From Caulobacteraceae bacterium (lineage in GTDB: Bacteria > Pseudomonadota > Alphaproteobacteria > Caulobacterales > Caulobacteraceae): DNA of 64,000 nt. Positions within the stretch are counted from its first letter, which is position 1; the number at the start of each line of letters is the position of its first letter. The notes below the pieces were generated by a model. The model made no database searches, was not told the origin of the DNA, and worked only from the letters and a program-made list of their open reading frames with translations. Shown in pieces: positions 1-64,000 of this stretch. Made by a program: the position numbers and the translations under genes. The stretch covers positions 62,001 through 126,000 of the forward strand of contig JAIBAU010000004.1 of the NCBI GenBank assembly GCA_019695035.1. Reading direction: 5' to 3'.

Positions 1-1059
1 GTCGGCCGCCTGGCTGGACAGTTCGCCAAACCCCGGTCGAGTCCGCTCGAGAACATCGACGGGGTGGAGCTTCCGAGCTATCGCGGCGACATCATCAATG
101 CGATGGAGTTTGACCCAGCATCGCGCACCCCCGACCCGGAGCGCCTACTGAAGGCTTATCATCAGGCGTCGTCCACCCTGAACCTGCTGCGCGCGTTCGC
201 CGGCGGGGGCTATGCCGACCTCTACAACGTGCACCGCTGGACTCTGGGGTTCGTCGCCGACAGCCCTCAGGGGGCGCGGTACCGTGAACTGGCGGACAAG
301 ATCGGCGAGACGCTGGACTTCATGTCGGCGATCGGCCTGACGCCGGACAAGCAGCCCGAAATTCACCGCGTCGAGGTGTTCACCAGTCACGAGGCGCTGC
401 TGCTGAACTACGAGGAGGCGCTGACCCGCGTCGATTCCGCGACCGGCGACTGGTACGACACCTCGGCCCACATGCTCTGGATCGGCGAGCGCACGCGACA
501 GCTCGACGGAGCCCATGTGGAATACGCCCGCGGCGTGAAGAACCCGATCGGCGTGAAGGTGGGCCCCACGGTCGAGCCCGACGACCTGATCCGTCTTATC
601 GACGCCCTGAACCCGCAGAACCTGCCTGGCCGACTGACCCTGATCGGCCGGTACGGCTCGGATAGGATCGCCGAGCGTTTCCCGCGCCTGGCGGCCCTGA
701 CCGCGCGCGAAGGCCGCTCAGTGGTCTGGTCGATCGATCCGATGCACGGCAACACACTGACGGCGGCCGGTTACAAGACGCGGCCCTTCGACCGGATCCT
801 CTCCGAGGTGAAGAGCTTCATCGAGATCGCCCGATCCGAGTGCGTGCACCCTGGCGGCGTTCATCTTGAGATGACAGGCCAGAATGTGACTGAGTGCATC
901 GGCGGCGCCCACGCCCTGTCGGAAAACGAACTGAGCGCCCGCTATCACACGCACTGCGATCCGCGGCTGAATGCGGATCAGGCCCTGGAGCTGGCGTTCC
1001 TGCTTGCCGAGAAGCTGAAGGCCGAGCGTGTCGCCCCTCGCCAGGCCGCGGCGGGCTAG
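1..1059 (+). CDS. class II DAHP synthase (3-deoxy-7-phosphoheptulonate synthase), 5' end outside window
   Basis: This enzyme condenses phosphoenolpyruvate with erythrose 4-phosphate in the first step of the shikimate pathway. The frame is open from base 1 to the TAG at 1057-1059, so 352 residues are visible of the roughly 450 usual for the plant-type class II family. Family motifs seen are [34 protein letters not shown] and [18 protein letters not shown]. The N-terminal part, which carries a metal-ligand cysteine in this family, lies before the window. The gene is convergent with the esterase that ends at 1098. The family call is secure; the start cannot be given. Confidence 0.95.
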
Positions 1060-1097
1060 CACCGATCCCGGGCGCCGTCCCCGACATCCATTGATTC

Positions 1098-1955
1098 TTA
1101 CAACCTTCCCGTTGCGATGAACCGCGCCGCGCGTTCCCCTTCCGGGTCCCCGGGGAGGCCGAAGTCGCGGTTGACGGTCATGTGGGTCTCACCGGGCGCG
1201 GCCACGACCTCGGCCGTCCCGCCGGCGGCGCGCAGGGCCTCGGCCAGGCCGATGGACTGTTCGTGCGCGTCCGCCCGGCTCTCGACGTGGAAGATCAGGA
1301 ACGGCGGATAGGCGCGGCCGGGCCTGGCCAGCAGGGTGGGGGACAGGCCCGCCGGGTCCTCGCTGAAGGCCAGGTCGTACATCTCGTCGAGGCGCCGGCC
1401 GATGGGCCCCGGTCGCTGGGGCCGCGCCATTTGCCTGACCGCGTCATAGCCCGCCCCATCGATGGGAATGACGCCGGCGATTTCGGCGGGCGCGTGGCCG
1501 TAGGCGTCGAGGTAGACCGGATCGATCCCGACCAGGGCGACCAGATGGGCGCCCGCGGAATGTCCGGCGATGAACAGGCGTTGCGGGTCGCCGCCGTGCT
1601 CGGCGCCGTGCTTCAGCATCCAGGCGACGGCTCCGGCGACGTCCTGGGCGCACTCGCGGGCGGTGACATCCGGCGTCAGGCGGTAGTTGGTCGAGGCGAA
1701 CAACAGGCCGTGGCGCTCGGCGAACCCGGGCAGGGCGTTGACCCCGCGCTTGTCGCCGATGTTCCAGCCGCCGCCGTGGACGAACAACAGCATGGACGCG
1801 CCACTGAGCCCCGGCTGGGGGTAGAGGTCCAGGGTCTGGCGCGGATCGCCGCCGTAGGCGAACTCGGTCGGCGTCGTCGCTGCGCCCATCAGCACGGGTG
1901 CAGCCGCAAGGCCCATCATCGCGCCAAGCGCGGCTCTCCGGGTCGTGCCTCTCAT
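1098..1955 (-). CDS. alpha/beta-hydrolase (carboxylesterase / HSL-like), probable Tat-exported
   Basis: A 285-residue predicted esterase. The N-terminus reads MRGTTRRAALGAMMGLAAAP: a twin-arginine pair followed by a hydrophobic stretch, so Tat export to the periplasm is likely. The oxyanion-hole motif HGGG is near residue 60, the nucleophile elbow is GHSAGAH, and a late His in the ETHMT segment completes a plausible triad. The frame stays open upstream to 2192, but the ATG at 1955 is chosen because it places the signal peptide at the N-terminus. It is divergent from the MATE gene. The substrate is unknown. Confidence 0.8.
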   Translation of the reverse strand: MRGTTRRAALGAMMGLAAAPVLMGAATTPTEFAYGGDPRQTLDLYPQPGLSGASMLLFVHGGGWNIGDKRGVNALPGFAERHGLLFASTNYRLTPDVTARECAQDVAGAVAWMLKHGAEHGGDPQRLFIAGHSAGAHLVALVGIDPVYLDAYGHAPAEIAGVIPIDGAGYDAVRQMARPQRPGPIGRRLDEMYDLAFSEDPAGLSPTLLARPGRAYPPFLIFHVESRADAHEQSIGLAEALRAAGGTAEVVAAPGETHMTVNRDFGLPGDPEGERAARFIATGRL

Positions 1956-2073
1956 GTCGTGGCTCTCATGTCGCGTCGCCCCAAAAGATTGCACGATCGG
2001 GGCGGCCTGATCCGTCGCCCCTTGCGCAACCAGGGTCAGGTCGCCAGTTTCCCCGGCCCAGGCTTTGAGACCC

Positions 2074-3459
2074 ATGTCAGACGCCGCCACCTTTCCCGGC
2101 AAGACGCCGCGCCTGCGCGCCCCGCAGGGGCTCGGCGACCTGCTGTCGCTCGCCTGGCCGGTGATCCTGTCGCGACTGGGCATCATGACCATGGGCCTGA
2201 CTGACGCGATCGTGGTGGGACACTACTCGGCTGAGCAGCTCGGCTTCCATGCACTGGCCTGGGCTCCGACATCGATCGTCCTGACCACCGCGGTGGGCCT
2301 GCTGATGGGGGTTCAGGTGATGACCGCGCGCCATCTGGGCGAGGGCCGGCCCGAGGCGACCGGCGGCGTGCTGCGGCGTGGGCTGGTCTACGCCTTCTGG
2401 ATCGGAGTGGTCTCGGTGCTGCTGCTGGCTTTCGCGGGACCGCCCTTCCTGGGCCTGTCGTTCTTCGGCATCGAGCCGGGGCTGGCGAACGGCGCGGGCG
2501 GCGCGTTGCGGATATTCGCGCTCAGCCTGCCGCTCTATCTGATCGCCGTGGTGGGCCAGTTCTTCCTCGAAGCCCTCTCGCGGCCCAAGGCCAGCATGGT
2601 CGCCATCTGGGTCGCAAACGGGGTGAACCTTGCGGTGAACCTGTGGCTGGTGCCGGGCCACTCCGGCCTGCCCGTCGCCGGCGCCGTGGCCTCGGCCTGG
2701 GCGACGTTCGCGGCCAGGGGTGCGCTGGTCGCTTTCCTGCTGGTCTACATACTGCGCATGGCCGACGTTCGCGCGCTTGGCCTCTTCGCAAAGCCGATCG
2801 ACGGACCGGAGGCGGCGCGCGAGCAGTTCGGCGTGGGGCTGGGATCGGGCGCCTCCTATTTCATCGAGGTGGGCGCTTTCGCCGCCATGACCTTCATCGC
2901 GGCGCAACTCGGCGCCGTGCCCGTGGCCGCCTGGGCCGTCGTTCTGAACATCTCGGCGATCATCTTCATGGGGCCGCTGGGGCTGTCGGCGGCGACCGGG
3001 GTGCTCGTCGGGCGCGCCTACGGGGCCGGCGACCGTGCGGGCGTGGTTCGTTCGGGCCTGCTGGGCCTGGGCGTCGCGACAGCGATGATGCTGCTCGTCT
3101 GCCTGATCGTCGGTCTCGCCGCCCGCTCGATCGCAGGCTTCTATTCGCAAGACGCCGCCCTCCTGGCCTTGGCGGTTCCTGCGCTCTACCTGTCTTGCCT
3201 CTTCTTCCTTGCCGACGGGCTGCAGGTCGTGGCCGCCCAGGCGCTGCGGGCGCGATCCGACGTCCTGCTTCCGACCGTCTGCCACTTCATCAGCTACGGC
3301 CTGGTGATGCTGCCGCTGGGCTGGATCTTCGCCCACCCGGTCGGGCTTGGCGTCGATGGCATCGTCTGGGCCGTGATCGTCGCCAGTCTGGTGTCGGCAG
3401 GTTTGCTGACCGGTCGGTTCCTGCAGCTGGCGGGGCGTCCGCTCTCGCCGACGGACTGA
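2074..3459 (+). CDS. MATE-family multidrug/toxic compound efflux transporter
   Basis: A 461-residue integral inner-membrane protein with about 12 hydrophobic segments in the two-lobed arrangement of MATE cation-drug antiporters. The first lobe begins near residue 20 (LSLAWPVILSRLGIMTMGLT), with a typical early acidic residue just after it (DAIVVGHYS). The second lobe begins near residue 250. The ATG at 2074 is preferred over a TTG three codons upstream. It is divergent from the esterase and convergent with the next minus-strand gene, 14 bases apart. Substrate and coupling ion cannot be read from the sequence. Confidence 0.9.
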   Translation: MSDAATFPGKTPRLRAPQGLGDLLSLAWPVILSRLGIMTMGLTDAIVVGHYSAEQLGFHALAWAPTSIVLTTAVGLLMGVQVMTARHLGEGRPEATGGVLRRGLVYAFWIGVVSVLLLAFAGPPFLGLSFFGIEPGLANGAGGALRIFALSLPLYLIAVVGQFFLEALSRPKASMVAIWVANGVNLAVNLWLVPGHSGLPVAGAVASAWATFAARGALVAFLLVYILRMADVRALGLFAKPIDGPEAAREQFGVGLGSGASYFIEVGAFAAMTFIAAQLGAVPVAAWAVVLNISAIIFMGPLGLSAATGVLVGRAYGAGDRAGVVRSGLLGLGVATAMMLLVCLIVGLAARSIAGFYSQDAALLALAVPALYLSCLFFLADGLQVVAAQALRARSDVLLPTVCHFISYGLVMLPLGWIFAHPVGLGVDGIVWAVIVASLVSAGLLTGRFLQLAGRPLSPTD

Positions 3460-3473
3460 GTTTGGCGCCGGCT

Positions 3474-4379
3474 CTACGCCCCCAGCATCCAGCCTTCCTC
3501 GCTGGTCACCGCGGCGATGTCCTTCTCTCCTGTCCCTTTCGGGGGAGCGAACAGCTTGCCGAGTTCGTCCTTTTCGTCGAGGCGCGACAAGCCTTCGGCG
3601 ACCGCGCGCACGGCGGCGGCTGATCGGGTCTCCCCGGGCTCGGGCCGGGGCGGGAACAACGGGGCGTGCACCTCGGCGATCAGCACACCGAGCGGCTCGA
3701 GGTCCGCCTTGTCGAGGGCGCGCCAGCCCGTGCCGAACGGCCAGGCCGCCACGGATGGGCCGAGTTCATCGGTCAATCGCTTGATCATGGCCATTCCCAG
3801 CAAGGTCTGGCCCCCGACCACTCCGGCGCCGTGCATCTGCCAGACCGCCTTGGGCAGGCCGCCCTTCTTCTTGGCGGCCTTTTCGGTGCGACGGAACTCC
3901 GGCGTGTCGCCGTAGCCGCCCTCCGGCTTGGTGGTGGACATCCAGCGTTGGGCAAATCGCGCCGGGGCCCCCCAGAAGGGGCGTGCCTCGTCGGTCATCA
4001 GGCGGTTCATCTTCGCGGCCACGGCGAAGCGGTTGTTGAGGGCGTTGTCGGGCTTGTCCACAACATTGCCCGCCATGAACTTCCAGAGCGCGGCCCACGG
4101 CTCGCCGCTCAGTCCCAATCGTTTGGCGGTTCCGGCCGGAAAGCCCAGCCCGAAGTCGACGCCCAGCAGGACCCGCTGACCCTTCTTGGCCAGGTCCGCC
4201 AGGATCAAGCGCAGCAGCGCCTCGCCTTCTGAACGCGTGGCGGGGTTATGGGCCTCGTAGGCGAAGCGGAAACGGACGTCGCGCTTGACCACGCCGATCC
4301 ACAGCGACTGGTCGCCGGTCTTCCGACCTTCGGCAGCGGTCCAGTCCACAATTACGTAGGCGTCAAAAAGGCGGGCCAC
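3474..4379 (-). CDS. conserved hypothetical protein (VDWTAAEG-type, possible RNase H-like fold)
   Basis: A 301-residue soluble protein that I do not recognise with confidence. The N-terminus carries YVIVDWTAAEG followed by a strand with LWIGVV, and later LLGVDFGLGFPAG. The spacing of acidic strand-end residues recalls RNase H-like DUF429 proteins, which is an inference only. No signal peptide or membrane segment is seen. The start is a GTG at 4377-4379. It is convergent with the MATE gene and divergent from the oxidoreductase at 4518, so it is probably a monocistronic unit. Confidence 0.6.
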   Translation of the reverse strand: MARLFDAYVIVDWTAAEGRKTGDQSLWIGVVKRDVRFRFAYEAHNPATRSEGEALLRLILADLAKKGQRVLLGVDFGLGFPAGTAKRLGLSGEPWAALWKFMAGNVVDKPDNALNNRFAVAAKMNRLMTDEARPFWGAPARFAQRWMSTTKPEGGYGDTPEFRRTEKAAKKKGGLPKAVWQMHGAGVVGGQTLLGMAMIKRLTDELGPSVAAWPFGTGWRALDKADLEPLGVLIAEVHAPLFPPRPEPGETRSAAAVRAVAEGLSRLDEKDELGKLFAPPKGTGEKDIAAVTSEEGWMLGA

Positions 4380-4480
4380 GGGGGCGACTCCGAAACAGGG
4401 GTTGGCGGCTCATACAGCAGACCGCGTGCGCAACAAACCGCGACGCAACGTGATCGATCCTGTATTGCACCCCCAATCTC

Positions 4481-4506
4481 CGGGCGGCACTAAGCGCCCG
4501 CTTTTT
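4481..4506 (+). terminator. terminator-like hairpin in the leader of the Gfo/Idh gene
   Basis: Six-base stem CGGGCG/CGCCCG with an 8-base loop, then CTTTTT. It ends immediately before the ACGGAG Shine-Dalgarno and 11 bases before the ATG at 4518. The gene upstream is divergent, so the hairpin lies in the leader of the gene it precedes. That makes an attenuator or translation-control role possible; it could also be chance. Confidence 0.45.
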
Positions 4507-4517
4507 ACGGAGTTCAG

Positions 4518-5438
4518 ATGACAACCCTGCGGGCGGGCGTGGCCGGCGCCGGCGTCTTCGGCGGCTATCACGCGCGCAAGTACGCCGAGGCCCAAGGCGT
4601 CGAACTGGTCGGAATCTACGATCGCGGCACCGGCCGGGCCGAAACCCTGGCCGAACTCATCGGCGCGCCCTGCTTCCTGGCGGGGCAGTGGGACGACTTC
4701 ATTGAGGGGCTCGACGTCCTGACCATCGCCGCGCCGGCGCTGGCGCATGCCTCCCTCGCCGTGAAGGCCTTGGAGAGAGGTATCCACGTCTACGTCGAGA
4801 AGCCCATCGCCGCGACGGTGCAGGAAAGCGAGGCGATCCTGGCCGCTGGACGCGAGGCCGGCAAGGTTGTCGCCTGCGGCCACCAGGAGCGGATCGTGTT
4901 CCAGGAAATGGGGTTGTTCTCGACTCCCGAGAGGCCGCTCCGCATCGAGGCCGTGCGCAAGGGGCCCTGGACGGGCCGCTCAGACGACGTTTCGGTCGTC
5001 CTCGACCTCATGATCCATGATCTCGACCTCGCGCTGTCACTGGCCGGCGACGAAGCGGCGCAGGTCACGGCCGCGGGCCGCGCGGTCGAGAGCGCGCTTT
5101 CCGACGACACCCGCGCGGAGATTGCGTTCGCGGGCGGCATGACCGCGCTGTTCCACGCATCCCGCATCGCAGACGGTCGCGAACGTTCAATGCGGCTCGT
5201 TTACCCGTCGGGCTCTCTGGACATCGATTTCATGAACCGGACGTTCGAGAATTCGACCGGCTTCGATCTCAATCCCCACTTCGCCGAAACGTCTCGAGGA
5301 CGGGATCCTCTCGGCGCCAGCGTGTCCGATTTCCTGGCCGCCGTTCGTGGCGACAAACCACGTCCCGCCGTCACCGGTGAAGAAGCCGCCCGCGCCCTGG
5401 TATTGGCGCTCGCCGTCGACCAGGCGGCGGGCGCCTGA
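4518..5438 (+). CDS. Gfo/Idh/MocA-family NAD(P)-dependent sugar oxidoreductase
   Basis: A 306-residue predicted cytosolic dehydrogenase. The N-terminal Rossmann fold starts with GVAGAGVFGGYHARKY. The family EKP motif (VEKPIAAT) is near residue 95, followed by a CGHQER segment. The C-terminal alpha/beta domain carries MIHDLDLALSL. The DegT-type aminotransferase begins 21 bases downstream, so the pair probably oxidises and then transaminates a nucleotide-linked sugar for surface polysaccharide, as WlbA/WlbC-like pairs do. The actual sugar is not visible. The start has the Shine-Dalgarno ACGGAG 5 bases upstream. Confidence 0.85.
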   Translation: MTTLRAGVAGAGVFGGYHARKYAEAQGVELVGIYDRGTGRAETLAELIGAPCFLAGQWDDFIEGLDVLTIAAPALAHASLAVKALERGIHVYVEKPIAATVQESEAILAAGREAGKVVACGHQERIVFQEMGLFSTPERPLRIEAVRKGPWTGRSDDVSVVLDLMIHDLDLALSLAGDEAAQVTAAGRAVESALSDDTRAEIAFAGGMTALFHASRIADGRERSMRLVYPSGSLDIDFMNRTFENSTGFDLNPHFAETSRGRDPLGASVSDFLAAVRGDKPRPAVTGEEAARALVLALAVDQAAGA

Positions 5439-5459
5439 CAATTCCGGAAAGACCCTCCC

Positions 5460-6605
5460 ATGCCGACGCCGCCCTCGCCGATCGCCTTCATCGACCTGAA
5501 GGCCCAGCAGGCCCGCATCCGCCCCCAGGTCGAGGCTCGGTTCACCGCCATTCTCGACCACGGCGCCTACATCAACGGCCCCGAGGTTCGGGAACTGGAA
5601 GACGCTCTGTGTGATTTCACCGGCTGTGCACGCGCGCTCGCGGTAGGCAACGGAACCGACGCCCTGATCATCCCGATGATGGCGCTGGGCCTGACCGCGG
5701 CCGACGCAGTCTTCATTCCCGCCTTCACGTACAACGCGACCTGTTCGGCAGCGATGATCTCCGGCGGCACGCCGGTCTTCGTCGATGTCCGTTCCAGTGA
5801 CTTCTGCATGGATCCCGCGGACCTCGAACGGCGCGTCGCCGAAGCCCGGGGTCGCGGTCTCAATCCGAGAATGGTGGTGGCGGTCGATCTGTTCGGCATT
5901 CCCGCGGATTACGAAGCCCTGTTCGCCGTGGCGAAGGCGCACGGCATGGTGGTGCTGGCGGATGCGGCGCAGTCGTTCGGATGCCGTTGGAACGGGCGCT
6001 ACGCAGGCAATATCGCGGAGGTGACCGGAACCAGCTTCTTCCCCGCCAAGTCGCTGGGCTGCTACGGCGACGGCGGGGCCATCATGTTCCGGGACGGAGA
6101 CTTGTGGGAGGCCTGCGAGGAGGTGCGCTGGCACGGCACCGACTCGGCCGGGCGCAAGGAAAGCGTCCGAGTCGGCCTGAACGGCCGGCTGGACTCTATC
6201 CAGTGCGCCATCGTCACGGAGAAGCTGAAAATCTTCGGCCATGAACTGAAACGGCGTCGCGAGATCGCCGCGCTGTACAACGAGCGGCTCACCGGCGCCT
6301 TCGACGCCCAGGCGTTCGCCCTCGGGGCCGAGAGCGGTTGGGGCTATTACACCGTCGCCATAGATGGCCGGGACGCCGTGCAGGCCCGGCTAAAGGAGGA
6401 TGGCGTGCCGACGGCGATCTACTACGGCCAATCGCTGAACACGATGAAGGCGTTCGAACACCTGAACCCCGACGGCGGGATGCCGGTGGCCGAGCGCCTG
6501 GTTCAGCGCGTGCTTTCCCTCCCGCTGCATCCGTATCTCACGGATGAGCAGGCGAACTACGTCTGTGACCGTTTCCTGGCCGCCGTCGAGCGCCGCAACG
6601 ACTAG
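5460..6605 (+). CDS. DegT/DnrJ/EryC1/StrS-family PLP-dependent sugar aminotransferase
   Basis: A 381-residue fold-type I aminotransferase of the WbpE/WlbC kind. It opens with FIDLKAQQARIRPQVEARF, has GNGTDALIIPMMALGL near residue 65, DAAQSFG (PLP-ring Asp) near 170, and the Schiff-base lysine in FFPAKSLGCYGDGGA. It transfers an amino group, usually from glutamate, to a keto-sugar nucleotide. It forms a two-gene unit with the oxidoreductase upstream. No glycosyltransferases or epimerases sit nearby, so the rest of the pathway must be elsewhere. Confidence 0.9.
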   Translation: MPTPPSPIAFIDLKAQQARIRPQVEARFTAILDHGAYINGPEVRELEDALCDFTGCARALAVGNGTDALIIPMMALGLTAADAVFIPAFTYNATCSAAMISGGTPVFVDVRSSDFCMDPADLERRVAEARGRGLNPRMVVAVDLFGIPADYEALFAVAKAHGMVVLADAAQSFGCRWNGRYAGNIAEVTGTSFFPAKSLGCYGDGGAIMFRDGDLWEACEEVRWHGTDSAGRKESVRVGLNGRLDSIQCAIVTEKLKIFGHELKRRREIAALYNERLTGAFDAQAFALGAESGWGYYTVAIDGRDAVQARLKEDGVPTAIYYGQSLNTMKAFEHLNPDGGMPVAERLVQRVLSLPLHPYLTDEQANYVCDRFLAAVERRND

Positions 6606-6608
6606 GCG

Positions 6609-6803
6609 TCAGAGGCCCTTGAACAGCACTCCCGCGGTCAGGGCCAGGTAGCCCCCGACCACGAACCAGAAGCTGTTGGCGATGATCTCGGCGCTCTTGG
6701 GCAGGGCGGCCAGCAGGCTCGGTTGCAGGTGCCCGATCAGACCCACGGCCAGCAGCAGCAGTGACAGGATGAAGATCAGGGCGGTCGGCGCGCTCAGTTT
6801 CAT
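6609..6803 (-). CDS. small two-helix membrane protein, hypothetical
   Basis: A 64-residue protein with two hydrophobic segments (about residues 8-28 and 38-60) joined by a short polar hairpin. Its start, MKLSAPTALIF, is an ATG at 6803; the open frame extends 18 codons further without membrane-protein character. It converges on the aminotransferase gene with a 3-base gap. It is last in the minus-strand group that includes xth. I do not recognise a family. Confidence 0.6.
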   Translation of the reverse strand: MKLSAPTALIFILSLLLLAVGLIGHLQPSLLAALPKSAEIIANSFWFVVGGYLALTAGVLFKGL

Positions 6804-6863
6804 TGCAGTGTCCCCCGGTGAAGCGCGGACTTCACACCGGCGCCCCGGCGTCTGCAAGCCTGC

Positions 6864-7412
6864 TCACGGAGCGGGAGAAACTGGTGTTTCGGGTTTCGCC
6901 CGTAGCAGGGCGTCAATGTGAGAGAGCCAGCGCCGCCCCAGACGTATCGCGTCGACGGCTGAAAAGTCACGGGCTCGCGCCACCTGAGCGGGACCCCAGA
7001 GCTCCAGCTCGAACTCGGGCCAGCGCGCGTCGGCGAAGATCAGGCGCAGGGTGACCTGCTCCGCGTCCCGGGGGAGGGCGTCCAGCGCCCGCCGGTCTCC
7101 CTGGCGGCCCACGCGCGCCGTGACCTGGCCGTCGACGATCAGTTCGGCCCCCTCCACTTCGTGAAGCTGATAGACGAGTCCCGACCCGCCCTTGTCCCAG
7201 AGCACGGCCACCTCGCCGTTCTCCAGTTCCAGTCCCGCCGCCCGGCCGTGGGGCGCGTCGATGGCCTCGGCGTCGGGGTGCCTCCGAAGCATCGATTTCA
7301 GGGTTCGACGCAGCCGCCGGCCAGCCTCGAACCACCAGGCGCCCAGGGCGGCCGCCCCTGTCATGGCTCCGGCGGCAAAGAACAGCAGCAAGAGACTCCG
7401 GAGTTGCTCCAT
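6864..7412 (-). CDS. membrane-anchored hypothetical protein
   Basis: A 182-residue protein with one N-terminal hydrophobic segment (about residues 5-27), then a basic stretch and a mostly beta-like soluble domain (LELENGEVAVLWDKGGSG). Its ATG shares one base with the TGA of the exonuclease III gene (TGATG), so the two are almost certainly co-translated. No enzyme motif is visible and no family is recognised. Confidence 0.65.
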   Translation of the reverse strand: MEQLRSLLLLFFAAGAMTGAAALGAWWFEAGRRLRRTLKSMLRRHPDAEAIDAPHGRAAGLELENGEVAVLWDKGGSGLVYQLHEVEGAELIVDGQVTARVGRQGDRRALDALPRDAEQVTLRLIFADARWPEFELELWGPAQVARARDFSAVDAIRLGRRWLSHIDALLRAKPETPVSPAP

Positions 7413-8191
7413 CAGTCGGTCAGCTCGATGACGACGGGCACATGGTCGGACGGCTTCTCCATGTCGCGGGCATCGCGGTGGGTTTCCATGCCGAGGAACC
7501 GATCAACCGCCTGGGGGGAGAGGAAATGGTGGTCGATGCGAATGCCGTCGTTCCTGCGCCAGGCCCCTGCCTGATAGTCCCAGAAGGTGAAGGTTCCCGG
7601 GGGCTCGCCCGCAAGTTCGTGCGCCTCGGACAGGCCGATTCCCTTGAAGGCGCGCCAGGCGGCGCGGCTCTCCGGCTGGAACAGGGCGTCTCTCACCCAC
7701 TGGGCCGGGTTCCTCGCGTCCTCCGGATCGGGGATCACATTGTAGTCGCCGCAAAGGACCAGAGACTCCTCCAGCCTCAGCAGGTCGACGGCATGGCGAC
7801 GCAACCGTTCCATCCAGGCCAGCTTGTAGGGGAACTTCTCGCTGTCGACCGGATTGCCGTTGGGCAGATAGATCGACGCGACTCGCACCGGGCGCGGCGC
7901 CTCAATGACGGCCTCGATATAGCGTGACTGTTCCTCTTCACCCGGGTCGGGAAGGCCGCGGCGTACGTCGCCGATGGGAAACTTCGAGAGGATCGCCACG
8001 CCGTTGTAGGACTTCTGCCCCCAGACGGCGGTGTTGTAGCCAAGCTCCTCGAACGCCAGGGCGGGGAATTTGTGCTCCTCGCACTTGATCTCCTGGAAGC
8101 AGGCGACGTCAGGCGAGTGCTCGCGCAGCCAGGCCACGACGGTCTCGACCCTCGCGTTGACCGAGTTGACGTTCCAGGTGGCGATGCGCAT
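7412..8191 (-). CDS. xth: exodeoxyribonuclease III (AP endonuclease)
   Basis: A 259-residue Mg-dependent endonuclease/exonuclease/phosphatase-fold enzyme that cuts DNA at abasic sites and removes 3'-blocking groups in base excision repair. It begins MRIATWNVNSVNAR. The metal ligand Glu is in CFQEIKCEEHKF, followed by YNGVAILSK, then GDYNVIPDPEDARNP, and the terminal catalytic SDHVPV. Its length is normal for the family. It is followed with a one-base overlap by a membrane-anchored hypothetical. A hairpin covers its Shine-Dalgarno (see 8196-8229). Confidence 0.95.
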   Translation of the reverse strand: MRIATWNVNSVNARVETVVAWLREHSPDVACFQEIKCEEHKFPALAFEELGYNTAVWGQKSYNGVAILSKFPIGDVRRGLPDPGEEEQSRYIEAVIEAPRPVRVASIYLPNGNPVDSEKFPYKLAWMERLRRHAVDLLRLEESLVLCGDYNVIPDPEDARNPAQWVRDALFQPESRAAWRAFKGIGLSEAHELAGEPPGTFTFWDYQAGAWRRNDGIRIDHHFLSPQAVDRFLGMETHRDARDMEKPSDHVPVVIELTD

Positions 8192-8195
8192 GCGA

Positions 8196-8229
8196 GTCCC
8201 CTTGCCTGGACAAGGCTAGGGAAGGGGAC
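8196..8229 (-). promoter_or_regulatory. inverted repeat enclosing the xth ribosome-binding site
   Basis: Perfect 8-base arms, GTCCCCTT at 8196-8203 and AAGGGGAC at 8222-8229 on the plus strand. On the transcribed minus strand the arm nearer the ATG reads AAGGGGAC and contains the likely Shine-Dalgarno AGGGGA, 5 to 6 bases before the xth start at 8191. A competing smaller hairpin (CCTTG/CAAGG) lies inside. The layout would allow translation control, but there is no direct evidence. Confidence 0.4.
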
Positions 8230-8244
8230 CCGCCGCCTCAAGCG

Positions 8245-9225
8245 CTATCGGGTGTGCGTCTTGATGAAGTTGGCGATGTTGGCGGCCAGCCCCGGGAACA
8301 CGGGCGCACTGCCCTCACCGTAGGTCGCTGCATTGGCTGCGACATTGTCACCAGGCGCGGCGCGCAGCACGTGGTTCATGCCGTCCATGACCACCAGGGA
8401 AACGCCCGCACGTGCGGCCGCCAGCCTTTCAGCGTCTTTCACCTTTACCTGAAGGTCGGTGGAGCCCTGCACGACCAGGACCGGGCCGCTGTAGCGACGC
8501 ACCAGGTCGGCCGGATCGTAGGCGAACATGCTGATCAGCAGATTCTGGGCTTGCGGATTGAACAGGGGAGCGAGGGCCGGGTGCATTCCCGTGAGGTCGA
8601 CCTTGCGCCCCGCCTCCAGCGAAGTGATCGCCGCTTCCGCCTGCTGCACGATCTCGGGTGGGTTCGCGGGGTTCTGGTTTATCTGCTCGCGGATCACGTC
8701 GCTCAGCCTGCGCCCCGCTCCCGAGATCGAGATCACCCCGCAGACTCCGTCCTGGGCCTGGGCCGCCGCGAGGACCACCAGTGACCCTTCGCTGTGACCG
8801 ATGAGCCAGACGCACGGAGCGCCGGTCTCCTCGCGAATCTGCCGTATCCAGGCGTGCACATCCTCAGCGTAGGCGGCGATGGTCGGTCCTTCGGGGCCGA
8901 AGGCGGCGCCGGCGCTGGCGAACTGGCCCCGCTTGTCGATGGCGACCGTCGCGATGCCCTCCTCTGCCAAGGCCTGCATCAACTTCCCGTAGGGGCTCCC
9001 CGCGACGCCCAGCGGGTTGTTGCCGTCGTGGTCGGTCGGGCCCGATCCCGGCACAAAGACTGCGATCGGGGCGCTGACGGAGGCGGGGCCTCGCCAGAAG
9101 CCCTTGAGCTCACCGCCGGGTCCGCTGGCGGAAATCTCGGTCGGTCCCTCGGTGGCGGGCGCCGCAATGGCCGCGGGAACCAGAAGCAGGGTGGCTGAGG
9201 CGGCGGCGAGAAGCAGGGTGCGCAT
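8245..9225 (-). CDS. secreted alpha/beta-hydrolase
   Basis: A 326-residue protein with a Sec signal peptide (residues 1 to about 21, ending AAIAAPA), so it acts in the periplasm or outside. The hydrolase fold shows FVPGSGPTDHDGN (oxyanion region), a nucleophile elbow GHSEGS near residue 145, and VVQGSTDLQVKV (acid region). A His in MNHVLR near residue 280 probably completes the triad. The substrate is unknown. It ends 53 bases before xth. Confidence 0.8.
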   Translation of the reverse strand: MRTLLLAAASATLLLVPAAIAAPATEGPTEISASGPGGELKGFWRGPASVSAPIAVFVPGSGPTDHDGNNPLGVAGSPYGKLMQALAEEGIATVAIDKRGQFASAGAAFGPEGPTIAAYAEDVHAWIRQIREETGAPCVWLIGHSEGSLVVLAAAQAQDGVCGVISISGAGRRLSDVIREQINQNPANPPEIVQQAEAAITSLEAGRKVDLTGMHPALAPLFNPQAQNLLISMFAYDPADLVRRYSGPVLVVQGSTDLQVKVKDAERLAAARAGVSLVVMDGMNHVLRAAPGDNVAANAATYGEGSAPVFPGLAANIANFIKTHTR

Positions 9226-9311
9226 AGTTAGCTCCGTGGCTAATTATCTGCGAATTACGCTTCCGGTAGGCGCGTTGCAAGAACTATTTCGGCAGTTGCC
9301 TAAGGAGTGCC

Positions 9312-9644
9312 TCAGATGGAGAAACTCACGCCGCAGCCGCAGCTCGATTTTGCCTGCGGATTGCGCACTCGGAACTGAGCCCCGATCAGCTCGTCCACAA
9401 AGTCGATCTCGGATCCGGCCAGCAGGGGAAGGGACACCGGGTCGATCAGCGCCGCCTGGCCCGCGTATTCCACGCGTATGTCGTCCGGCTCGGCGGCTTC
9501 GACCAGGTCGAAGGCGTACTGGAACCCGGAACATCCGCCCCCGTCGACGGCCACCCGCAGCATGAGCGTCTTCCCCTCGGCCTGCGACAGGGTGCGGAGG
9601 CGGGCGGCGGCGGCTCGGGTCAAGGTGACGGGTTCGGCGGTCAT
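9312..9644 (-). CDS. erpA: A-type iron-sulfur cluster carrier (ErpA/IscA family)
   Basis: A 110-residue protein that delivers Fe-S clusters to apoproteins in the cytosol. The three conserved cluster cysteines are present: Cys38 in GGGCSGFQY, and Cys102 and Cys104 in the C-terminal CGCGVSFSI. Its position divergent from dgt and upstream of the xth group is common in alphaproteobacteria. I prefer ErpA to IscA because no isc or suf genes are nearby, but the subfamily is an inference. Confidence 0.9.
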
Positions 9645-9723
9645 GCGGACTTATCGATGCTTTGCGTTATATGAGGGCGCCGGCGGCATTGCGAAAGACC
9701 CGCCGCCGATCCAAGAGGTCCGG

Positions 9724-10917
9724 TTGAACGCCCCCTTCAAGCCCGCATCAGCTCGCGCATCCTGGGCATCCGATCCGGCCCGCACGCTGGGGAGACTTCA
9801 CCCTGAAGCCGACAGCCGCACCCGCACGCCCTTCGCGCGCGACCGCGACCGTGTAATCCACTGCACGGCATTCCGGCGCCTGAAGGAAAAGACGCAGGTC
9901 TTCGTCGCCCACGAAGGCGACTATTACCGCACGCGTCTCACCCACAGCCTCGAGGTGGCCCAGATCGCGCGATCCCTGGCCAAGGCGCTGGGCCTGGACG
10001 ACGATCTGGCCGAAGGGGTGGCGCTGGCGCATGACCTGGGACACCCGCCCTTTGGCCACGCCGGCGAGGATGAACTGCATCGGTGCATGGCCGAGTGGGG
10101 CGGCTTCGACCACAACGTGCAGACCTTCCGCGTGGTGACGGAACTGGAGGAGCGCTATCCGAGCTTCGCCGGCCTGAACCTGACCTGGGAGAGCCTGGAA
10201 GGCGTCATCAAGCACAACGGACCGGTGGCCCAGAAGCTGGACGAGCCGGCGTGGGCGCCGGTGGCCGCCTACAACGCGCGGCAGGATCTCCGCCTGGACA
10301 CCTTCGCGTCCGCCGAGGCGCAGGTGGCGGCGATCTCGGACGACATCGCCTACAACAATCACGATGTCGATGACGGGCTTCAGGCAGGCCTGTTCACCGT
10401 CCAGGACCTCATGGCCGTCCCGCTGATCGGGCCGGTGCTGATCGAGGTGCGCGCGGAGCTGCCGGATCTTGACGACCGCATGCTGCGGCTGGAGGCGGTC
10501 CGCCGCCTCATCGGCGTGATGTGCGACGACGTGCTCGCCGAGACGGCGCGGCGCGTAGAGTCCCTGGAAATACGAACGTCGGAAGACGTCCGGACCGCCG
10601 GCCGGCATCTGGTCCAGTTCTCGGCGCCGACGCTCGAGGCGCTGGGCCGGCTGCGGGCCTTCCTCTACGAGCGCATGTACCGGCACTACAGGGTCAATCG
10701 CACCCGCAGCCAGGCCAAGCGGATCGTCTCGGAACTGTTCGCCCTGTTCATGCGTGAGCCCGAGATCCTGCCCACCGAATGGTTCGACAAGGCCCATGCG
10801 GGGGGCGAGCCCATGCGGGCGCGCACGGTCTGCGACTACATCGCCGGCATGACGGATCGATACGCGATCGAGGAACACCGGCGGCTGTTCAGCCTCGACG
10901 TCGGCCACGAGGTCTAG
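9724..10917 (+). CDS. dgt: deoxyguanosinetriphosphate triphosphohydrolase-like HD protein (dNTPase)
   Basis: A 397-residue cytosolic HD-domain enzyme that hydrolyses dNTPs to nucleoside plus tripolyphosphate. Motifs: [20 protein letters not shown], then [16 protein letters not shown] (first His), and [16 protein letters not shown] (the HD pair). The start is taken as the TTG at 9724 because AAGAGG lies 6 bases upstream and the protein begins (M)[11 protein letters not shown]; the frame is open further upstream but runs into the divergent erpA promoter. Many alphaproteobacteria have argS directly after dgt; here it is missing. Confidence 0.9.
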
Positions 10918-11037
10918 GGCGGCGAAACATCGCTGTGGATGACCCCGCAAAGCCCAACACCGGTTAACCTTTCCGTCTAATCTTGGCCCCGTTCGCGTGC
11001 GATTCGCTCAAGTGCGTTCCCAGAGCCCGAGATTCCC

Positions 11038-11832
11038 ATGTCCGACTACGACCGCGGCGCCTACACGCCCCCCACCGACGACCACCTTGCCTTTGACGCG
11101 CGGATGCCGCGCCAGCGCCGACCCATGCCGATGACCCTGATCGCCTCGGCGGTCGTGCTGCTGGTCATGGTGGGAGCGGTGTTCGCCTTCTACACCTCGG
11201 GTGTCCGCGGAGCGAACGAGCCGCCGCGCGTGGTCGGCCAGAGCGCCCCGCCGATCAAGGGGCCGCCGGTCCAGGAGGCCCGCCCGTTGGACGTGGACGA
11301 CAATCTCGAGGTCTATGTCGACGACGGGGCCGACGGCCAGGGCGCGCCGACCTTCGCACCCGCGCCCGAGCAGCCCCAGGCGCGTCCGGCGCCGACGGTT
11401 GTGGCCGCAGGTTCGTCCGGCGAGGCGCGGTCCGGCGTAACCGTTCTGCGCCCCGCGCCCTCTCCGGTGACCGAAGCCGCCCTTCCACCCGCCGCGCCGA
11501 CCGCGGTCCCCGCCAAGGCGGCTCCGGTTCCGCCGCCCGCCAAGGCCGCGCCGGCTCCCACGCGGGTCGCCGAGGCCCCGCGGTCCAGCGCCGGCGGCGC
11601 CGCGTCGGTCCAGATCGGGGCCTTCTCTTCAGCCGAGATCGCCAACAGCGAATACGCCAAGGTGCGCGCCGCCTTCGCCCGGTACACCGCCGGACGGGGC
11701 AAGCATGTCGAGCCCGTGCAGCGGGACGGCCAGACGCTCTACCGCACGGCCTTCACCGGCTTCGCGCGGGAGGACGCGCAGGCGTTCTGCGCGGCGCTGA
11801 AGGCGGCGGGCCGGGCGTGCATCGTCAAGTGA
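11038..11832 (+). CDS. SPOR-domain membrane protein
   Basis: A 264-residue single-pass protein with a short cytoplasmic N-terminus, a transmembrane helix at about residues 31-53, a long Pro/Ala-rich periplasmic linker, and a C-terminal SPOR domain (about 188-264, starting SVQIGAFSSAEIANSEY). SPOR domains bind denuded glycan strands and bring proteins to the division site. It ends 10 bases before the GTG start of nagZ, and this coupling to cell-wall recycling is conserved in alphaproteobacteria. Confidence 0.9.
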   Translation: MSDYDRGAYTPPTDDHLAFDARMPRQRRPMPMTLIASAVVLLVMVGAVFAFYTSGVRGANEPPRVVGQSAPPIKGPPVQEARPLDVDDNLEVYVDDGADGQGAPTFAPAPEQPQARPAPTVVAAGSSGEARSGVTVLRPAPSPVTEAALPPAAPTAVPAKAAPVPPPAKAAPAPTRVAEAPRSSAGGAASVQIGAFSSAEIANSEYAKVRAAFARYTAGRGKHVEPVQRDGQTLYRTAFTGFAREDAQAFCAALKAAGRACIVK

Positions 11833-11842
11833 CGCGACCCTC

Positions 11843-12883
11843 GTGACCCGGGCCTGCATCCTCGGCTGCGCCGGACTGGCGCTGACGCCCGAAGAAATTG
11901 CGCTCTACCGGGACGCCCGGCCCTGGGGCTTCATCCTGTTCAAGCGCAATATCGACAATCCGGATCAAACCCGGGCGCTGGTCGACCAGATGCGCGAATG
12001 CGTGGGGGTCGAGAACGCGCCCGTGCTCATCGACCAGGAAGGGGGGCGGGTGCGCCGGCTGCGGCCGCCGCACTGGCCGGACTATCCGCCCGCGCAGGCC
12101 TTCGCCCAGGCCACTAACGATCCGATGACCGCGCGCGAACTCGCTCGCCTGGGCGGCCGCCTGATCGCCCACGACCTGCGCGCCCTCGGAATCAATGTCG
12201 ATTGCGCGCCGGTGCTGGACGTGCCCCAGCCGGGTGCTCACGACATTATCGGTGATCGGGCCTTCGGCGCGGAGCCGGCGCGCATCGCCGCGCTCGGCCG
12301 CGCGCAGGCGGAGGGATTGCTGGCCGGGGGGGTTCTGCCCGTGATCAAGCACATCCCCGGTCATGGCCGCGCCATGGCCGACAGCCACCACGACCTGCCG
12401 GTGGTTGACGCACCGCGCAAGCAGCTGGAGGCGGTCGACTTCTCGACCTTCCGCGCCAACTCCGACATGCCGGCGGCGATGACGGCCCACATCGTCTACA
12501 CGGCGATCGACCGGCAGAAGCCCGCCACCCAGTCCCGCAAGGTCATGAGCGTAGTGCGCAAGGACATCGGCTTCTCCGGGCTGGTCATCACGGACGACCT
12601 GTCGATGAAGGCGCTGGGCGGCGACTTCCAAAGCCGGGCGCGAGACTCCGTGGCCGCCGGATGCGATGTTGTCCTCCACTGCAATGGCGTGATGGAGGAG
12701 ATGAAGGGCGTGGTGGCCGGGGCCGGAGAGCTGAAGGGAGAGGCCCGCCGCCGGGCCGCCCAGGCGCTCGCGCGCATCGTACGCGAGCCCGAGCCGTTGG
12801 ATGTCGAGTGGGCCCGGGCCCGCTTCGCCGAGTACTTTGACGGCGTCGTCGCACGGGCCGGGCCGGCGGTGGGCGAAGCCTGA
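11843..12883 (+). CDS. nagZ: beta-N-acetylhexosaminidase, glycoside hydrolase family 3
   Basis: A 346-residue cytosolic enzyme that removes N-acetylglucosamine from muropeptides during peptidoglycan recycling. Signature segments: DQEGGRVRRLRPPHWP, KHIPGHGRAMADSHHDLPVV with the mobile catalytic His/Asp loop, and the nucleophile Asp in ITDDLSMKAL. The start is GTG at 11843. The TGA stop shares one base with the ATG of scpA (TGATG). Confidence 0.95.
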   Translation: MTRACILGCAGLALTPEEIALYRDARPWGFILFKRNIDNPDQTRALVDQMRECVGVENAPVLIDQEGGRVRRLRPPHWPDYPPAQAFAQATNDPMTARELARLGGRLIAHDLRALGINVDCAPVLDVPQPGAHDIIGDRAFGAEPARIAALGRAQAEGLLAGGVLPVIKHIPGHGRAMADSHHDLPVVDAPRKQLEAVDFSTFRANSDMPAAMTAHIVYTAIDRQKPATQSRKVMSVVRKDIGFSGLVITDDLSMKALGGDFQSRARDSVAAGCDVVLHCNGVMEEMKGVVAGAGELKGEARRRAAQALARIVREPEPLDVEWARARFAEYFDGVVARAGPAVGEA

Positions 12884-13707
12884 TGTCCGCCGACCTGTTC
12901 CAGAGCCAGCTCGAATTCGAGGCGGCTGACGGCGCCGCCGAGGCGGGCGAGGCGCTGATGGTCGACATCGACGGCTACGAGGGCCCGCTGCACGTCCTGT
13001 TGATGCTGGCCCGGCAGCAGAAGGTGGACCTGCTCAAGCTGTCCATCACCCGGCTGGCGGAACAGTATCTCGCCTTCGTCCAGGAAGCGCGCCGCAGACG
13101 GTTCTCGCTGGCCGCAGACTACCTCGTGATGGCCGCCTGGCTGGCCTTCCTGAAGTCGCGCCTGCTGCTCCCGAGGCCCGAGCGCCCCGCGGAGAAGGGC
13201 CCCGAGCCCGAGGAGATGGCGGCGGCCCTGGCGTTCCGGCTGATGAAGCTCGAGGCGATGCGCAAGGCGGTGGAGAACCTCAAGGTCCGCCCGCAGCTCA
13301 AGCGCGACGTGTTCACTCGTGGCGATCCCGAGGCCCAGGTGGTTATCCCCTCGCGTCAGGTCGACGCCACCCTGTACGACCTGATGGTGGCCTATGTCTC
13401 CCAACGGACGAAGGAGGCGCAGCGGCTGTACACGCCGATGGCGGTCGAGGCCTTTCCGCTGGACGACGCGCGTGACCGGCTGCGCGACATGCTGCCCCGG
13501 CTGAAGGCGTGGACCGGCCTGCGCACGGTAGCGCCGAGGGCCCACCCGGACGCCGGGCCCAGCCAGGCCTCGTTCGTGGCCTCCACGCTGTCCGCGTCCC
13601 TGGAGCTGGTTAAGGACGGCCTGCTGGAGGCCAGGCAGCTGGACGCCTTCGAAGAGATCTACCTGCGTTCGCGGGAAGTGGGCTTCCCGCTGGAGCTGAC
13701 CCCATGA
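12883..13707 (+). CDS. scpA: segregation and condensation protein A (kleisin)
   Basis: A 274-residue kleisin subunit of the SMC-ScpAB condensin complex that compacts and segregates the chromosome. The N-terminal SMC-neck-binding part has DGYEGPLHVLLMLARQQKVD near residue 25. The middle carries AADYLVMAAWLAFLKSRLLL, typical of ScpA. The C-terminal winged helix contacts the SMC head. It overlaps nagZ by one base and scpB by four (ATGA). Confidence 0.93.
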   Translation: MSADLFQSQLEFEAADGAAEAGEALMVDIDGYEGPLHVLLMLARQQKVDLLKLSITRLAEQYLAFVQEARRRRFSLAADYLVMAAWLAFLKSRLLLPRPERPAEKGPEPEEMAAALAFRLMKLEAMRKAVENLKVRPQLKRDVFTRGDPEAQVVIPSRQVDATLYDLMVAYVSQRTKEAQRLYTPMAVEAFPLDDARDRLRDMLPRLKAWTGLRTVAPRAHPDAGPSQASFVASTLSASLELVKDGLLEARQLDAFEEIYLRSREVGFPLELTP

Positions 13708-14366
13708 GCGCCTCCTTCCACGACCCCGCTGAAGTCGAACGCATGGTCGAGGCGCTGCTGTTCGCGGCGGCCGGGCCGCTGAGTCTGGAAGACCTGCAGC
13801 GCCGCCTGCCGGAGGGCGCAGACGCGGTCGCCGCCCTGCAGGCGGTGCGGGACCGCTATGCCGGGCGGGGGGTCGAGCTGGAGACGGTCGCGGACCGCTT
13901 CCGGCTGCGCACGGCCCCGGACCTGGCCTGGCTGATGACCGAGGAGCGGGAGGAGCCCCGGCGCCTCTCCAAGGCCGCGCTCGAGACCTTGGCGATCATC
14001 GCCTATCACCAGCCCGTCACCCGCGCCGACATCGAGCAGGTGCGCGGCGTCAGCCTGAACAAGGGGACCCTCGACCTGCTGCTGGAGATGGGTTTCGTGC
14101 GGTTGCGGGGCCGCCGCCGCTCGCCCGGCCGCCCGGTCACCTACGGCACCACCGACCTGTTCCTGGAGCAGTTCTCCCTGGCCACCCTGGCGGACCTTCC
14201 GGGGGCGGCCGAGATGAAGGCGGCGGGCCTGCTGGACATGGGCGTTCCGGCCGGGTTCGAGGTGCCGGACCCCTCCCGGGCCGAAGATCCCGTGGACCTG
14301 CTTTCGCTCGACGAGGGCGACGATGACGCTCCGGAATTCGCCCAGGACTTCGTGGGCGAGGAGTGA
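13704..14366 (+). CDS. scpB: segregation and condensation protein B
   Basis: A 220-residue partner of ScpA in the SMC complex. Two winged-helix domains are present: the first at about residues 5-85 (VEALLFAAAGPLSLEDLQRR), the second at about 90-165 (LSKAALETLAIIAYHQPVTR, then the VRGVSLNKGTLDLLLE segment and GRPVTYGTTDLFLEQF). The acidic tail from about residue 190 is variable in the family. It ends 97 bases before the M13 peptidase start. Confidence 0.93.
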   Translation: MSASFHDPAEVERMVEALLFAAAGPLSLEDLQRRLPEGADAVAALQAVRDRYAGRGVELETVADRFRLRTAPDLAWLMTEEREEPRRLSKAALETLAIIAYHQPVTRADIEQVRGVSLNKGTLDLLLEMGFVRLRGRRRSPGRPVTYGTTDLFLEQFSLATLADLPGAAEMKAAGLLDMGVPAGFEVPDPSRAEDPVDLLSLDEGDDDAPEFAQDFVGEE

Positions 14367-14463
14367 GACGGGGGAACGCCCCCGGACGAATTACATTTCC
14401 TTAACGAGCCAGACCATTGCCGCGCGCCTACGGTCCGCGCCGCCTGCCTTCCGGGAGCCCTCA

Positions 14464-16551
14464 ATGTCAGCCCTGACCCTGAACCGACGCGTCCTGTTCC
14501 TCTCCGGCGCGGCCGCCGCCACCCTGGCCGCCTGCAACAAGCCGGCCGCGCCGGCGGTTCCAACCAAGCCCCAGCTGGGAACCTTCGGGTTCGACACCGC
14601 GGGCATGGACAGGACCGTCGCCCCCGGCGACGACTTCTTCGCCTACGCCAATGGCAACTGGGTCAAGACTACCGAGATCCCGGCGGATCGTTCCTCCTTC
14701 TCCAGCTTCACGGTGATCGCGGTGAAAGCCGAGGAGCGCACGCGTCAGCTGATCGAGGCCCTGGGCGACAAGAGCGGTCTGGCCGGTGACGAGAAGAAGA
14801 TCGCCGACGCCTACGCCGCCTTCATGGATGAGGCGGGGATCGAGCAGAAGGGTCTCGCGCCGCTGAAGGGCGAGCTGGACGCCGTCGCTGCGATCACGGA
14901 CGCAACGGGTCTGGCGCGCTACCTGGGAACCACCTTGCGGGCCGACGTCGACCTGATGAACGCCACCAACTACTACACCGACCGCCTGTTCGGCCTGTGG
15001 GTGTCGCAGGACATGGATGCGCCGGAGACCGTCTCGCCGTACCTGGTGCAGGGCGGGCTGTCGCTGCCGGATCGCTCGTATTACGTCGACGGAGACGCGG
15101 CTTCGGCCGAGATGCGGACCGCGCTGAAGGGCCACATCGTGAAGGTGCTGACGCTGGGCGGCCTCGCGGATGCCCAGACCCGGGCCGGGCGGGTCATGGG
15201 GCTGGAGACCGCCATCGCCCGCGTCCACGCCAGCCAGGTCGAGACCAACGATGTGGAGAAGGGAAACAACCACTGGAGCCGCGCGGACTTCTCCGCCAAG
15301 GCGCCAGGCCTGGACTGGAACGCCTATTTCGACGCGGCGGGTCTGGGCGGGCAGCAGACCTTCGTGGTCTGGCAGCCGGCCGCCGTCTCGGGCATCTCGG
15401 CGCTGGTGGCTTCGCAGCCGCTGGAGGTCTGGAAGGATTACCTGACCTACCGCACGCTGGACCGCGCCTCGCCGCTGCTGCCCAAGGCCTTCGCCGACGA
15501 GAGCTTCGCCTTCTACGGCAGCACCGTGCAGGGCACGCCGCAGCAGCAGCCCCGCTGGAAGCGCGCGCTCGCCCAGGTCGACCAGGCGCTCGGCTTCGCG
15601 GTCGGCAAGCTCTATGCCGACAAGTACTTCCCGGCCACATCCAAGGCCCGCGCCGAGACCATGGTGAAGAACATCGTGGCGGCGTTCGGGCGCCGCATCG
15701 ATGGCCTTGCGTGGATGGCGCCGGAGACCCGCGCACGGGCGCGCAGGAAGCTCGACACCCTGCAGGTCGGCATCGGCTACCCGGACAAGCCGGTCGACTA
15801 CTCGGCGCTCGAAATCCGACGCGACGACGCCTTGGGCAACGCGGCCCGGGCGAACCTGTGGAGCTATCGCCGCAACCTCGCCAAGTTGGGCAAGCCCGTC
15901 GACCGGTCGGAGTGGTTCCTGCTGCCCCACGAGGTGAACGCCCTGAACGTGCCGCTGGAGAACCGGCTGATCTTCCCCGCCGCCATCCTCGAGGCTCCCT
16001 TCTTCGATCCGGCCGCCGACGACGCGGTGAACTACGGGGCCATCGGCGGCGTCATCGGCCACGAGATCAGCCACAGTTTCGACTCCGCCGGCGCGCTGTT
16101 CGACGAGACGGGCAAGCTGCACAACTGGTGGCAGCCCGCAGATTTCGCCCATTTCACCAGCTCGACCAAGGCGCTGTCGGACCAGTACGACGGCTACCGT
16201 CCGTTCCCGGACGCGCACGTGAACGGGGAGCTGACCCTGGGCGAGAACGTCGCCGACGTGGCCGGCCTGGCCACCGCCTATGACGCCTATCGCGCCAGCC
16301 TGAAGGGCGGGCAGGGCGAGACCATCGACGGCTTCACGCCGGACCAGCGGTTCTTCCTGGGGTGGGCGCAGAACTACCGGTCCAAGTACCGCGAGCCCGC
16401 GCTGCGCGCCCGACTCAAGACGGACGTGCACTCGCCGGGTCCGTACCGCGCGGCGACGGTTCGCAACCTCGATGCGTGGTACGCCGCCTTTGACGTCAAG
16501 CCGGGCCAGGCGCTCTACCTCGAGCCGGCGATGCGCGTGAAGGTCTGGTGA
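14464..16551 (+). CDS. M13-family (neprilysin-like) zinc metallopeptidase, probable Tat lipoprotein
   Basis: A 695-residue exported peptidase. The N-terminus has a twin-arginine signal (NRRVLFLSG) ending in a lipobox LAAC, so it is probably a Tat-dependent lipoprotein. The zinc site is HEISHSFD near residue 535, and the third-ligand motif GENVADVAGL lies about 60 residues later. M13_N occupies most of the first 450 residues. The start is the ATG at 14464; the longer open frame lacks the signal. The gene lies directly upstream of tatABC, which would export it. The substrate is unknown. Confidence 0.9.
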   Translation: MSALTLNRRVLFLSGAAAATLAACNKPAAPAVPTKPQLGTFGFDTAGMDRTVAPGDDFFAYANGNWVKTTEIPADRSSFSSFTVIAVKAEERTRQLIEALGDKSGLAGDEKKIADAYAAFMDEAGIEQKGLAPLKGELDAVAAITDATGLARYLGTTLRADVDLMNATNYYTDRLFGLWVSQDMDAPETVSPYLVQGGLSLPDRSYYVDGDAASAEMRTALKGHIVKVLTLGGLADAQTRAGRVMGLETAIARVHASQVETNDVEKGNNHWSRADFSAKAPGLDWNAYFDAAGLGGQQTFVVWQPAAVSGISALVASQPLEVWKDYLTYRTLDRASPLLPKAFADESFAFYGSTVQGTPQQQPRWKRALAQVDQALGFAVGKLYADKYFPATSKARAETMVKNIVAAFGRRIDGLAWMAPETRARARRKLDTLQVGIGYPDKPVDYSALEIRRDDALGNAARANLWSYRRNLAKLGKPVDRSEWFLLPHEVNALNVPLENRLIFPAAILEAPFFDPAADDAVNYGAIGGVIGHEISHSFDSAGALFDETGKLHNWWQPADFAHFTSSTKALSDQYDGYRPFPDAHVNGELTLGENVADVAGLATAYDAYRASLKGGQGETIDGFTPDQRFFLGWAQNYRSKYREPALRARLKTDVHSPGPYRAATVRNLDAWYAAFDVKPGQALYLEPAMRVKVW

Positions 16552-16673
16552 TCCGCAAGGGGGCGCCGGGTCGGCTCGTTTCGCCTTTGCTGGCGGGCGG
16601 CCCGGCTTTCGCCTATATCAGCGCCGAATATGGATAGCAGCGCCGCCGCCGGCGGCGCCCAAGGAGACGTTCG

Positions 16674-16883
16674 ATGGGTTTTGGCGCTTGGTGGCACTGG
16701 GTTCTGATCGCCCTGATCGTGCTCGTGGTGTTCGGAGGCAAGGGCAAGCTGTCGGGCCTGATGGGCGACGCAGCCAAGGGCGTGAAGGCCTTTCGCGACG
16801 GCCTGAAGGACGGCGACGACAAGCCCGCCGAGACCGCCGCTGCGCCCCTGCCGCGTCCGGAATCCGAAAAAGACAAGGCCTGA
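16674..16883 (+). CDS. tatA: Sec-independent protein translocase subunit TatA
   Basis: A 69-residue subunit that forms the protein-conducting element of the twin-arginine translocase. One N-terminal transmembrane helix (about residues 6-21) is followed by the FGGKGK hinge (the invariant FG), an amphipathic helix (LSGLMGDAAKGVKAFRDGLK) and a short acidic/charged tail. It is followed after 47 bases by tatB. Confidence 0.95.
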   Translation: MGFGAWWHWVLIALIVLVVFGGKGKLSGLMGDAAKGVKAFRDGLKDGDDKPAETAAAPLPRPESEKDKA

Positions 16884-16930
16884 GCGCCGGGGCCTGACGG
16901 CCCCCAACGCTCGGGAAAGGGCGTCTACGA

Positions 16931-17419
16931 ATGCTGCCTGGAGTCGGTGGCCTCGAGTACGTCGTCATCGCCATTCTGGCGCTGGTGGTGATCGGGCCCA
17001 AGGACTTGCCGATGCTGATGCGCAAGGCCGGGGCCTTCCTCAACCGCTTGCGGAGGATGGCCGACGAGTTTCGCGCCAGCTTCGATGAAATGGCTCGCCA
17101 GTCCGAGCTCGACGAACTGCGCAAGCAGGTCGAGGAGCTGCGCAGTGGCCAGCTGATGCAGCCGCTGTCGGCGGAGATCGCGCCCGCCATGAGCGAGATC
17201 GACCAGGACATCCGCAACAGCCTGTCCACCCACTGGACCGGCGCCGAGCCCGCCGCGGCGCCGTCGGCGGTCGAGCCCGAAGCCGGGGCCAAGCCGGCCA
17301 AACCCAAGCGCGCCCGCTCTGCGAAACCCGCGGCCCCGGCCAAGCCCAAGCGGGCGGCCAGGGCCGCCCCGGCGGCCGGAACAGCCCGGAAGAAGCCTGC
17401 CAAGGGGAGCCGGTCGTGA
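16931..17419 (+). CDS. tatB: Sec-independent protein translocase subunit TatB
   Basis: A 162-residue Tat receptor-complex subunit. The membrane helix at about residues 6-22 ends in the TatB hallmark GPKDLP, followed by a long amphipathic helix up to about residue 75. The last 45 residues are a strongly basic Lys/Pro/Ala tail, longer and more repetitive than the E. coli type. The TGA overlaps the GTG start of tatC (GTGA). Confidence 0.93.
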   Translation: MLPGVGGLEYVVIAILALVVIGPKDLPMLMRKAGAFLNRLRRMADEFRASFDEMARQSELDELRKQVEELRSGQLMQPLSAEIAPAMSEIDQDIRNSLSTHWTGAEPAAAPSAVEPEAGAKPAKPKRARSAKPAAPAKPKRAARAAPAAGTARKKPAKGSRS

Positions 17420-18318
17420 GCGAGACCTACGATCCGGACGAGGCCGAGATCGAGGCCTCCCGCGCGCCGCTGATGGATCACCTGCTGGAGTTGCGCTCCC
17501 GCCTGATCTGGTCGGCCATCGCCTTCTTCCTCGCCTTCCTTCTCTGCTTCTTCCTGTCGGACAAGATCTACCTGTTCCTGATCCATCCGTTCCAGGTGGC
17601 GGGCGCGCTGATCGCAGCGCAGAAGGCCTCGGGCCACGCCCACGGGCCGTTCGACCTGTTCCTGGCCCTGCTGAACATGAAGGAGGTCGCCATCGGGCAG
17701 GGCGGCGATCTGGAGCTGATCTTCACGGCGCCGCTGGAATTCTTCTTCGCCAAGCTGAAGCTGGCCGGCTTCGGGGCGATCATCCTCAGCTTCCCGGTCA
17801 TCGCCTACCAGCTTTACCGCTTCGTGGCGCCGGGCCTGTACCGCCGCGAGCGGCATGCCTTCCTGCCGTTCCTGATCGCCGCGCCGATCCTGTTCCTGCT
17901 GGGCGCCGCGCTGGTCTATTACGTGATGCTGCCCTTCGTGATGTGGTTCTCGCTGTCCCAGCAGATCAGCGCGCCGGGCGTGACCGTGTCCCTGCTGCCC
18001 AAGGTCGGCGAATACCTCAGCCTGGTGACCACCCTGATGCTGGCCTTCGGCCTCTGCTTCCAGCTGCCGGTCGTTCTGAGCCTGCTCGGCATGAGCGGGA
18101 TCGTGAAGTCGTCGATGCTGATCGCCGGACGCCGGTTCGCGATCGTGGGCATCGCGGTGGTGGCGGCCATCGTCACCCCGCCGGACCCCATCAGCATGCT
18201 GATGCTCTGCGCCCCGCTCTGGCTGCTCTACGAGGTCTCGATCTGGTGCGTGAAGCTGATCGAGTTGCGGCGGCCGAAGGATGAGGACGGGACGGTGGCG
18301 CCGGAGGGCGTGGTCTAG
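17416..18318 (+). CDS. tatC: Sec-independent protein translocase subunit TatC
   Basis: A 300-residue six-helix membrane protein that recognises twin-arginine signals. The first cytoplasmic segment has MDHLLELRSRLIWS, and the first periplasmic loop is long, as expected. A conserved Glu lies in LIFTAPLEFFFAKLK, and the later YRFVAPGLYRRER segment is typical. Start GTG at 17416 overlaps tatB by four bases. It is last in the tat operon, 301 bases before serS. Confidence 0.95.
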   Translation: MSETYDPDEAEIEASRAPLMDHLLELRSRLIWSAIAFFLAFLLCFFLSDKIYLFLIHPFQVAGALIAAQKASGHAHGPFDLFLALLNMKEVAIGQGGDLELIFTAPLEFFFAKLKLAGFGAIILSFPVIAYQLYRFVAPGLYRRERHAFLPFLIAAPILFLLGAALVYYVMLPFVMWFSLSQQISAPGVTVSLLPKVGEYLSLVTTLMLAFGLCFQLPVVLSLLGMSGIVKSSMLIAGRRFAIVGIAVVAAIVTPPDPISMLMLCAPLWLLYEVSIWCVKLIELRRPKDEDGTVAPEGVV

Positions 18319-18619
18319 GGATCATTCCTGCAAGCGTCGCTTGATCCGTTCACTCTGTAAAATCAATAATGTGCCGGCTGAATTTCACGGTCAAACAGAT
18401 CGATTCCGGGGTTGATCGGATCGATTTTGCGGTCGCGGCAGACCGCTTTCCGGTCTGATCGGACCGGTTTCCGGCGCCCTGTTGCGGAGCGAATTTTCGA
18501 GGCTTGACCGTGGGGGGCGGATCAAGCTGCGATTTGCGGGCGCGCGTTGCGGCCGGACCCTTTCGCCTGGACGCGCACCGCCTTAAACAGGCGCCTCCCT
18601 TTCGACCGGCGACCCGACC
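18319..18619. other. 301-base intergenic region upstream of serS
   Basis: No credible reading frame. The first half is AT-richer than its surroundings, with runs such as TGTAAAATCAATAATG near 18356-18371. The middle holds two GATCGATT copies (18398-18405 and 18419-18426) and the repeat cluster listed at 18440-18474. This region must contain the serS promoter and any end of the tat transcript, but no clear -35/-10 pair or U-tailed hairpin is visible. Confidence 0.6.
18440..18474. promoter_or_regulatory. interlocking repeats upstream of serS, candidate operator
   Basis: GACCGCTTTCCGG (18441-18453) and GACCGGTTTCCGG (18462-18474) form a direct repeat with 12 of 13 matches and a 21-base period, about two helical turns. 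The same bases also form the palindrome CCGGTC-N6-GACCGG (18450-18467) and AGACC-N7-GGTCT (18440-18456). The arrangement suits a dimeric DNA-binding protein. No regulator is identified. Confidence 0.4.
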
Positions 18620-19906
18620 ATGCACGACATCAAGGCCATCCGTGAAAACCCCGAAGCATGGGTCGCCGGCTGGTCCGCGCGCGGCGTCGAGGACGCCGCG
18701 GGGGTGGTGGCGGAGATCCTGAAGCTGGACGCCGACCTGCGCGCCGCCCAGACGGCCGGGCAGACGGCGCTGGCCAGGCGCAACGAGAGCTCGAAGCTGA
18801 TCGGCGCGGCCAAGGGACGGAAGGACGAGGCCGAGGCGCAGCGGCTGATGGCCGAGGTCGAAGGGCTGAAGGCGGATATTGAAGAATTCGCGGTCGCCGA
18901 GATCGCCGCCAATCGTGAGCTGCAAATGCGGTTGGCGAATCTGCCCAACATTCCCGCCGCCGACGTTCCCCCGGGCGAGGACGAGCACGGCAACGTCGAG
19001 AAGAAGCGCGTGGGGGCGCCGCGGACCATCACCGCGCCGCGGGACCACGTCGATCTCGGCGAGGGCCTGGGCATGATGGATTTCGAGGCCGCCGCCCGCA
19101 TGTCGGGGGCGCGCTTCGTGGTGCTGAAGAAGCAACTTGCCCGGCTGGAGCGGGCCATCGGCCAGTTCATGCTGGACCTGCAGACCGGCGAGCACGGCTA
19201 CACCGAGGTGAACCCGCCCGTGCTGGTCCGGGACCAGGCGCTGTACGGCACCGGCCAGTTGCCCAAGTTCGAGGAAGACCTCTTCAGGACAACCAGCGAG
19301 CACTACCTCATCCCCACCGCCGAGGTGTCGCTTACCAACCTGGTGCGCGAGCAGATCACCGCCGAGGAAGAGCTGCCCCTGCGCCTGACCGCCCTGACCG
19401 GCTGCTTCCGCGCCGAGGCCGGGTCGGCCGGGCGCGACACGCGCGGCATGATCCGCCAGCACCAGTTCTTCAAGGTCGAGCTGGTCTCCATCACCACGCC
19501 CGAGCAGTCGGACGCCGAGCACGAGCGCATGGTGACCTGCGCCGAGGCCGTGCTGGAGCGGCTGGAGCTGCCGTACCGACGGATGCTGCTCTGCACCGGC
19601 GACATGGGCTTCACGGCGCGCAAGACCTTCGACCTCGAGGTCTGGCTGCCCAGCCAGGACACCTACCGCGAGATCAGCTCCTGCTCGAACTGCGGCGACT
19701 TCCAGGCCCGCCGCATGGACGCGCGCATCCGCAAGACGGGCGAGAAGGGCACCCGCTTCGCCCACACCCTGAACGGCTCAGGCCTGGCGGTGGGCCGCAC
19801 GCTGGTGGCGATCATGGAGAACTACCAGGACGAGGGCGGGCGCATCGCGATCCCCGACGTGCTCAAGCCCTACATGGGCGGCCTCAGCCACATCGAACGC
19901 GCATGA
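18620..19906 (+). CDS. serS: seryl-tRNA synthetase
   Basis: A 428-residue class II aminoacyl-tRNA synthetase that charges tRNA-Ser (and tRNA-Sec if present). The N-terminal coiled-coil arm spans about residues 30-100 ([20 protein letters not shown]). The catalytic core shows motif 2 ([16 protein letters not shown]) and motif 3 ([19 protein letters not shown]). Length is normal. The TGA overlaps the surE ATG by four bases, the usual alphaproteobacterial arrangement. Confidence 0.97.
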
Positions 19907-20694
19907 GAATTCTGCTCACCAACGACGACGGCATCGCGGCTGAGGGCCTGGTCGCGCTGGAGACCATCGCCCGCACCCTGTCCGACGACGTCTGGATCTG
20001 CGCGCCGGAACTGGAGCAGTCGGGCGCGGGGCGGGGCATCACCCTGACCTCGCCCCTGCGCGTCACGCGCCATGACGACCGGCGCTTCTCGGTCACCGGC
20101 ACGCCCACCGACTGCGTGATCATCGGAGTCAACGACCTGATGGACGGGCCGCCGGACCTGATCCTCTCGGGCGTGAACCGGGGCGCCAACCTCGGAGAGG
20201 ACGTCACCTATTCCGGCACCGTCGCCGGGGCGCTGCAGGGTATGGCCATGGGCATCCGGTCGGTGGCCCTGTCGCAGGCGCTGTATCGCTTCCATGACGA
20301 CGTCGTGGCGCCCTACGAGACGGCGGTCGAGTACGCCCCGGGCATCCTGCAGCGGCTGATCGCCGGCCCTTGGCCGGACGGGGTGGTGATGAACGTCAAC
20401 TTCCCCGACCTGATGCCCGACGCGGTCAGCGGCGTGGAGGTGACGGTGCAGGGCTTTCGCGACGCCGCCCAGGTGCACGCCGAGCGGCGCACCGACCTGC
20501 GCGGCCGCGACTACTACTGGATGGGCTTCCGGGGCGGTCGCCAGAACCCCCCCGAGGGCACGGACCTGCGCGCCGTCATCGACGGCCGCATCTCGGTCAC
20601 CCCGCTGCACATCGACCTGACCCACCTGGAGACCGTGCACGGCCTGAAGAAGGTGCTGGGCGGCGTGCCGCCCAAGCTGAGGGAGCCCGTGTGA
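19903..20694 (+). CDS. surE: 5'/3'-nucleotidase SurE
   Basis: A 263-residue metal-dependent phosphatase acting on nucleoside monophosphates, tied to stress survival. Hallmarks: [11 protein letters not shown] at the N-terminus (the DD metal pair), [11 protein letters not shown], and [19 protein letters not shown]. Length is normal. It overlaps serS by four bases at its start, and its TGA overlaps the GTG of pcm (GTGA). Confidence 0.95.
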
Positions 20695-21335
20695 GCGAAG
20701 CCCGCGACCGGATGGGGCGGCTGATCCTGGCGCTGCGGTCACAGGGGATCACCGACCCGCGCGTGCTCAACGCCATCGAGAATACCCCGCGCGAGGTGTT
20801 CGTCGCCGACCTGTTCAAGGAGCAGTCCTGGGAAGACAAGGCCCTGCCCATCGACTGCGGCCAGACCATCAGCCAGCCCTACATCGTGGGGCTGATGACC
20901 CAGTCGCTGGACGTCCAGCCGCGCCACCGTGTGCTCGAGATCGGCACCGGCTCGGGCTACCAGGCGGCGGTGCTCAGCCCGCTGGCCCGCTACGTCTATT
21001 CGGTCGAGCGCTACAAGGCGTTGCTGATCGAAGCCAAGGCGCGCTTCGAGCGGCTGCACCTGGACAATGTGATCACCCGCTTCGGCGACGGCGGCGAAGG
21101 CTGGCCCGAGCAGGCGCCGTTCGACCGCATCATCGTCACGGCCGCCGCCCCGGTCGAGCCGACCGCCTTGCTGGCGCAGCTCAAGCCCAACGGCATCATG
21201 GTCGCGCCGGTGGGGGCGGGGCCCGTGCAGACCCTGCTGAAGTACACCGGCGACGGTCAGGGCGGCTTTCGCCGCGAGACCCTCTGCGAGGTCCGTTTCG
21301 TCCCCCTGGTGCCGGGCGCGGCCAAGGACGCGTGA
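20691..21335 (+). CDS. pcm: protein-L-isoaspartate O-methyltransferase
   Basis: A 214-residue SAM-dependent enzyme that repairs isoaspartyl damage in proteins. Motifs: [18 protein letters not shown] and the SAM-binding [14 protein letters not shown], then the post-[10 protein letters not shown] segment. The GTG at 20691 is chosen because it overlaps the surE stop and gives the normal family length; the frame itself is open far upstream inside surE. Confidence 0.95.
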
Positions 21336-21494
21336 GCTCGGCTCCCCGGCGGGGGACCCGGCCGGGCTAAACCAACCGTTCACCTTTCGGAAACCATCAT
21401 GGGCCCGCTTTCGTGCGGGTCGATAACACCGTCATCGGCCACGTTTTCTCCGCTTTCGGGCGGTCAGCTGACGCTTCCGTTGAAGAGGGCGCCC

Positions 21495-22766
21495 ATGACG
21501 ACCCGCAGCCTGATCCTCGCCGCCGCGCTGATCCTGCCGGCCGCCGCCTGCCAGTCGGTCGACGTGCAGATGGCCAGGCCGCGCTACGCCACCCGGGTCG
21601 AGAACCTGCCCGCCGACTGGGAGAAGGCCGCCGAGGAGGCCCCGCGCGGGTCGGTGCACGTGACGCCGGCCCGGCCCCGCTACGCCACCCGCCTCGAGAA
21701 TACGGCGGCCCCGGCGACCTCGACGGCTCCCGCGCCACGGACCGAGCCCGCCGCCCAGGCGGCGGCTCCCGCCTATACGCCCGTCTCCGACGTCAGCCGC
21801 GGGTCGGACCGCGACCCCGTGATCGTGCGCGAGCCGATCCAGATCGACGAACTCCCGCCGGTGGCCGATCCGTCCACGCCCGAGCGTGGCCTGTCCGACC
21901 CGCCGCGCGCCGCGACCCGCGCGGCGCCGTCCTCGACGCGCGCGCCAACGCCGGCCCCTGCCCGGGACGAGGACGTCGACGACGACAACGGTACCGACGA
22001 CCGGGCGGCGGTTCCGGATCGGCCACAGGGGCAGTCCCGGCCGGCCCCGACGGGCGCGACCTACCAGTACGTCATCCAGCCCGGCGACACCGTGGCCGGC
22101 ATCGGCCGCCGCTTCGGAGTCCACGCCCAGACCCTGATCGAACTGAACGGACTGCAGCCGCAGGGCGGCATCCAGGCGGGCCGCTCGCTCACCCTGCCGG
22201 CCACCGCGAGGGAAGGGGGCTCCGATCCCTACGCCACCGGCCCCACGCCGCAGGGCATGCGCAGCCAGACGGCTACGGCGGCCACGACGGACATGGAGTC
22301 CGGGCCCCGTCCGGCGCGGGTCGCACCGCCCGCACCGACTCCCGCCAGCGCTGCGGGCGCGGTCTCGGCGGGCCGCGGCCGCTTCATCTGGCCGGTGCGC
22401 GGCGACGTCATCCTGCGCTTCGGCGCCATGGGCACCAGCCTGCGCAACGACGGCATCAACATCGCCGCCCCTGACGGCACGCCGGTGAAGGCGTCGGCCG
22501 ACGGCGAGGTGGTCTACGCGGGCTCCGTCATCGCCGCCTTCGGCAATTATGTGCTCATCAAGCACGCCGACGGCTGGGTCACGGCCTACGGCTACCTTTC
22601 GCGCATCGACGTGCGCATGCACCAGGAAGTGAAGCAGGGTCAGGTCATCGGTGCGGTCGGCTCGACCGGCGGCATGAGCCAGCCGCAGCTGCACTTCGAG
22701 ATCCGCTACGCCCCCAATCCGCGCGAGAAGGCCGCGCCGGTCGATCCGATGCCGATCCTGCGCTGA
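21495..22766 (+). CDS. LysM / M23-like (LytM) envelope lipoprotein, DipM/NlpD-type
   Basis: A 423-residue predicted lipoprotein: signal peptide with lipobox LPAAAC at about residues 14-19, a Pro/Ala-rich linker, one LysM domain (about 190-235, YVIQPGDTVAGIGRRFGV), and a C-terminal LytM domain (about 295-420). The LytM zinc site is degenerate: the HxGxD position reads NDGIN and the final HxH reads QLH. It may therefore activate amidases rather than cut glycan strands, as NlpD/DipM proteins do. An RPRYATR(V/L)EN unit is repeated twice near the N-terminus. The ATG at 21495 supplies the signal peptide. Confidence 0.85.
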   Translation: MTTRSLILAAALILPAAACQSVDVQMARPRYATRVENLPADWEKAAEEAPRGSVHVTPARPRYATRLENTAAPATSTAPAPRTEPAAQAAAPAYTPVSDVSRGSDRDPVIVREPIQIDELPPVADPSTPERGLSDPPRAATRAAPSSTRAPTPAPARDEDVDDDNGTDDRAAVPDRPQGQSRPAPTGATYQYVIQPGDTVAGIGRRFGVHAQTLIELNGLQPQGGIQAGRSLTLPATAREGGSDPYATGPTPQGMRSQTATAATTDMESGPRPARVAPPAPTPASAAGAVSAGRGRFIWPVRGDVILRFGAMGTSLRNDGINIAAPDGTPVKASADGEVVYAGSVIAAFGNYVLIKHADGWVTAYGYLSRIDVRMHQEVKQGQVIGAVGSTGGMSQPQLHFEIRYAPNPREKAAPVDPMPILR

Positions 22767-22878
22767 CGCGCAGCGTGACAATTCCGCCCGGGCCCGCGTT
22801 GCAATGAGGCCGGGCACGACATAGGTTCCGCGCTCCATTTTCCACCGGCCTTCTGGCCGACTCCCGGAGACCGAACCT

Positions 22879-23205
22879 ATGCCCACCGGAGCCGATGGCG
22901 GCACGATGGGGATGGTGATGCAGCTTGCACCCTTCATCCTCATCTTCGTGCTGTTCTACTTCCTGATGATCCGGCCGCAGCAGCGCCGCATGCAGGAGCA
23001 CCAGCGCATGATCGCGGCCGTGAAGCGCGGCGACTCCGTCGTGCTGTCCAACGGCATGATCGGCAAGGTCACCCGCGTCGAGGAAGCCGAGGCCATGGTC
23101 GAGATCAGCCAGGGCGTGAACGTCGCGGTGGTCAAGTCGATGATCGCCGAGGTGCGCGCCAAGGGCGAGCCGGCCAAGGTCGCCGACAAGTCCAAGAAGG
23201 CCTGA
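22879..23205 (+). CDS. yajC: Sec translocase accessory subunit YajC
   Basis: A 108-residue single-span inner-membrane protein that associates with SecDF. The transmembrane segment at about residues 14-32 is followed by the invariant-type MIRPQQRRMQEHQRM. The soluble part holds the SVVLSNGMIGKV motif. It is 10 bases upstream of secD and clearly in the same operon. Confidence 0.95.
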   Translation: MPTGADGGTMGMVMQLAPFILIFVLFYFLMIRPQQRRMQEHQRMIAAVKRGDSVVLSNGMIGKVTRVEEAEAMVEISQGVNVAVVKSMIAEVRAKGEPAKVADKSKKA

Positions 23206-23215
23206 GCCCGGCGCC

Positions 23216-24799
23216 ATGCTGCAGCTTTCCCGCTGGAAGATCATTCTCGTCGTGCTGTCCGCCGTCTTCGGCGTGCTGTGGGCGCTGCCGAACGTGCTGA
23301 CGCCGGCGCAGCGCGACGCCCTGCCGAGCTGGCTGCCGCACAAGACGCTTAACCTGGGCCTCGACCTGCAGGGCGGGTCGTACCTCCTGCTCGAGGTGGA
23401 CACCGCCGCGCTGATGCGCGAGCAGACGACCAACACCATCGAGGACATCCGCAACGCGCTGAAAACCGAGGGCATAGCCGGTTCGCCCGGCCAGGTTCGC
23501 GGCCAGATCATCGTGCGGGTGAATGATCCCGAGCAGATGGCCTCGGCGCAGCGGGTGGTCGGACGGCTGGCCGACGTCAGCTCGGGAACGCCCAACTTCA
23601 CGGTGGTCCGTCAGGACGCCAACACCCTGCGCCTGCAGTACGCCGACAACGCCGCGGCCCAGCAGGCCTCCCGCGCCGTGCAGCAGTCGATCGAGATCAT
23701 CCGCAAGCGTGTCGACTCCGAAGGCACCAAGGAAATCTCGATCTCGCGCCAGGGCGCCACGCGCATCGTCCTCCAGGCGCCGGGCGACAGCGATCCTGAA
23801 GCCCTGAAGCGCCAGATCGGCCAGACCGCCAAGCTGACCTTCCAGATGGTCGACGAGACCGTGCCGGTCGAGGAAGCCCAGGCCGGCCGGGTGCCCCCGT
23901 CCTCGATCCTGCTGCCCCAGCCGGATCGCCCCGACGAGCCCTATGTGCTGGTGCGCCGCCGCGTGCTGGTCTCTGGCGAGAGCCTCAGCCAGGCCAGCCC
24001 GGGCTTCGACCAGAACAACCGCCCGTCGATCAACTTCCGCTTCAACGGCGACGGCGCCCGGCGCTTCGGCGACGCCACCGCCCGCAACATCGGCAAGCGC
24101 TTCGCCATCATCCTGGACGGCAAGGTCATCTCGGCCCCGGTGATCCAGTCGGCGATCACCGGCGGCTCGGGCCAGATCACCGGCAACTTCACCGTCGAGA
24201 GCGCCACCGAGCTATCGAACCTGCTGAACGGCGGCGCCCTGCCGGCTCCGCTGAAGGTCATCGCCCAGTCCAAGGTCGGCGCGGGTCTCGGCGAAGAGGC
24301 GGTGCGGGCGGGTCAGATATCGCTTCTGATCGGCGCAGTGGCGATCTGCATATTCATGCTGATCGCCTACGGCCTGTTCGGGGTCTTCGCCATCGTGGGC
24401 CTGTTGCTCAACGTGCTCCTGCTCGTGGCGACCATGACCATGTTCCAGTTCGCCATGACGCTGCCCGGCATCGCCGGCATCATCCTGACGCTGGCGGTGG
24501 CGGTGGACGCCAACGTGCTGATCTACGAACGAATGCGGGACGAGCAGAGGGCGGGGCACCGGGCCATAGCCGCGGCCGACCACGGTTTCCAGCGCGCCCT
24601 GGTGTCGATCTTCGACGCCAACGTCACCTCGGCCATCTCGGCCATCATCATGTACAGTCTCGGTTCGGGCCCGGTGAAGGGTTTCGCGCTCACGCTGCTG
24701 ATCGGCGTGGTCACCTCCGTCTTCACCGCCATCGTGGTCACCCAGCTGCTGATCGGCTGGTGGTTCCGCCTCGCCAAGCCCAAATCCCTGCCGATCTAA
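23216..24799 (+). CDS. secD: protein translocase subunit SecD
   Basis: A 527-residue RND-superfamily subunit that uses the proton gradient to pull proteins through SecYEG. One N-terminal membrane helix is followed by LNLGLDLQGGSYLLLEVD, a large periplasmic domain (P1 and base, about residues 60-350), and five more helices with VDANVLIYERMRDE. It is followed after 9 bases by secF. Confidence 0.97.
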   Translation: MLQLSRWKIILVVLSAVFGVLWALPNVLTPAQRDALPSWLPHKTLNLGLDLQGGSYLLLEVDTAALMREQTTNTIEDIRNALKTEGIAGSPGQVRGQIIVRVNDPEQMASAQRVVGRLADVSSGTPNFTVVRQDANTLRLQYADNAAAQQASRAVQQSIEIIRKRVDSEGTKEISISRQGATRIVLQAPGDSDPEALKRQIGQTAKLTFQMVDETVPVEEAQAGRVPPSSILLPQPDRPDEPYVLVRRRVLVSGESLSQASPGFDQNNRPSINFRFNGDGARRFGDATARNIGKRFAIILDGKVISAPVIQSAITGGSGQITGNFTVESATELSNLLNGGALPAPLKVIAQSKVGAGLGEEAVRAGQISLLIGAVAICIFMLIAYGLFGVFAIVGLLLNVLLLVATMTMFQFAMTLPGIAGIILTLAVAVDANVLIYERMRDEQRAGHRAIAAADHGFQRALVSIFDANVTSAISAIIMYSLGSGPVKGFALTLLIGVVTSVFTAIVVTQLLIGWWFRLAKPKSLPI

Positions 24800-24808
24800 G
24801 GACGTCCG

Positions 24809-25789
24809 ATGCGGTTTCCCCTGACGCGGTACCTCCCGCACGACACCAAGGTCGACTTCGTTCGCGCCGCGCCCATCGCGGCGGTGCTGTCGGCGCTCGC
24901 CCTGATCGGGTCGGTCGTCTCCTTCACCATGCTGGGCCTCAACCTGGGCGTGGACTTCGCCGGCGGTTCGTCGATGCAGGTCAACACCCCGGGCCGCGCG
25001 GCCCCGGTCGACGACCTGCGCAAGGCGCTGGCCGAGATCGGCGCCCACGACGTGCTGGTGCAGTCCTTCGGCGAGCGGGGCGACGCCGCCACCGTGCGCT
25101 TCAAGGACATCGAGGGCGTCGAGTCCAACCAGGCGGTGAAGTTCGTCGAGCAGAAGCTCGGCCAGCGTTTCCCGGGCATGCGCTTCCAGGGCGGCGAGAC
25201 GATCAGTCCGACCGTATCGGGCGAGCTGTTCCTGAACGGCCTGAAAGCGCTGGGCATCGCCCTGCTGCTGATGCTGGCCTACATCTGGTTCCGCTTCCAG
25301 CTGCAGTTCGGCCTCGGCGCCGTGGCGGCGGTGTTCCACGACCTGATCCTGACCATGGGCCTGCTGTCGGTGATGCAGATCGAGTTCTCCATGAGCTCGA
25401 TCGCGGCCCTGCTCACGGTCATCGGCTACTCGATGAACGAGAAGGTCATCACCTTCGACCGACTGCGGGAGAACCTGCGCAAGTACAAGACCACGCCGCT
25501 CCGCGACGTCATCAACCTGTCCGAAAACGAGCGTCTCTCACGGACGCTCATCACCGGCACGACGGCGATCCTGTCGCTGGCCGGGGCGCTGGTGTGGGGC
25601 GGGCCGGTGCTGTTCCCCCTGGTCTTCACCATGGTCTTCGGGGTCATGATCGGCACCTATTCGTCGATCTACGTGGCGCTGCCGATCATCCTGCTGTGGG
25701 GCGCCAAGCGCGGCGGCGACGACGAGACGCCGATCGACCTGACCAAGGGCACCTCGGTGCAGCGTCAGGCCGCCGTCCGGCGGGGCTGA
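24809..25789 (+). CDS. secF: protein translocase subunit SecF
   Basis: A 326-residue partner of SecD. The N-terminal helix precedes GLNLGVDFAGGSSMQV. The helical bundle carries VIGYSMNEKVITFDRLRENL, the SecF counterpart of the SecD membrane motif. Length is normal. It is last of the yajC-secD-secF operon; 121 bases without a recognisable terminator follow. Confidence 0.97.
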   Translation: MRFPLTRYLPHDTKVDFVRAAPIAAVLSALALIGSVVSFTMLGLNLGVDFAGGSSMQVNTPGRAAPVDDLRKALAEIGAHDVLVQSFGERGDAATVRFKDIEGVESNQAVKFVEQKLGQRFPGMRFQGGETISPTVSGELFLNGLKALGIALLLMLAYIWFRFQLQFGLGAVAAVFHDLILTMGLLSVMQIEFSMSSIAALLTVIGYSMNEKVITFDRLRENLRKYKTTPLRDVINLSENERLSRTLITGTTAILSLAGALVWGGPVLFPLVFTMVFGVMIGTYSSIYVALPIILLWGAKRGGDDETPIDLTKGTSVQRQAAVRRG

Positions 25790-25910
25790 CACGGGCCGGG
25801 ATCGGGGACGGGCCGCGCCGGCCATGTCCCCACAATCCCTACGGTCGAAAGCCCGGCGGAAAGCGCCTATGGTCCTGGACGGGTGCTGATTCAGACACGG
25901 GAGAGGGCTG

Positions 25911-26534
25911 ATGGCCGGGCTGCTGCAGAATTTCCGAAACACCATGATCGTGAGCGTGCTGCTCGCGGTGGTGATGATCTTCTCGTTCGGCCAGGCGGCG
26001 CCGGGCCACATGGACATGGCCTTCTGGCAGGCGGTCGCCCGCTGGGGCCACACCTTCTTCGGCATCCTCTGGATCGGGCTGCTGTACTACTTCAACTTCG
26101 TCCAGATCCGGAAAATGCCGGACATCCCGGCCGAGCTGAAGCCGGCCATCTCCAAGTACATCGCCCCCGAGGCGCTCTTCTGGTTCCGCTGGGCGGCCGC
26201 CTTCACCGTGCTGTTCGGCCTGATCGTGGCCTGGCTCAAGGGCGGACACGCCTACCTGGCCGAGCTGATCACCTTCGGCTTCGCCGGCGGCTACGACTCC
26301 AGCCAGGCCAGCTTCGTGCTGATGGGCGTGGGCGTGTGGCTGGCCTTCATCATGGCCTTCAACGTCTGGTTCGTGATCTGGCCGAACCAGAAGGTGGCGC
26401 TGGGCATCGTCGAGGCCGACGCCGACGCCAAGGCCAAGGCGGCCAGGACGGCCATGCTGTTCAGCCGCATCAACGTGCTGCTGTCGCTGCCGATGCTGAC
26501 GGCCATGACCATGTACCAGACGCTGTTCGGCTGA
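25911..26534 (+). CDS. urate hydroxylase PuuD-like membrane protein, membrane domain only
   Basis: A 207-residue protein with about five to six hydrophobic segments, including RWGHTFFGILWIGLLYYFNF near residue 45 and WLAFIMAFNVWFVIWPNQK near residue 145. These match the membrane domain of PuuD-type proteins (DUF989). Full PuuD also has a C-terminal cytochrome c domain, but no CxxCH is present here, so urate oxidation should not be assumed. A good Shine-Dalgarno (GAGAGGG) precedes the ATG. Confidence 0.75.
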   Translation: MAGLLQNFRNTMIVSVLLAVVMIFSFGQAAPGHMDMAFWQAVARWGHTFFGILWIGLLYYFNFVQIRKMPDIPAELKPAISKYIAPEALFWFRWAAAFTVLFGLIVAWLKGGHAYLAELITFGFAGGYDSSQASFVLMGVGVWLAFIMAFNVWFVIWPNQKVALGIVEADADAKAKAARTAMLFSRINVLLSLPMLTAMTMYQTLFG

Positions 26535-26565
26535 CGCTTCGGCCGACCGCGCGTTATGCGACAGG

Positions 26566-26593
26566 AGGGCCCGCCGCCCCGGCGGGCCCTTTC
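26566..26593 (+). terminator. intrinsic terminator after the PuuD-like gene
   Basis: Perfect 11-base stem AGGGCCCGCCG (26566-26576) with CGGCGGGCCCT (26580-26590), three-base loop, followed by a short T stretch (CCTTTCC). It lies between the PuuD-like stop and the next start, so it should limit read-through in that direction. Confidence 0.65.
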
Positions 26594-26606
26594 CATTGAA
26601 CGAGCC

Positions 26607-27317
26607 ATGAGCGACGCCGACGACATCGACGCCGAGGTCAAGACCGCCGACCCCGACCGCTGGCTGGCGGCGCGCTTCATCGCCGATCCCCGCGCTCGCG
26701 CCGACGTCGCCGCCCTCTACGCCCTGAACCACGTGGTGGCGAAGATCCCGGCCCAGGTGTCGGAGATCATGATGGGCCACATCCGGCTGGCCTGGTGGCG
26801 CGAGGCGGTCGAGGAGCTGGCGCAGGGCAAGGCCCCGCGCGCCCATCCGGTGGTCGAGGCCCTGGCCGATCCGCTGCGACGCGGAGCCTTCGATCCGGCG
26901 GCCCTGGACGCGCTGATCGACGCGCGGGCCGGCGACCTGGAGAGCGAGCCCTTCGCGGACGAGGCGGCGCTGCTCGCCCATATCGATGGCACGGACGGGC
27001 GGCTGGCGGCGCTGGCCGCGGCGCGTCTGGACGCGGCGGCCCCGGCCGAGGCGGCGGTCGAGGCGATGCGCGCCTGGGGCCTGGCCACCCTGCGACGGCC
27101 ACAGCGCCTGCCGGCGTCCTTCCCGGCTGCGGAGCTGCCGGACCGGGTGGCCGGGCGCCTGGCGGCCGCGCGCCCCGCGCTGAGAGCCCTGCCGGTGGCG
27201 GCCTTTCCCGCCGTCGCCTACGCCGCCCTCAGCCTGCCCTACGCCCGGGGGCGCCGTCCGGGTCCGTTGGAGAAGCGGTTGCGGCTGCTGGGCGCCGTCC
27301 TCAGCGGGCGCGTCTGA
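26607..27317 (+). CDS. squalene/phytoene synthase-fold protein, NDUFAF6-like (putative complex I assembly factor)
   Basis: A 236-residue all-helical protein of the trans-isoprenyl diphosphate synthase head-to-head fold. Its N-terminal half reads LYALNHVVAKIPAQVSEIMM then HIRLAWWREAVEEL, which resembles mitochondrial NDUFAF6. The two Asp-rich motifs needed for prenyl-diphosphate binding are missing: the first has NHVVAKI where DDxxD is expected, and no second one is seen. A terpenoid role is therefore unlikely. The start is the ATG at 26607; an upstream in-frame ATG lies within the terminator. Convergent with trmFO, four bases apart. Confidence 0.75.
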   Translation: MSDADDIDAEVKTADPDRWLAARFIADPRARADVAALYALNHVVAKIPAQVSEIMMGHIRLAWWREAVEELAQGKAPRAHPVVEALADPLRRGAFDPAALDALIDARAGDLESEPFADEAALLAHIDGTDGRLAALAAARLDAAAPAEAAVEAMRAWGLATLRRPQRLPASFPAAELPDRVAGRLAAARPALRALPVAAFPAVAYAALSLPYARGRRPGPLEKRLRLLGAVLSGRV

Positions 27318-27321
27318 TCGC

Positions 27322-28725
27322 TCAGGCCGGCTCCAGCTCGGCGGCCGCCTTCCAGGCGTCCAGGGCCGCGAGCGCCCGCACGCTCATGGCGCGCTTCTTG
27401 GCCCGGGTGCGGTCGCGAGGGGGCAGCTTGCGGCCCTCGTGGTCGAAGCGCGGCGCCTCCATCGGCGGCAGCAGACCGTAGTTGATGTTCATCGGCTGGA
27501 ACTTGCCGCCTTCCAGGTGGCCGCCGGTGATGTGGTTGACCAGGGCTCCCAGCGCCGTCTCCACCGGCGGGGCGGCCAGCGGGCGGCCCAGTCGCTCGGC
27601 GGCGGCGAGGCGGCCGGTCACCAGGCCCATGGCGGCGCTCTCGACGTAGCCTTCGACGCCGGTGACCTGGCCGGCGAAGCGCAGGCGCGGCATGGCCCTC
27701 AGTCGCAACTGGCCGTCCAGCAGGCGAGGCGAGTTCAGGAAGGTGTTGCGGTGCAGGCCCCCCAGCCGGGCGAACTGGGCCTCGCCCAGGCCCGGGATGG
27801 TGCGGAAGATCTCCGTCTGCGCCCCGTGCTTCAGCTTGGTCTGGAAGCCGACCATATTGAACAGGGTGCCCAGCGCATTGTCCTGGCGAAGCTGGACCAC
27901 GGCGTAGGGGCGGCTGTCGGGGTCGTGCGGGTTGGTCAGGCCGACCGGCTTCATGGGTCCGAAGCGCAGGGTCTCGCGGCCCCGCTCGGCCATCACCTCG
28001 ATGGGCAGGCATGCCTCGAAGTAGGGGACGTTCTCCCAGTCCTTGAACTCGGCCTTGGGGCCGGCCAACAGGGCGTCGACGAAGGCCTCGTACTGCTCCC
28101 GGCTCATCGGGCAGTTGATGTAGGCGGCCTTGTCTCCCGACGGCCCCTCCTTGTCGTAGCGCGACTGACGCCAGGCCACGCCCATGTCGATGGAGTCGGC
28201 GTGGACGATGGGGGCGATGGCGTCGAAGAAGGAAAGGCTCTCCTCGCCGGTCAGGGCCAGGACGGCGTCGGCCAGGGCCGGCGAGGTGAGGGGCCCGGTG
28301 GCGACGATCACGCAGTCCCAGTCGGCGGGCGGCAGGCCGGCGATCTCGCCACGCTCGACGGCGACCAGCGGGTGGGCCTCGAGGCGGGCGGTGACGGCGG
28401 CCGAGAAGGCCTCGCGATCCACGGCCAGGGCGCCCCCGGCCGGGACCTGGCAGGCGTCGCCGCTGGCCATGATCAGCGACCCCAGCCGCCGCATCTCGGC
28501 GTGCAACAGGCCGACGGCGTTGTATTCCCAGTCGTCGGACCGGAACGAGTTGGAGCAGACCAGCTCGGCCAGGCCGTCGGTCTGGTGCGCCGCGGTGCCG
28601 CGGACCGGGCGCATCTCGTGCAGCACCACCGGCACGCCGGCGTTGGCGATCTGCCACGCGGCCTCGGATCCGGCCAGGCCGCCGCCGATGACGTGAACGG
28701 GCCGGGAAGGGCTGGAAGGGTTCAT
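27322..28725 (-). CDS. trmFO: methylenetetrahydrofolate-tRNA-(uracil-5-)-methyltransferase
   Basis: A 467-residue folate- and FAD-dependent enzyme that makes ribothymidine at position 54 of tRNA. The N-terminal FAD-binding loop is [18 protein letters not shown]. Family segments include [41 protein letters not shown] and MKPVGLTNP. Length is normal. The start at 28725 opposes the membrane-protein cluster, separated by a 232-base intergenic stretch in which I see no gene. Confidence 0.95.
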
Positions 28726-28957
28726 GGGCCGGTCTGATACGCGCCCGCTCCGGCCCCGGAAACCCCGGCCGGGGAAAGATTACCGAGAATTACATGGTCA
28801 AGGTCCCCGGGTTGGCTAAGGTCGCGCCGACCGGGATGCCGAAATTCCCGTTCAGGATGCGGCTTCTCGCCGGGGTTGGCGTGGCCTTCGGGTGACAGTT
28901 CCCGGCTGGGCCATAGACGGTCTAGAGTGGTTAACGGCAGGCACGGGGGTGAGGGCC

Positions 28958-29911
28958 ATGGGGACGTTCTCGATCGGGGAAGCGTACAGGGCGGGCTTTG
29001 GCCTGGTCGCGCGCAAACCCTTGCATGTCCTGGTTTGGGGCGTGGTCTATACGCTGCTGCGCGTACTCCCGTACGTGCTCATGGTCTGGCTCGTCGGGCC
29101 GGACCTGTTCAAGGCCTGGGGCGATTTCGTCGCCAACGCCGCCGCCGGCGGCGATCCTGGCGACCTCAGCGAATTCACCCGCACCATGCAGAACGTGAAC
29201 TCGTTTGAATCCCTGGGCTTCCTGACCAGCATCCTGGCCGCGGCGATCTTCAACGCCGCGGTGTTCCGCACCCTGTTGCGGCCGTCCGACGGCGGCTTCC
29301 TGGGCCTGAAGCTGGGCATGGATGAACTCTGGCAGGGCCTGCTCTACCTCGTCATGGTCATCCTGGGCTGCATCTTCGTCATCCTGGCGGCTCTGGTCGG
29401 CGTGCTGGCGGGCGGGATCCTGTTCTTCATCGGCAAGGCCGTCGGCGGAAACGTCCTGGGCGGCTTCGGCATCGCCCTGGCCGTCATCGCCACCCTGGGC
29501 GTGGTGCTTTGGGTCATCGTCCGCTTCTCGCTGGCCGGCCCAGCCACCTTCGCCAACCGCAGCTTCCAGCTCTTCGAGAGCTGGACCCTGACCAAGGGCA
29601 ACGCCTGGGGGCTGTTCGGCCTCACGGTGCTCCTGATCGCCACCATCCTCGCCGCCGAGATCGTGCTCGGCGTCGCCATGCTCAGCATCTTCGTCTCGCT
29701 CGGCAGCACCGAGGCGCTCAGCCCGGACGCTATCGAGGCCTTCTTCCAGCAGCCCGCCGACGTGTGGATGCTGCAGGCCACGCCCTGGCTGGTGGGGGGC
29801 ACGCTGGTCGGCGCCCTGCTCAGCGGGGCGATCTACACCATCCTGATGGCGCCCTACGCCTCAGCCTACGCTCAACTCACGGCAACCCCAGCTCCGGCTT
29901 CGGCCGTCTAG
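28958..29911 (+). CDS. multi-spanning membrane protein, paralogue 1 of 3
   Basis: A 317-residue membrane protein with about six to seven hydrophobic segments. It shares with its two downstream neighbours an EAYRAGF-like N-terminus, FRTLLRPSDGGFLGLKLGMD in the middle, VRFSLAGPATFA, and WTLTKGNAWGLF. This architecture resembles the membrane domain attached to some glycerophosphodiester phosphodiesterases and YciC-type proteins, but no enzyme domain is present. The ATG at 28958 is chosen to align with the paralogues, although the frame is open to 28892. The next gene starts 11 bases after its stop. Confidence 0.75.
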   Translation: MGTFSIGEAYRAGFGLVARKPLHVLVWGVVYTLLRVLPYVLMVWLVGPDLFKAWGDFVANAAAGGDPGDLSEFTRTMQNVNSFESLGFLTSILAAAIFNAAVFRTLLRPSDGGFLGLKLGMDELWQGLLYLVMVILGCIFVILAALVGVLAGGILFFIGKAVGGNVLGGFGIALAVIATLGVVLWVIVRFSLAGPATFANRSFQLFESWTLTKGNAWGLFGLTVLLIATILAAEIVLGVAMLSIFVSLGSTEALSPDAIEAFFQQPADVWMLQATPWLVGGTLVGALLSGAIYTILMAPYASAYAQLTATPAPASAV

Positions 29912-29922
29912 GAGACCGACCC

Positions 29923-31491
29923 ATGTTTTCGGCTACGCACGCCTCGCTCGAAGGCTTTCGCATCATCGGCAGGCGCCCGATCAGCATGATCGTGTGGACC
30001 ATCGTCTACACGCTGCTGTCCTTCGGCTTCATCGCCGGCGTCTGCTATTTCCTCGGCTCGACCTTCATCGGCGAGATCATCCGGCACCACGACGACCCGA
30101 CCTGGGCGCGCGACCTGGATATCGACAACTGGCAGGACGCCTGGCGCTACTTCGGGGGCCTGTTCCAGGTCATCGCGCTGCTGATACCCGCCACGCTCCT
30201 GCTCGGCGCGGTGCAGATGAGCGCGGTGTTCCGCACCGTGCTGCGACCCAAGGAGCGGGGCTTCGCCTACCTCAAGCTGGGCGCCGATGAACTGCGTCAG
30301 GTCGGCCTGATGATCGTCCTGCTGCTGCTGTTCGCGGTGGTGCTCTGCGGCGGCGTGCTCGGCCTGATCTTCGGCCTGAAGGCCGCCGGCCTCGAGGAGG
30401 GGATGTCGGCCCTGCTCGCCGTTCTGGGCGGCGTGCTCCTGGTGGTGCTGGCGGTGTGGCTGTCGATCCGGCTGTCCCTGGCCGCGCCCGCGACCTTCGC
30501 CCGCAAGCGCCTGACGGTCTTCGGCGCCTGGGGTTTGACCCGGGGTCACTTCTGGGGTCTGCTCGGCATGTACATCCTGTCGGCGATCTTCACGATCATC
30601 GTCACCGTCGTCATCGACATGATCGCCCGCGCCGTCGGCGGCGCCATGGGCTTCTCGATGGCCTCGCTGATCGACGGCGACCAGCTCGCCATCGATTTCG
30701 CCAATTTCACCTGGGACCAGGCTTGGACCCTGTTCGGCTACGGCGGCCTCGCCTACGTGATGCTGTCCATGCTGGGCAACACCTTCCAGCTGGCCCTGAC
30801 CTACGGCCCGCAGGCGGCCGCCTATCGTGACCTGTCGGGCGGCTCGGCCCCGGCGCCGGAAGCCGCAGCTGCGGCGCCCCCGGCGGATCACGGCGACGGA
30901 CACGGCGGCGACGGTCATGGCGGCCACGGCGGTGAGGCGGCCCTCGCGGCTGCGGCCGTCGCCGGCGGCGCGGCCGCCGTGGCGGCGTCCCACGCCCACG
31001 CCGAGGATCACGGGCACGCGGCCCCGGCCGCCGACCATGGCCACGCCGATCATGGGCACGCGGCGGACCATGGGCACGGCGATCATGGGCATGGCGACCA
31101 CGGTCACGCCGCGGCCGACCATGGTCACGGAGACCACGGACACGCGGCTGCCGACCACGGTCATGCCGACCACGGTCATGCGGACCACGCCCACGCCGCC
31201 GCCGATCACGGGCACGGCGATCACCACGCCGCCGCCGACCACGGTCACGCCGATCATGGCCATGGCGCAGCCGACCACGCTCCCGCGGCCGACCATGGAC
31301 ATGCGGATCACGGGCATGAGGACCATGGCCACGCCGCCGCCGCCGACCACGGTCATGGAGATCACGGGCACGGCGATCACGGGCACGGCGATCACGGGCA
31401 CGGCGATCACGGTCACGCGGACCAGGGGCACGCGGACCATGGCGCCTCGGCGCATCCGGCCGATCCACACGACCACGGCGGCCACCACTAG
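29923..31491 (+). CDS. multi-spanning membrane protein with long histidine-rich tail, paralogue 2 of 3
   Basis: A 522-residue protein in two parts. Residues 1 to about 310 form a membrane domain of the same family as its neighbours (SAVFRTVLRPKERGFAYLKL, IRLSLAAPATFA, WGLTRGHFWGLL). Residues 323-522 are a low-complexity tail built from DHGH, GDHGH and AADHGHADHG units with about 60 histidines by hand count, interrupted by one Ala-rich stretch. Such His/Asp tails in general bind divalent metals (Zn, Ni, Co), so metal buffering, sensing or transport is a reasonable inference. The tail topology (in or out) is not decided. The family is unnamed as far as I can tell. Confidence 0.8.
   Translation: MFSATHASLEGFRIIGRRPISMIVWTIVYTLLSFGFIAGVCYFLGSTFIGEIIRHHDDPTWARDLDIDNWQDAWRYFGGLFQVIALLIPATLLLGAVQMSAVFRTVLRPKERGFAYLKLGADELRQVGLMIVLLLLFAVVLCGGVLGLIFGLKAAGLEEGMSALLAVLGGVLLVVLAVWLSIRLSLAAPATFARKRLTVFGAWGLTRGHFWGLLGMYILSAIFTIIVTVVIDMIARAVGGAMGFSMASLIDGDQLAIDFANFTWDQAWTLFGYGGLAYVMLSMLGNTFQLALTYGPQAAAYRDLSGGSAPAPEAAAAAPPADHGDGHGGDGHGGHGGEAALAAAAVAGGAAAVAASHAHAEDHGHAAPAADHGHADHGHAADHGHGDHGHGDHGHAAADHGHGDHGHAAADHGHADHGHADHAHAAADHGHGDHHAAADHGHADHGHGAADHAPAADHGHADHGHEDHGHAAAADHGHGDHGHGDHGHGDHGHGDHGHADQGHADHGASAHPADPHDHGGHH
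31360..31419 (+). repeat. 15-base tandem repeat inside the His-rich tail
   Basis: Four consecutive copies of a GATCACGGGCACGGC unit (the last two-to-three bases and one internal base vary), each encoding DHGHG. The wider region 30889-31488 contains many diverged copies. Alternating use of CAC/CAT and GGG/GGT codons in older copies suggests growth by slippage followed by divergence, with the block here the youngest. Confidence 0.8.
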
Positions 31492-31513
31492 GGCCAGGGT
31501 CAGGTCTGTCAGG

Positions 31514-31543
31514 ACGGGGCGCCTCGCCGGGGCGCCCCGTTTC
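31514..31543 (+). terminator. intrinsic terminator after the His-tailed gene
   Basis: Perfect 10-base stem ACGGGGCGCC (31514-31523) with GGCGCCCCGT (31531-31540), seven-base loop, then TTCC and a further ATTTCC. It separates the first two paralogues from the third, which therefore probably has its own promoter. Confidence 0.65.
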
Positions 31544-31617
31544 CATTTCCGCGATTCTGTCGAGACGACCGGCGCGGTGTTCCGCTAAGAGGACGGCGCA
31601 GACTTGGAGATCCCCGC

Positions 31618-32529
31618 ATGGCGTTTTCGCCCACCGAAGCCGCATTCGAAGGCTTTCGCCTGACCCGCGAGAAGCCCCGGATCATCGGCTGGTGGACCCT
31701 TCTCGCCCTGGTTCTCCAGCTCGGCCTCGGCGTGATCATCGCCGCCACCGCCGGGCCCGAATTCCAGCAGCTGCAGACCTTCCTGAACGATCCGGTGAAC
31801 AACGCCGACATCGCGGAGAGTCTCGGGCCCAAGATGGTCCTGTTCGAAGCCGCGGCCCTGCCGCTCGTCCTGGTGATCAGCGCCATCTTCGCCTGCGCCG
31901 CCTATCGCAGCGTGCTGGACCCGGCGCAGTCCCGCTTCGGCTACCTGCGGATCGGCCGGGACGAGGGCCGCATGCTGCTGCTCTACCTGCTGCTGCTGGC
32001 GATCTTCATGGGAGCCATGTTCGGGGCCATTCTGCTGGCCGGCCTGGTGATGGGTCTGCTGATGTCGTCGGGGAGCGCCGCCATGGGCGCGGTGGGCGGC
32101 TTCGGCGCCTTCCTGGTCCTGGGCGCCGTCCTGGTCTTTTTCGGCGTGCGCCTGTCGCTGGCGGGACCGATGACCTTCGCCGTCGGCAAGGTGCTGGTCG
32201 CACCGGCGTGGAAGATGACCCGGGGCCGATTCTGGAGCCTGCTGGTGGCCTACGTCCTGTCCTGGATCATGGCCTTCGTGGTCCAGCTCCTGGGCGGCGC
32301 GATCTTCACCGCCGTGGCCATGGCCGCGACCGGCAACCTCGGGGCCTACCAGAAGGCGGGGGCGATGGAGTTCAGCTCGATCGCCGAGGTGTTCACGCCC
32401 GAGCACCTGCTGTTCGCGGTGTCCGCCGCCGTCCTCGCCGCCTTGCAGAACGCCATCGTGCTGACCCCATCGGCCGTGGCCTACCGCGCCCTGGCCTCCG
32501 AGGAGCCCCGGGCGGACACCTTCGACTAG
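31618..32529 (+). CDS. multi-spanning membrane protein, paralogue 3 of 3
   Basis: A 303-residue membrane protein of the same family as the two upstream genes: AAFEGFRLTREKP at the N-terminus, CAAYRSVLDPAQSRFGYLRI, VRLSLAGPMTFA and WKMTRGRFWSLL. It has about six hydrophobic segments and a short charged C-terminus with no histidine tail. It is convergent with uvrA, with a 3-base gap. No enzyme or transport motif is visible. Confidence 0.75.
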   Translation: MAFSPTEAAFEGFRLTREKPRIIGWWTLLALVLQLGLGVIIAATAGPEFQQLQTFLNDPVNNADIAESLGPKMVLFEAAALPLVLVISAIFACAAYRSVLDPAQSRFGYLRIGRDEGRMLLLYLLLLAIFMGAMFGAILLAGLVMGLLMSSGSAAMGAVGGFGAFLVLGAVLVFFGVRLSLAGPMTFAVGKVLVAPAWKMTRGRFWSLLVAYVLSWIMAFVVQLLGGAIFTAVAMAATGNLGAYQKAGAMEFSSIAEVFTPEHLLFAVSAAVLAALQNAIVLTPSAVAYRALASEEPRADTFD

Positions 32530-32532
32530 GCG

Positions 32533-35424
<2,892 letters not shown>

Positions 35425-35504
35425 GGAATCCCGAAACGTCGCGGTCCATGGAGAAGCTCCGGACCAACGCCGATATATGGGACTCAAACGCGCCGATTCA
35501 GCAA

Positions 35505-35519
35505 GAACGAACTGCGAAC
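35505..35519 (-). promoter_or_regulatory. LexA (SOS) box upstream of uvrA
   Basis: On the transcribed strand the sequence is GTTC-GCAGTTC-GTTC, an exact match to the alphaproteobacterial LexA operator GTTC-N7-GTTC. It lies 81-95 bases before the uvrA ATG, in the expected promoter position. It is 59 bases from the divergent gene at 35578, so that gene could also be affected. Confidence 0.85.
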
Positions 35520-35577
35520 AGTTGTCGCGGGTCGGCGCGGCCTCGCCCGCGCGCCAGCTTTGCCGTAAGAGGGCCGC

Positions 35578-36069
35578 ATGCAACGTACCGGCTCGATCGC
35601 GGCCACGGCCGCCACCTTCACCCTGCTGGGTCCCGTCGTCGCGGCGGCGGGCGTCTTTCTGCTGGTCCTGCTGGCCCCCAGGGCCGTCGGCGCCTCCACG
35701 CCGGTGGACCCCGGCCAGGCGGCTACGCTGTTCATGCTCTGCGTGCTGTTTTCCTACTGGCTCGGAGGCGTGGCCGCCCTCCTCACGGGCCTCGCGGCGG
35801 CATTCGTATCGGCGCGCCTGAAGGGCCTGTGGGCCTGGGTCGGCGCCAGCGTGGTGATCGGCCTGGTCTGCACCACGCTGTCCGTCGTCGTGATGGGTCT
35901 CGACCACGGCGGGTCGCAACTGAACCAGGATTTCATCGGTCTCCTGGCCATATTCTGCGGGGCGGCCGTGCTCGCCAGCGTGGCGAGCGCCTTCGCGAGC
36001 AACGGCTTCAGGCCTCGGAAGGCCCCGCCGTCGGCGCCGACCGCTGAAGCAGCCGGCGAGGGGGCCTAG
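35578..36069 (+). CDS. four-helix membrane protein, hypothetical
   Basis: A 163-residue protein with four clear hydrophobic segments (about residues 14-34, 50-75, 85-105 and 118-140) and a Pro/Ala-rich C-terminal tail. AGAGGG precedes the ATG. It is divergent from uvrA across a 153-base region containing the LexA box. Its stop at 36067-36069 overlaps the stop codon of the flbY 3'-end remnant on the other strand. No family is recognised. Confidence 0.7.
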
Positions 36070-36099
36070 GCCCGCCGGTTCAGGGTGACGGCGGTGGCG
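36066..36099 (-). pseudogene. remnant of a flbY-like gene 3' end (ten codons plus stop)
   Basis: The minus strand reads [10 protein letters not shown] then TAG, almost the same as the C-terminus of the intact flbY-like gene ([10 protein letters not shown] then TGA at 38871). Bases 36075-36099 are identical to 38880-38904 (25 of 25). Upstream of the 25-mer no further similarity is seen. It looks like an orphaned gene end left when the 36.1-38.9 kb segment was inserted. Confidence 0.6.
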
Positions 36100-36188
36100 G
36101 GCCACCGGCGGCTGCAACCGAGCGCGGTGGGCGCGTCCTGGCGGGCCACTCGCGGAACAAGGCCGCCTGGAATCGGCGTCGACCGTTC

Positions 36189-36635
36189 TCAAAATCCCAA
36201 TGCCCGACGTCCAATAATCGCCCCCATGACCAGGAACGCGATTAACTGGCTTGCGAAAAAGATGAAGCGAACAGCGATGGCGCTGTTCGTCCCCGAGGCT
36301 AGGTGCACCCCGGTTTGCAGGACGCGCGCGGCGACGACCACGATCGCGAGCGCATCCAGGGTGGGTGAACTCTCACGCGAAACTTCGGCCGCGACCACGA
36401 TGGCCGCAAACACAGGCAGGTTCTCGACGCAATTGGCGTGGGCGCGTACAGCGCGGCGGTAGAAGGGAGAGCCGTGCGCCATGTCGCCGGGAAAGCTCTT
36501 CAATTCCGCCTTGCCGGAAAGGATGAGAGACCAGCGATGCACGCCGACTCCGGCGGCGAGGACGACGACTGTCCACATCGCGAACGCCAAGAGCGCCCAA
36601 GTTGGAATGCTCACAATTGTTTCTCCAATGTTCAT
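36189..36635 (-). CDS. MAPEG-family membrane protein
   Basis: A 148-residue protein with four hydrophobic segments and the family signature [20 protein letters not shown] near residue 65. MAPEG proteins (microsomal glutathione transferase / leukotriene synthase type) are integral membrane trimers; bacterial members may detoxify with glutathione. The start [11 protein letters not shown] is the ATG at 36635. It lies on the segment bounded by the flbY-end repeat, and its AT content is visibly higher than that of the neighbours. Confidence 0.85.
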
Positions 36636-36701
36636 TTCAGTAGCGCAGTCTCCCGCGCGGTCGGAGATCGTGACCGGGATCTCGGCGGATGCGGCCGAGG
36701 A

Positions 36702-36733
36702 CCCGCATGAGAGCGGTGGGCGTCTCATGCGGG
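36702..36733. repeat. 11-base inverted repeat between the MAPEG and diiron genes
   Basis: Arms CCCGCATGAGA (36702-36712) and TCTCATGCGGG (36723-36733), 10-base loop. It lies 43 bases after the diiron protein stop on the minus strand. No T-run follows on either strand, so it may be a weak terminator, an mRNA-stabilising hairpin or an operator for the MAPEG gene. Confidence 0.55.
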
Positions 36734-36775
36734 CAGGATCTGGGTGGACAGCCCGCTAGGGGGCCTGGCTCGGCG

Positions 36776-37714
36776 TCAGGCCGAGCCCATGATCGGGGCG
36801 AGCGCGGCCGAAATGCGCTCGAACTGCTGGGGTTTGATCTTGGCGCCGAGGGCTTCTTGGAACCGGGGGACGCCCACGCCGGAGGCGATGTACTGCCAGC
36901 GGTAGGCCGCCAGCACGCCCTGCTTGAGACGGGCGAGGTTCTCCTCGTAGAGGCCGCCGTTCATGCTGGAGCAGAAATACTCCACGTCGGCGGCGGCCTG
37001 CAGTTGCAGGATGTCGTCCACGGCCCCCACGAGTGCGATGAAGTCATCGACCGCGGCGTCGACCGCGAGCGGGCTCATGGCGTTGTGGACACGCTCCCAT
37101 TCCAGCTCGTCGGCGATGATGTGCTGAGCCTCGTCGCGGGCGTGGTACATAAACACGTCCTTGAACAGGGGAGACAGGCTGTCGTCGCTGTCGATGGCCT
37201 GCTTGTAGTGCGACAGCACGAAGATCTCGATGAAGCAGGTCAGGGCGAGCACCGACCAGGTGGACTTGCTCAGCACCGCCTTGGCGACCCCGTTGGGGTC
37301 GGGGAGGAACCGATAGCCGGCCGGCATGATGTCGGCGCACATGGCCTCGACGCGGCGGAACAGTTCCTGGTGCTTGATCTCTTCGTTCGAGAAGCGGACC
37401 AGCGCCTCCAGGGCGTCCTGGTCGCCCAGCCAGTGATCGGTCGTCACCTCCAGGATCTTGGCGTTGATGAAGCGTTCCACCAGACCGAAGATGTTGGCGT
37501 AGGTCCGACCCTGCACCTGGCTCATGAACCGCTTCTCGTCGGCCGTCAGGAAATCGAGGTCGGCGACCTTGGAAAGCGATGACGGCAGGAACGTGTCGTC
37601 GAGAGTCAGGTCGCGCCCCCGGATGACATGCTCATCAATGGTCCAGTGCACCCGCTTCGAGGCGGCGACGCACTTGGCGTAACGGGTCTTTTCAATGCTG
37701 ACGTTGATCGTCAT
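36776..37714 (-). CDS. AurF/CmlI-like diiron oxygenase
   Basis: A 312-residue ferritin-like helical protein. The ligand set of AurF-type N-oxygenases can be traced: an early Glu around residues 80-89, E112-xx-H115 in NEEIKHQELF, E163 in CFIEIF, and H191-xxx-E195-xx-H198 in YHARDEAQHIIAD. AurF and CmlI oxidise arylamines to nitro groups; related proteins have unknown substrates, so only diiron oxygenase should be taken as supported. It is divergent from an AraC regulator, which likely controls it. It lies inside the repeat-bounded segment. Confidence 0.75.
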   Translation of the reverse strand: MTINVSIEKTRYAKCVAASKRVHWTIDEHVIRGRDLTLDDTFLPSSLSKVADLDFLTADEKRFMSQVQGRTYANIFGLVERFINAKILEVTTDHWLGDQDALEALVRFSNEEIKHQELFRRVEAMCADIMPAGYRFLPDPNGVAKAVLSKSTWSVLALTCFIEIFVLSHYKQAIDSDDSLSPLFKDVFMYHARDEAQHIIADELEWERVHNAMSPLAVDAAVDDFIALVGAVDDILQLQAAADVEYFCSSMNGGLYEENLARLKQGVLAAYRWQYIASGVGVPRFQEALGAKIKPQQFERISAALAPIMGSA

Positions 37715-37899
37715 TGGAATCTCCAGAAGAAAGGTGTTTGGCGGGACATCGACGCCCGGGGCGTGACGACGTCCGGCTGGCAGGACGCGAAGGAGTGTCC
37801 GTTTCGTCTCGGGGAGCCTTAGCTGTTCGGGGCACCGGAGGAGAATTGCCGCTCCGCCGCCTGACTTGACTGTTCCGCCGGGGACGGCCGAATGGGGGG

Positions 37900-38856
37900 A
37901 TGGACCCGCTATCCGATGTCCTGCGCTTGGTTGGACTGACCGCCGGCGTCTTCCTTGACGCCGAATTCAGCGCGCCGTTTTCGCTGGCCGGAAAGGTCTC
38001 CAAGGAGTTTTGTCGGACTCACACGTCGTCCGTTCCCGACCAGATCGTGAACTTCCACTTCGTGACTCAAGGCGAGCTCTTCATCATTCTGGAAGGAGGC
38101 CAGGAGACCCTTGTTAAGGCGGGCCAGGTCGTGCTCCTGCCGCATAACAGTCTCCATGTCCTCGCCAGCGCCCCCAATCTTCCTACGAAGAACGCCGGGG
38201 AGGTCATGGAGGACCCCACCGGACCTGGGCCGGCGCGGCTCATTTACGGCGGAGACGGCGCACGCACGCGCATGGTGTGCGGGTTCCTCGGTGGGAACGC
38301 CCAGCTCCACCCCCTCCTCTCAAACCTGCCCCCCATCATCACGATCGATCTCGCCGCACTGCCAAGCGGCGCCTGGTTGGCGAGCAGCTTTGCGTTCGCG
38401 ATGCAGACGCTCGCCGAGGATGTGGCGGGTTCGGCCAGCGTACTCGCCAAGGTTTCGGAACTGATGTTCGTCGAGGCCGTGCGCCGCTACCTGAGCACCT
38501 TGCCGGATGAACAGACGGGCTGGCTGGCGGGGCTGCGCGACCCGTCTATCGGACGGGCGCTCGCCCTGATGCACGCCAGGGCGGCGGAGGACTGGACCGC
38601 CGACGCCATCGCGCGAGAGATAAACCTGTCCCGTTCCGCCTTCGCAGAGCGATTCACGTCATTGGTCGGGGTGCCGCCCATGCGGTACCTGCTGAACTGG
38701 CGAATGGATCTGGCCAGGCATCGCCTCCGAGACACCAATCAGCTTGTCGCCCAGATCGCCTACGAAGTGGGTTACGAGTCGGAGGCGGCGTTTGCCCGTG
38801 CATTCCGCCGCGAGGTCGAGCTGCCGCCCGCAGCTTGGCGAGCAGAGCACTCCTAG
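37900..38856 (+). CDS. AraC-family transcriptional regulator (cupin + HTH)
   Basis: A 318-residue regulator. The N-terminal AraC-type cupin (about residues 20-190) contains FVTQGELFIILEG and VVLLPHNSLHVLA. The C-terminal double helix-turn-helix (about 220-315) has DAIAREINLSRSAFAERF and the typical VAQIAYEVGYESEAAFARAF. It is of the Cupin_6 subclass often found beside oxidoreductases. Its divergent position from the diiron gene across 185 bases suggests local control, with an unknown small molecule as signal. Confidence 0.9.
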   Translation: MDPLSDVLRLVGLTAGVFLDAEFSAPFSLAGKVSKEFCRTHTSSVPDQIVNFHFVTQGELFIILEGGQETLVKAGQVVLLPHNSLHVLASAPNLPTKNAGEVMEDPTGPGPARLIYGGDGARTRMVCGFLGGNAQLHPLLSNLPPIITIDLAALPSGAWLASSFAFAMQTLAEDVAGSASVLAKVSELMFVEAVRRYLSTLPDEQTGWLAGLRDPSIGRALALMHARAAEDWTADAIAREINLSRSAFAERFTSLVGVPPMRYLLNWRMDLARHRLRDTNQLVAQIAYEVGYESEAAFARAFRREVELPPAAWRAEHS

Positions 38857-38870
38857 GTTTGATCCCGGGC

Positions 38871-39311
38871 TCAAGCCTTCCGGTTCAGGGTGACGGCGGT
38901 GGCGTCGCTGGCCACGGCGGCGCCGCCGGCGGCATAGCCGACGCCGGGCGCCCGCTGGGCGGCGACTTCCTGGGCGACGGCCTTCACCAGGCCTTCGGTC
39001 AGGGTGCGCGCCGCCTGCAGGCCGACCGCGTGGCGTTCCATCACCGCCTCGAAGGCTCGGGTGGCGTCCGCCAGGCGCAGCCGGGCGTCGCGCGGCGCCG
39101 CGCGGATCAGGTCGGGGTTCATCTTCACCCGGGCGCATTCGTGCCGATAGAGGTTGGCCAGCTTGGCCGTCTCATCCAGCTCGGAGGCGACGTCGAGGAC
39201 GCGTCGCTGTTCGAAGGCGGCCGCCTCCACCGACAGCCGACCGTTCAGGGTCTGGGTCAGGGTGATGAGCTGCTCCACCCGGTCGGCGGCGTCGGTCGCC
39301 GAAAGGGCCAT
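38871..39311 (-). CDS. flbY: flagellar FlbY-like (FlgN-like) protein
   Basis: A 146-residue mostly helical protein (VEQLITLTQTLNGRLSVEA at the start, then heptad-like helices) whose size and place, last of three after flgI and the rod-binding gene, fit the caulobacter FlbY flagellar protein, which resembles FlgN chaperones. The name rests on context more than on a motif. The start shares one base with the stop of the rod-binding gene. Its 3' end is the source of the 25-base repeat discussed at 36066. Confidence 0.6.
   Translation of the reverse strand: MALSATDAADRVEQLITLTQTLNGRLSVEAAAFEQRRVLDVASELDETAKLANLYRHECARVKMNPDLIRAAPRDARLRLADATRAFEAVMERHAVGLQAARTLTEGLVKAVAQEVAAQRAPGVGYAAGGAAVASDATAVTLNRKA
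38880..38904. repeat. 25-base direct repeat, flbY copy
   Basis: Identical over 25 bases to 36075-36099, same orientation, 2.8 kb apart. This copy encodes the last codons of the intact flbY-like gene. Together the two copies bound the MAPEG, diiron oxygenase and AraC genes, in the manner of attachment or recombination junctions at a gene 3' end. Confidence 0.85.
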
Positions 39312-39712
39312 CAGTCTGCCTCCCGCAGCGGGGCCGCGCCCGCCTGCGCCTCGGGGGCGGCGGGGGCCGTCTGGGTCGCGCCGGGGGCCGGCGTCTCCGT
39401 CAGGCCCTGCATCTGGAGCATCTGGCGCTGGACGGTGTCAGCCAGGCCGATGCCGCCCGAGCGGACCATCTGTCGGGACATCGCGTCGACCATGAAGGAG
39501 CGGAAGGTGGCCTCGCCCTGGCCGCCGCCGAACATGCCGTCCGTGGGCAGCTGGTTGAAGATCGGCTGCAGCATCGACGACAGGAAGGCCGCCTCGAAGT
39601 CCTCGGCCGTCTTGCGGATGGCCGCGGCCGTGTGGGCGCCGGCCGCGCTGGGCGCGCGGGGGCCGGCCAGGACATCGACCGGAACGGGGGCGGCGGTCAG
39701 AGCGCTCATCAC
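39311..39712 (-). CDS. rod-binding protein, FlgJ N-terminal-like (CheL-type)
   Basis: A 133-residue protein matching the rod-binding domain of FlgJ without the muramidase domain: DFEAAFLSSMLQPIFNQLP near residue 40, FGGGQGEATFRSFMVD, and SGGIGLADTVQRQML. It acts as a cap or scaffold for flagellar rod assembly in the periplasm. Single-domain forms next to flgI are usual in alphaproteobacteria, where they are often named CheL. It overlaps the flgI stop by four bases and flbY by one. Confidence 0.88.
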   Translation of the reverse strand: MMSALTAAPVPVDVLAGPRAPSAAGAHTAAAIRKTAEDFEAAFLSSMLQPIFNQLPTDGMFGGGQGEATFRSFMVDAMSRQMVRSGGIGLADTVQRQMLQMQGLTETPAPGATQTAPAAPEAQAGAAPLREAD

Positions 39713-40812
39713 ATCACCTCGATGTCGGCCTGCAGGGCGCCGGCGGCCTTGATGGCCTGAAGGATGGAGATCATGTCGCGGGGACTGACGCCCAGGGCGT
39801 TGAGCCCGCTGACCAGGGTCTGCAGGGAGACGCCGGAGCGCAGCATGATCAGCTGTCGCCCGCGCTCCTCGTCGACCGAGACGTCCGACTGGGGCACGAC
39901 GGCGGTCTGGCCCTGGCTGAAGGGCGCGGGCTGGCTGACCGAGGGGGTCTCCTGAATGGAGATGGTCAGGTTGCCCTGGGCGATGGCCACGGTGGAGACC
40001 CGCACGTTCTCGCCCATGACGATGACGCCGTTGACCTCGTCGATCACCACCTTGGCCGGCGCGTCGACGTCGACTGAAAGGTTCTCGATCGAGGTGATGA
40101 AGTTGACGATGTCTCCGCCCGCAGGCGCGCGCAGCACCACGGTGGTGGGGTTCTCGGCGTACGCCGTGCCCGGGCTGCGGCCGTTGATCGCGTCGGCGAT
40201 CCGGCGGGCGGTGGTGAAGTCGGGGTTGCGCAGCGTCAGACGCACCTGCTGCATCTGCTGCATCTGGAAGGCGATCTCGCGTTCCACGATGCCGCCCGAG
40301 GCGATGCGGCCCGAGGTAGGCACGCCCTTGGTGACCGAGGATCCGGATGCGCCCGAGGCGGAGACGGAACCGGTCTGCACCGTGCCCTGGCCGACCACGT
40401 AGGTCTGGCCGTCCGCACCCATCAGCGGCGTGACCAGCAGGGTTCCGCCCAGCAGGCTCTTCGCGTCGCCCAGGGCCGAAACCGTGACGTCGACCCGCGA
40501 GCCGGAGGCCGCGAAGGCGGGCAGTTCGGCCGTGACCATGACGGCGGCGACGTTCTTGGTATTGAGCACGGCGTCGCGGGTGTTCACCCCCAGCCGCTCG
40601 AGCATGGCTTCCAGGCTCTGGCGGGTCATCGGCGAGTTGCGCAGCGAGTCGCCCGTGCCGTTCAGGCCCACGACGATGCCGTAGCCGACCAGCTGGTTGC
40701 GGCGGACGCCCTCGACGTCGACGATGTCCTTGATCCGCGAGCCCGCCAGCGCCGGCTCCGCGAACCCGAGCACGGCGAAGGAAAACAGCAGGGCGGCGAC
40801 GAAGCGGTGCAT
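39709..40812 (-). CDS. flgI: flagellar P-ring protein FlgI
   Basis: A 367-residue periplasmic protein that forms the P ring around the flagellar rod in the peptidoglycan layer. It has a Sec signal peptide (residues 1-23, ending ALA), then SRIKDIVDVEGVRRNQLVGYG and VGLNGTGDSLRNSPMTRQSL, both highly typical. Length is normal. A sigma-54 promoter and an upstream palindrome are visible. It is first of a three-gene operon with the rod-binding and flbY-like genes. Confidence 0.97.
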   Translation of the reverse strand: MHRFVAALLFSFAVLGFAEPALAGSRIKDIVDVEGVRRNQLVGYGIVVGLNGTGDSLRNSPMTRQSLEAMLERLGVNTRDAVLNTKNVAAVMVTAELPAFAASGSRVDVTVSALGDAKSLLGGTLLVTPLMGADGQTYVVGQGTVQTGSVSASGASGSSVTKGVPTSGRIASGGIVEREIAFQMQQMQQVRLTLRNPDFTTARRIADAINGRSPGTAYAENPTTVVLRAPAGGDIVNFITSIENLSVDVDAPAKVVIDEVNGVIVMGENVRVSTVAIAQGNLTISIQETPSVSQPAPFSQGQTAVVPQSDVSVDEERGRQLIMLRSGVSLQTLVSGLNALGVSPRDMISILQAIKAAGALQADIEVM

Positions 40813-40851
40813 GGCGCGCTCTTCACGTTAAGCATAATTCGTCCACGCCCA

Positions 40852-40867
40852 TGCCAGCTTCGTGCCA
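40852..40867 (-). promoter_or_regulatory. sigma-54 (-24/-12) promoter of flgI
   Basis: On the transcribed strand TGGCACG-AAGC-TGGCA matches the consensus TGGCACG-N4-TTGCA with one mismatch and correct GG-GC spacing. A start site about 12 bases downstream would give a leader of roughly 30 bases before the flgI ATG. Late caulobacter flagellar genes are known to use RpoN with FlbD. Confidence 0.7.
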
Positions 40868-40936
40868 CGGGGAAGCGTGGGAAAATCGCACGAAAACAGA
40901 GTGTTGGTGCGGTCCTTGACGGATGCAGGCAGCCGC

Positions 40937-40954
40937 CCGGCAGAAACTGCCCGG
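40937..40954. promoter_or_regulatory. FlbD-like enhancer palindrome (ftr-type)
   Basis: CCGGCAG-AAA-CTGCCCGG, a near-perfect inverted repeat (perfect core GGCAG-AAA-CTGCC), about 100 bases upstream of the predicted flgI start site and about 70-85 bases upstream of fliX. Position and form resemble the ftr elements bound by FlbD. Identity of the binding protein is inferred from the family context. Confidence 0.5.
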
Positions 40955-41021
40955 CCGTTAAGGTTTCGGTGACGGGGCGGACCGAAAACTGCGCTCAGGC
41001 TTACTGAGGTTCAGGCGTCCC

Positions 41022-41459
41022 ATGAAGGTGAACGGTCCGCGCGGCGCGCCTCCGGCAGGCGCCCCCTCCGGGGCCCGGCCCGCCCAGACGCAGGGCTTTT
41101 CGATTCCGACCGATTCCGCCGCGCGCAGCGAGGCCGCCGCCGGCGCAGCGCGAGCTTCCGGCGTGAGCGCCGTCGGCTCGCTGGATGCGCTGCTGGCCCT
41201 GCAGGAGGCCGAGGGTCCGACCGAGCGCCGACGTCGCGCCGTGCGCCGGGGCGGCCGCATTCTGGACGTGCTGGAGAAGATCAAGCTGGCGCTGCTGGAC
41301 GGGCAGGGCGCCGGGGCCGAGCTGGAGCGGTTGGTTCGCGCGGTGCGCGAGGAACGTATCCAGACGGGCGATTCCAGCCTCGACGGGGTGCTGGACGAGA
41401 TCGAAACAAGGGCCGCGGTCGAGATGGCCAAGGCCGAAATGTCACGGCTTGCGGCTTAA
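41022..41459 (+). CDS. fliX: flagellar assembly regulator FliX
   Basis: A 145-residue protein specific to caulobacter-type flagellar systems, which ties basal-body assembly to FlbD activity at sigma-54 flagellar promoters. The first 50 residues are Ala/Gly/Pro-rich. The conserved C-terminal part has SLDALLALQEAEGPTERRRR, RGGRILDVLEKIKLALLDG and LDEIETRAAVEMAKAE. Its position divergent from flgI is the known caulobacter arrangement. Confidence 0.88.
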   Translation: MKVNGPRGAPPAGAPSGARPAQTQGFSIPTDSAARSEAAAGAARASGVSAVGSLDALLALQEAEGPTERRRRAVRRGGRILDVLEKIKLALLDGQGAGAELERLVRAVREERIQTGDSSLDGVLDEIETRAAVEMAKAEMSRLAA

Positions 41460-41493
41460 CGAAGCTTGACCGTGAGCCGACGTAAAACCGCCG

Positions 41494-41522
41494 TTGAATG
41501 ACCACGGTTCGATGGCTATAGA
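41494..41522 (+). promoter_or_regulatory. sigma-70-type promoter of dksA
   Basis: TTGAAT (41494-41499), a 17-base spacer, and TATAGA (41517-41522), 42 bases before the dksA ATG. It is a better match to the housekeeping consensus than anything else in this intergenic region. Confidence 0.55.
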
Positions 41523-41564
41523 CCGGCTGCTCGATAGGGGGGCGCTGTTTAGCGTGAGGCGTCG

Positions 41565-41993
41565 ATGAACGCGTTAGCGTCAGTAGGTAAAGCCGAAGAG
41601 TATCGTCCGACAGACGACGAACCCTTCATGAATGAGCGACAGCTCGAGTATTTCCGCAACAAGCTGCTGATCTGGAAGGACGAGATCCTCAAGGAATCTC
41701 GCGAAACCATCGGCAACCTGCAGGCCGAGACCGAGAACCACCCCGACCTGGTGGATCGCGCGTCTTCGGAAGCGGACCGCGCGCTTGAACTGCGCACCCG
41801 CGACCGGCAGCGGAAACTGATCTCCAAGATCGACGAGGCGCTGCGGCGCATCGAGGACGGTTCCTACGGCTACTGCGAGGAGACCGGCGAGCCCATCGGG
41901 CTGGCGCGGCTCGAGGCCCGCCCGACCGCCACCATGTCGGTCGAGGCGCAGGAGCGTCACGAACGCCGCGAGCGGGTCCACCGGGACGATTGA
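41565..41993 (+). CDS. dksA: RNA polymerase-binding transcription factor DksA
   Basis: A 142-residue coiled-coil protein that enters the RNA polymerase secondary channel and works with ppGpp. The coiled coil spans about residues 22-95 (RQLEYFRNKLLIWKDEILKE, then HPDLVDRASSEADRALELRT, with the tip). The C-terminal zinc-finger region reads YGYCEETGEPIGLARLEARP and has only one cysteine, so it probably does not bind zinc. This cysteine-poor form is common in alphaproteobacteria. Confidence 0.93.
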   Translation: MNALASVGKAEEYRPTDDEPFMNERQLEYFRNKLLIWKDEILKESRETIGNLQAETENHPDLVDRASSEADRALELRTRDRQRKLISKIDEALRRIEDGSYGYCEETGEPIGLARLEARPTATMSVEAQERHERRERVHRDD

Positions 41994-42000
41994 TCCGGGC

Positions 42001-42022
42001 CGCCCGGTGTTGACACCGGGCG
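42001..42022 (+). terminator. hairpin after dksA
   Basis: CGCCCGGTG and CACCGGGCG form a 9-base stem with a 4-base loop, 8 bases after the dksA stop. A clear T-run is missing (GCTTGG follows), so it is a weak terminator or a 3'-end stabiliser ahead of gltX. Confidence 0.45.
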
Positions 42023-42066
42023 CTTGGTGATCGACCTACGCGACCTCAATCGAGGTATGCGTCTCC

Positions 42067-43407
42067 ATGACCGTGAAGGTTCGCTTCGCACCGTCCCCGA
42101 CGGGTCGGCTGCACGTCGGCAACGTCCGCACCGCGCTGGCCAACTGGCTTTTCGCCAAGGGGCAGGGCGGGACCTTCGTGCTGCGCATCGACGACACCGA
42201 CCTGGAGCGCTCGACCAAGGCGTTCGAGGACGGCATCAAGGCCGACCTAACCTGGCTCGGCATGGCCTGGGACGAGACGGACAGCCAGTCGAAGCGCTTC
42301 GCCCATTACGAGTCCGCGGCTGAAAAGCTGAAGGCCGCCGGGCGTTTGTATCCCGCTTATGAGACGCAGGACGAGCTGACCCACCGGCGCAACATGCAGC
42401 GCAAGCTGGGCAAGCCGCCGATCTACGACCGCGCCGCGCTCCGGCTGACCCCCGAGCAGATCGCCGCCTACGAGGCCGAGGGGCGTAAGCCGCACTGGCG
42501 CTTCAAGCTGGAAGGCCGGCGGGTGGTCTGGAACGACCTGGTGCGAGGCGAGTGCGATGTGGATACGGCGTCCATGTCGGATCCGGTTCTGATCCGCGAG
42601 GACGGATTGTTCCTCTACACCCTGCCGTCGGTGGTCGATGACATCGAGATGGGGATCACGCACGTGATCCGTGGCGAGGATCACGTCACCAACACCGGCG
42701 CCCAGATCGAGATCTTCGAGGCGCTGGGCGCCGCCGCGCCTGCCTTCGCGCACATGCCGCTGCTGGTCGACGCGTCAGGCGCCGGCCTGTCCAAGCGGGA
42801 CCTGGAAGGCAAGCTGGCCATCGGCAACCTGCGCGACGCGGGCTACGAGCCACTGGCCGTGGTCAGCTATCTGGGCCGCATCGGCACCTCCGACACGGTC
42901 GAACCGATGGCGTCGAACCTGGCCCTGGCCGAGACCTTCGCCTTCGAGAAAATGGGCCGCGCCCCGGCGCGCTTCCACGAGGACGACCTCGACCGGCTGA
43001 ATGCGGGTGTCCTGCACGCCATGGCCTACGCGGCGGCCCGGCCGCGGCTCGAAGCGCTGGGCATTGATCTGGGCGAGCGCTTCTGGAACGCCATCCGGGC
43101 CAACCTGGGCCGCTTCGAGGACGCCGCCGGCTGGGCGGCGGTGGTGAGGGGGCCTGTCCACCCGGTGATCGAGGAGGCGGACCTGATCCGCACGGCGGCC
43201 GAGCTGCTGCCCCAGACCCTGGACGAATCCAGCTGGTCCGCTTGGGCCGAGGCGGTGAAGAACGCGACCGGGGCCAAGGGACGCGGCTTGTTCCGGCCGC
43301 TCCGGCTGGCGGTGACGGGACAGGAGCACGGCCCGGACATGTCCGCCTTCCTGCCGGTCATCGACCGGGAGCGCGTCGCCCGCCGCCTGGCGGGCGAGGC
43401 GGCCTGA
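42067..43407 (+). CDS. gltX: glutamyl-tRNA synthetase
   Basis: A 446-residue class I aminoacyl-tRNA synthetase. The signature [20 protein letters not shown] has HVGN in place of the usual HIGN. The second signature is in [12 protein letters not shown], a variant of [15 protein letters not shown] and [22 protein letters not shown] are typical. Alphaproteobacteria often carry two GltX proteins, one charging tRNA-Gln with glutamate for amidation; which type this is cannot be decided here. Confidence 0.93.
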
Positions 43408-43410
43408 GCA

Positions 43411-43442
43411 AGAAAAGCCCCGCCGGCTCGCGCAGGCGGGGC
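43411..43442 (-). terminator. intrinsic terminator of the small secreted-protein gene
   Basis: Stem GCCCCGCC (43417-43424) with GGCGGGGC (43435-43442), 10-base loop. The T-run (TTTTCT) is on the minus strand at 43416-43411, so it primarily ends the minus-strand transcript coming from 43796, though the hairpin may also help end gltX. Confidence 0.75.
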
Positions 43443-43490
43443 AGTGCTGTACGGAGCGCGGGTAGGGGACGCTCCGGCCTGTTGGTCCGG

Positions 43491-43796
43491 TCAGCGAGCG
43501 GCTACGTTGCAGGCGGTCACAGCCTCTTCCGACAGGGTCTCGCCTTGCCAGCGGAAGGCCGAGACGGCGCCCAGGCGGGCGACCACCCGGCGGCAGGCGC
43601 GGTCGGCGGTCTGGCTCTTGCCGCCCGAAGCGACGCAGGCGCCATCGGCGCACTTCCACACGGCTCCGTCGATGATGACCTTGCCGGGCGCGCTGGCGCC
43701 GTTGGCAAGCGTCAGACTGGTGCTCGCGCCCGGCTGGGCGAATGCGCCGCCGGCGGCGGCGAGGGAAAGGGCGAGCGTGAGGGCGATGATACGCAT
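43491..43796 (-). CDS. small secreted cysteine-containing protein, hypothetical
   Basis: A 101-residue protein with a clear Sec signal peptide (residues 1-20, ending AFA) and a mature part of about 80 residues. It has four cysteines (WKCADGACVASG, RACRRVV, VTACNV), enough for two disulfides in the periplasm. I do not recognise a named family, though small CC-family proteins of this shape occur in caulobacters. It is single in its operon, with its own terminator and two inverted repeats upstream. Confidence 0.75.
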   Translation of the reverse strand: MRIIALTLALSLAAAGGAFAQPGASTSLTLANGASAPGKVIIDGAVWKCADGACVASGGKSQTADRACRRVVARLGAVSAFRWQGETLSEEAVTACNVAAR

Positions 43797-43841
43797 GATC
43801 CTGGTCTCCTGAACTGCGCCGGGGAGGGCGCAGGGACCATG

Positions 43842-43890
43842 GTGCGTTTTTTAAAAGGACTGTCAAGGTCAGTCCTTTTAAAAAACGCAC
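43842..43890. repeat. perfect 21-base inverted repeat with 7-base centre
   Basis: Arm 43842-43862 (starting GTGCGTTTTTTAAAAGG) is the exact reverse complement of 43870-43890, with centre TCAAGGT. The arms contain T6A4/T4A6 runs, very unusual for this GC-rich genome. It lies 46-94 bases upstream of the small secreted-protein ATG and 70 bases after the LOG gene stop. It could be a bidirectional terminator between the two minus-strand genes, or an operator; TTGACA lies across its centre on the minus strand. Confidence 0.9.
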
Positions 43891-43910
43891 TGTAACCGCC
43901 GCCGTTACAG
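43890..43910. repeat. 7-base inverted repeat CTGTAAC-N7-GTTACAG, candidate operator
   Basis: CTGTAAC (43890-43896), CGCCGCC, GTTACAG (43904-43910). It abuts the larger inverted repeat, sharing its last base. Arm length and spacing fit a dimeric repressor site. It lies upstream of the small secreted-protein gene. Confidence 0.6.
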
Positions 43911-43959
43911 CTCGAGTCGCGGCTCGGGGAAGACGGTCAGGCTGGGAAGGGCCGGCCGC

Positions 43960-44529
43960 TCAGGCGGCTTCGGCGGGCTTGGTCAGGGCGCCGATGATCT
44001 GGTCGATGGAATCGACCGAAACCCAGGCTTCGCGGAAATCCGGCGGGGTCAGGTTGGCTTCGATCGTGTGCTCGAAGAGCTGGAACAACGGGTTCCAGAA
44101 TCCGTCCAGGTTCGCGAAGACGACCGGTTTCTGGTGCAGGTCCAGCCGCCGCCAGGACAGCAGTTCGACGATTTCCTCCAGCGTGCCGATGCCGCCGGGG
44201 AGCACGACGAAGGCGTCACTCTCCTGGAACATGATCATCTTCCGCTCGTGCATGTTCGGCACGACGATGGTTTCGACCTCGTCGAACAGGATTTCCCGCG
44301 AACGCAGGAAATCGGGCATGATGCCCAGCACCCGGCCGCCGGCCTCGTGGGCGCCACGCGCAACCCGGCCCATCAGGCCCACGCCGCCGCCGCCGTACAC
44401 CAGCCGCATGTCATTCGCCGCCAGGTCCTTGCCGAACTGGGTGGCGGCGTCGAGATAGCGGGGATCCGCCTGGTTCGACGATCCACAATAGACGCACACG
44501 GAATCGGGGCGCCGGAAAGCGCTGGGCAT
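43960..44529 (-). CDS. LOG-family (TIGR00730) nucleotide 5'-monophosphate phosphoribohydrolase
   Basis: A 189-residue Rossmann-like enzyme expected to release a base from nucleoside 5'-monophosphates (called lysine decarboxylase in old annotations). It opens with VCVYCGSSNQADPRYLDAA, has LVYGGGGVGLMG near residue 45, and the PGGIGTLEEIVE catalytic motif near residue 110. In plants and some bacteria LOG activates cytokinins; the bacterial housekeeping substrate is unsure. It is divergent from the lipoprotein gene at 44623. Confidence 0.9.
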   Translation of the reverse strand: MPSAFRRPDSVCVYCGSSNQADPRYLDAATQFGKDLAANDMRLVYGGGGVGLMGRVARGAHEAGGRVLGIMPDFLRSREILFDEVETIVVPNMHERKMIMFQESDAFVVLPGGIGTLEEIVELLSWRRLDLHQKPVVFANLDGFWNPLFQLFEHTIEANLTPPDFREAWVSVDSIDQIIGALTKPAEAA

Positions 44530-44622
44530 AGGCTCTTAACTCCAGGACGGGTAGGCGCTTGCGTGCGCGCCCGTTCGAAACGATCTAGCTAGACTCGGGT
44601 TTCCGGCAATGAAAGGCAAGGC

Positions 44623-45420
44623 ATGACGCTGCGGGCGGGAATTTTGGGGATGGCGGCGCTGGCCGCGCTCCTGACCGCCTGCGGGCGCAAGCCCAATCCG
44701 AACGCGCCGGCCCCGCCCAGCGAGGCGGAGAAGGCCGGCTACCTGCCGGCCCCGCAGGTGCTGACCGTGGAGGCTGCGCCCGACGGAGCACCCGTGATCC
44801 GTGGCAAAGCTCGTCCCTCCGGACGCATCCGCGCGACCCTGCCCTCGGGGGAGGCCTACGGCGCGACAGCGGATTCCCAGGGCCGATTCGAGCTCGAACT
44901 GCCCCCGGGACGCTCGGCGGTGATGGTGGCGATCTCGGCCGAGGACGCGGGGCGGTCGACGCCGGCCGAAGGCTGGCTGTTCGTTCCGCCCGGGGACTAC
45001 GCCCGCGCGGTCATGCTGCGGGCGGGAGCGCCGTCCTTTGCGCTCTCGCCCGCTTCGCCACTGATCTCGGTCGTCGATTTCGACGCCGCCGGCGCGGCCG
45101 GAGTCTCGGGACGGGCCGGTCCCGGGCTGGAAGTCCGATTGACGGTCGACGGGACGCCCGCCGCCCAGGACCGCGCCGACGAGAACGGCGCCTACACCCT
45201 GCGCCTGGGCCCGCGCTCGGGCCTGCACCGGCTGCACGCCCTGGCGGACGGGCGCAGCCAGGAGCGGGTGGTGGACTTCAGCCCCCTGGCCCAACCGCCG
45301 ACGGGGGCCTTCGCCGTCGCCCGGGTCGCCGACGGCTGGCGCATCGACTGGCGCCCGCCCGGAGGCGGCGCCCAGACCACCTATGTGTTCAGCGGTGGAA
45401 GCCCGGGCGGCGCTTCGTGA
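44623..45420 (+). CDS. lipoprotein with two Ig/carboxypeptidase-regulatory-like domains, hypothetical
   Basis: A 265-residue predicted lipoprotein: signal peptide with lipobox LLTAC at residues 17-21. The mature protein seems to hold two similar beta-rich domains: the first has RGKARPSGRIRATLPSGEAYG followed by DSQGRFELELPPG, and the second has SGRAGPGLEVRLTVDG followed by DENGAYTLRLGP. They look like a duplicated Ig-like or CarboxypepD_reg-like fold. Its TGA overlaps the GTG of the ABC exporter (GTGA), so the two are co-translated. Function unknown. Confidence 0.7.
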   Translation: MTLRAGILGMAALAALLTACGRKPNPNAPAPPSEAEKAGYLPAPQVLTVEAAPDGAPVIRGKARPSGRIRATLPSGEAYGATADSQGRFELELPPGRSAVMVAISAEDAGRSTPAEGWLFVPPGDYARAVMLRAGAPSFALSPASPLISVVDFDAAGAAGVSGRAGPGLEVRLTVDGTPAAQDRADENGAYTLRLGPRSGLHRLHALADGRSQERVVDFSPLAQPPTGAFAVARVADGWRIDWRPPGGGAQTTYVFSGGSPGGAS

Positions 45421-47261
45421 GAGGCGCAACGTTCCGGGGCTCGCGGCGCGACGCCCCCCTGATGGTCGAGGGTCCGCAACCCGGCGCCCTGAAGGCGCTC
45501 GGCGACCTGGTTCGCCTCGTGCTGCGCTCACGCGCGCCCGGGCTTGCCTGGCGCGTCGCGGCGGCCCTGATCCTGACGGTTGCGGGCAAGGCGCTGGGAG
45601 TCGCGGCGCCCCTGCTGCTGGGCAAGGCGGTGAACGCCCTGGCGGACGGCCGCAGCGCCGGGGAAGGCATGGCCCTGGCGTTCGCGGGCCTGGCGGCCGG
45701 CTGGGCGTTCGTGCGCTTCGTGGCGGCCGCAGCCCCGCAGGCGCGCGACGCCCTGTTCCAGTCGGTGTCCCTGGCCGCCCAGCGCCGCGCGGCCGCCGAA
45801 GCCTTCGCCCACGCGCTGCTCCTGTCCCTGGATTATCACCAGACCAAGCGCACCGGCGCCCTGTCGCGCACCATCGACCGCGGCGCCCGTGCGGTGGACT
45901 TCCTGATCCGGATGCTGCTGTTCACCCTGGCGCCGAGCGCCCTGGAGCTGGTGCTGGCCGCGGGCGTGTTGTGGGGCGTCTACGACTGGACCTTCGCGGC
46001 CGCGGCGGTTGCGACGGTCGGTGTCTACGGGGTCCTGACCTTCGCCATCTCGGACTGGCGCATCCGCCATCGTCGGGAGCTGAACGAGGCCGACTCCGAG
46101 GCGGCCGGGCGGGCGGTCGATGCGCTTTTGAACTACGAGACCGTGAAGTCGTTCGGCGCGGAGGCCCGGGCGGCGGCGGACTATGACCGCGCCCTGGCTG
46201 ACTATACGGCGGCCTCGGCCAAGGCGACGGGCTCCCTGGCCCTGCTGAACATCGTGCAGGGCGCGGTGATGAGCCTGGGGCTGGGCGTCATGGCGGTGCT
46301 GGCCGGCTTCGAGGTCAGCGCCGGCCGCATGGGGCCGGGCGATGTGACCGCGGTCGTGCTGGTGCTGATTGGCCTGTACACGCCCCTGAACATGCTGGGC
46401 TTCGCCTATCGGGAGGTGCGGCAGGCCTTCATTGACATGGAGGCGATCAACGCCCTGGCGCGCGAGCAGCCCGAGGTGGCCGACGCGCCGGACGCCGGCG
46501 ACCTGCCGGCCGGATCGGCGAAGGGGGCCGACCTTCGCTTCGAACACGTGGGCTTCCAGCACGACCAGCGCGCCGGCGGAGGGCTGCAGGACCTGACGTT
46601 CCGGGCGCGGCCGGGGATGACCGTCGCGGTGGTGGGACCGTCCGGCTCGGGCAAGACCACCCTGGTGCGCCTGGCGCTGCGGCTGATCGATCCCCAGAAG
46701 GGAAGGGTGCGGATGGACGGCGCGGACCTGAAGTCGGTCCGCCAGGCCTCGCTGCGCTCGGCGATCGCGCTGGTCCCCCAGGACGTTGCCCTGTTCAACG
46801 ACACGCTTCAGGCCAACGTCGCCTTCGGCAAGCCGGGCGCGACCCTCGAAGCGGTCTGGCGGGCGCTGGAAGCCGCCGAGCTGGCGGAGTTCGCGCGCAG
46901 CCTCCCCGACGGGCTGGACACGCGGGTGGGCGAGCGGGGACTCAAGCTGTCCGGCGGCGAGCGCCAGCGCGTCGGCATCGCCCGCGCCCTGCTGGCCGAT
47001 CCGCGCCTGTTGATCCTCGACGAAGCCACCTCGGCGCTGGACAGCCGCACCGAGGCCGCGATCCAGCGGACCCTGCGGGCGGCGATGGCCGGTCGGACCA
47101 CCCTGGTGGTGGCGCACCGGCTCTCGACCATCGTCGACGCAGACCTGATCCTGGTGCTCAAGGCCGGTCGAGTGGTCGAGCGAGGAAGCCACGCCGAACT
47201 CATCGCCCTGGACGGCGAGTACGCCTCGCTCTGGCGGCGCCAGACGCGCGGACGCGCCTGA
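45417..47261 (+). CDS. Atm1-type ABC exporter (half transporter, membrane domain + ATPase)
   Basis: A 614-residue fused ABC half-transporter that works as a homodimer. The membrane domain has six helices up to about residue 340, with NYETVKSFGAEARAAADYDR and LNMLGFAYREVRQAFIDMEA, typical of the Atm1/HMT1 group that exports glutathione conjugates. The ATPase has Walker A GPSGSGKTTLVR near 405, signature LSGGERQRVGIARALL and Walker B LLILDEATSALD. The start is either the GTG at 45417 that overlaps the lipoprotein stop or the ATG at 45462. Confidence 0.9.
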   Translation: MRGATFRGSRRDAPLMVEGPQPGALKALGDLVRLVLRSRAPGLAWRVAAALILTVAGKALGVAAPLLLGKAVNALADGRSAGEGMALAFAGLAAGWAFVRFVAAAAPQARDALFQSVSLAAQRRAAAEAFAHALLLSLDYHQTKRTGALSRTIDRGARAVDFLIRMLLFTLAPSALELVLAAGVLWGVYDWTFAAAAVATVGVYGVLTFAISDWRIRHRRELNEADSEAAGRAVDALLNYETVKSFGAEARAAADYDRALADYTAASAKATGSLALLNIVQGAVMSLGLGVMAVLAGFEVSAGRMGPGDVTAVVLVLIGLYTPLNMLGFAYREVRQAFIDMEAINALAREQPEVADAPDAGDLPAGSAKGADLRFEHVGFQHDQRAGGGLQDLTFRARPGMTVAVVGPSGSGKTTLVRLALRLIDPQKGRVRMDGADLKSVRQASLRSAIALVPQDVALFNDTLQANVAFGKPGATLEAVWRALEAAELAEFARSLPDGLDTRVGERGLKLSGGERQRVGIARALLADPRLLILDEATSALDSRTEAAIQRTLRAAMAGRTTLVVAHRLSTIVDADLILVLKAGRVVERGSHAELIALDGEYASLWRRQTRGRA

Positions 47262-47283
47262 GCCGCCGGATCGGCCGACCGGC

Positions 47284-50200
47284 CTATTCCGCCGCGGCCG
47301 GCACCGGCAGGGCGCCGGGCTCGTCGTTGGCGGGGATCGCATCGACGGGCCGGTTCTTCGGCTTGAGGCGGAAGAACTTCCGGAAGCCGTCGTAGGCCCC
47401 GAGCATCACGGGGGTGACCAGCAGGGTCAGCAGGGTCGCGAAGGTCAGGCCCCACACGATCGCGCCGGCCATCTGCACCCACCACTCCGAACCCGGCGGC
47501 TTGTACTCGACGGTGCCGGTGCGGAAGCTGGGATCGACCTGGAACATGAGCGGCAGCAGGCCGACCACCGCGGTCAGGGTGGTCAGCAGCACGGGCCTGA
47601 AGCGCATGGCCGCGGCGCGCAGGGCGGCGCGGTTGCTGGGCTCGCCGGCGCGGTAGACCTGGAAGAAGGTGTCCACGAGCACGATGTTGTGGCCCACGAT
47701 CACCCCGGCCAGGGCCACGACCCCGGTGCCGCACATGATGATCGAGATGTAGTCGAACGTGCCGAGCACGTTGATCTGGATGCCCAGCAACACCCCGATG
47801 GTGGAGAGCACCACGGCGAACAGGGTGCAGAACGCCCCCCAGAAGCTGTTGAACTGCCAGAGCAGGATGACGCCCATCATGAACAGCGACACCAGCATGG
47901 CGATCATGAAGAACTGGCCGGCCTCCTGGGTCTCCTCGTCGCCGCCGCGGAACTTCCAGGCGACCGAGGGGGCGATCCCGGCCCGCTCGATGGCCGGCTT
48001 CAGGCGTTCGACGACCTGGTTGGCGGCGACGCCTGGCGCGGCGTTGGCCTGCACGAGGATCAGCCGCTGGCCATCGCGGCGATTGATGGTGTCGACCTGC
48101 GGCGCAGCCTGGCGGCGCACGAAGTAGGAGGCAGGCACCGCGCCGTTGGGCGTGGTGATCTTCAGCCGGTCGAAGCTGGACAGGTTGCGCTGGTCGGCCG
48201 GGAAGCGGACGCGGATGTCCAGCTCGTCCTGCACGTCGTCGGGCCGGTAGCGGCCGGCGAGCACGCCGTTGGTGGCGAACTGGATGGCCTGGCCGACGCC
48301 CAGCACGCTGACGCCGTAGCGTCCGGCGGCCTCGCGGTCGACGGTCAGGTCCCACTCCATGCCCGGCGAGGTGCGGCTGTCCTCGATGTCGATCAGCTGG
48401 CCGGTGCGGCGCATCTCGGCCAGCACCTTGTTGGCGGCGGCGTTCAGTTCCGCGTTGTCCGGCCCGCGCAGCTGGATCTGGATGTCCTTGCCTCCGGACG
48501 GTCCGTTCTGCGGCGTGCGAACCTCGATGCCGATGCCGTCGGTGTTCTCGACGCGCCGACGGACCAGGTCGACGATGTCCTCGCCGGTGAGGCCCAGCTT
48601 CTTGCGCTCGGCATAGTCGACGAACTCGAGACGGACCGAACCGATGGTGTCGGCCGGCGGCCCGCCGCCGAAGGCCCCGCCGCCGCCCTGGCGACCGACC
48701 CGGGCGAAGACGGTTTCGACGCCGCGGATGTTCTGCAGGCGGGCCTCGACCTGGCTGACCAGCTGGTTCATCGCCGGAGTGGACAGGTTGCCCCGCGCCT
48801 TGACGAAGACGGTCACGCGGGGCGGGTCCTCCTTGAGGAAGAATTCGGTCTTGTGCGGGCTCATGGCGAACCAGGTGATGACGCCCGCCACCACCAGGAA
48901 GGTCGCGCCCAGCACGATCCAGGGCTTGCGGATGGCCTGCCAGACGAAGTTGGCATAAGCGCCCATGAAGCCGTGCATCTGCAGCGGGTCGCCCTCTTCG
49001 GAGCGCTTGATGTTCTCGGCCTCGGCCGCGTGCTCGGCCGACCGCTTGCCGAAGATCGAGCCCAGCGCCGGCGTGAAGATGAGGGCCACGAAGATCGAGG
49101 AGCCGAGCACGAAGAAGAGGGTGATCGGCAGGTAGCTCATGAACTTGCCGGCGATCGAGTTCCAGAACAGGAACGGCACGAACGCGCACAGGGTGGTCAG
49201 GATGCCGTTGGCGACCGGCCAGAACATGCGTTCGCCGGCGAGCGCGTAGCTCTCCTCCTTCGAGAAGCCCTCTGCCATCTTCCGGTCGGCGAACTCGACC
49301 ACCACGATGGAGCCGTCGACCAGCATGCCCACGGCCAGCACCAGGCCGAACATGACCATCTGGTTGAGCGTGATGTTGTTGGCCTGCAGGAACAGGAAGG
49401 CCAGCATGAAGCAGATCGGGATCGCGGTGCCGACCATCAGGCCGGCGCGGATGCCCAGCGACGCCACCACGATGATCATCACGAGGATGACCGCGATGAT
49501 CAGGCCGCTCTCCAGCAGGTTCAGGGTGCGGTTGATGTCCTCGGAGTCGTCCGAGGTGAAGGTCAGTTGCACGCTCTGAGGCCAGGCCTTGCGCTCCTGT
49601 TCGACCATCGCCCGCACCGCGGCGGAGGTGTCCAGGATGTTGGCGCCGGGGCGTTTGACCACGCCGACAGTGAGCGACCGCTCGCCGTCGATGCGCGACA
49701 TGGAAGTCGGCTCCTTGAAGGTGCGCAGCGCCGTGGCGACGTCGCCCAGGGTGACCACGCGGTCGCCGTTGGTCTTGATCGGCAGGGCCAGCACGTCCTC
49801 GGGCTTGTCGATGACGCCAGGGATCTTCACGGCGAAGGCGCCGTGCTCGGTGGTCAGGTTGCCGGCCGCCACAAGCTGGTTGTTGGCCCGGATCACGCCC
49901 GCCAGTTCATTGGCGGTGATGCCGTAGGCCTCCATCTTGACCGGATCGATATTGACCTCGAGCAGTTCCTCGCGGCCGCCGTAGATCTCGGCGCGCAGCA
50001 CGCCGGGCAGGGTCTCGAGCCGGTCCTGAAGGTCGCGCGCCAGCCGATACAGCTCACGCTCCGGCGCGGGGCCGTGGAGCGCGATGTTCATGATCGGGTC
50101 CTGGTTGGCGTTGTATTCCTCGATGATGGGCTCGAGGGCGTCGGGAGGGAACCGGCCGCGCGCCTGATCGATCTTGGCGCGCACGTCGTTGATGGTCTTC

Positions 50201-50511
50201 TCCTTGTCGAAGTTGACCGGAAACTCGAGCACGATGGTCGCCGCGCCCTGGCTGGCGACGGCGTTCATTTCCTTGACCCCCTCGAGCGACTTCAGCGCCA
50301 CCTCCATGGGGCGCACGAGCAGGCGTTCGGAATCCTCCGGCGAGACGCCCGGGTAGGGCACGGTCACCGAGATGAAGGGGAAGACGATGTTCGGCTGGCT
50401 CTCGCGCGGCAGCGTGAGATAGGCCGTGATCCCGAACAGGGTGGCGACCAAAGTGATGGCCAGAACCACCTTGCGGCGTTTGATGGCGCTCTTGATGAGG
50501 TTCGAGATCAT
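47284..50511 (-). CDS. RND-family efflux permease (AcrB-like)
   Basis: A 1075-residue inner-membrane pump with 12 helices and two large periplasmic loops (after helices 1 and 7), which drives export through a tripartite complex. Family segments: ESQPNIVFPFISVTVPYPGV near the start and VGMLVDGSIVVVEFADRKMA in helix 4. In AcrB helix 4 has two adjacent Asp; here the second position is Gly. The helix-10 Lys position reads VGHNIVLVD. Proton relay details therefore differ. It starts 28 bases after its adaptor gene. Confidence 0.93.
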   Translation of the reverse strand: MISNLIKSAIKRRKVVLAITLVATLFGITAYLTLPRESQPNIVFPFISVTVPYPGVSPEDSERLLVRPMEVALKSLEGVKEMNAVASQGAATIVLEFPVNFDKEKTINDVRAKIDQARGRFPPDALEPIIEEYNANQDPIMNIALHGPAPERELYRLARDLQDRLETLPGVLRAEIYGGREELLEVNIDPVKMEAYGITANELAGVIRANNQLVAAGNLTTEHGAFAVKIPGVIDKPEDVLALPIKTNGDRVVTLGDVATALRTFKEPTSMSRIDGERSLTVGVVKRPGANILDTSAAVRAMVEQERKAWPQSVQLTFTSDDSEDINRTLNLLESGLIIAVILVMIIVVASLGIRAGLMVGTAIPICFMLAFLFLQANNITLNQMVMFGLVLAVGMLVDGSIVVVEFADRKMAEGFSKEESYALAGERMFWPVANGILTTLCAFVPFLFWNSIAGKFMSYLPITLFFVLGSSIFVALIFTPALGSIFGKRSAEHAAEAENIKRSEEGDPLQMHGFMGAYANFVWQAIRKPWIVLGATFLVVAGVITWFAMSPHKTEFFLKEDPPRVTVFVKARGNLSTPAMNQLVSQVEARLQNIRGVETVFARVGRQGGGGAFGGGPPADTIGSVRLEFVDYAERKKLGLTGEDIVDLVRRRVENTDGIGIEVRTPQNGPSGGKDIQIQLRGPDNAELNAAANKVLAEMRRTGQLIDIEDSRTSPGMEWDLTVDREAAGRYGVSVLGVGQAIQFATNGVLAGRYRPDDVQDELDIRVRFPADQRNLSSFDRLKITTPNGAVPASYFVRRQAAPQVDTINRRDGQRLILVQANAAPGVAANQVVERLKPAIERAGIAPSVAWKFRGGDEETQEAGQFFMIAMLVSLFMMGVILLWQFNSFWGAFCTLFAVVLSTIGVLLGIQINVLGTFDYISIIMCGTGVVALAGVIVGHNIVLVDTFFQVYRAGEPSNRAALRAAAMRFRPVLLTTLTAVVGLLPLMFQVDPSFRTGTVEYKPPGSEWWVQMAGAIVWGLTFATLLTLLVTPVMLGAYDGFRKFFRLKPKNRPVDAIPANDEPGALPVPAAAE

Positions 50512-50538
50512 GACTGCACTCCGCGCCGGTCGCCGCTG

Positions 50539-51594
50539 CTAGCGCAGCGTGACGCGCACCCTCTCGCCTTCGGAAACATAGGACTGGCCGACGGTGATCA
50601 CCTTGGTCGGCCCGCTCAGGCCGGACACCCAGACGCCGTTCGCGGTCTCTTCGATGACCTGCACGGGCGCGAAGGCGACACGGTCGGCGCCCTGGACATA
50701 ACGCACGCCCTGGCGGCCCGAGGAGTCCAGCACGATGGCCGTGACGGGCACCAGATGGGCGTCGACCTGTCCGGCCTCGACCTGCAGCTCGGCGGAGAGG
50801 CCGGCCCGGATCGCGGCGCCGGGATTGGGAACCACCACTTCGACCCGGTAGGTGCGGGTCTGCTCGTCGGCCTGCTGGGAGACGAAGCGCACCACGCCGC
50901 GGACGATCTGGCCGCCTGACAGTTTGGCCGTGGCCGAGGCGCCGACCCGCAGGCGGCCGGCCTCGGTCTCCGAAACGTCGCCGACGATCAGGATCGGCTG
51001 CAGCTCGACCACCGTGCCGCAGGGCTGGCCGGGCGACAGGTAGGAGCCGATTTCCGCGTCGCGATTGTCGAAAACCCCAGCAAAGGGGGCGCGGATGTTG
51101 ACCTGGTCCAGCACGATGCGGGCCTGGGCCAGCTGGGCGCGCGCGCCGTCCAGTTCAGCCTTGGCGGCCAGCACCTGGGTCTCGGACCGGAAGCCACGGG
51201 CCTTGAGCTCCTGGGCGGCCTTGTACTGAAGCTCTTCCGAGTGAACCGTCGCCTGGGCCTGGTCGACGGCGGCCTGGCGCGCGTCCACGTCGAGGCGGCA
51301 CAGGATCTGGCCGCGCTGCACGAAGGCGCCCTCGCGGGTCGGGGTGGCGGCGACGAGGCCGGCGGTCTCGGCCCGGACCTGGACGGACCGGGTGCCCTCG
51401 GTGCGGCCGCGGATGGTGACCAGGTTGGCGCGCACCACGTCGGGCGAGAGCACCGCCTGCACGGCCTGAATCTCGTCCTTCTTCGGCGGTTCCGCCTGAG
51501 CCTTTTCGGCGAAGAAGACGCCGCGGATGACGAACCAGCCGACGACGGCGATGACCACCCCTGCGATGAAGATGTGGGAAGGCTTGAGTTTCAT
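50539..51594 (-). CDS. RND efflux periplasmic adaptor (membrane fusion protein)
   Basis: A 351-residue adaptor with an N-terminal anchor helix (about residues 7-27), a barrel-sandwich hybrid domain split around a coiled-coil hairpin (AAVDQAQATVHSEELQYKAA and ARAQLAQARIVLDQVNIRAP), a beta-barrel and a C-terminal domain. It links the RND pump to an outer-membrane channel that is not encoded here. The ATG at 51594 (MKLKPSHIFIAG) is used; the open frame upstream has no features. First gene of the two-gene efflux operon. Confidence 0.92.
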   Translation of the reverse strand: MKLKPSHIFIAGVVIAVVGWFVIRGVFFAEKAQAEPPKKDEIQAVQAVLSPDVVRANLVTIRGRTEGTRSVQVRAETAGLVAATPTREGAFVQRGQILCRLDVDARQAAVDQAQATVHSEELQYKAAQELKARGFRSETQVLAAKAELDGARAQLAQARIVLDQVNIRAPFAGVFDNRDAEIGSYLSPGQPCGTVVELQPILIVGDVSETEAGRLRVGASATAKLSGGQIVRGVVRFVSQQADEQTRTYRVEVVVPNPGAAIRAGLSAELQVEAGQVDAHLVPVTAIVLDSSGRQGVRYVQGADRVAFAPVQVIEETANGVWVSGLSGPTKVITVGQSYVSEGERVRVTLR

Positions 51595-51687
51595 GCCGGT
51601 AACCTGAGAGTGCACTTGCTCGTCTGACGCGAGCCTGTCCTTGCTGCGGTAGATGCGGCCCATCACGCGCGCGGGCAAATGAATTCC

Positions 51688-51708
51688 CGGTAATTGCTTA
51701 TCGGTAAT
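51688..51708. repeat. direct repeat CGGTAAT with 14-base period
   Basis: CGGTAAT at 51688-51694 and 51702-51708, in the 215-base region between the divergent efflux operon and the GST gene. It is a possible regulator site for either. Short and without a known match. Confidence 0.35.
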
Positions 51709-51809
51709 GTTGCCGCACCCGTGATCAAATGGCGGTTCGCGGAGGCTTGATCGCAGCCGCGCGGAGCGGTTGGTTGGACGCCGGGCGGTCACCCTGGACG
51801 GAGCGATCC

Positions 51810-52445
51810 ATGAGCGACGAACTGACGTTCTACACCAACCCCATGTCCCGCGGGCGCATCGTGCGCTGGATGCTGGAGGAAGTCGGCCGGCCCTATCGCA
51901 CGGAGGTGCTGGACTACGGCACGACCATGAAGGCGCCGGCGTACCTGGCCATCAACCCCATGGGAAAGGTGCCCGCGATCCGACACGGGGAGACGGTGGT
52001 GACCGAGGCCGGGGCCGTCTGCGCCTATCTCGCCGACGCCTTCCCCGAGGCAGGCCTGGCGCCCGCGCACGGAGACCGGGCGCGCGGCGCCTATTACCGC
52101 TGGATGTTCTATGCCGCGGGGCCATTCGAGGCGGCGGTGACGAACCGGTCCCTGAACGTGGTCGTTCCGCCCGAGCGCAAGGGGATGGTGGGCTACGGCA
52201 GCTTCGAGGACGTCATGGACACGCTCGAGTATGCCGTCACCCGGTCCGAGTACGTCGCCGGCGACCGGTTCACCGCCGCCGACGTCTATTTCGGATCGTC
52301 GATCGGCTGGGGCCTGATGTTCGGGTCCATCGAGAAGCGCCCGGCGTTCGAGGCCTATTTCGCCCGGCTGGCGGGGCGCCCGGCCGCGGTCCGGGCCCGC
52401 GAGATCGACGACGAGCTGATCGCCAGCGCGCAGGCCAAGGGCTAG
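51810..52445 (+). CDS. glutathione S-transferase family protein
   Basis: A 211-residue cytosolic GST. The N-terminal thioredoxin-like domain has LTFYTNPMSRGRIVRWMLEE and the cis-Pro region MGKVPAIRHG, followed by VTEAGAVCAYLAD (the glutathione gamma-glutamyl contact). The helical C-terminal domain has FTAADVYFGSSI. The ATG at 51810 gives normal length. It is divergent from the RND efflux operon, with which it may share a detoxification role; that is inference. Confidence 0.9.
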   Translation: MSDELTFYTNPMSRGRIVRWMLEEVGRPYRTEVLDYGTTMKAPAYLAINPMGKVPAIRHGETVVTEAGAVCAYLADAFPEAGLAPAHGDRARGAYYRWMFYAAGPFEAAVTNRSLNVVVPPERKGMVGYGSFEDVMDTLEYAVTRSEYVAGDRFTAADVYFGSSIGWGLMFGSIEKRPAFEAYFARLAGRPAAVRAREIDDELIASAQAKG

Positions 52446-52485
52446 CGCGAAGCGGCGACAGGCGCAGCGATCTGGGGGGATCGAG

Positions 52486-52560
52486 TGGCTCCGCGGGTAG
52501 GATTCGAACCTACGACCAGCCGATTAACAGTCGGCTGCTCTACCACTGAGCTACCGCGGA
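52486..52560 (-). tRNA. tRNA-Asn (anticodon GTT)
   Basis: Seventy-five bases on the minus strand with full cloverleaf features: acceptor stem TCCGCGG/CCGCGGA, D-arm GCTCAGTGGTAGAGC, anticodon arm CCGACTGTTAATCGG with GTT, and T-arm GTAGGTTCGAATCCTAC. The 3' CCA is encoded (52486-52488 on the plus strand reads TGG). Confidence 0.97.
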
Positions 52561-52662
52561 TCAGTCACTCGGAGGCGCGGTATTACAGGCGGAGTCGCGG
52601 GTGCGCAATACGTCCTGGCGGGCCAAAAAGCCGCCTGGCGCCGATATGTGGTTTTCAGGCAG

Positions 52663-52689
52663 AAAAAAAGCCCGACACGAGGTCGGGCT
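52663..52689 (-). terminator. intrinsic terminator of the ABC/M1 peptidase operon
   Basis: Stem AGCCCGAC (52669-52676) with GTCGGGCT (52682-52689), 5-base loop. The minus-strand transcript then runs into seven or more U (plus strand A-run at 52663-52669). It lies about 90 bases after the peptidase stop and before the tRNA promoter region. Confidence 0.85.
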
Positions 52690-52754
52690 CTTGAAGTTCG
52701 GTGATGGTGGGGTGTCTCCGAGAAGAAGACGCTCTCCTAAGTCTGCCGATTTGG

Positions 52755-52769
52755 TTAACAGCGACTTAA
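52755..52769. promoter_or_regulatory. perfect CtrA-type site (TTAA-N7-TTAA)
   Basis: TTAA-CAGCGAC-TTAA with the additional C after each half (TTAAC-N6-TTAAC), the full caulobacter CtrA consensus. It lies 7 bases downstream of the M1 peptidase stop and about 195 bases upstream of tRNA-Asn (minus strand), so its target is unclear. Confidence 0.5.
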
Positions 52770-52775
52770 CCGTGA

Positions 52776-55700
52776 TCAGGAGTCCACCTTCACGAGGTTG
52801 TCGTCCGAGTTGCGGTCGATCCGCTTGTTGTAGGGATCGACGCCGACCCAGGTCGGGGCGCGGTCGACGGTGAAGCGCAGGGTTTCCGGGCCGCTCTTCA
52901 ACGGCATGGCGCGGAACATCACCACGTCCTCCTTGCCGAAGCCGGGCTTGCCGGGCTCGGCCGTGAACAGGCCGATGTCGAAGGTCTCGTCGAGCGGCGC
53001 GTCGGTCTCCTTGCCCTTGGCGTCCGCGTAGAGCTTGCGGGCGTCGAGGGTGATGGTGACGTCGAAGCGGCCGTCGGGACGCCGGCGCACCGTGGCGCTC
53101 TTGGCCTTCAGGTCATAGAGGGTGATCTTCTCGAACAGGTCCGTGATCAGGTTCTGCAGGCCCTGGTCGTCCCCTGCCTCGGCCCGGAAGGCCGCGACCA
53201 GGTCACGCGAGGTGGGGTAGGGCGCATTGTGGAATGCGTACTGGGCCAGCACGCGGCGCAGGGCGGCGTTCACCCGCTCCTCGCCCATCTGGTCCTTGAG
53301 CAGGTACATGGCCAGCGAACCCTTGCGATAGTGGACGTAGTCCTGGTTCTCGTTGCGGGCCAGTGGCTGTTCCCCGATCAGGTCGCCGCCGCGCGCGCGC
53401 AGGTAGCGGTCCAGTTCGTACTTCAGGAATTTGCGGATGTGATCCGGTCCGTAGAGGTGTTCCATCACCATCAGGGCCGAGTACTGCGCCAGGGTCTCGG
53501 ACAGCATCGTCATGCCCTGCTCGTTGGCCCCGATGATCTGGTGCGCCCACCACTGGTGCGCGATCTCGTGGGCGCCGACGTAGGTGACGTAATCGATCTT
53601 GTCGGGGTCACGGATATCGGCCGTGAAGCCGAGGTTCTCGGACCAAGGCACCGTGTTGGCGAACGACTGGGCGAACGAGCCGGCGAAGGCCGGAAACTCG
53701 ATGTAGCGGATCTGCCGGAACTGGTAGGGGCTGAAGTTGGCCTGGAAATAGTCGAGGCTGAGCTCCGCGGCGCGGATCATGCGGTCCACGTTCCACGGGT
53801 GGCCCGGGTAGTAGAAGACGCTGATCTCGACGCCCTTGTGAGTCTCGGTTTTCACCGCGTAGCGGGCGGACTGGATCGAGAAGAAGTTCAGGATCGGCGA
53901 CTCGCTGACGAAGTGCGCCGTGCGACGGCCGTTGCGGGTGACGTCGGACCGTTTGTAGCCGGGCGCGATCGGGGTCTGATCGGCGACGGTGGTGATCGTG
54001 ATGTCCGAATTCACGAAGCCGGAATCATTGCGCAGATAGTTGAAGCGGTCGGCGCCGGGCGTACCGAGCTCAGGGATGCGCAGCTGGCGCGGCAGCTTGT
54101 ACTTGTGGCGCTTGGCCGGGTCCTGAAGCAGGGACGTCCGGTCCATGCCGATCAGGGGCGCGATCTCGTTGTTGGAGATGAAGGTGCCGTTGTCGGCGAC
54201 CCGGGTCATGTTGCCCCGGTTGCGGAAGCCGCGCTGCGACAGGTCCGTGACGAATCCGACGGTGCGCGTCTCGCCCGGCTGCATCGGCGTGTCGAAGGTG
54301 TAGACGAAGTAGTTGAACCGGTCGTAGGCCCTGGTCAGTCGCGCGCCGGGCACGCTGAGCGTCATCTTCAGATCCCGGTCCGCGCGCAGATGCACCTGGG
54401 TCACCGGACCGCTGGTGTCGTTGCGCAGCACATAGCTGCCGCGGGTCTTCACCCCCGGCTGATGAGGATAGAGGTCGACGTTCAGCTTGACCCCGATGAT
54501 CTGGGGCTGAGGGGTCGTCTCGTACTTCAGTAGCTCGTGCTCATAGGCGGCCAGCCACTGCTCTTCCTCGATACGCGTGCGGTAGGTGTTCCAGACGTTC
54601 GTGTTGACGTAGATGAAGGCGCCCGCGCCGATGAAGACCAGGAGGGCGACCAGGGCCACGACGCCGGCGCCGCCCTTCAGGCGGCGGGGCAGACGCGCGA
54701 AGCGCGGAGCAAGGCGGGTTTCCGCACCGCGGCGCAGCAGGGCGTAGGACAGCACCAGCAGGATCACCGCGAAGGCGCTCCAATAGAGCTGGAACCAGCT
54801 GCGGGCGATCCAGAACTGGCCGAGCCCGTTCATGTCGGACGTGGGCGTGCCCGGCCAGCCGCCGTAGTTGTAGAGGTTGTGTTCGAACCCCAGGTTGTCG
54901 AGGACGATGCCGCTGATCAGCCACAGCAGCATGATCCCCCAGCCCCAGAACTTGTGCGGCACCAGGGTCTGGACGAACACCGACAGGACGGCGAACAGCA
55001 TCAGCGTCACCGTCATGGGGGCGATGTACCAGACCAGGTACTTGTCGAACTCGAAGTCGGTCACCCCGTGCGAGGCCTGCACGATCACCGCGGCGATCAC
55101 GCCGAACACCAGGGTCGAGACCAGCACCAGGGCGATGGTGACGGTCTTGGGGATGATGAAGACCCAGTCGGGGGCGGAAGAGGCGTCCACGATCTCGTGG
55201 ACCTTGCGGTCCTTTTCCCGCCAGACCAGTTCGCCGGCGTAGTAGGCGGCGATGATGGTGGCGATCAGTCCCATGTTGCCGCTGATCGCGTCGATCACGA
55301 TCCGGGTCAGCAGGATGGTCTGGGTGCCGTAGATCTCGCCGGTGAAATAGAGCTGCGCCACTGACAGGGCGATGCCGATGACCACCAGCACGATGTAGGC
55401 GGGGCTGAGGAACACCTGGCCCAACTCGAACTTCACCCGGCGGAGCAACTGGGCGACGGCGGTCGAGGCGTTGTAGGCCGGATGCGGCAGCGGTCCCGCG
55501 CCGGCGGCGACGGTCGGCTGTGAATCGGCGAGCGCCGCAAGCTTCTGCTTCTTGTTGGCCTTCGCCGGCTTTTCGCTGAAGCGGAAGGTAAGGAAGGCCA
55601 GCACCAGGAACAGCGCCGAAAGGCCCAGCGCCAGCAGGCGGTTCCAGAGGATCACCCCGTCCAGCGCCGGCAGCACCGTATTGCGCTCCAGGGTGGTGTA

Positions 55701-56366
55701 GTACTTCGTGGCCAGGCCGAAGGCGCCCGAGCCGAGCGGTTCGAGGTAGGCGAGGGTCTCCTCGAATTCGGGCTTCTGTCCCAGTACGCCGGTGACGACG
55801 AAGTAGCCGATCAGGAACGCGACCGCCGCCACGTAGGACGCCATCATCGAACGCGTCATGGTGGCCACGGCGAAGAACACCGCCGACGTCAGGATGACGT
55901 TCGGCAGGCCGAACACCAGATAGGCGTAGGCGTAGTACTGGACCTGGTTCGGGCCGATGCTTTCGGGGTCCAGCCAGGGCATGAACGAGCCGATGAAGAT
56001 TCCGAGCGGGATCGCGGCGAACGCCAGGCAGGCGGCGGCGGTGGCCCCGGTGAAGCGCCCGATCAGGTAGTCGAACTTGTTGATGCGGGTGGCCTTCACG
56101 ATCGGGCCGAAGCCGGTCTCGCTGTCGCGCACCACGACGTTCGCCACGAAGGCCGTGGTCACGAACATGAAGAACAGTGAGAAGGCGCACGCCGCCAGGG
56201 ACAGGCCGAAGGGCCCGTTCTCAAAGACGGTGGAGGGCAGGCCCATGCTGACGTTGTCGCTGGCCGCCAGGCCGAACGTGAGCAGGGCGAAGATGATGGA
56301 CGCGACCCAGAAGACCGGGTTCGTCACCTGGTAGCGGAACTCGAAGCCCGCGATCTTGCCGAACAT
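52776..56366 (-). CDS. ABC-2 type permease fused to M1-family aminopeptidase
   Basis: A 1196-residue two-part protein. Residues 1 to about 620 hold two ABC-2-like membrane blocks totalling about 12 helices (FGKIAGFEFRYQVTNPVFWV at the start; a second block begins near 325). After a final helix near 630, a periplasmic M1 peptidase domain follows: the substrate-binding region has PWSENLGF, the zinc site is HEIAHQWWAHQ, and the third-ligand Glu is in MLSETLAQ, with 19 rather than the usual 18 residues between second His and Glu. It pairs with the ATPase gene upstream. The start is the ATG at 56366. Confidence 0.88.
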   Translation of the reverse strand: MFGKIAGFEFRYQVTNPVFWVASIIFALLTFGLAASDNVSMGLPSTVFENGPFGLSLAACAFSLFFMFVTTAFVANVVVRDSETGFGPIVKATRINKFDYLIGRFTGATAAACLAFAAIPLGIFIGSFMPWLDPESIGPNQVQYYAYAYLVFGLPNVILTSAVFFAVATMTRSMMASYVAAVAFLIGYFVVTGVLGQKPEFEETLAYLEPLGSGAFGLATKYYTTLERNTVLPALDGVILWNRLLALGLSALFLVLAFLTFRFSEKPAKANKKQKLAALADSQPTVAAGAGPLPHPAYNASTAVAQLLRRVKFELGQVFLSPAYIVLVVIGIALSVAQLYFTGEIYGTQTILLTRIVIDAISGNMGLIATIIAAYYAGELVWREKDRKVHEIVDASSAPDWVFIIPKTVTIALVLVSTLVFGVIAAVIVQASHGVTDFEFDKYLVWYIAPMTVTLMLFAVLSVFVQTLVPHKFWGWGIMLLWLISGIVLDNLGFEHNLYNYGGWPGTPTSDMNGLGQFWIARSWFQLYWSAFAVILLVLSYALLRRGAETRLAPRFARLPRRLKGGAGVVALVALLVFIGAGAFIYVNTNVWNTYRTRIEEEQWLAAYEHELLKYETTPQPQIIGVKLNVDLYPHQPGVKTRGSYVLRNDTSGPVTQVHLRADRDLKMTLSVPGARLTRAYDRFNYFVYTFDTPMQPGETRTVGFVTDLSQRGFRNRGNMTRVADNGTFISNNEIAPLIGMDRTSLLQDPAKRHKYKLPRQLRIPELGTPGADRFNYLRNDSGFVNSDITITTVADQTPIAPGYKRSDVTRNGRRTAHFVSESPILNFFSIQSARYAVKTETHKGVEISVFYYPGHPWNVDRMIRAAELSLDYFQANFSPYQFRQIRYIEFPAFAGSFAQSFANTVPWSENLGFTADIRDPDKIDYVTYVGAHEIAHQWWAHQIIGANEQGMTMLSETLAQYSALMVMEHLYGPDHIRKFLKYELDRYLRARGGDLIGEQPLARNENQDYVHYRKGSLAMYLLKDQMGEERVNAALRRVLAQYAFHNAPYPTSRDLVAAFRAEAGDDQGLQNLITDLFEKITLYDLKAKSATVRRRPDGRFDVTITLDARKLYADAKGKETDAPLDETFDIGLFTAEPGKPGFGKEDVVMFRAMPLKSGPETLRFTVDRAPTWVGVDPYNKRIDRNSDDNLVKVDS

Positions 56367-56377
56367 GTTCCTGGTCC

Positions 56378-57256
56378 TCAGGCCGCGCGCCGCGACTGCG
56401 AGAGCGTGGACAGGTAAACGTCCTCGAGGCGTCCTTCGACGGGCTCGAAGCCGTCGCCTGGATTGTTCTCGGCACGGACGTGGATGACGGTGCGGCCCGC
56501 GAAAAGACGGGTGGCGATGATGTCGTAGCGCTCGCCGTAGCCCTTGAGTTCGCTCTTGTGGATCGTCCGGCGCCAGACGTGGCCGCGCAGCCGGTCCATC
56601 AGCTCCAGCGGAGCACCCTCGAGCTGTATGCGGCCGTTGGCCAGGATGGCCATGGCCGGGCACAGATCGGCGACGTCATCCACGATGTGCGTGGAGAGGA
56701 TGACCACCTTGTTCTCGCCGATCTCCGCAAGGAGGTTGAGGAAGCGCGCGCGCTCTTCCGGATCGAGCCCGGCGGTCGGCTCGTCGACGATGATCAGTTC
56801 GGGGTCGCCGATCAGGGCCTGGGCGATGCCGAAGCGTTGGCGCATCCCGCCCGAGAAGCCCGCCAGCGCCTTCTTGCGCACGTTCCACAGGTTCACCTGG
56901 TTGAGCAGGGCCTCAACCGTCTGCTTTCGGTCCCGGCTGTTCCCGATGCCCTTCAGGATCGCCATGTGATCGAGCATGTCGTAGGCCGACACCCGCGGAT
57001 AGACGCCGAAGTCCTGTGGCAGGTAGCCGAGGGTGCGGCGAAGCTGTTCGGGCTCCTTGATGACATCCAGCTCCCCGAAGCGGATCGCGCCGGAGGTGGG
57101 CGTCTGCAGGGTCGCGATCGAACGCATGAGGGTCGACTTGCCCGCGCCGTTCGGGCCCAGCAGCCCGAACATGCCCTTGGGCACGGTGAGGTTCACCCCG
57201 TCGAGCGCCTTGGTTCCGTTGGAATAGACGTGAGTCAGGTTCTCGATGACGAGCAT
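56378..57256 (-). CDS. ABC transporter ATP-binding protein
   Basis: A 292-residue ATPase that energises the fused permease 11 bases downstream. Walker A is GPNGAGKSTLMR near residue 35, the Q-loop is LGYLPQDFGVY, the signature is FSGGMRQRFGIAQAL, and Walker B is LIIVDEPTAGLDP. The C-terminal 60 residues are an extra domain common in this subfamily. The ATG at 57256 (MLVIENLTHVYSNG) is preferred to a TTG six codons upstream. Confidence 0.93.
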   Translation of the reverse strand: MLVIENLTHVYSNGTKALDGVNLTVPKGMFGLLGPNGAGKSTLMRSIATLQTPTSGAIRFGELDVIKEPEQLRRTLGYLPQDFGVYPRVSAYDMLDHMAILKGIGNSRDRKQTVEALLNQVNLWNVRKKALAGFSGGMRQRFGIAQALIGDPELIIVDEPTAGLDPEERARFLNLLAEIGENKVVILSTHIVDDVADLCPAMAILANGRIQLEGAPLELMDRLRGHVWRRTIHKSELKGYGERYDIIATRLFAGRTVIHVRAENNPGDGFEPVEGRLEDVYLSTLSQSRRAA

Positions 57257-57428
57257 AAGGAGGCATCCCCGCAATAGCGGGCCGAAGCTAGCGGGCGTCC
57301 TTGGCTGCGCAAGTGAAGGTTTGTTTATTCGGGCGAGCGGGTTTGACCTCGATCAATGCCGGGAGATCGCTCCGGCGCGATGGCGCCCCCACGCCGCGGA
57401 GAGGAATCCGCGGGAATTGGGGATGACC

Positions 57429-58079
57429 ATGAAACACACCGTTCTTCTCGGAACCGCGGCCGTCGCCGCCCTGGCCCTCGCCGGCGCCGCCCAGGCCCAG
57501 GACTTCACGCCCAAGACGGCTGGAATGTGGGTTGTCGACGCCCGCTTGACCGCCGTGGCCCCGGATGAGTCCGGTGATATCCTGACCGCCGGCGGCGTCG
57601 ACACCGGCCTCGATGTCGGCCTCAGCGATTCCTATGTCCCCACCCTGGGCATCACCTATTTCGTCACGGACAACTGGGCCGTCGACGTCACCCTGGGGAC
57701 CAGCGAGCACGACGTCACCGCCGAGGGTCCGGGCCCGGACACCAAGGTCCATCACACCTGGGTCGTGCCGCCGGTCGTCACCGTGCAGTACCACTTCCAG
57801 CCCGACCAGCGGTTCAGCCCGTATCTGGGGGCCGGCATCAACGCGATGATCTTCTACGGCGGCGACGACAAGAACGGCTTCACCGTGGACATCGACAACG
57901 GCGTGGGCTGGGCCCTGCAGGCGGGCGCCGACTATGCGCTCGAAGGCCCCTGGACGATGAACGTCGACGTCAAGAAGGTGTTCTTCAGCACCGACGCCTC
58001 GATCAACGGCGGCGCTCTGCGCTCCAGCATCGACGTGGACCCGTGGGTCGTTTCGCTGGGCGTCGGTCGACGCTTCTAG
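57429..58079 (+). CDS. OmpW-family outer-membrane beta-barrel protein
   Basis: A 216-residue exported protein: Sec signal peptide (residues 1-21, ending AQAQ), then an eight-stranded small barrel of the OmpW/AlkL type. Typical segments are LGITYFVTDNWAVDVTLG and the PPVVTVQYHF..SPYLGAGIN region, and the chain ends in a terminal phenylalanine (GVGRRF). AlkL/OmpW proteins let small hydrophobic molecules cross the outer membrane. An ATG two codons upstream (57423) is an equal alternative start. Divergent from the ABC operon. Confidence 0.9.
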   Translation: MKHTVLLGTAAVAALALAGAAQAQDFTPKTAGMWVVDARLTAVAPDESGDILTAGGVDTGLDVGLSDSYVPTLGITYFVTDNWAVDVTLGTSEHDVTAEGPGPDTKVHHTWVVPPVVTVQYHFQPDQRFSPYLGAGINAMIFYGGDDKNGFTVDIDNGVGWALQAGADYALEGPWTMNVDVKKVFFSTDASINGGALRSSIDVDPWVVSLGVGRRF

Positions 58080-58105
58080 GCTCCACGCCAGGTCCGACAG
58101 CATCG

Positions 58106-58132
58106 CGGGCGGCCTTGTCGGCCGCCCGTTTT
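58106..58132 (+). terminator. intrinsic terminator after the ompW-like gene
   Basis: Stem CGGGCGGCC (58106-58114) with GGCCGCCCG (58120-58128), 5-base loop, followed by TTTT. A textbook rho-independent terminator 26 bases after the stop. Confidence 0.9.
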
Positions 58133-58201
58133 GCTGAGCCCGGGGTCCAGGATGACGCTTTACGGGAATCACCCGAGGGTGCTCGCCGGAATGGAGGGCT
58201 C

Positions 58202-59005
58202 ATGACCTACGAGCAACCGCGCGGCAGCTTCGACATGGGCCGCATCATGCAGCGCACCTTCTCGGTGCTTGGGGAAAACCTCGGGCAGTTCGCCGCCCTG
58301 GCCTTCATCTGCGTCGCCGTTCCGCAGGGGGTGATCGCGGCTGTAAGCCTGTTCCTGGCCCAGGCGGCAGGGCAGGGCGGGGCGACTGAAGGGGTCTACC
58401 TGATCACCGTCGCTCTCGGCCTGGTCGGCGGGATCGCCAGCATGGTCGGGGCCTACCTGCTCGAGGCCGGCGTGCTCTACGCCGCCGTCAGCGGGATGAA
58501 CGGCCGGAAGGTTACGCTGGGGCAGATGGTGTCGACCGGGTTCGGTTTCATCCTGCCGCTGTTCGGCCTGGGAATCCTGATGGGCCTCGCCCTGGTGCTC
58601 GGCTTCGCCCTGCTGCTTGTGCCCGGGATCATCATGGCGGTGGCCTGGATCGCGGCCGCTCCGGCGATCGTCATCGAGCGCAAGGGGATCACCGAGAGCT
58701 TCGGACGCAGCGCGGACCTCACGCGCAACCATCGCTGGGCCATCTTCGCCCTCTGCCTGATCTACAGCGTGGTCTACATGGCCGTCACCTTCGTGGTCAT
58801 GGCTCTGACCGGCGGCCTGACGGCGGCGGTAGGGGCGACGTCCGACCTCGCCAGCCTGGGCGCCGTGACGAACATCCTGATCTCTCCCCTGGTGTCAGCC
58901 GCATTGACCCTGATCGGAACCACCGGCGTGGCGGCGATCTACTTCGAACTGCGCTCCAGCAAGGAAGGCGTCGGCGCCAGGGAGCTGGCGGCGGTGTTCG
59001 AATAG
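58202..59005 (+). CDS. multi-spanning membrane protein, hypothetical (distant relative of the 28.9-32.5 kb family)
   Basis: A 267-residue protein with about six hydrophobic segments, several separated by short charged loops. The C-terminal half has IAAAPAIVIERKGITESFGR then SADLTRNHRWAIFALCLIYS, which recalls the APATFA..W.LTRG..W motif of the three tandem paralogues, so a distant relation is possible. YciC/GPDPase-membrane-domain-like folds share this pattern. No enzyme motif. Convergent with the RDD gene, three bases apart. Confidence 0.7.
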   Translation: MTYEQPRGSFDMGRIMQRTFSVLGENLGQFAALAFICVAVPQGVIAAVSLFLAQAAGQGGATEGVYLITVALGLVGGIASMVGAYLLEAGVLYAAVSGMNGRKVTLGQMVSTGFGFILPLFGLGILMGLALVLGFALLLVPGIIMAVAWIAAAPAIVIERKGITESFGRSADLTRNHRWAIFALCLIYSVVYMAVTFVVMALTGGLTAAVGATSDLASLGAVTNILISPLVSAALTLIGTTGVAAIYFELRSSKEGVGARELAAVFE

Positions 59006-59008
59006 ACT

Positions 59009-59914
59009 CTAGGGCGCGTCGAACTTGTCCTTGCGGCGCTTGCCCATGAGCAGGCGCGATTCCAGTCGGCCGCGGATGGCCGCGTAGTAGGCGCTGAGGA
59101 AGTCGAAGTCGTCGTCGTCGGTGCGGGTCCAGCCGATCTTGCCGCAGATCCGGTCGGCGACGGCCCGCATCGTCCTGCGCTCGCGGACCCTCAGCACGTC
59201 CTCCAGCACGTGCAGTTCCTTCACCCCGTAGGCGTCGAGCTGCGCCAGGGTGAAGGGGAAGCGCGCGGTCCTTTCCACGCCGTCCTGGGCCATGTCGGGT
59301 GCGAGCGTCTGTCGCGGCGTTCGCACCACCCAGGTGCCCCCGATGAGATCCCCGGCGCGCAGGCGGTCCCGGTTGAACAGTGGAAACAGGACGAACACCG
59401 AGCACCAGATCACCGCGAGCAGCCACATCCAGCCATCGACGTTCTCGCCGCCGGAACCCTGGGCGCCCAGCACCGCCAGGGGCAGGAAGAACTCGAGCTC
59501 CCGCGTCGCATTGCGGGCGAAGACGGACTCCGCGCGCAGGCGTCCGCCGTTGCGAGCCGCCACGCGGATGCCCATGACGCGCTTGCCCGGCGTCGCCGCC
59601 CGAGGGGAAAGCTCGAAGGCGATGAAGTAGGCGTTGCGCAGCAGGAAGGCGCCCAGGAGCCAGATCACTGCAGCGATCTCAACGCCCAATGGGACCTTGC
59701 CCTCCTGGGCGTCGCCGCCCGTCAGGCCGGCGATCAGCCCGGCGCCCACGAGCGCCAGCAGGCTCATCGCGATGAGCAGCCCGAGGATGATGGCGATATC
59801 CAGCAGGAAGGCGCCGGCGCGCTGCCCCGCCTCGGCGATCTTCAGCCGCAGGTCGACGCCTTCCGGGGTGATCAAGGTGCGCTGGGCGCGGGTGTCGACG
59901 GGCTCAGCCGACAT
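59009..59914 (-). CDS. RDD-family membrane protein
   Basis: A 301-residue protein with an N-terminal RDD domain: GQRAGAFLLDIAIILGLLIA (the first conserved Arg/Asp segment), FELSPRAATPGKRVMGIRV, and a last helix with NRDRLRAGDLIGGTWVV. The C-terminal 100 residues are soluble and charged. RDD proteins are often linked to ion or small-molecule transport, though roles are poorly known. It is last of the MoxR-DUF58-SpoIIM-RDD operon and overlaps the SpoIIM gene by 11 bases. Confidence 0.9.
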   Translation of the reverse strand: MSAEPVDTRAQRTLITPEGVDLRLKIAEAGQRAGAFLLDIAIILGLLIAMSLLALVGAGLIAGLTGGDAQEGKVPLGVEIAAVIWLLGAFLLRNAYFIAFELSPRAATPGKRVMGIRVAARNGGRLRAESVFARNATRELEFFLPLAVLGAQGSGGENVDGWMWLLAVIWCSVFVLFPLFNRDRLRAGDLIGGTWVVRTPRQTLAPDMAQDGVERTARFPFTLAQLDAYGVKELHVLEDVLRVRERRTMRAVADRICGKIGWTRTDDDDFDFLSAYYAAIRGRLESRLLMGKRRKDKFDAP

Positions 59915-60908
59915 CGAGCACCCCCCTGGGCCGGGGCCCGTAGTAGTAGAGGCCCCAGAACAGGGCGGTGGCGCCTGCGACGGCGTAGCGGGCGACGTCG
60001 GAGGTGATCAGCTGACGCCCGAAGCCCTCCAGCAGGCCCGCTGCAAGCAGCATGATCACCACCCCGCCCATGACCGTCGCGGCAGTGCGTCCGGCCGCGG
60101 TCGCGGCCGCCAGCCGGTCCAGGTCGCCCGGGAAGGCGGCGGCCCATCCGATCCGGAAGCCGGCCGCGCCGGCCAGGATGATGGCGAACATCTCGGTCAC
60201 GCCATGGATGGAGAGCCACCCGACCAACTGCCAGCCGAGCCCATGGCTGAAGTACAGCGCCAGGAAGGCGCCCAGCATGGCCCCGTTCATGGCGATCAGA
60301 ACCGCGGTCGGCACGCCGAAGGCGAAACCGAGCGCGAACGACATCAGGGCGACCTGGGCGTTGTGGGTGAAAAGGTAGGTGGCGAAGAAGGACAGGCCTC
60401 CGCCTTCCGGGGCGTCGTAGAGCCCCTTGCGCAAGGCCTCCGTCGACGCCGAAGGATCGCGGCCCTGGGCCAGATCCGGATCCAGAAACGAATAGAACCA
60501 GTCCGTGTCCTGAATGATCAGCAGGACCGCCGCCACCGTTCCCATGACGGTGACGGCCAGCGACGCGAGGGTCTCTTTCCAGAGCGCGCGAACCGCAGCC
60601 GGCCAGTCCTGGACAAGGAACTGGACGAAGCGAGACCCCAAGGTCGAGCGCGCCCCATAGACGAAGAAATAGGCGCGAGCCGTGAGTGTCTCAAGATAGG
60701 CGACCAGGCCCTGGTCCAGCGAGGTCGCCCGCGCCACCGAAAGCGATGACAGGGCCGCCCGGTAGAGCACAGGGACGGCCAGCAGCTCATCATCCGTCAG
60801 GGCCCGGGCCGAGCCCTTCTCGACCTTGTCCATCAGCTGTTCGAGGCGGCGCCAGTCGGCCTCTCGCTGCTCGCGGAAGCGCTGGCTCTTGAGCTTGAGT
60901 TCAGCCAT
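59904..60908 (-). CDS. SpoIIM / DUF95-family membrane protein
   Basis: A 334-residue protein with a charged N-terminal 100 residues and five to six hydrophobic segments from about 110 onward. Family segments are FFATYLFTHNAQVALMSFAL and WLSIHGVTEMFAIILAGAAG. In sporulating Firmicutes SpoIIM takes part in peptidoglycan remodelling at engulfment; in non-sporulating bacteria the family sits with MoxR and RDD genes and its role is open. It starts 9 bases after the DUF58 gene. Confidence 0.9.
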   Translation of the reverse strand: MAELKLKSQRFREQREADWRRLEQLMDKVEKGSARALTDDELLAVPVLYRAALSSLSVARATSLDQGLVAYLETLTARAYFFVYGARSTLGSRFVQFLVQDWPAAVRALWKETLASLAVTVMGTVAAVLLIIQDTDWFYSFLDPDLAQGRDPSASTEALRKGLYDAPEGGGLSFFATYLFTHNAQVALMSFALGFAFGVPTAVLIAMNGAMLGAFLALYFSHGLGWQLVGWLSIHGVTEMFAIILAGAAGFRIGWAAAFPGDLDRLAAATAAGRTAATVMGGVVIMLLAAGLLEGFGRQLITSDVARYAVAGATALFWGLYYYGPRPRGVLDVG

Positions 60909-60917
60909 GGCGGGTTC

Positions 60918-62227
60918 TCACAGGAGGTCCCTGCGCTTGATGTCGAGGTAGGTGTTGAGCAGCGACGGACCGATGTTGTCGATGGGCGCATCGACGATAT
61001 GAGCCCCCATCCGTCGCAGCCGCGCGATCACCGCCTCGCGCGCCTGCAGCAGATGGCCGGCGATCACGGCGCGGGACACGTCCTCGCTGGCCTGGGGTTC
61101 TGCGTCGGTGAGATCTTCCAGTTCGGCGTCCCGCATGACGACGAACACCACCAGGTGGCGCCTTAGCAGTCGCCCCAACGTCTCCAGCATCAGCTCGGCG
61201 CTGGTCGAGTCCGCGAAGTCGGTGAAGATCACGATCATCGAGCGCCGCTGCAACGAGCCGGACAGGGCGGTCAGGCCCAGGGTGTAGTTGGTCTCCTCCG
61301 GCGAGTAGTCGATGCGCTGGGCGATCCGCTGGAGCAGGGGGAAGCCGCCGATGCCGGCGACCGCGCCCGAGTTGGCCCGCGGCTTCTCGTCGAAGGCGTA
61401 CAGGCCCGCCCGGTCGCCGGTCCGAAGGCACACGTAGGCCAGCAGCAGCGAGGCGTTGATGGCCCGGTCGATGCGCGGCGCGCCGGCGACCGGTTCGCAC
61501 ATCACCCGGCCGCTATCGAGCGCCAGGATGACCTGATGGTTGCGTTCGGTGCGGAACTCCTTGGCGAGCAGGGCGGTGTGGCGGGCGGACTGCTTCCAGT
61601 CGACGGTCCGTCGATCCATGCCGGGCTGGAAGTCGCGGAGAGCGTGGAACTCGGAGCCTTCGCCAACGTCCATCTGCGCCTTGATGCCGAACAGGGCGTC
61701 GCGGGCGAATAGCCGCATGGCCTCGGTCTTCACCCCCTCGATGTCGGCTCCGACCCGGGCGGGGATGTCCAGCGGGTCGACCCGCTGCTTCCAGACCAGG
61801 CCCAGGGGCCCGCGCCAGCGGACCCAGAGGCGGGAGATGACCCCCTCACCCCGGCGTTCGGGCGATGCGAGAAACTGGAGCCGGGCGGTCCCGTCCTCCA
61901 GCGCAGCCGCTCTCGCGCGGACCTCGACGCCCAGGCGCGCATCAGCCAGCAACGCTGCCTCGACCCCGGACGGCCGGGCCCCCCGCGGAAAGCCGGCGGT
62001 GACCGCCACGGTCGCCGGAACCCCCACCGCCAGCGCGGCCGGCGCCTCCACGCGGGCCTCCAGCCGCCGGCGGGATCCGCCCGCGAAGCTGTCGGCCAGC
62101 ATCAGGGATGCGATCAGTATCACCCAGGCCGGCCCCGCCAGCCAAAGCTCGGGCGCAATGGCGCCGAGCAGGAACGCCAGAGGCGCTCCCGCGGCCGCCA
62201 GCAGCACCGCGAGCCGGGTCGGATAGA

Positions 62228-62231
<4 letters not shown>
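60918..62231 (-). CDS. DUF58-domain protein
   Basis: A 437-residue protein with two N-terminal hydrophobic helices (about residues 8-50), a beta-rich middle part, and the DUF58 signature [20 protein letters not shown] near residue 205. Then comes a von Willebrand A-like fold with [11 protein letters not shown] and [12 protein letters not shown]58 proteins are the usual partners of MoxR ATPases, probably as metal-ion-dependent adhesion-like targets. The ATG at 62231 overlaps the moxR stop by four bases (ATGA). Confidence 0.92.
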
Positions 62232-63170
<939 letters not shown>

Positions 63171-63184
<14 letters not shown>

Positions 63185-64000
63185 GGGTCATCTCCAGTTT
63201 CCAGCGGTGCAGATTGCGGGCGATGCGAACGAGTTCGCCCGGCGACTTGGCGGACCGCGCCTCGGCGGCGAGGGCGGAATAGGTTTGATGGGCGCCCAGG
63301 CGTTCGCCCAGCCGGTCGAGGAACGCGTCCAGCGCCTCGCCGTCCAGGTTACGGGGCGCGCCGATAGCGCGCGTCACGGCCGCCCGCACCATGCGGGCGT
63401 ATGGGTCGGCCATGCTGTGTTCGCGCCGTGCCAGGCGGATCAGGCCGGCGGAGTTGTCGGCCAGCGCGCGTTTGCCCAACGCAATCGCCCGGCCCTGGCG
63501 CCGGCCCGGGCCGAACCGCACGGCCGCCTGGAAGGTCACCAGGGCGGCCGCCGCGAGCAGGGCCAGGGTGGCGCCCAGCAGGGGCGGCTCGAGCATCAGG
63601 CGCAGGATGGATCGGGGCCGGCTGAAGCCGGGCAGGGTGACGTCGAAGATGATCCCGCCGTCGCCCGGACGGATGAGGTCCACCATCCGCAGCGCCGCGG
63701 CCGCCGACGGGGGCTGGCGCAGCCCGTGGGTGTTCAGCAGGTCCGGGTCGGCCAGCACGTAGAGGTGGCTCGCACGGTTCATGGCAAGCACTGCGCCGCC
63801 GGACTCGTCCACCACCACCGGGATCCATTCGGGCCCCGACACGGTCTGCAGCTCGGTGACCTCTCCCAGCGCGCCGATCGGCTCGCCGTCCGGACGCATC
63901 AGCCGTGGGTGCGTCGCGCCGGGGCGGCGGCTGACGACTGGCGGGCTCGACGGCGGCGACTCGACGTCCCCGGAGTCGGCCTCCGGAGCGGTCAGCGGCC
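63171..64000 (-). CDS. DUF4350-like membrane protein, 5' end outside window
   Basis: The frame is open to base 64000, so only the last 275 residues are seen. They include a domain with [20 protein letters not shown] and LNTHGL, matching DUF4350, then a hydrophobic helix ([17 protein letters not shown]) and a charged helical C-terminus. An in-frame ATG at 63899 is not taken as the start because family members are longer. It heads the MoxR operon and overlaps moxR by 14 bases. Function unknown. Confidence 0.75.

Follow-up and report, generated by a model that had tools for sequence, protein, structure and literature searches.

Gene B of the window, the 64,000-nucleotide stretch of Caulobacteraceae DNA analysed here, encodes a membrane protein with a 200-residue histidine-rich tail which, at a probability of about one half, would serve as a membrane-tethered cytoplasmic metal-binding or buffering element on an otherwise ordinary permease-like protein. 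The open reading frame (29923-31491, forward strand) specifies 522 residues plus a stop codon. The membrane domain, residues 1-322 (29923-30888), is predicted to consist of six long helices with a CysZ-like fold and has only 4 histidines, while the tail, residues 323-522 (30889-31488), contains 60 His, 52 Ala, 45 Gly and 30 Asp arranged in (A/G)DHGH repeats, with DHGH occurring 21 times, 7 of them as GDHGH. This bears out an earlier note on the same DNA, which had described a tail of this length with about 60 histidines and DHGH/GDHGH repeats on a membrane protein. Histidine and aspartate together make up 45% of the 200 residues, the enrichment by which metal-binding low-complexity tails are recognized. 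Antisense open reading frames across the tail were rejected as genes, being mirror artefacts of the repeat.

Gene B lies between two paralogues on the same strand, A (28958-29911) and C (31618-32529; predicted fold as in B), which are 26-31% identical and both end without a histidine tail, as the earlier note had said. The stop codon of A lies 11 nt upstream of the B start, and a Shine-Dalgarno-like AGGAGA read from the sequence (29910-29915, forward strand), 7 nt upstream of the B ATG, overlaps it, which makes joint transcription and translation of the two genes very likely. The trio is flanked by two conserved neighbours on the reverse strand, which we read by sequence family as trmFO (27322-28725) and uvrA (32533-35421, start approximate). 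Of 299 genomes from the taxonomic family of the source DNA, 290 contain homologues of the membrane domain, for which the site between trmFO and uvrA is conserved; the neighbour was read as trmFO beside 42 fetched homologue loci and as uvrA beside 50, many of these loci being too short to reach both. The source genome has exactly three family copies, all at this locus. In a tree of 126 sequences, A adjoins the first gene (support 0.9) and B the middle gene (G003, G024 and G262; support 0.91) of A-B-C trios of genus g4, and from these matching placements the trio order looks old. A contig search for relatives returned only two distant actinobacterial matches. Elsewhere in the window, an Urate oxidase N-terminal (PuuD-like) membrane protein is encoded at 25911-26534, adjoining a squalene/phytoene-synthase-like gene (26556-27317).

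The membrane domain was compared with known families by sequence and by predicted structure. Pfam EI24 (PF07264) matched B over residues 10-150 with an E-value of 0.0013 and 19.3 bits (cut-off 32), and GPDPase_memb (PF10110) with 16.3 bits against 29.6, so that neither gathering score was reached. GPDPase_memb, matched in 7 of 28 relatives (best E 8e-6), is the best sequence-level match of the B family, although B has no attached phosphodiesterase domain; a W-x-L-T-R-G-x-F-W motif is common to the B family and its actinobacterial relatives (L004, L005). AlphaFold models of B (mean pLDDT 70.7) and C (mean pLDDT 77.9), which are of moderate confidence and, being made with different lead sequences from one thin five-sequence alignment, not fully independent, both ranked CysZ structures (PF07264; PDB 3tx3, 6d9z, 6d79) first by fold, with Z of 14.2 and 13.5 for B and 14.9, 14.5 and 13.3 for C over 207-228 aligned residues. 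Choline transporter-like proteins (CTL1/PNS1) came next (Z 11-13), although these are eukaryotic, larger and without a sequence match, and the following rows did not exceed 7.3. Foldseek by itself found nothing significant in the PDB or among viral models, and a sequence-profile search of solved structures yielded no more than chance hits to a chemotaxis receptor. The membrane domain is best seen as permease-like, and A, B and C are probably six-helix inner-membrane proteins of a CysZ/EI24, GPDPase_memb and choline-transporter-like fold, acting as permeases or in lipid or solute handling. The matched CysZ structures lack the long histidine tail. The absence of a known transporter motif, as previously stated, thus holds at the level of sequence but not at that of the predicted fold.

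These comparisons also bear on whether B could be a dedicated metal transporter or sensor whose tail acts as a metal-loading or gating domain, in the way that CDF and ZIP transporters use their histidine-rich cytoplasmic loops. When the tail was masked, as the earlier note had proposed, neither Pfam nor NCBIfam gave a CDF, ZIP or other known metal transporter family at E-values up to 1. The near-invariant or invariant core residues of the family (W25, R104, P109, G120, E123, R183 and W203) include no conserved His or Cys, the known substrates of the CysZ and CTL folds are sulfate and choline, and homologues without a tail are the rule, all of which makes such a dedicated role highly improbable.

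With respect to topology, the loops on the side of the N- and C-termini carry a mean of 13.1 Lys plus Arg against 1.8 on the other side, as counted with the model helices, and the sign of this bias was identical in all of the 126 homologues. The positive-inside rule then predicts that B has its two ends, and hence the tail, in the cytoplasm. The authors of the CysZ structures described a like charge bias for the head of CysZ (PMC5967866), which would be cytoplasmic by charge as in B. The charge bias speaks against a dual topology of B like that seen in the CysZ crystal.

In about 120 homologues examined, a sample which includes the long open frames of the family, C-terminal extensions reached at most about 50 residues and held 0-2 His, with one exception. 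This exception is a B-type gene of G007 (genus g8) with a short histidine extension ending in GHDDHGHADPHDDSHGRDDGHGH; it lies near B in the tree with weak support (0.3), and B-type genes are possibly predisposed to gain a tail. Since homologues are tail-less as a rule, the long tail is on this comparison a gain of the B lineage, where the genus of the source DNA is represented by one genome in the sample, and it is dispensable for the core function of the domain. The same rarity would be expected if the tail were a nearly neutral low-complexity expansion tolerated at free C-termini, with metal binding incidental. Consistent with this alternative, tail length differs between relatives, and a regular tandem block near the end of the tail (31344-31432, forward strand; 15-nt unit, 5.9 copies), the most regular in it, points to slippage that is still ongoing. 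Against it, synonymous codons appear randomised between repeats: codon identity at same-amino-acid positions five codons apart was 0.532, where shuffling the codons gave an expectation of 0.475 (P 0.14); with the terminal block left out, the observed value was 0.462 and the random one 0.465. The amino acid register was kept, with a repeat pN/pS of 0.48 at lag 5 versus 0.59-0.91 at other lags and a nonsynonymous drop specific to the five-codon register, in a test which is lenient because the repeat pattern itself defines the register. Judged by its codons, the tail is thus not fresh DNA slippage, and the persistence of a protein pattern over randomised synonymous sites suggests an old repeat and selection on the protein. 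A like composition on several unrelated carriers, nearly always predicted to be cytoplasmic, also weighs against neutral expansion, which we consider rather unlikely.

The distribution of the repeat on other proteins was followed with the DNA pattern for DHGHxDHGH. In the source genome the pattern occurred 12 times, always inside gene B, and the reversed-pattern control occurred 0 times in every genome searched; this abundance is therefore not due to chance. The pattern was present in 38 of 299 genomes of the family, in 4 of 119 from other families of the order, and, in a sample of the class, in 5 of about 237 from outside the family. The 40 family proteins that carry it are NuoL (18), a lipoprotein (11), LepB (5), CtaD (2), and one each of DUF998, CobW, RcnB and the gene B protein. 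Of these 40, 38 are membrane proteins whose stretch is predicted to face the cytoplasm. The side was inferred for LepB, the lipoprotein and DUF998 from the order of signal, helix and charges, for NuoL and CtaD it is that of the known structures of complex I and the oxidase, and for B it follows from the charge bias. Carriers outside the family, identified by Pfam on one representative each and otherwise by reading the sequence, were ZnuA (3), ZrgA (2), NuoL (2), CoxG-like proteins (2) and CDF (1). Beyond inner-membrane carriers, the pattern was found only on metal-handling proteins, namely CDF, ZrgA, ZnuA, CobW and RcnB. The segments of these five are of the same DHGH/DHGHxDHGH type as the B tail; unlike B, their core protein handles metal and the segments are shorter or periplasmic.

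The TM13-14 loop of NuoL and the N-termini of LepB and CtaD in this family resemble the B tail in sequence type, inner-membrane carrier and cytoplasmic side, but the carriers are unrelated to B and the stretch is a loop or N-terminal rather than C-terminal. A short form of the histidine-rich loop is seen in Paracoccus NuoL (8qby). Individual carriers varied in form. The DUF998 membrane protein (L037/L095; G091:C1, ~578.7 kb) has a C-terminal histidine tail and 57 His in its reading frame, about as many as B. LepB, signal peptidase I, has a long histidine-rich cytoplasmic N-terminus in five relatives of genus g3 (L038-L042), with 46-63 His per reading frame. The lipoprotein, from eleven genomes of genus g22 (L047, L050, L054-L061, L094), has one transmembrane helix and a histidine-rich C-terminal tail and matched no Pfam family, and in the CoxG-like proteins (L163 and L164, from G450 and G578) the DHGH stretch directly precedes a C-terminal membrane anchor. 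The source genome also has shorter cases, in NuoL and at the N-termini of two further proteins, a single-helix protein on C11 and a membrane protein on C4 (L066/L174; G000:C4, ~25.5 kb). The C4 protein has no Pfam family, and its relatives lack the histidine-rich N-terminus, which again indicates a lineage-specific gain. On these comparisons, histidine tails arose on several unrelated membrane proteins of one bacterial family. Searches of the open-access literature on histidine-rich NuoL, histidine-rich alphaproteobacterial inner-membrane proteins and related subjects turned up no account of the pattern, and as far as they show the recurrent habit of this family is undescribed.

The identity of the commonest carriers raises the question of whether the tail acts on protons rather than metal, as a pH or proton buffer, a proton-collecting surface at the inner membrane face, or else as a self-association element which clusters proteins. 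Imidazole is a buffer near neutral pH, and the commonest family carriers, NuoL and in two cases CtaD, belong to proton pumps. However, LepB, DUF998 and the B protein are not proton pumps, and the only other proteins with the pattern, beyond the membrane set, are metal proteins, so that we regard these functions as distinctly unlikely.

Metal binding by the B tail in vitro is well supported by its composition and by the occurrence of the pattern on CDF, ZnuA, ZrgA, CobW and RcnB, and we hold it to be very probable. A published survey associates prokaryotic low-complexity regions enriched in His and Asp with Ni, Co and metal-transport proteins (PMC6821194). The tail is predicted to be cytoplasmic, is rich in ligands, and has counterparts on unrelated carriers and, apart from these, on metal proteins, which argues for a metal-binding element independent of its carrier. 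We infer the following mechanism, in which the binding, the identity of the metal and buffering as the selected role are each conditional. In this lineage B has acquired a 200-residue cytoplasmic (A/G)DHGH tail, presumably disordered, that would be a reversible ligand of Zn(II), Ni(II), Co(II) or Cu, taking up an excess of these at the inner membrane surface and releasing them when the free level falls. The tail would thus be a metal sponge or buffer that works irrespective of the protein carrying it; that such buffering was selected is about evenly balanced.

No metal genes were found directly beside gene B, and no Zur-type site (GTTA-N5-TAAC, taken from PMC4176598, with one mismatch allowed) was found within the window. 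The metal reading of the earlier note is supported with respect to binding by the tail, which behaves as a portable add-on and not as part of a dedicated transporter. Its further suggestion of an undescribed membrane metal-handling system was not upheld, as the domain belongs to a widespread permease-like family which is almost always tail-less and has no conserved His or Cys ligands, and the locus has neither neighbouring metal genes nor a Zur-type site in the window.

Histidine-rich segments are commonly taken as a sign that their carrier handles metal. The carriers described here share little beyond their location, and their tails are gained and lost among relatives, so that the interest lies in the recurrence on unrelated carriers and not in B alone. 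As a tentative proposal, with the odds clearly against it, this family may coat the cytoplasmic face of many unrelated inner-membrane proteins (NuoL of complex I, CtaD of the oxidase, LepB, DUF998, a lipoprotein and the B protein) with His/Asp tails, each gained independently, which would jointly make up a membrane-associated layer buffering metal or protons, as a selected trait of the lineage and not of any single protein. If the tails do act as such buffers at the membrane, they would constitute a distributed layer of homeostasis which is invisible to annotation by carrier family.
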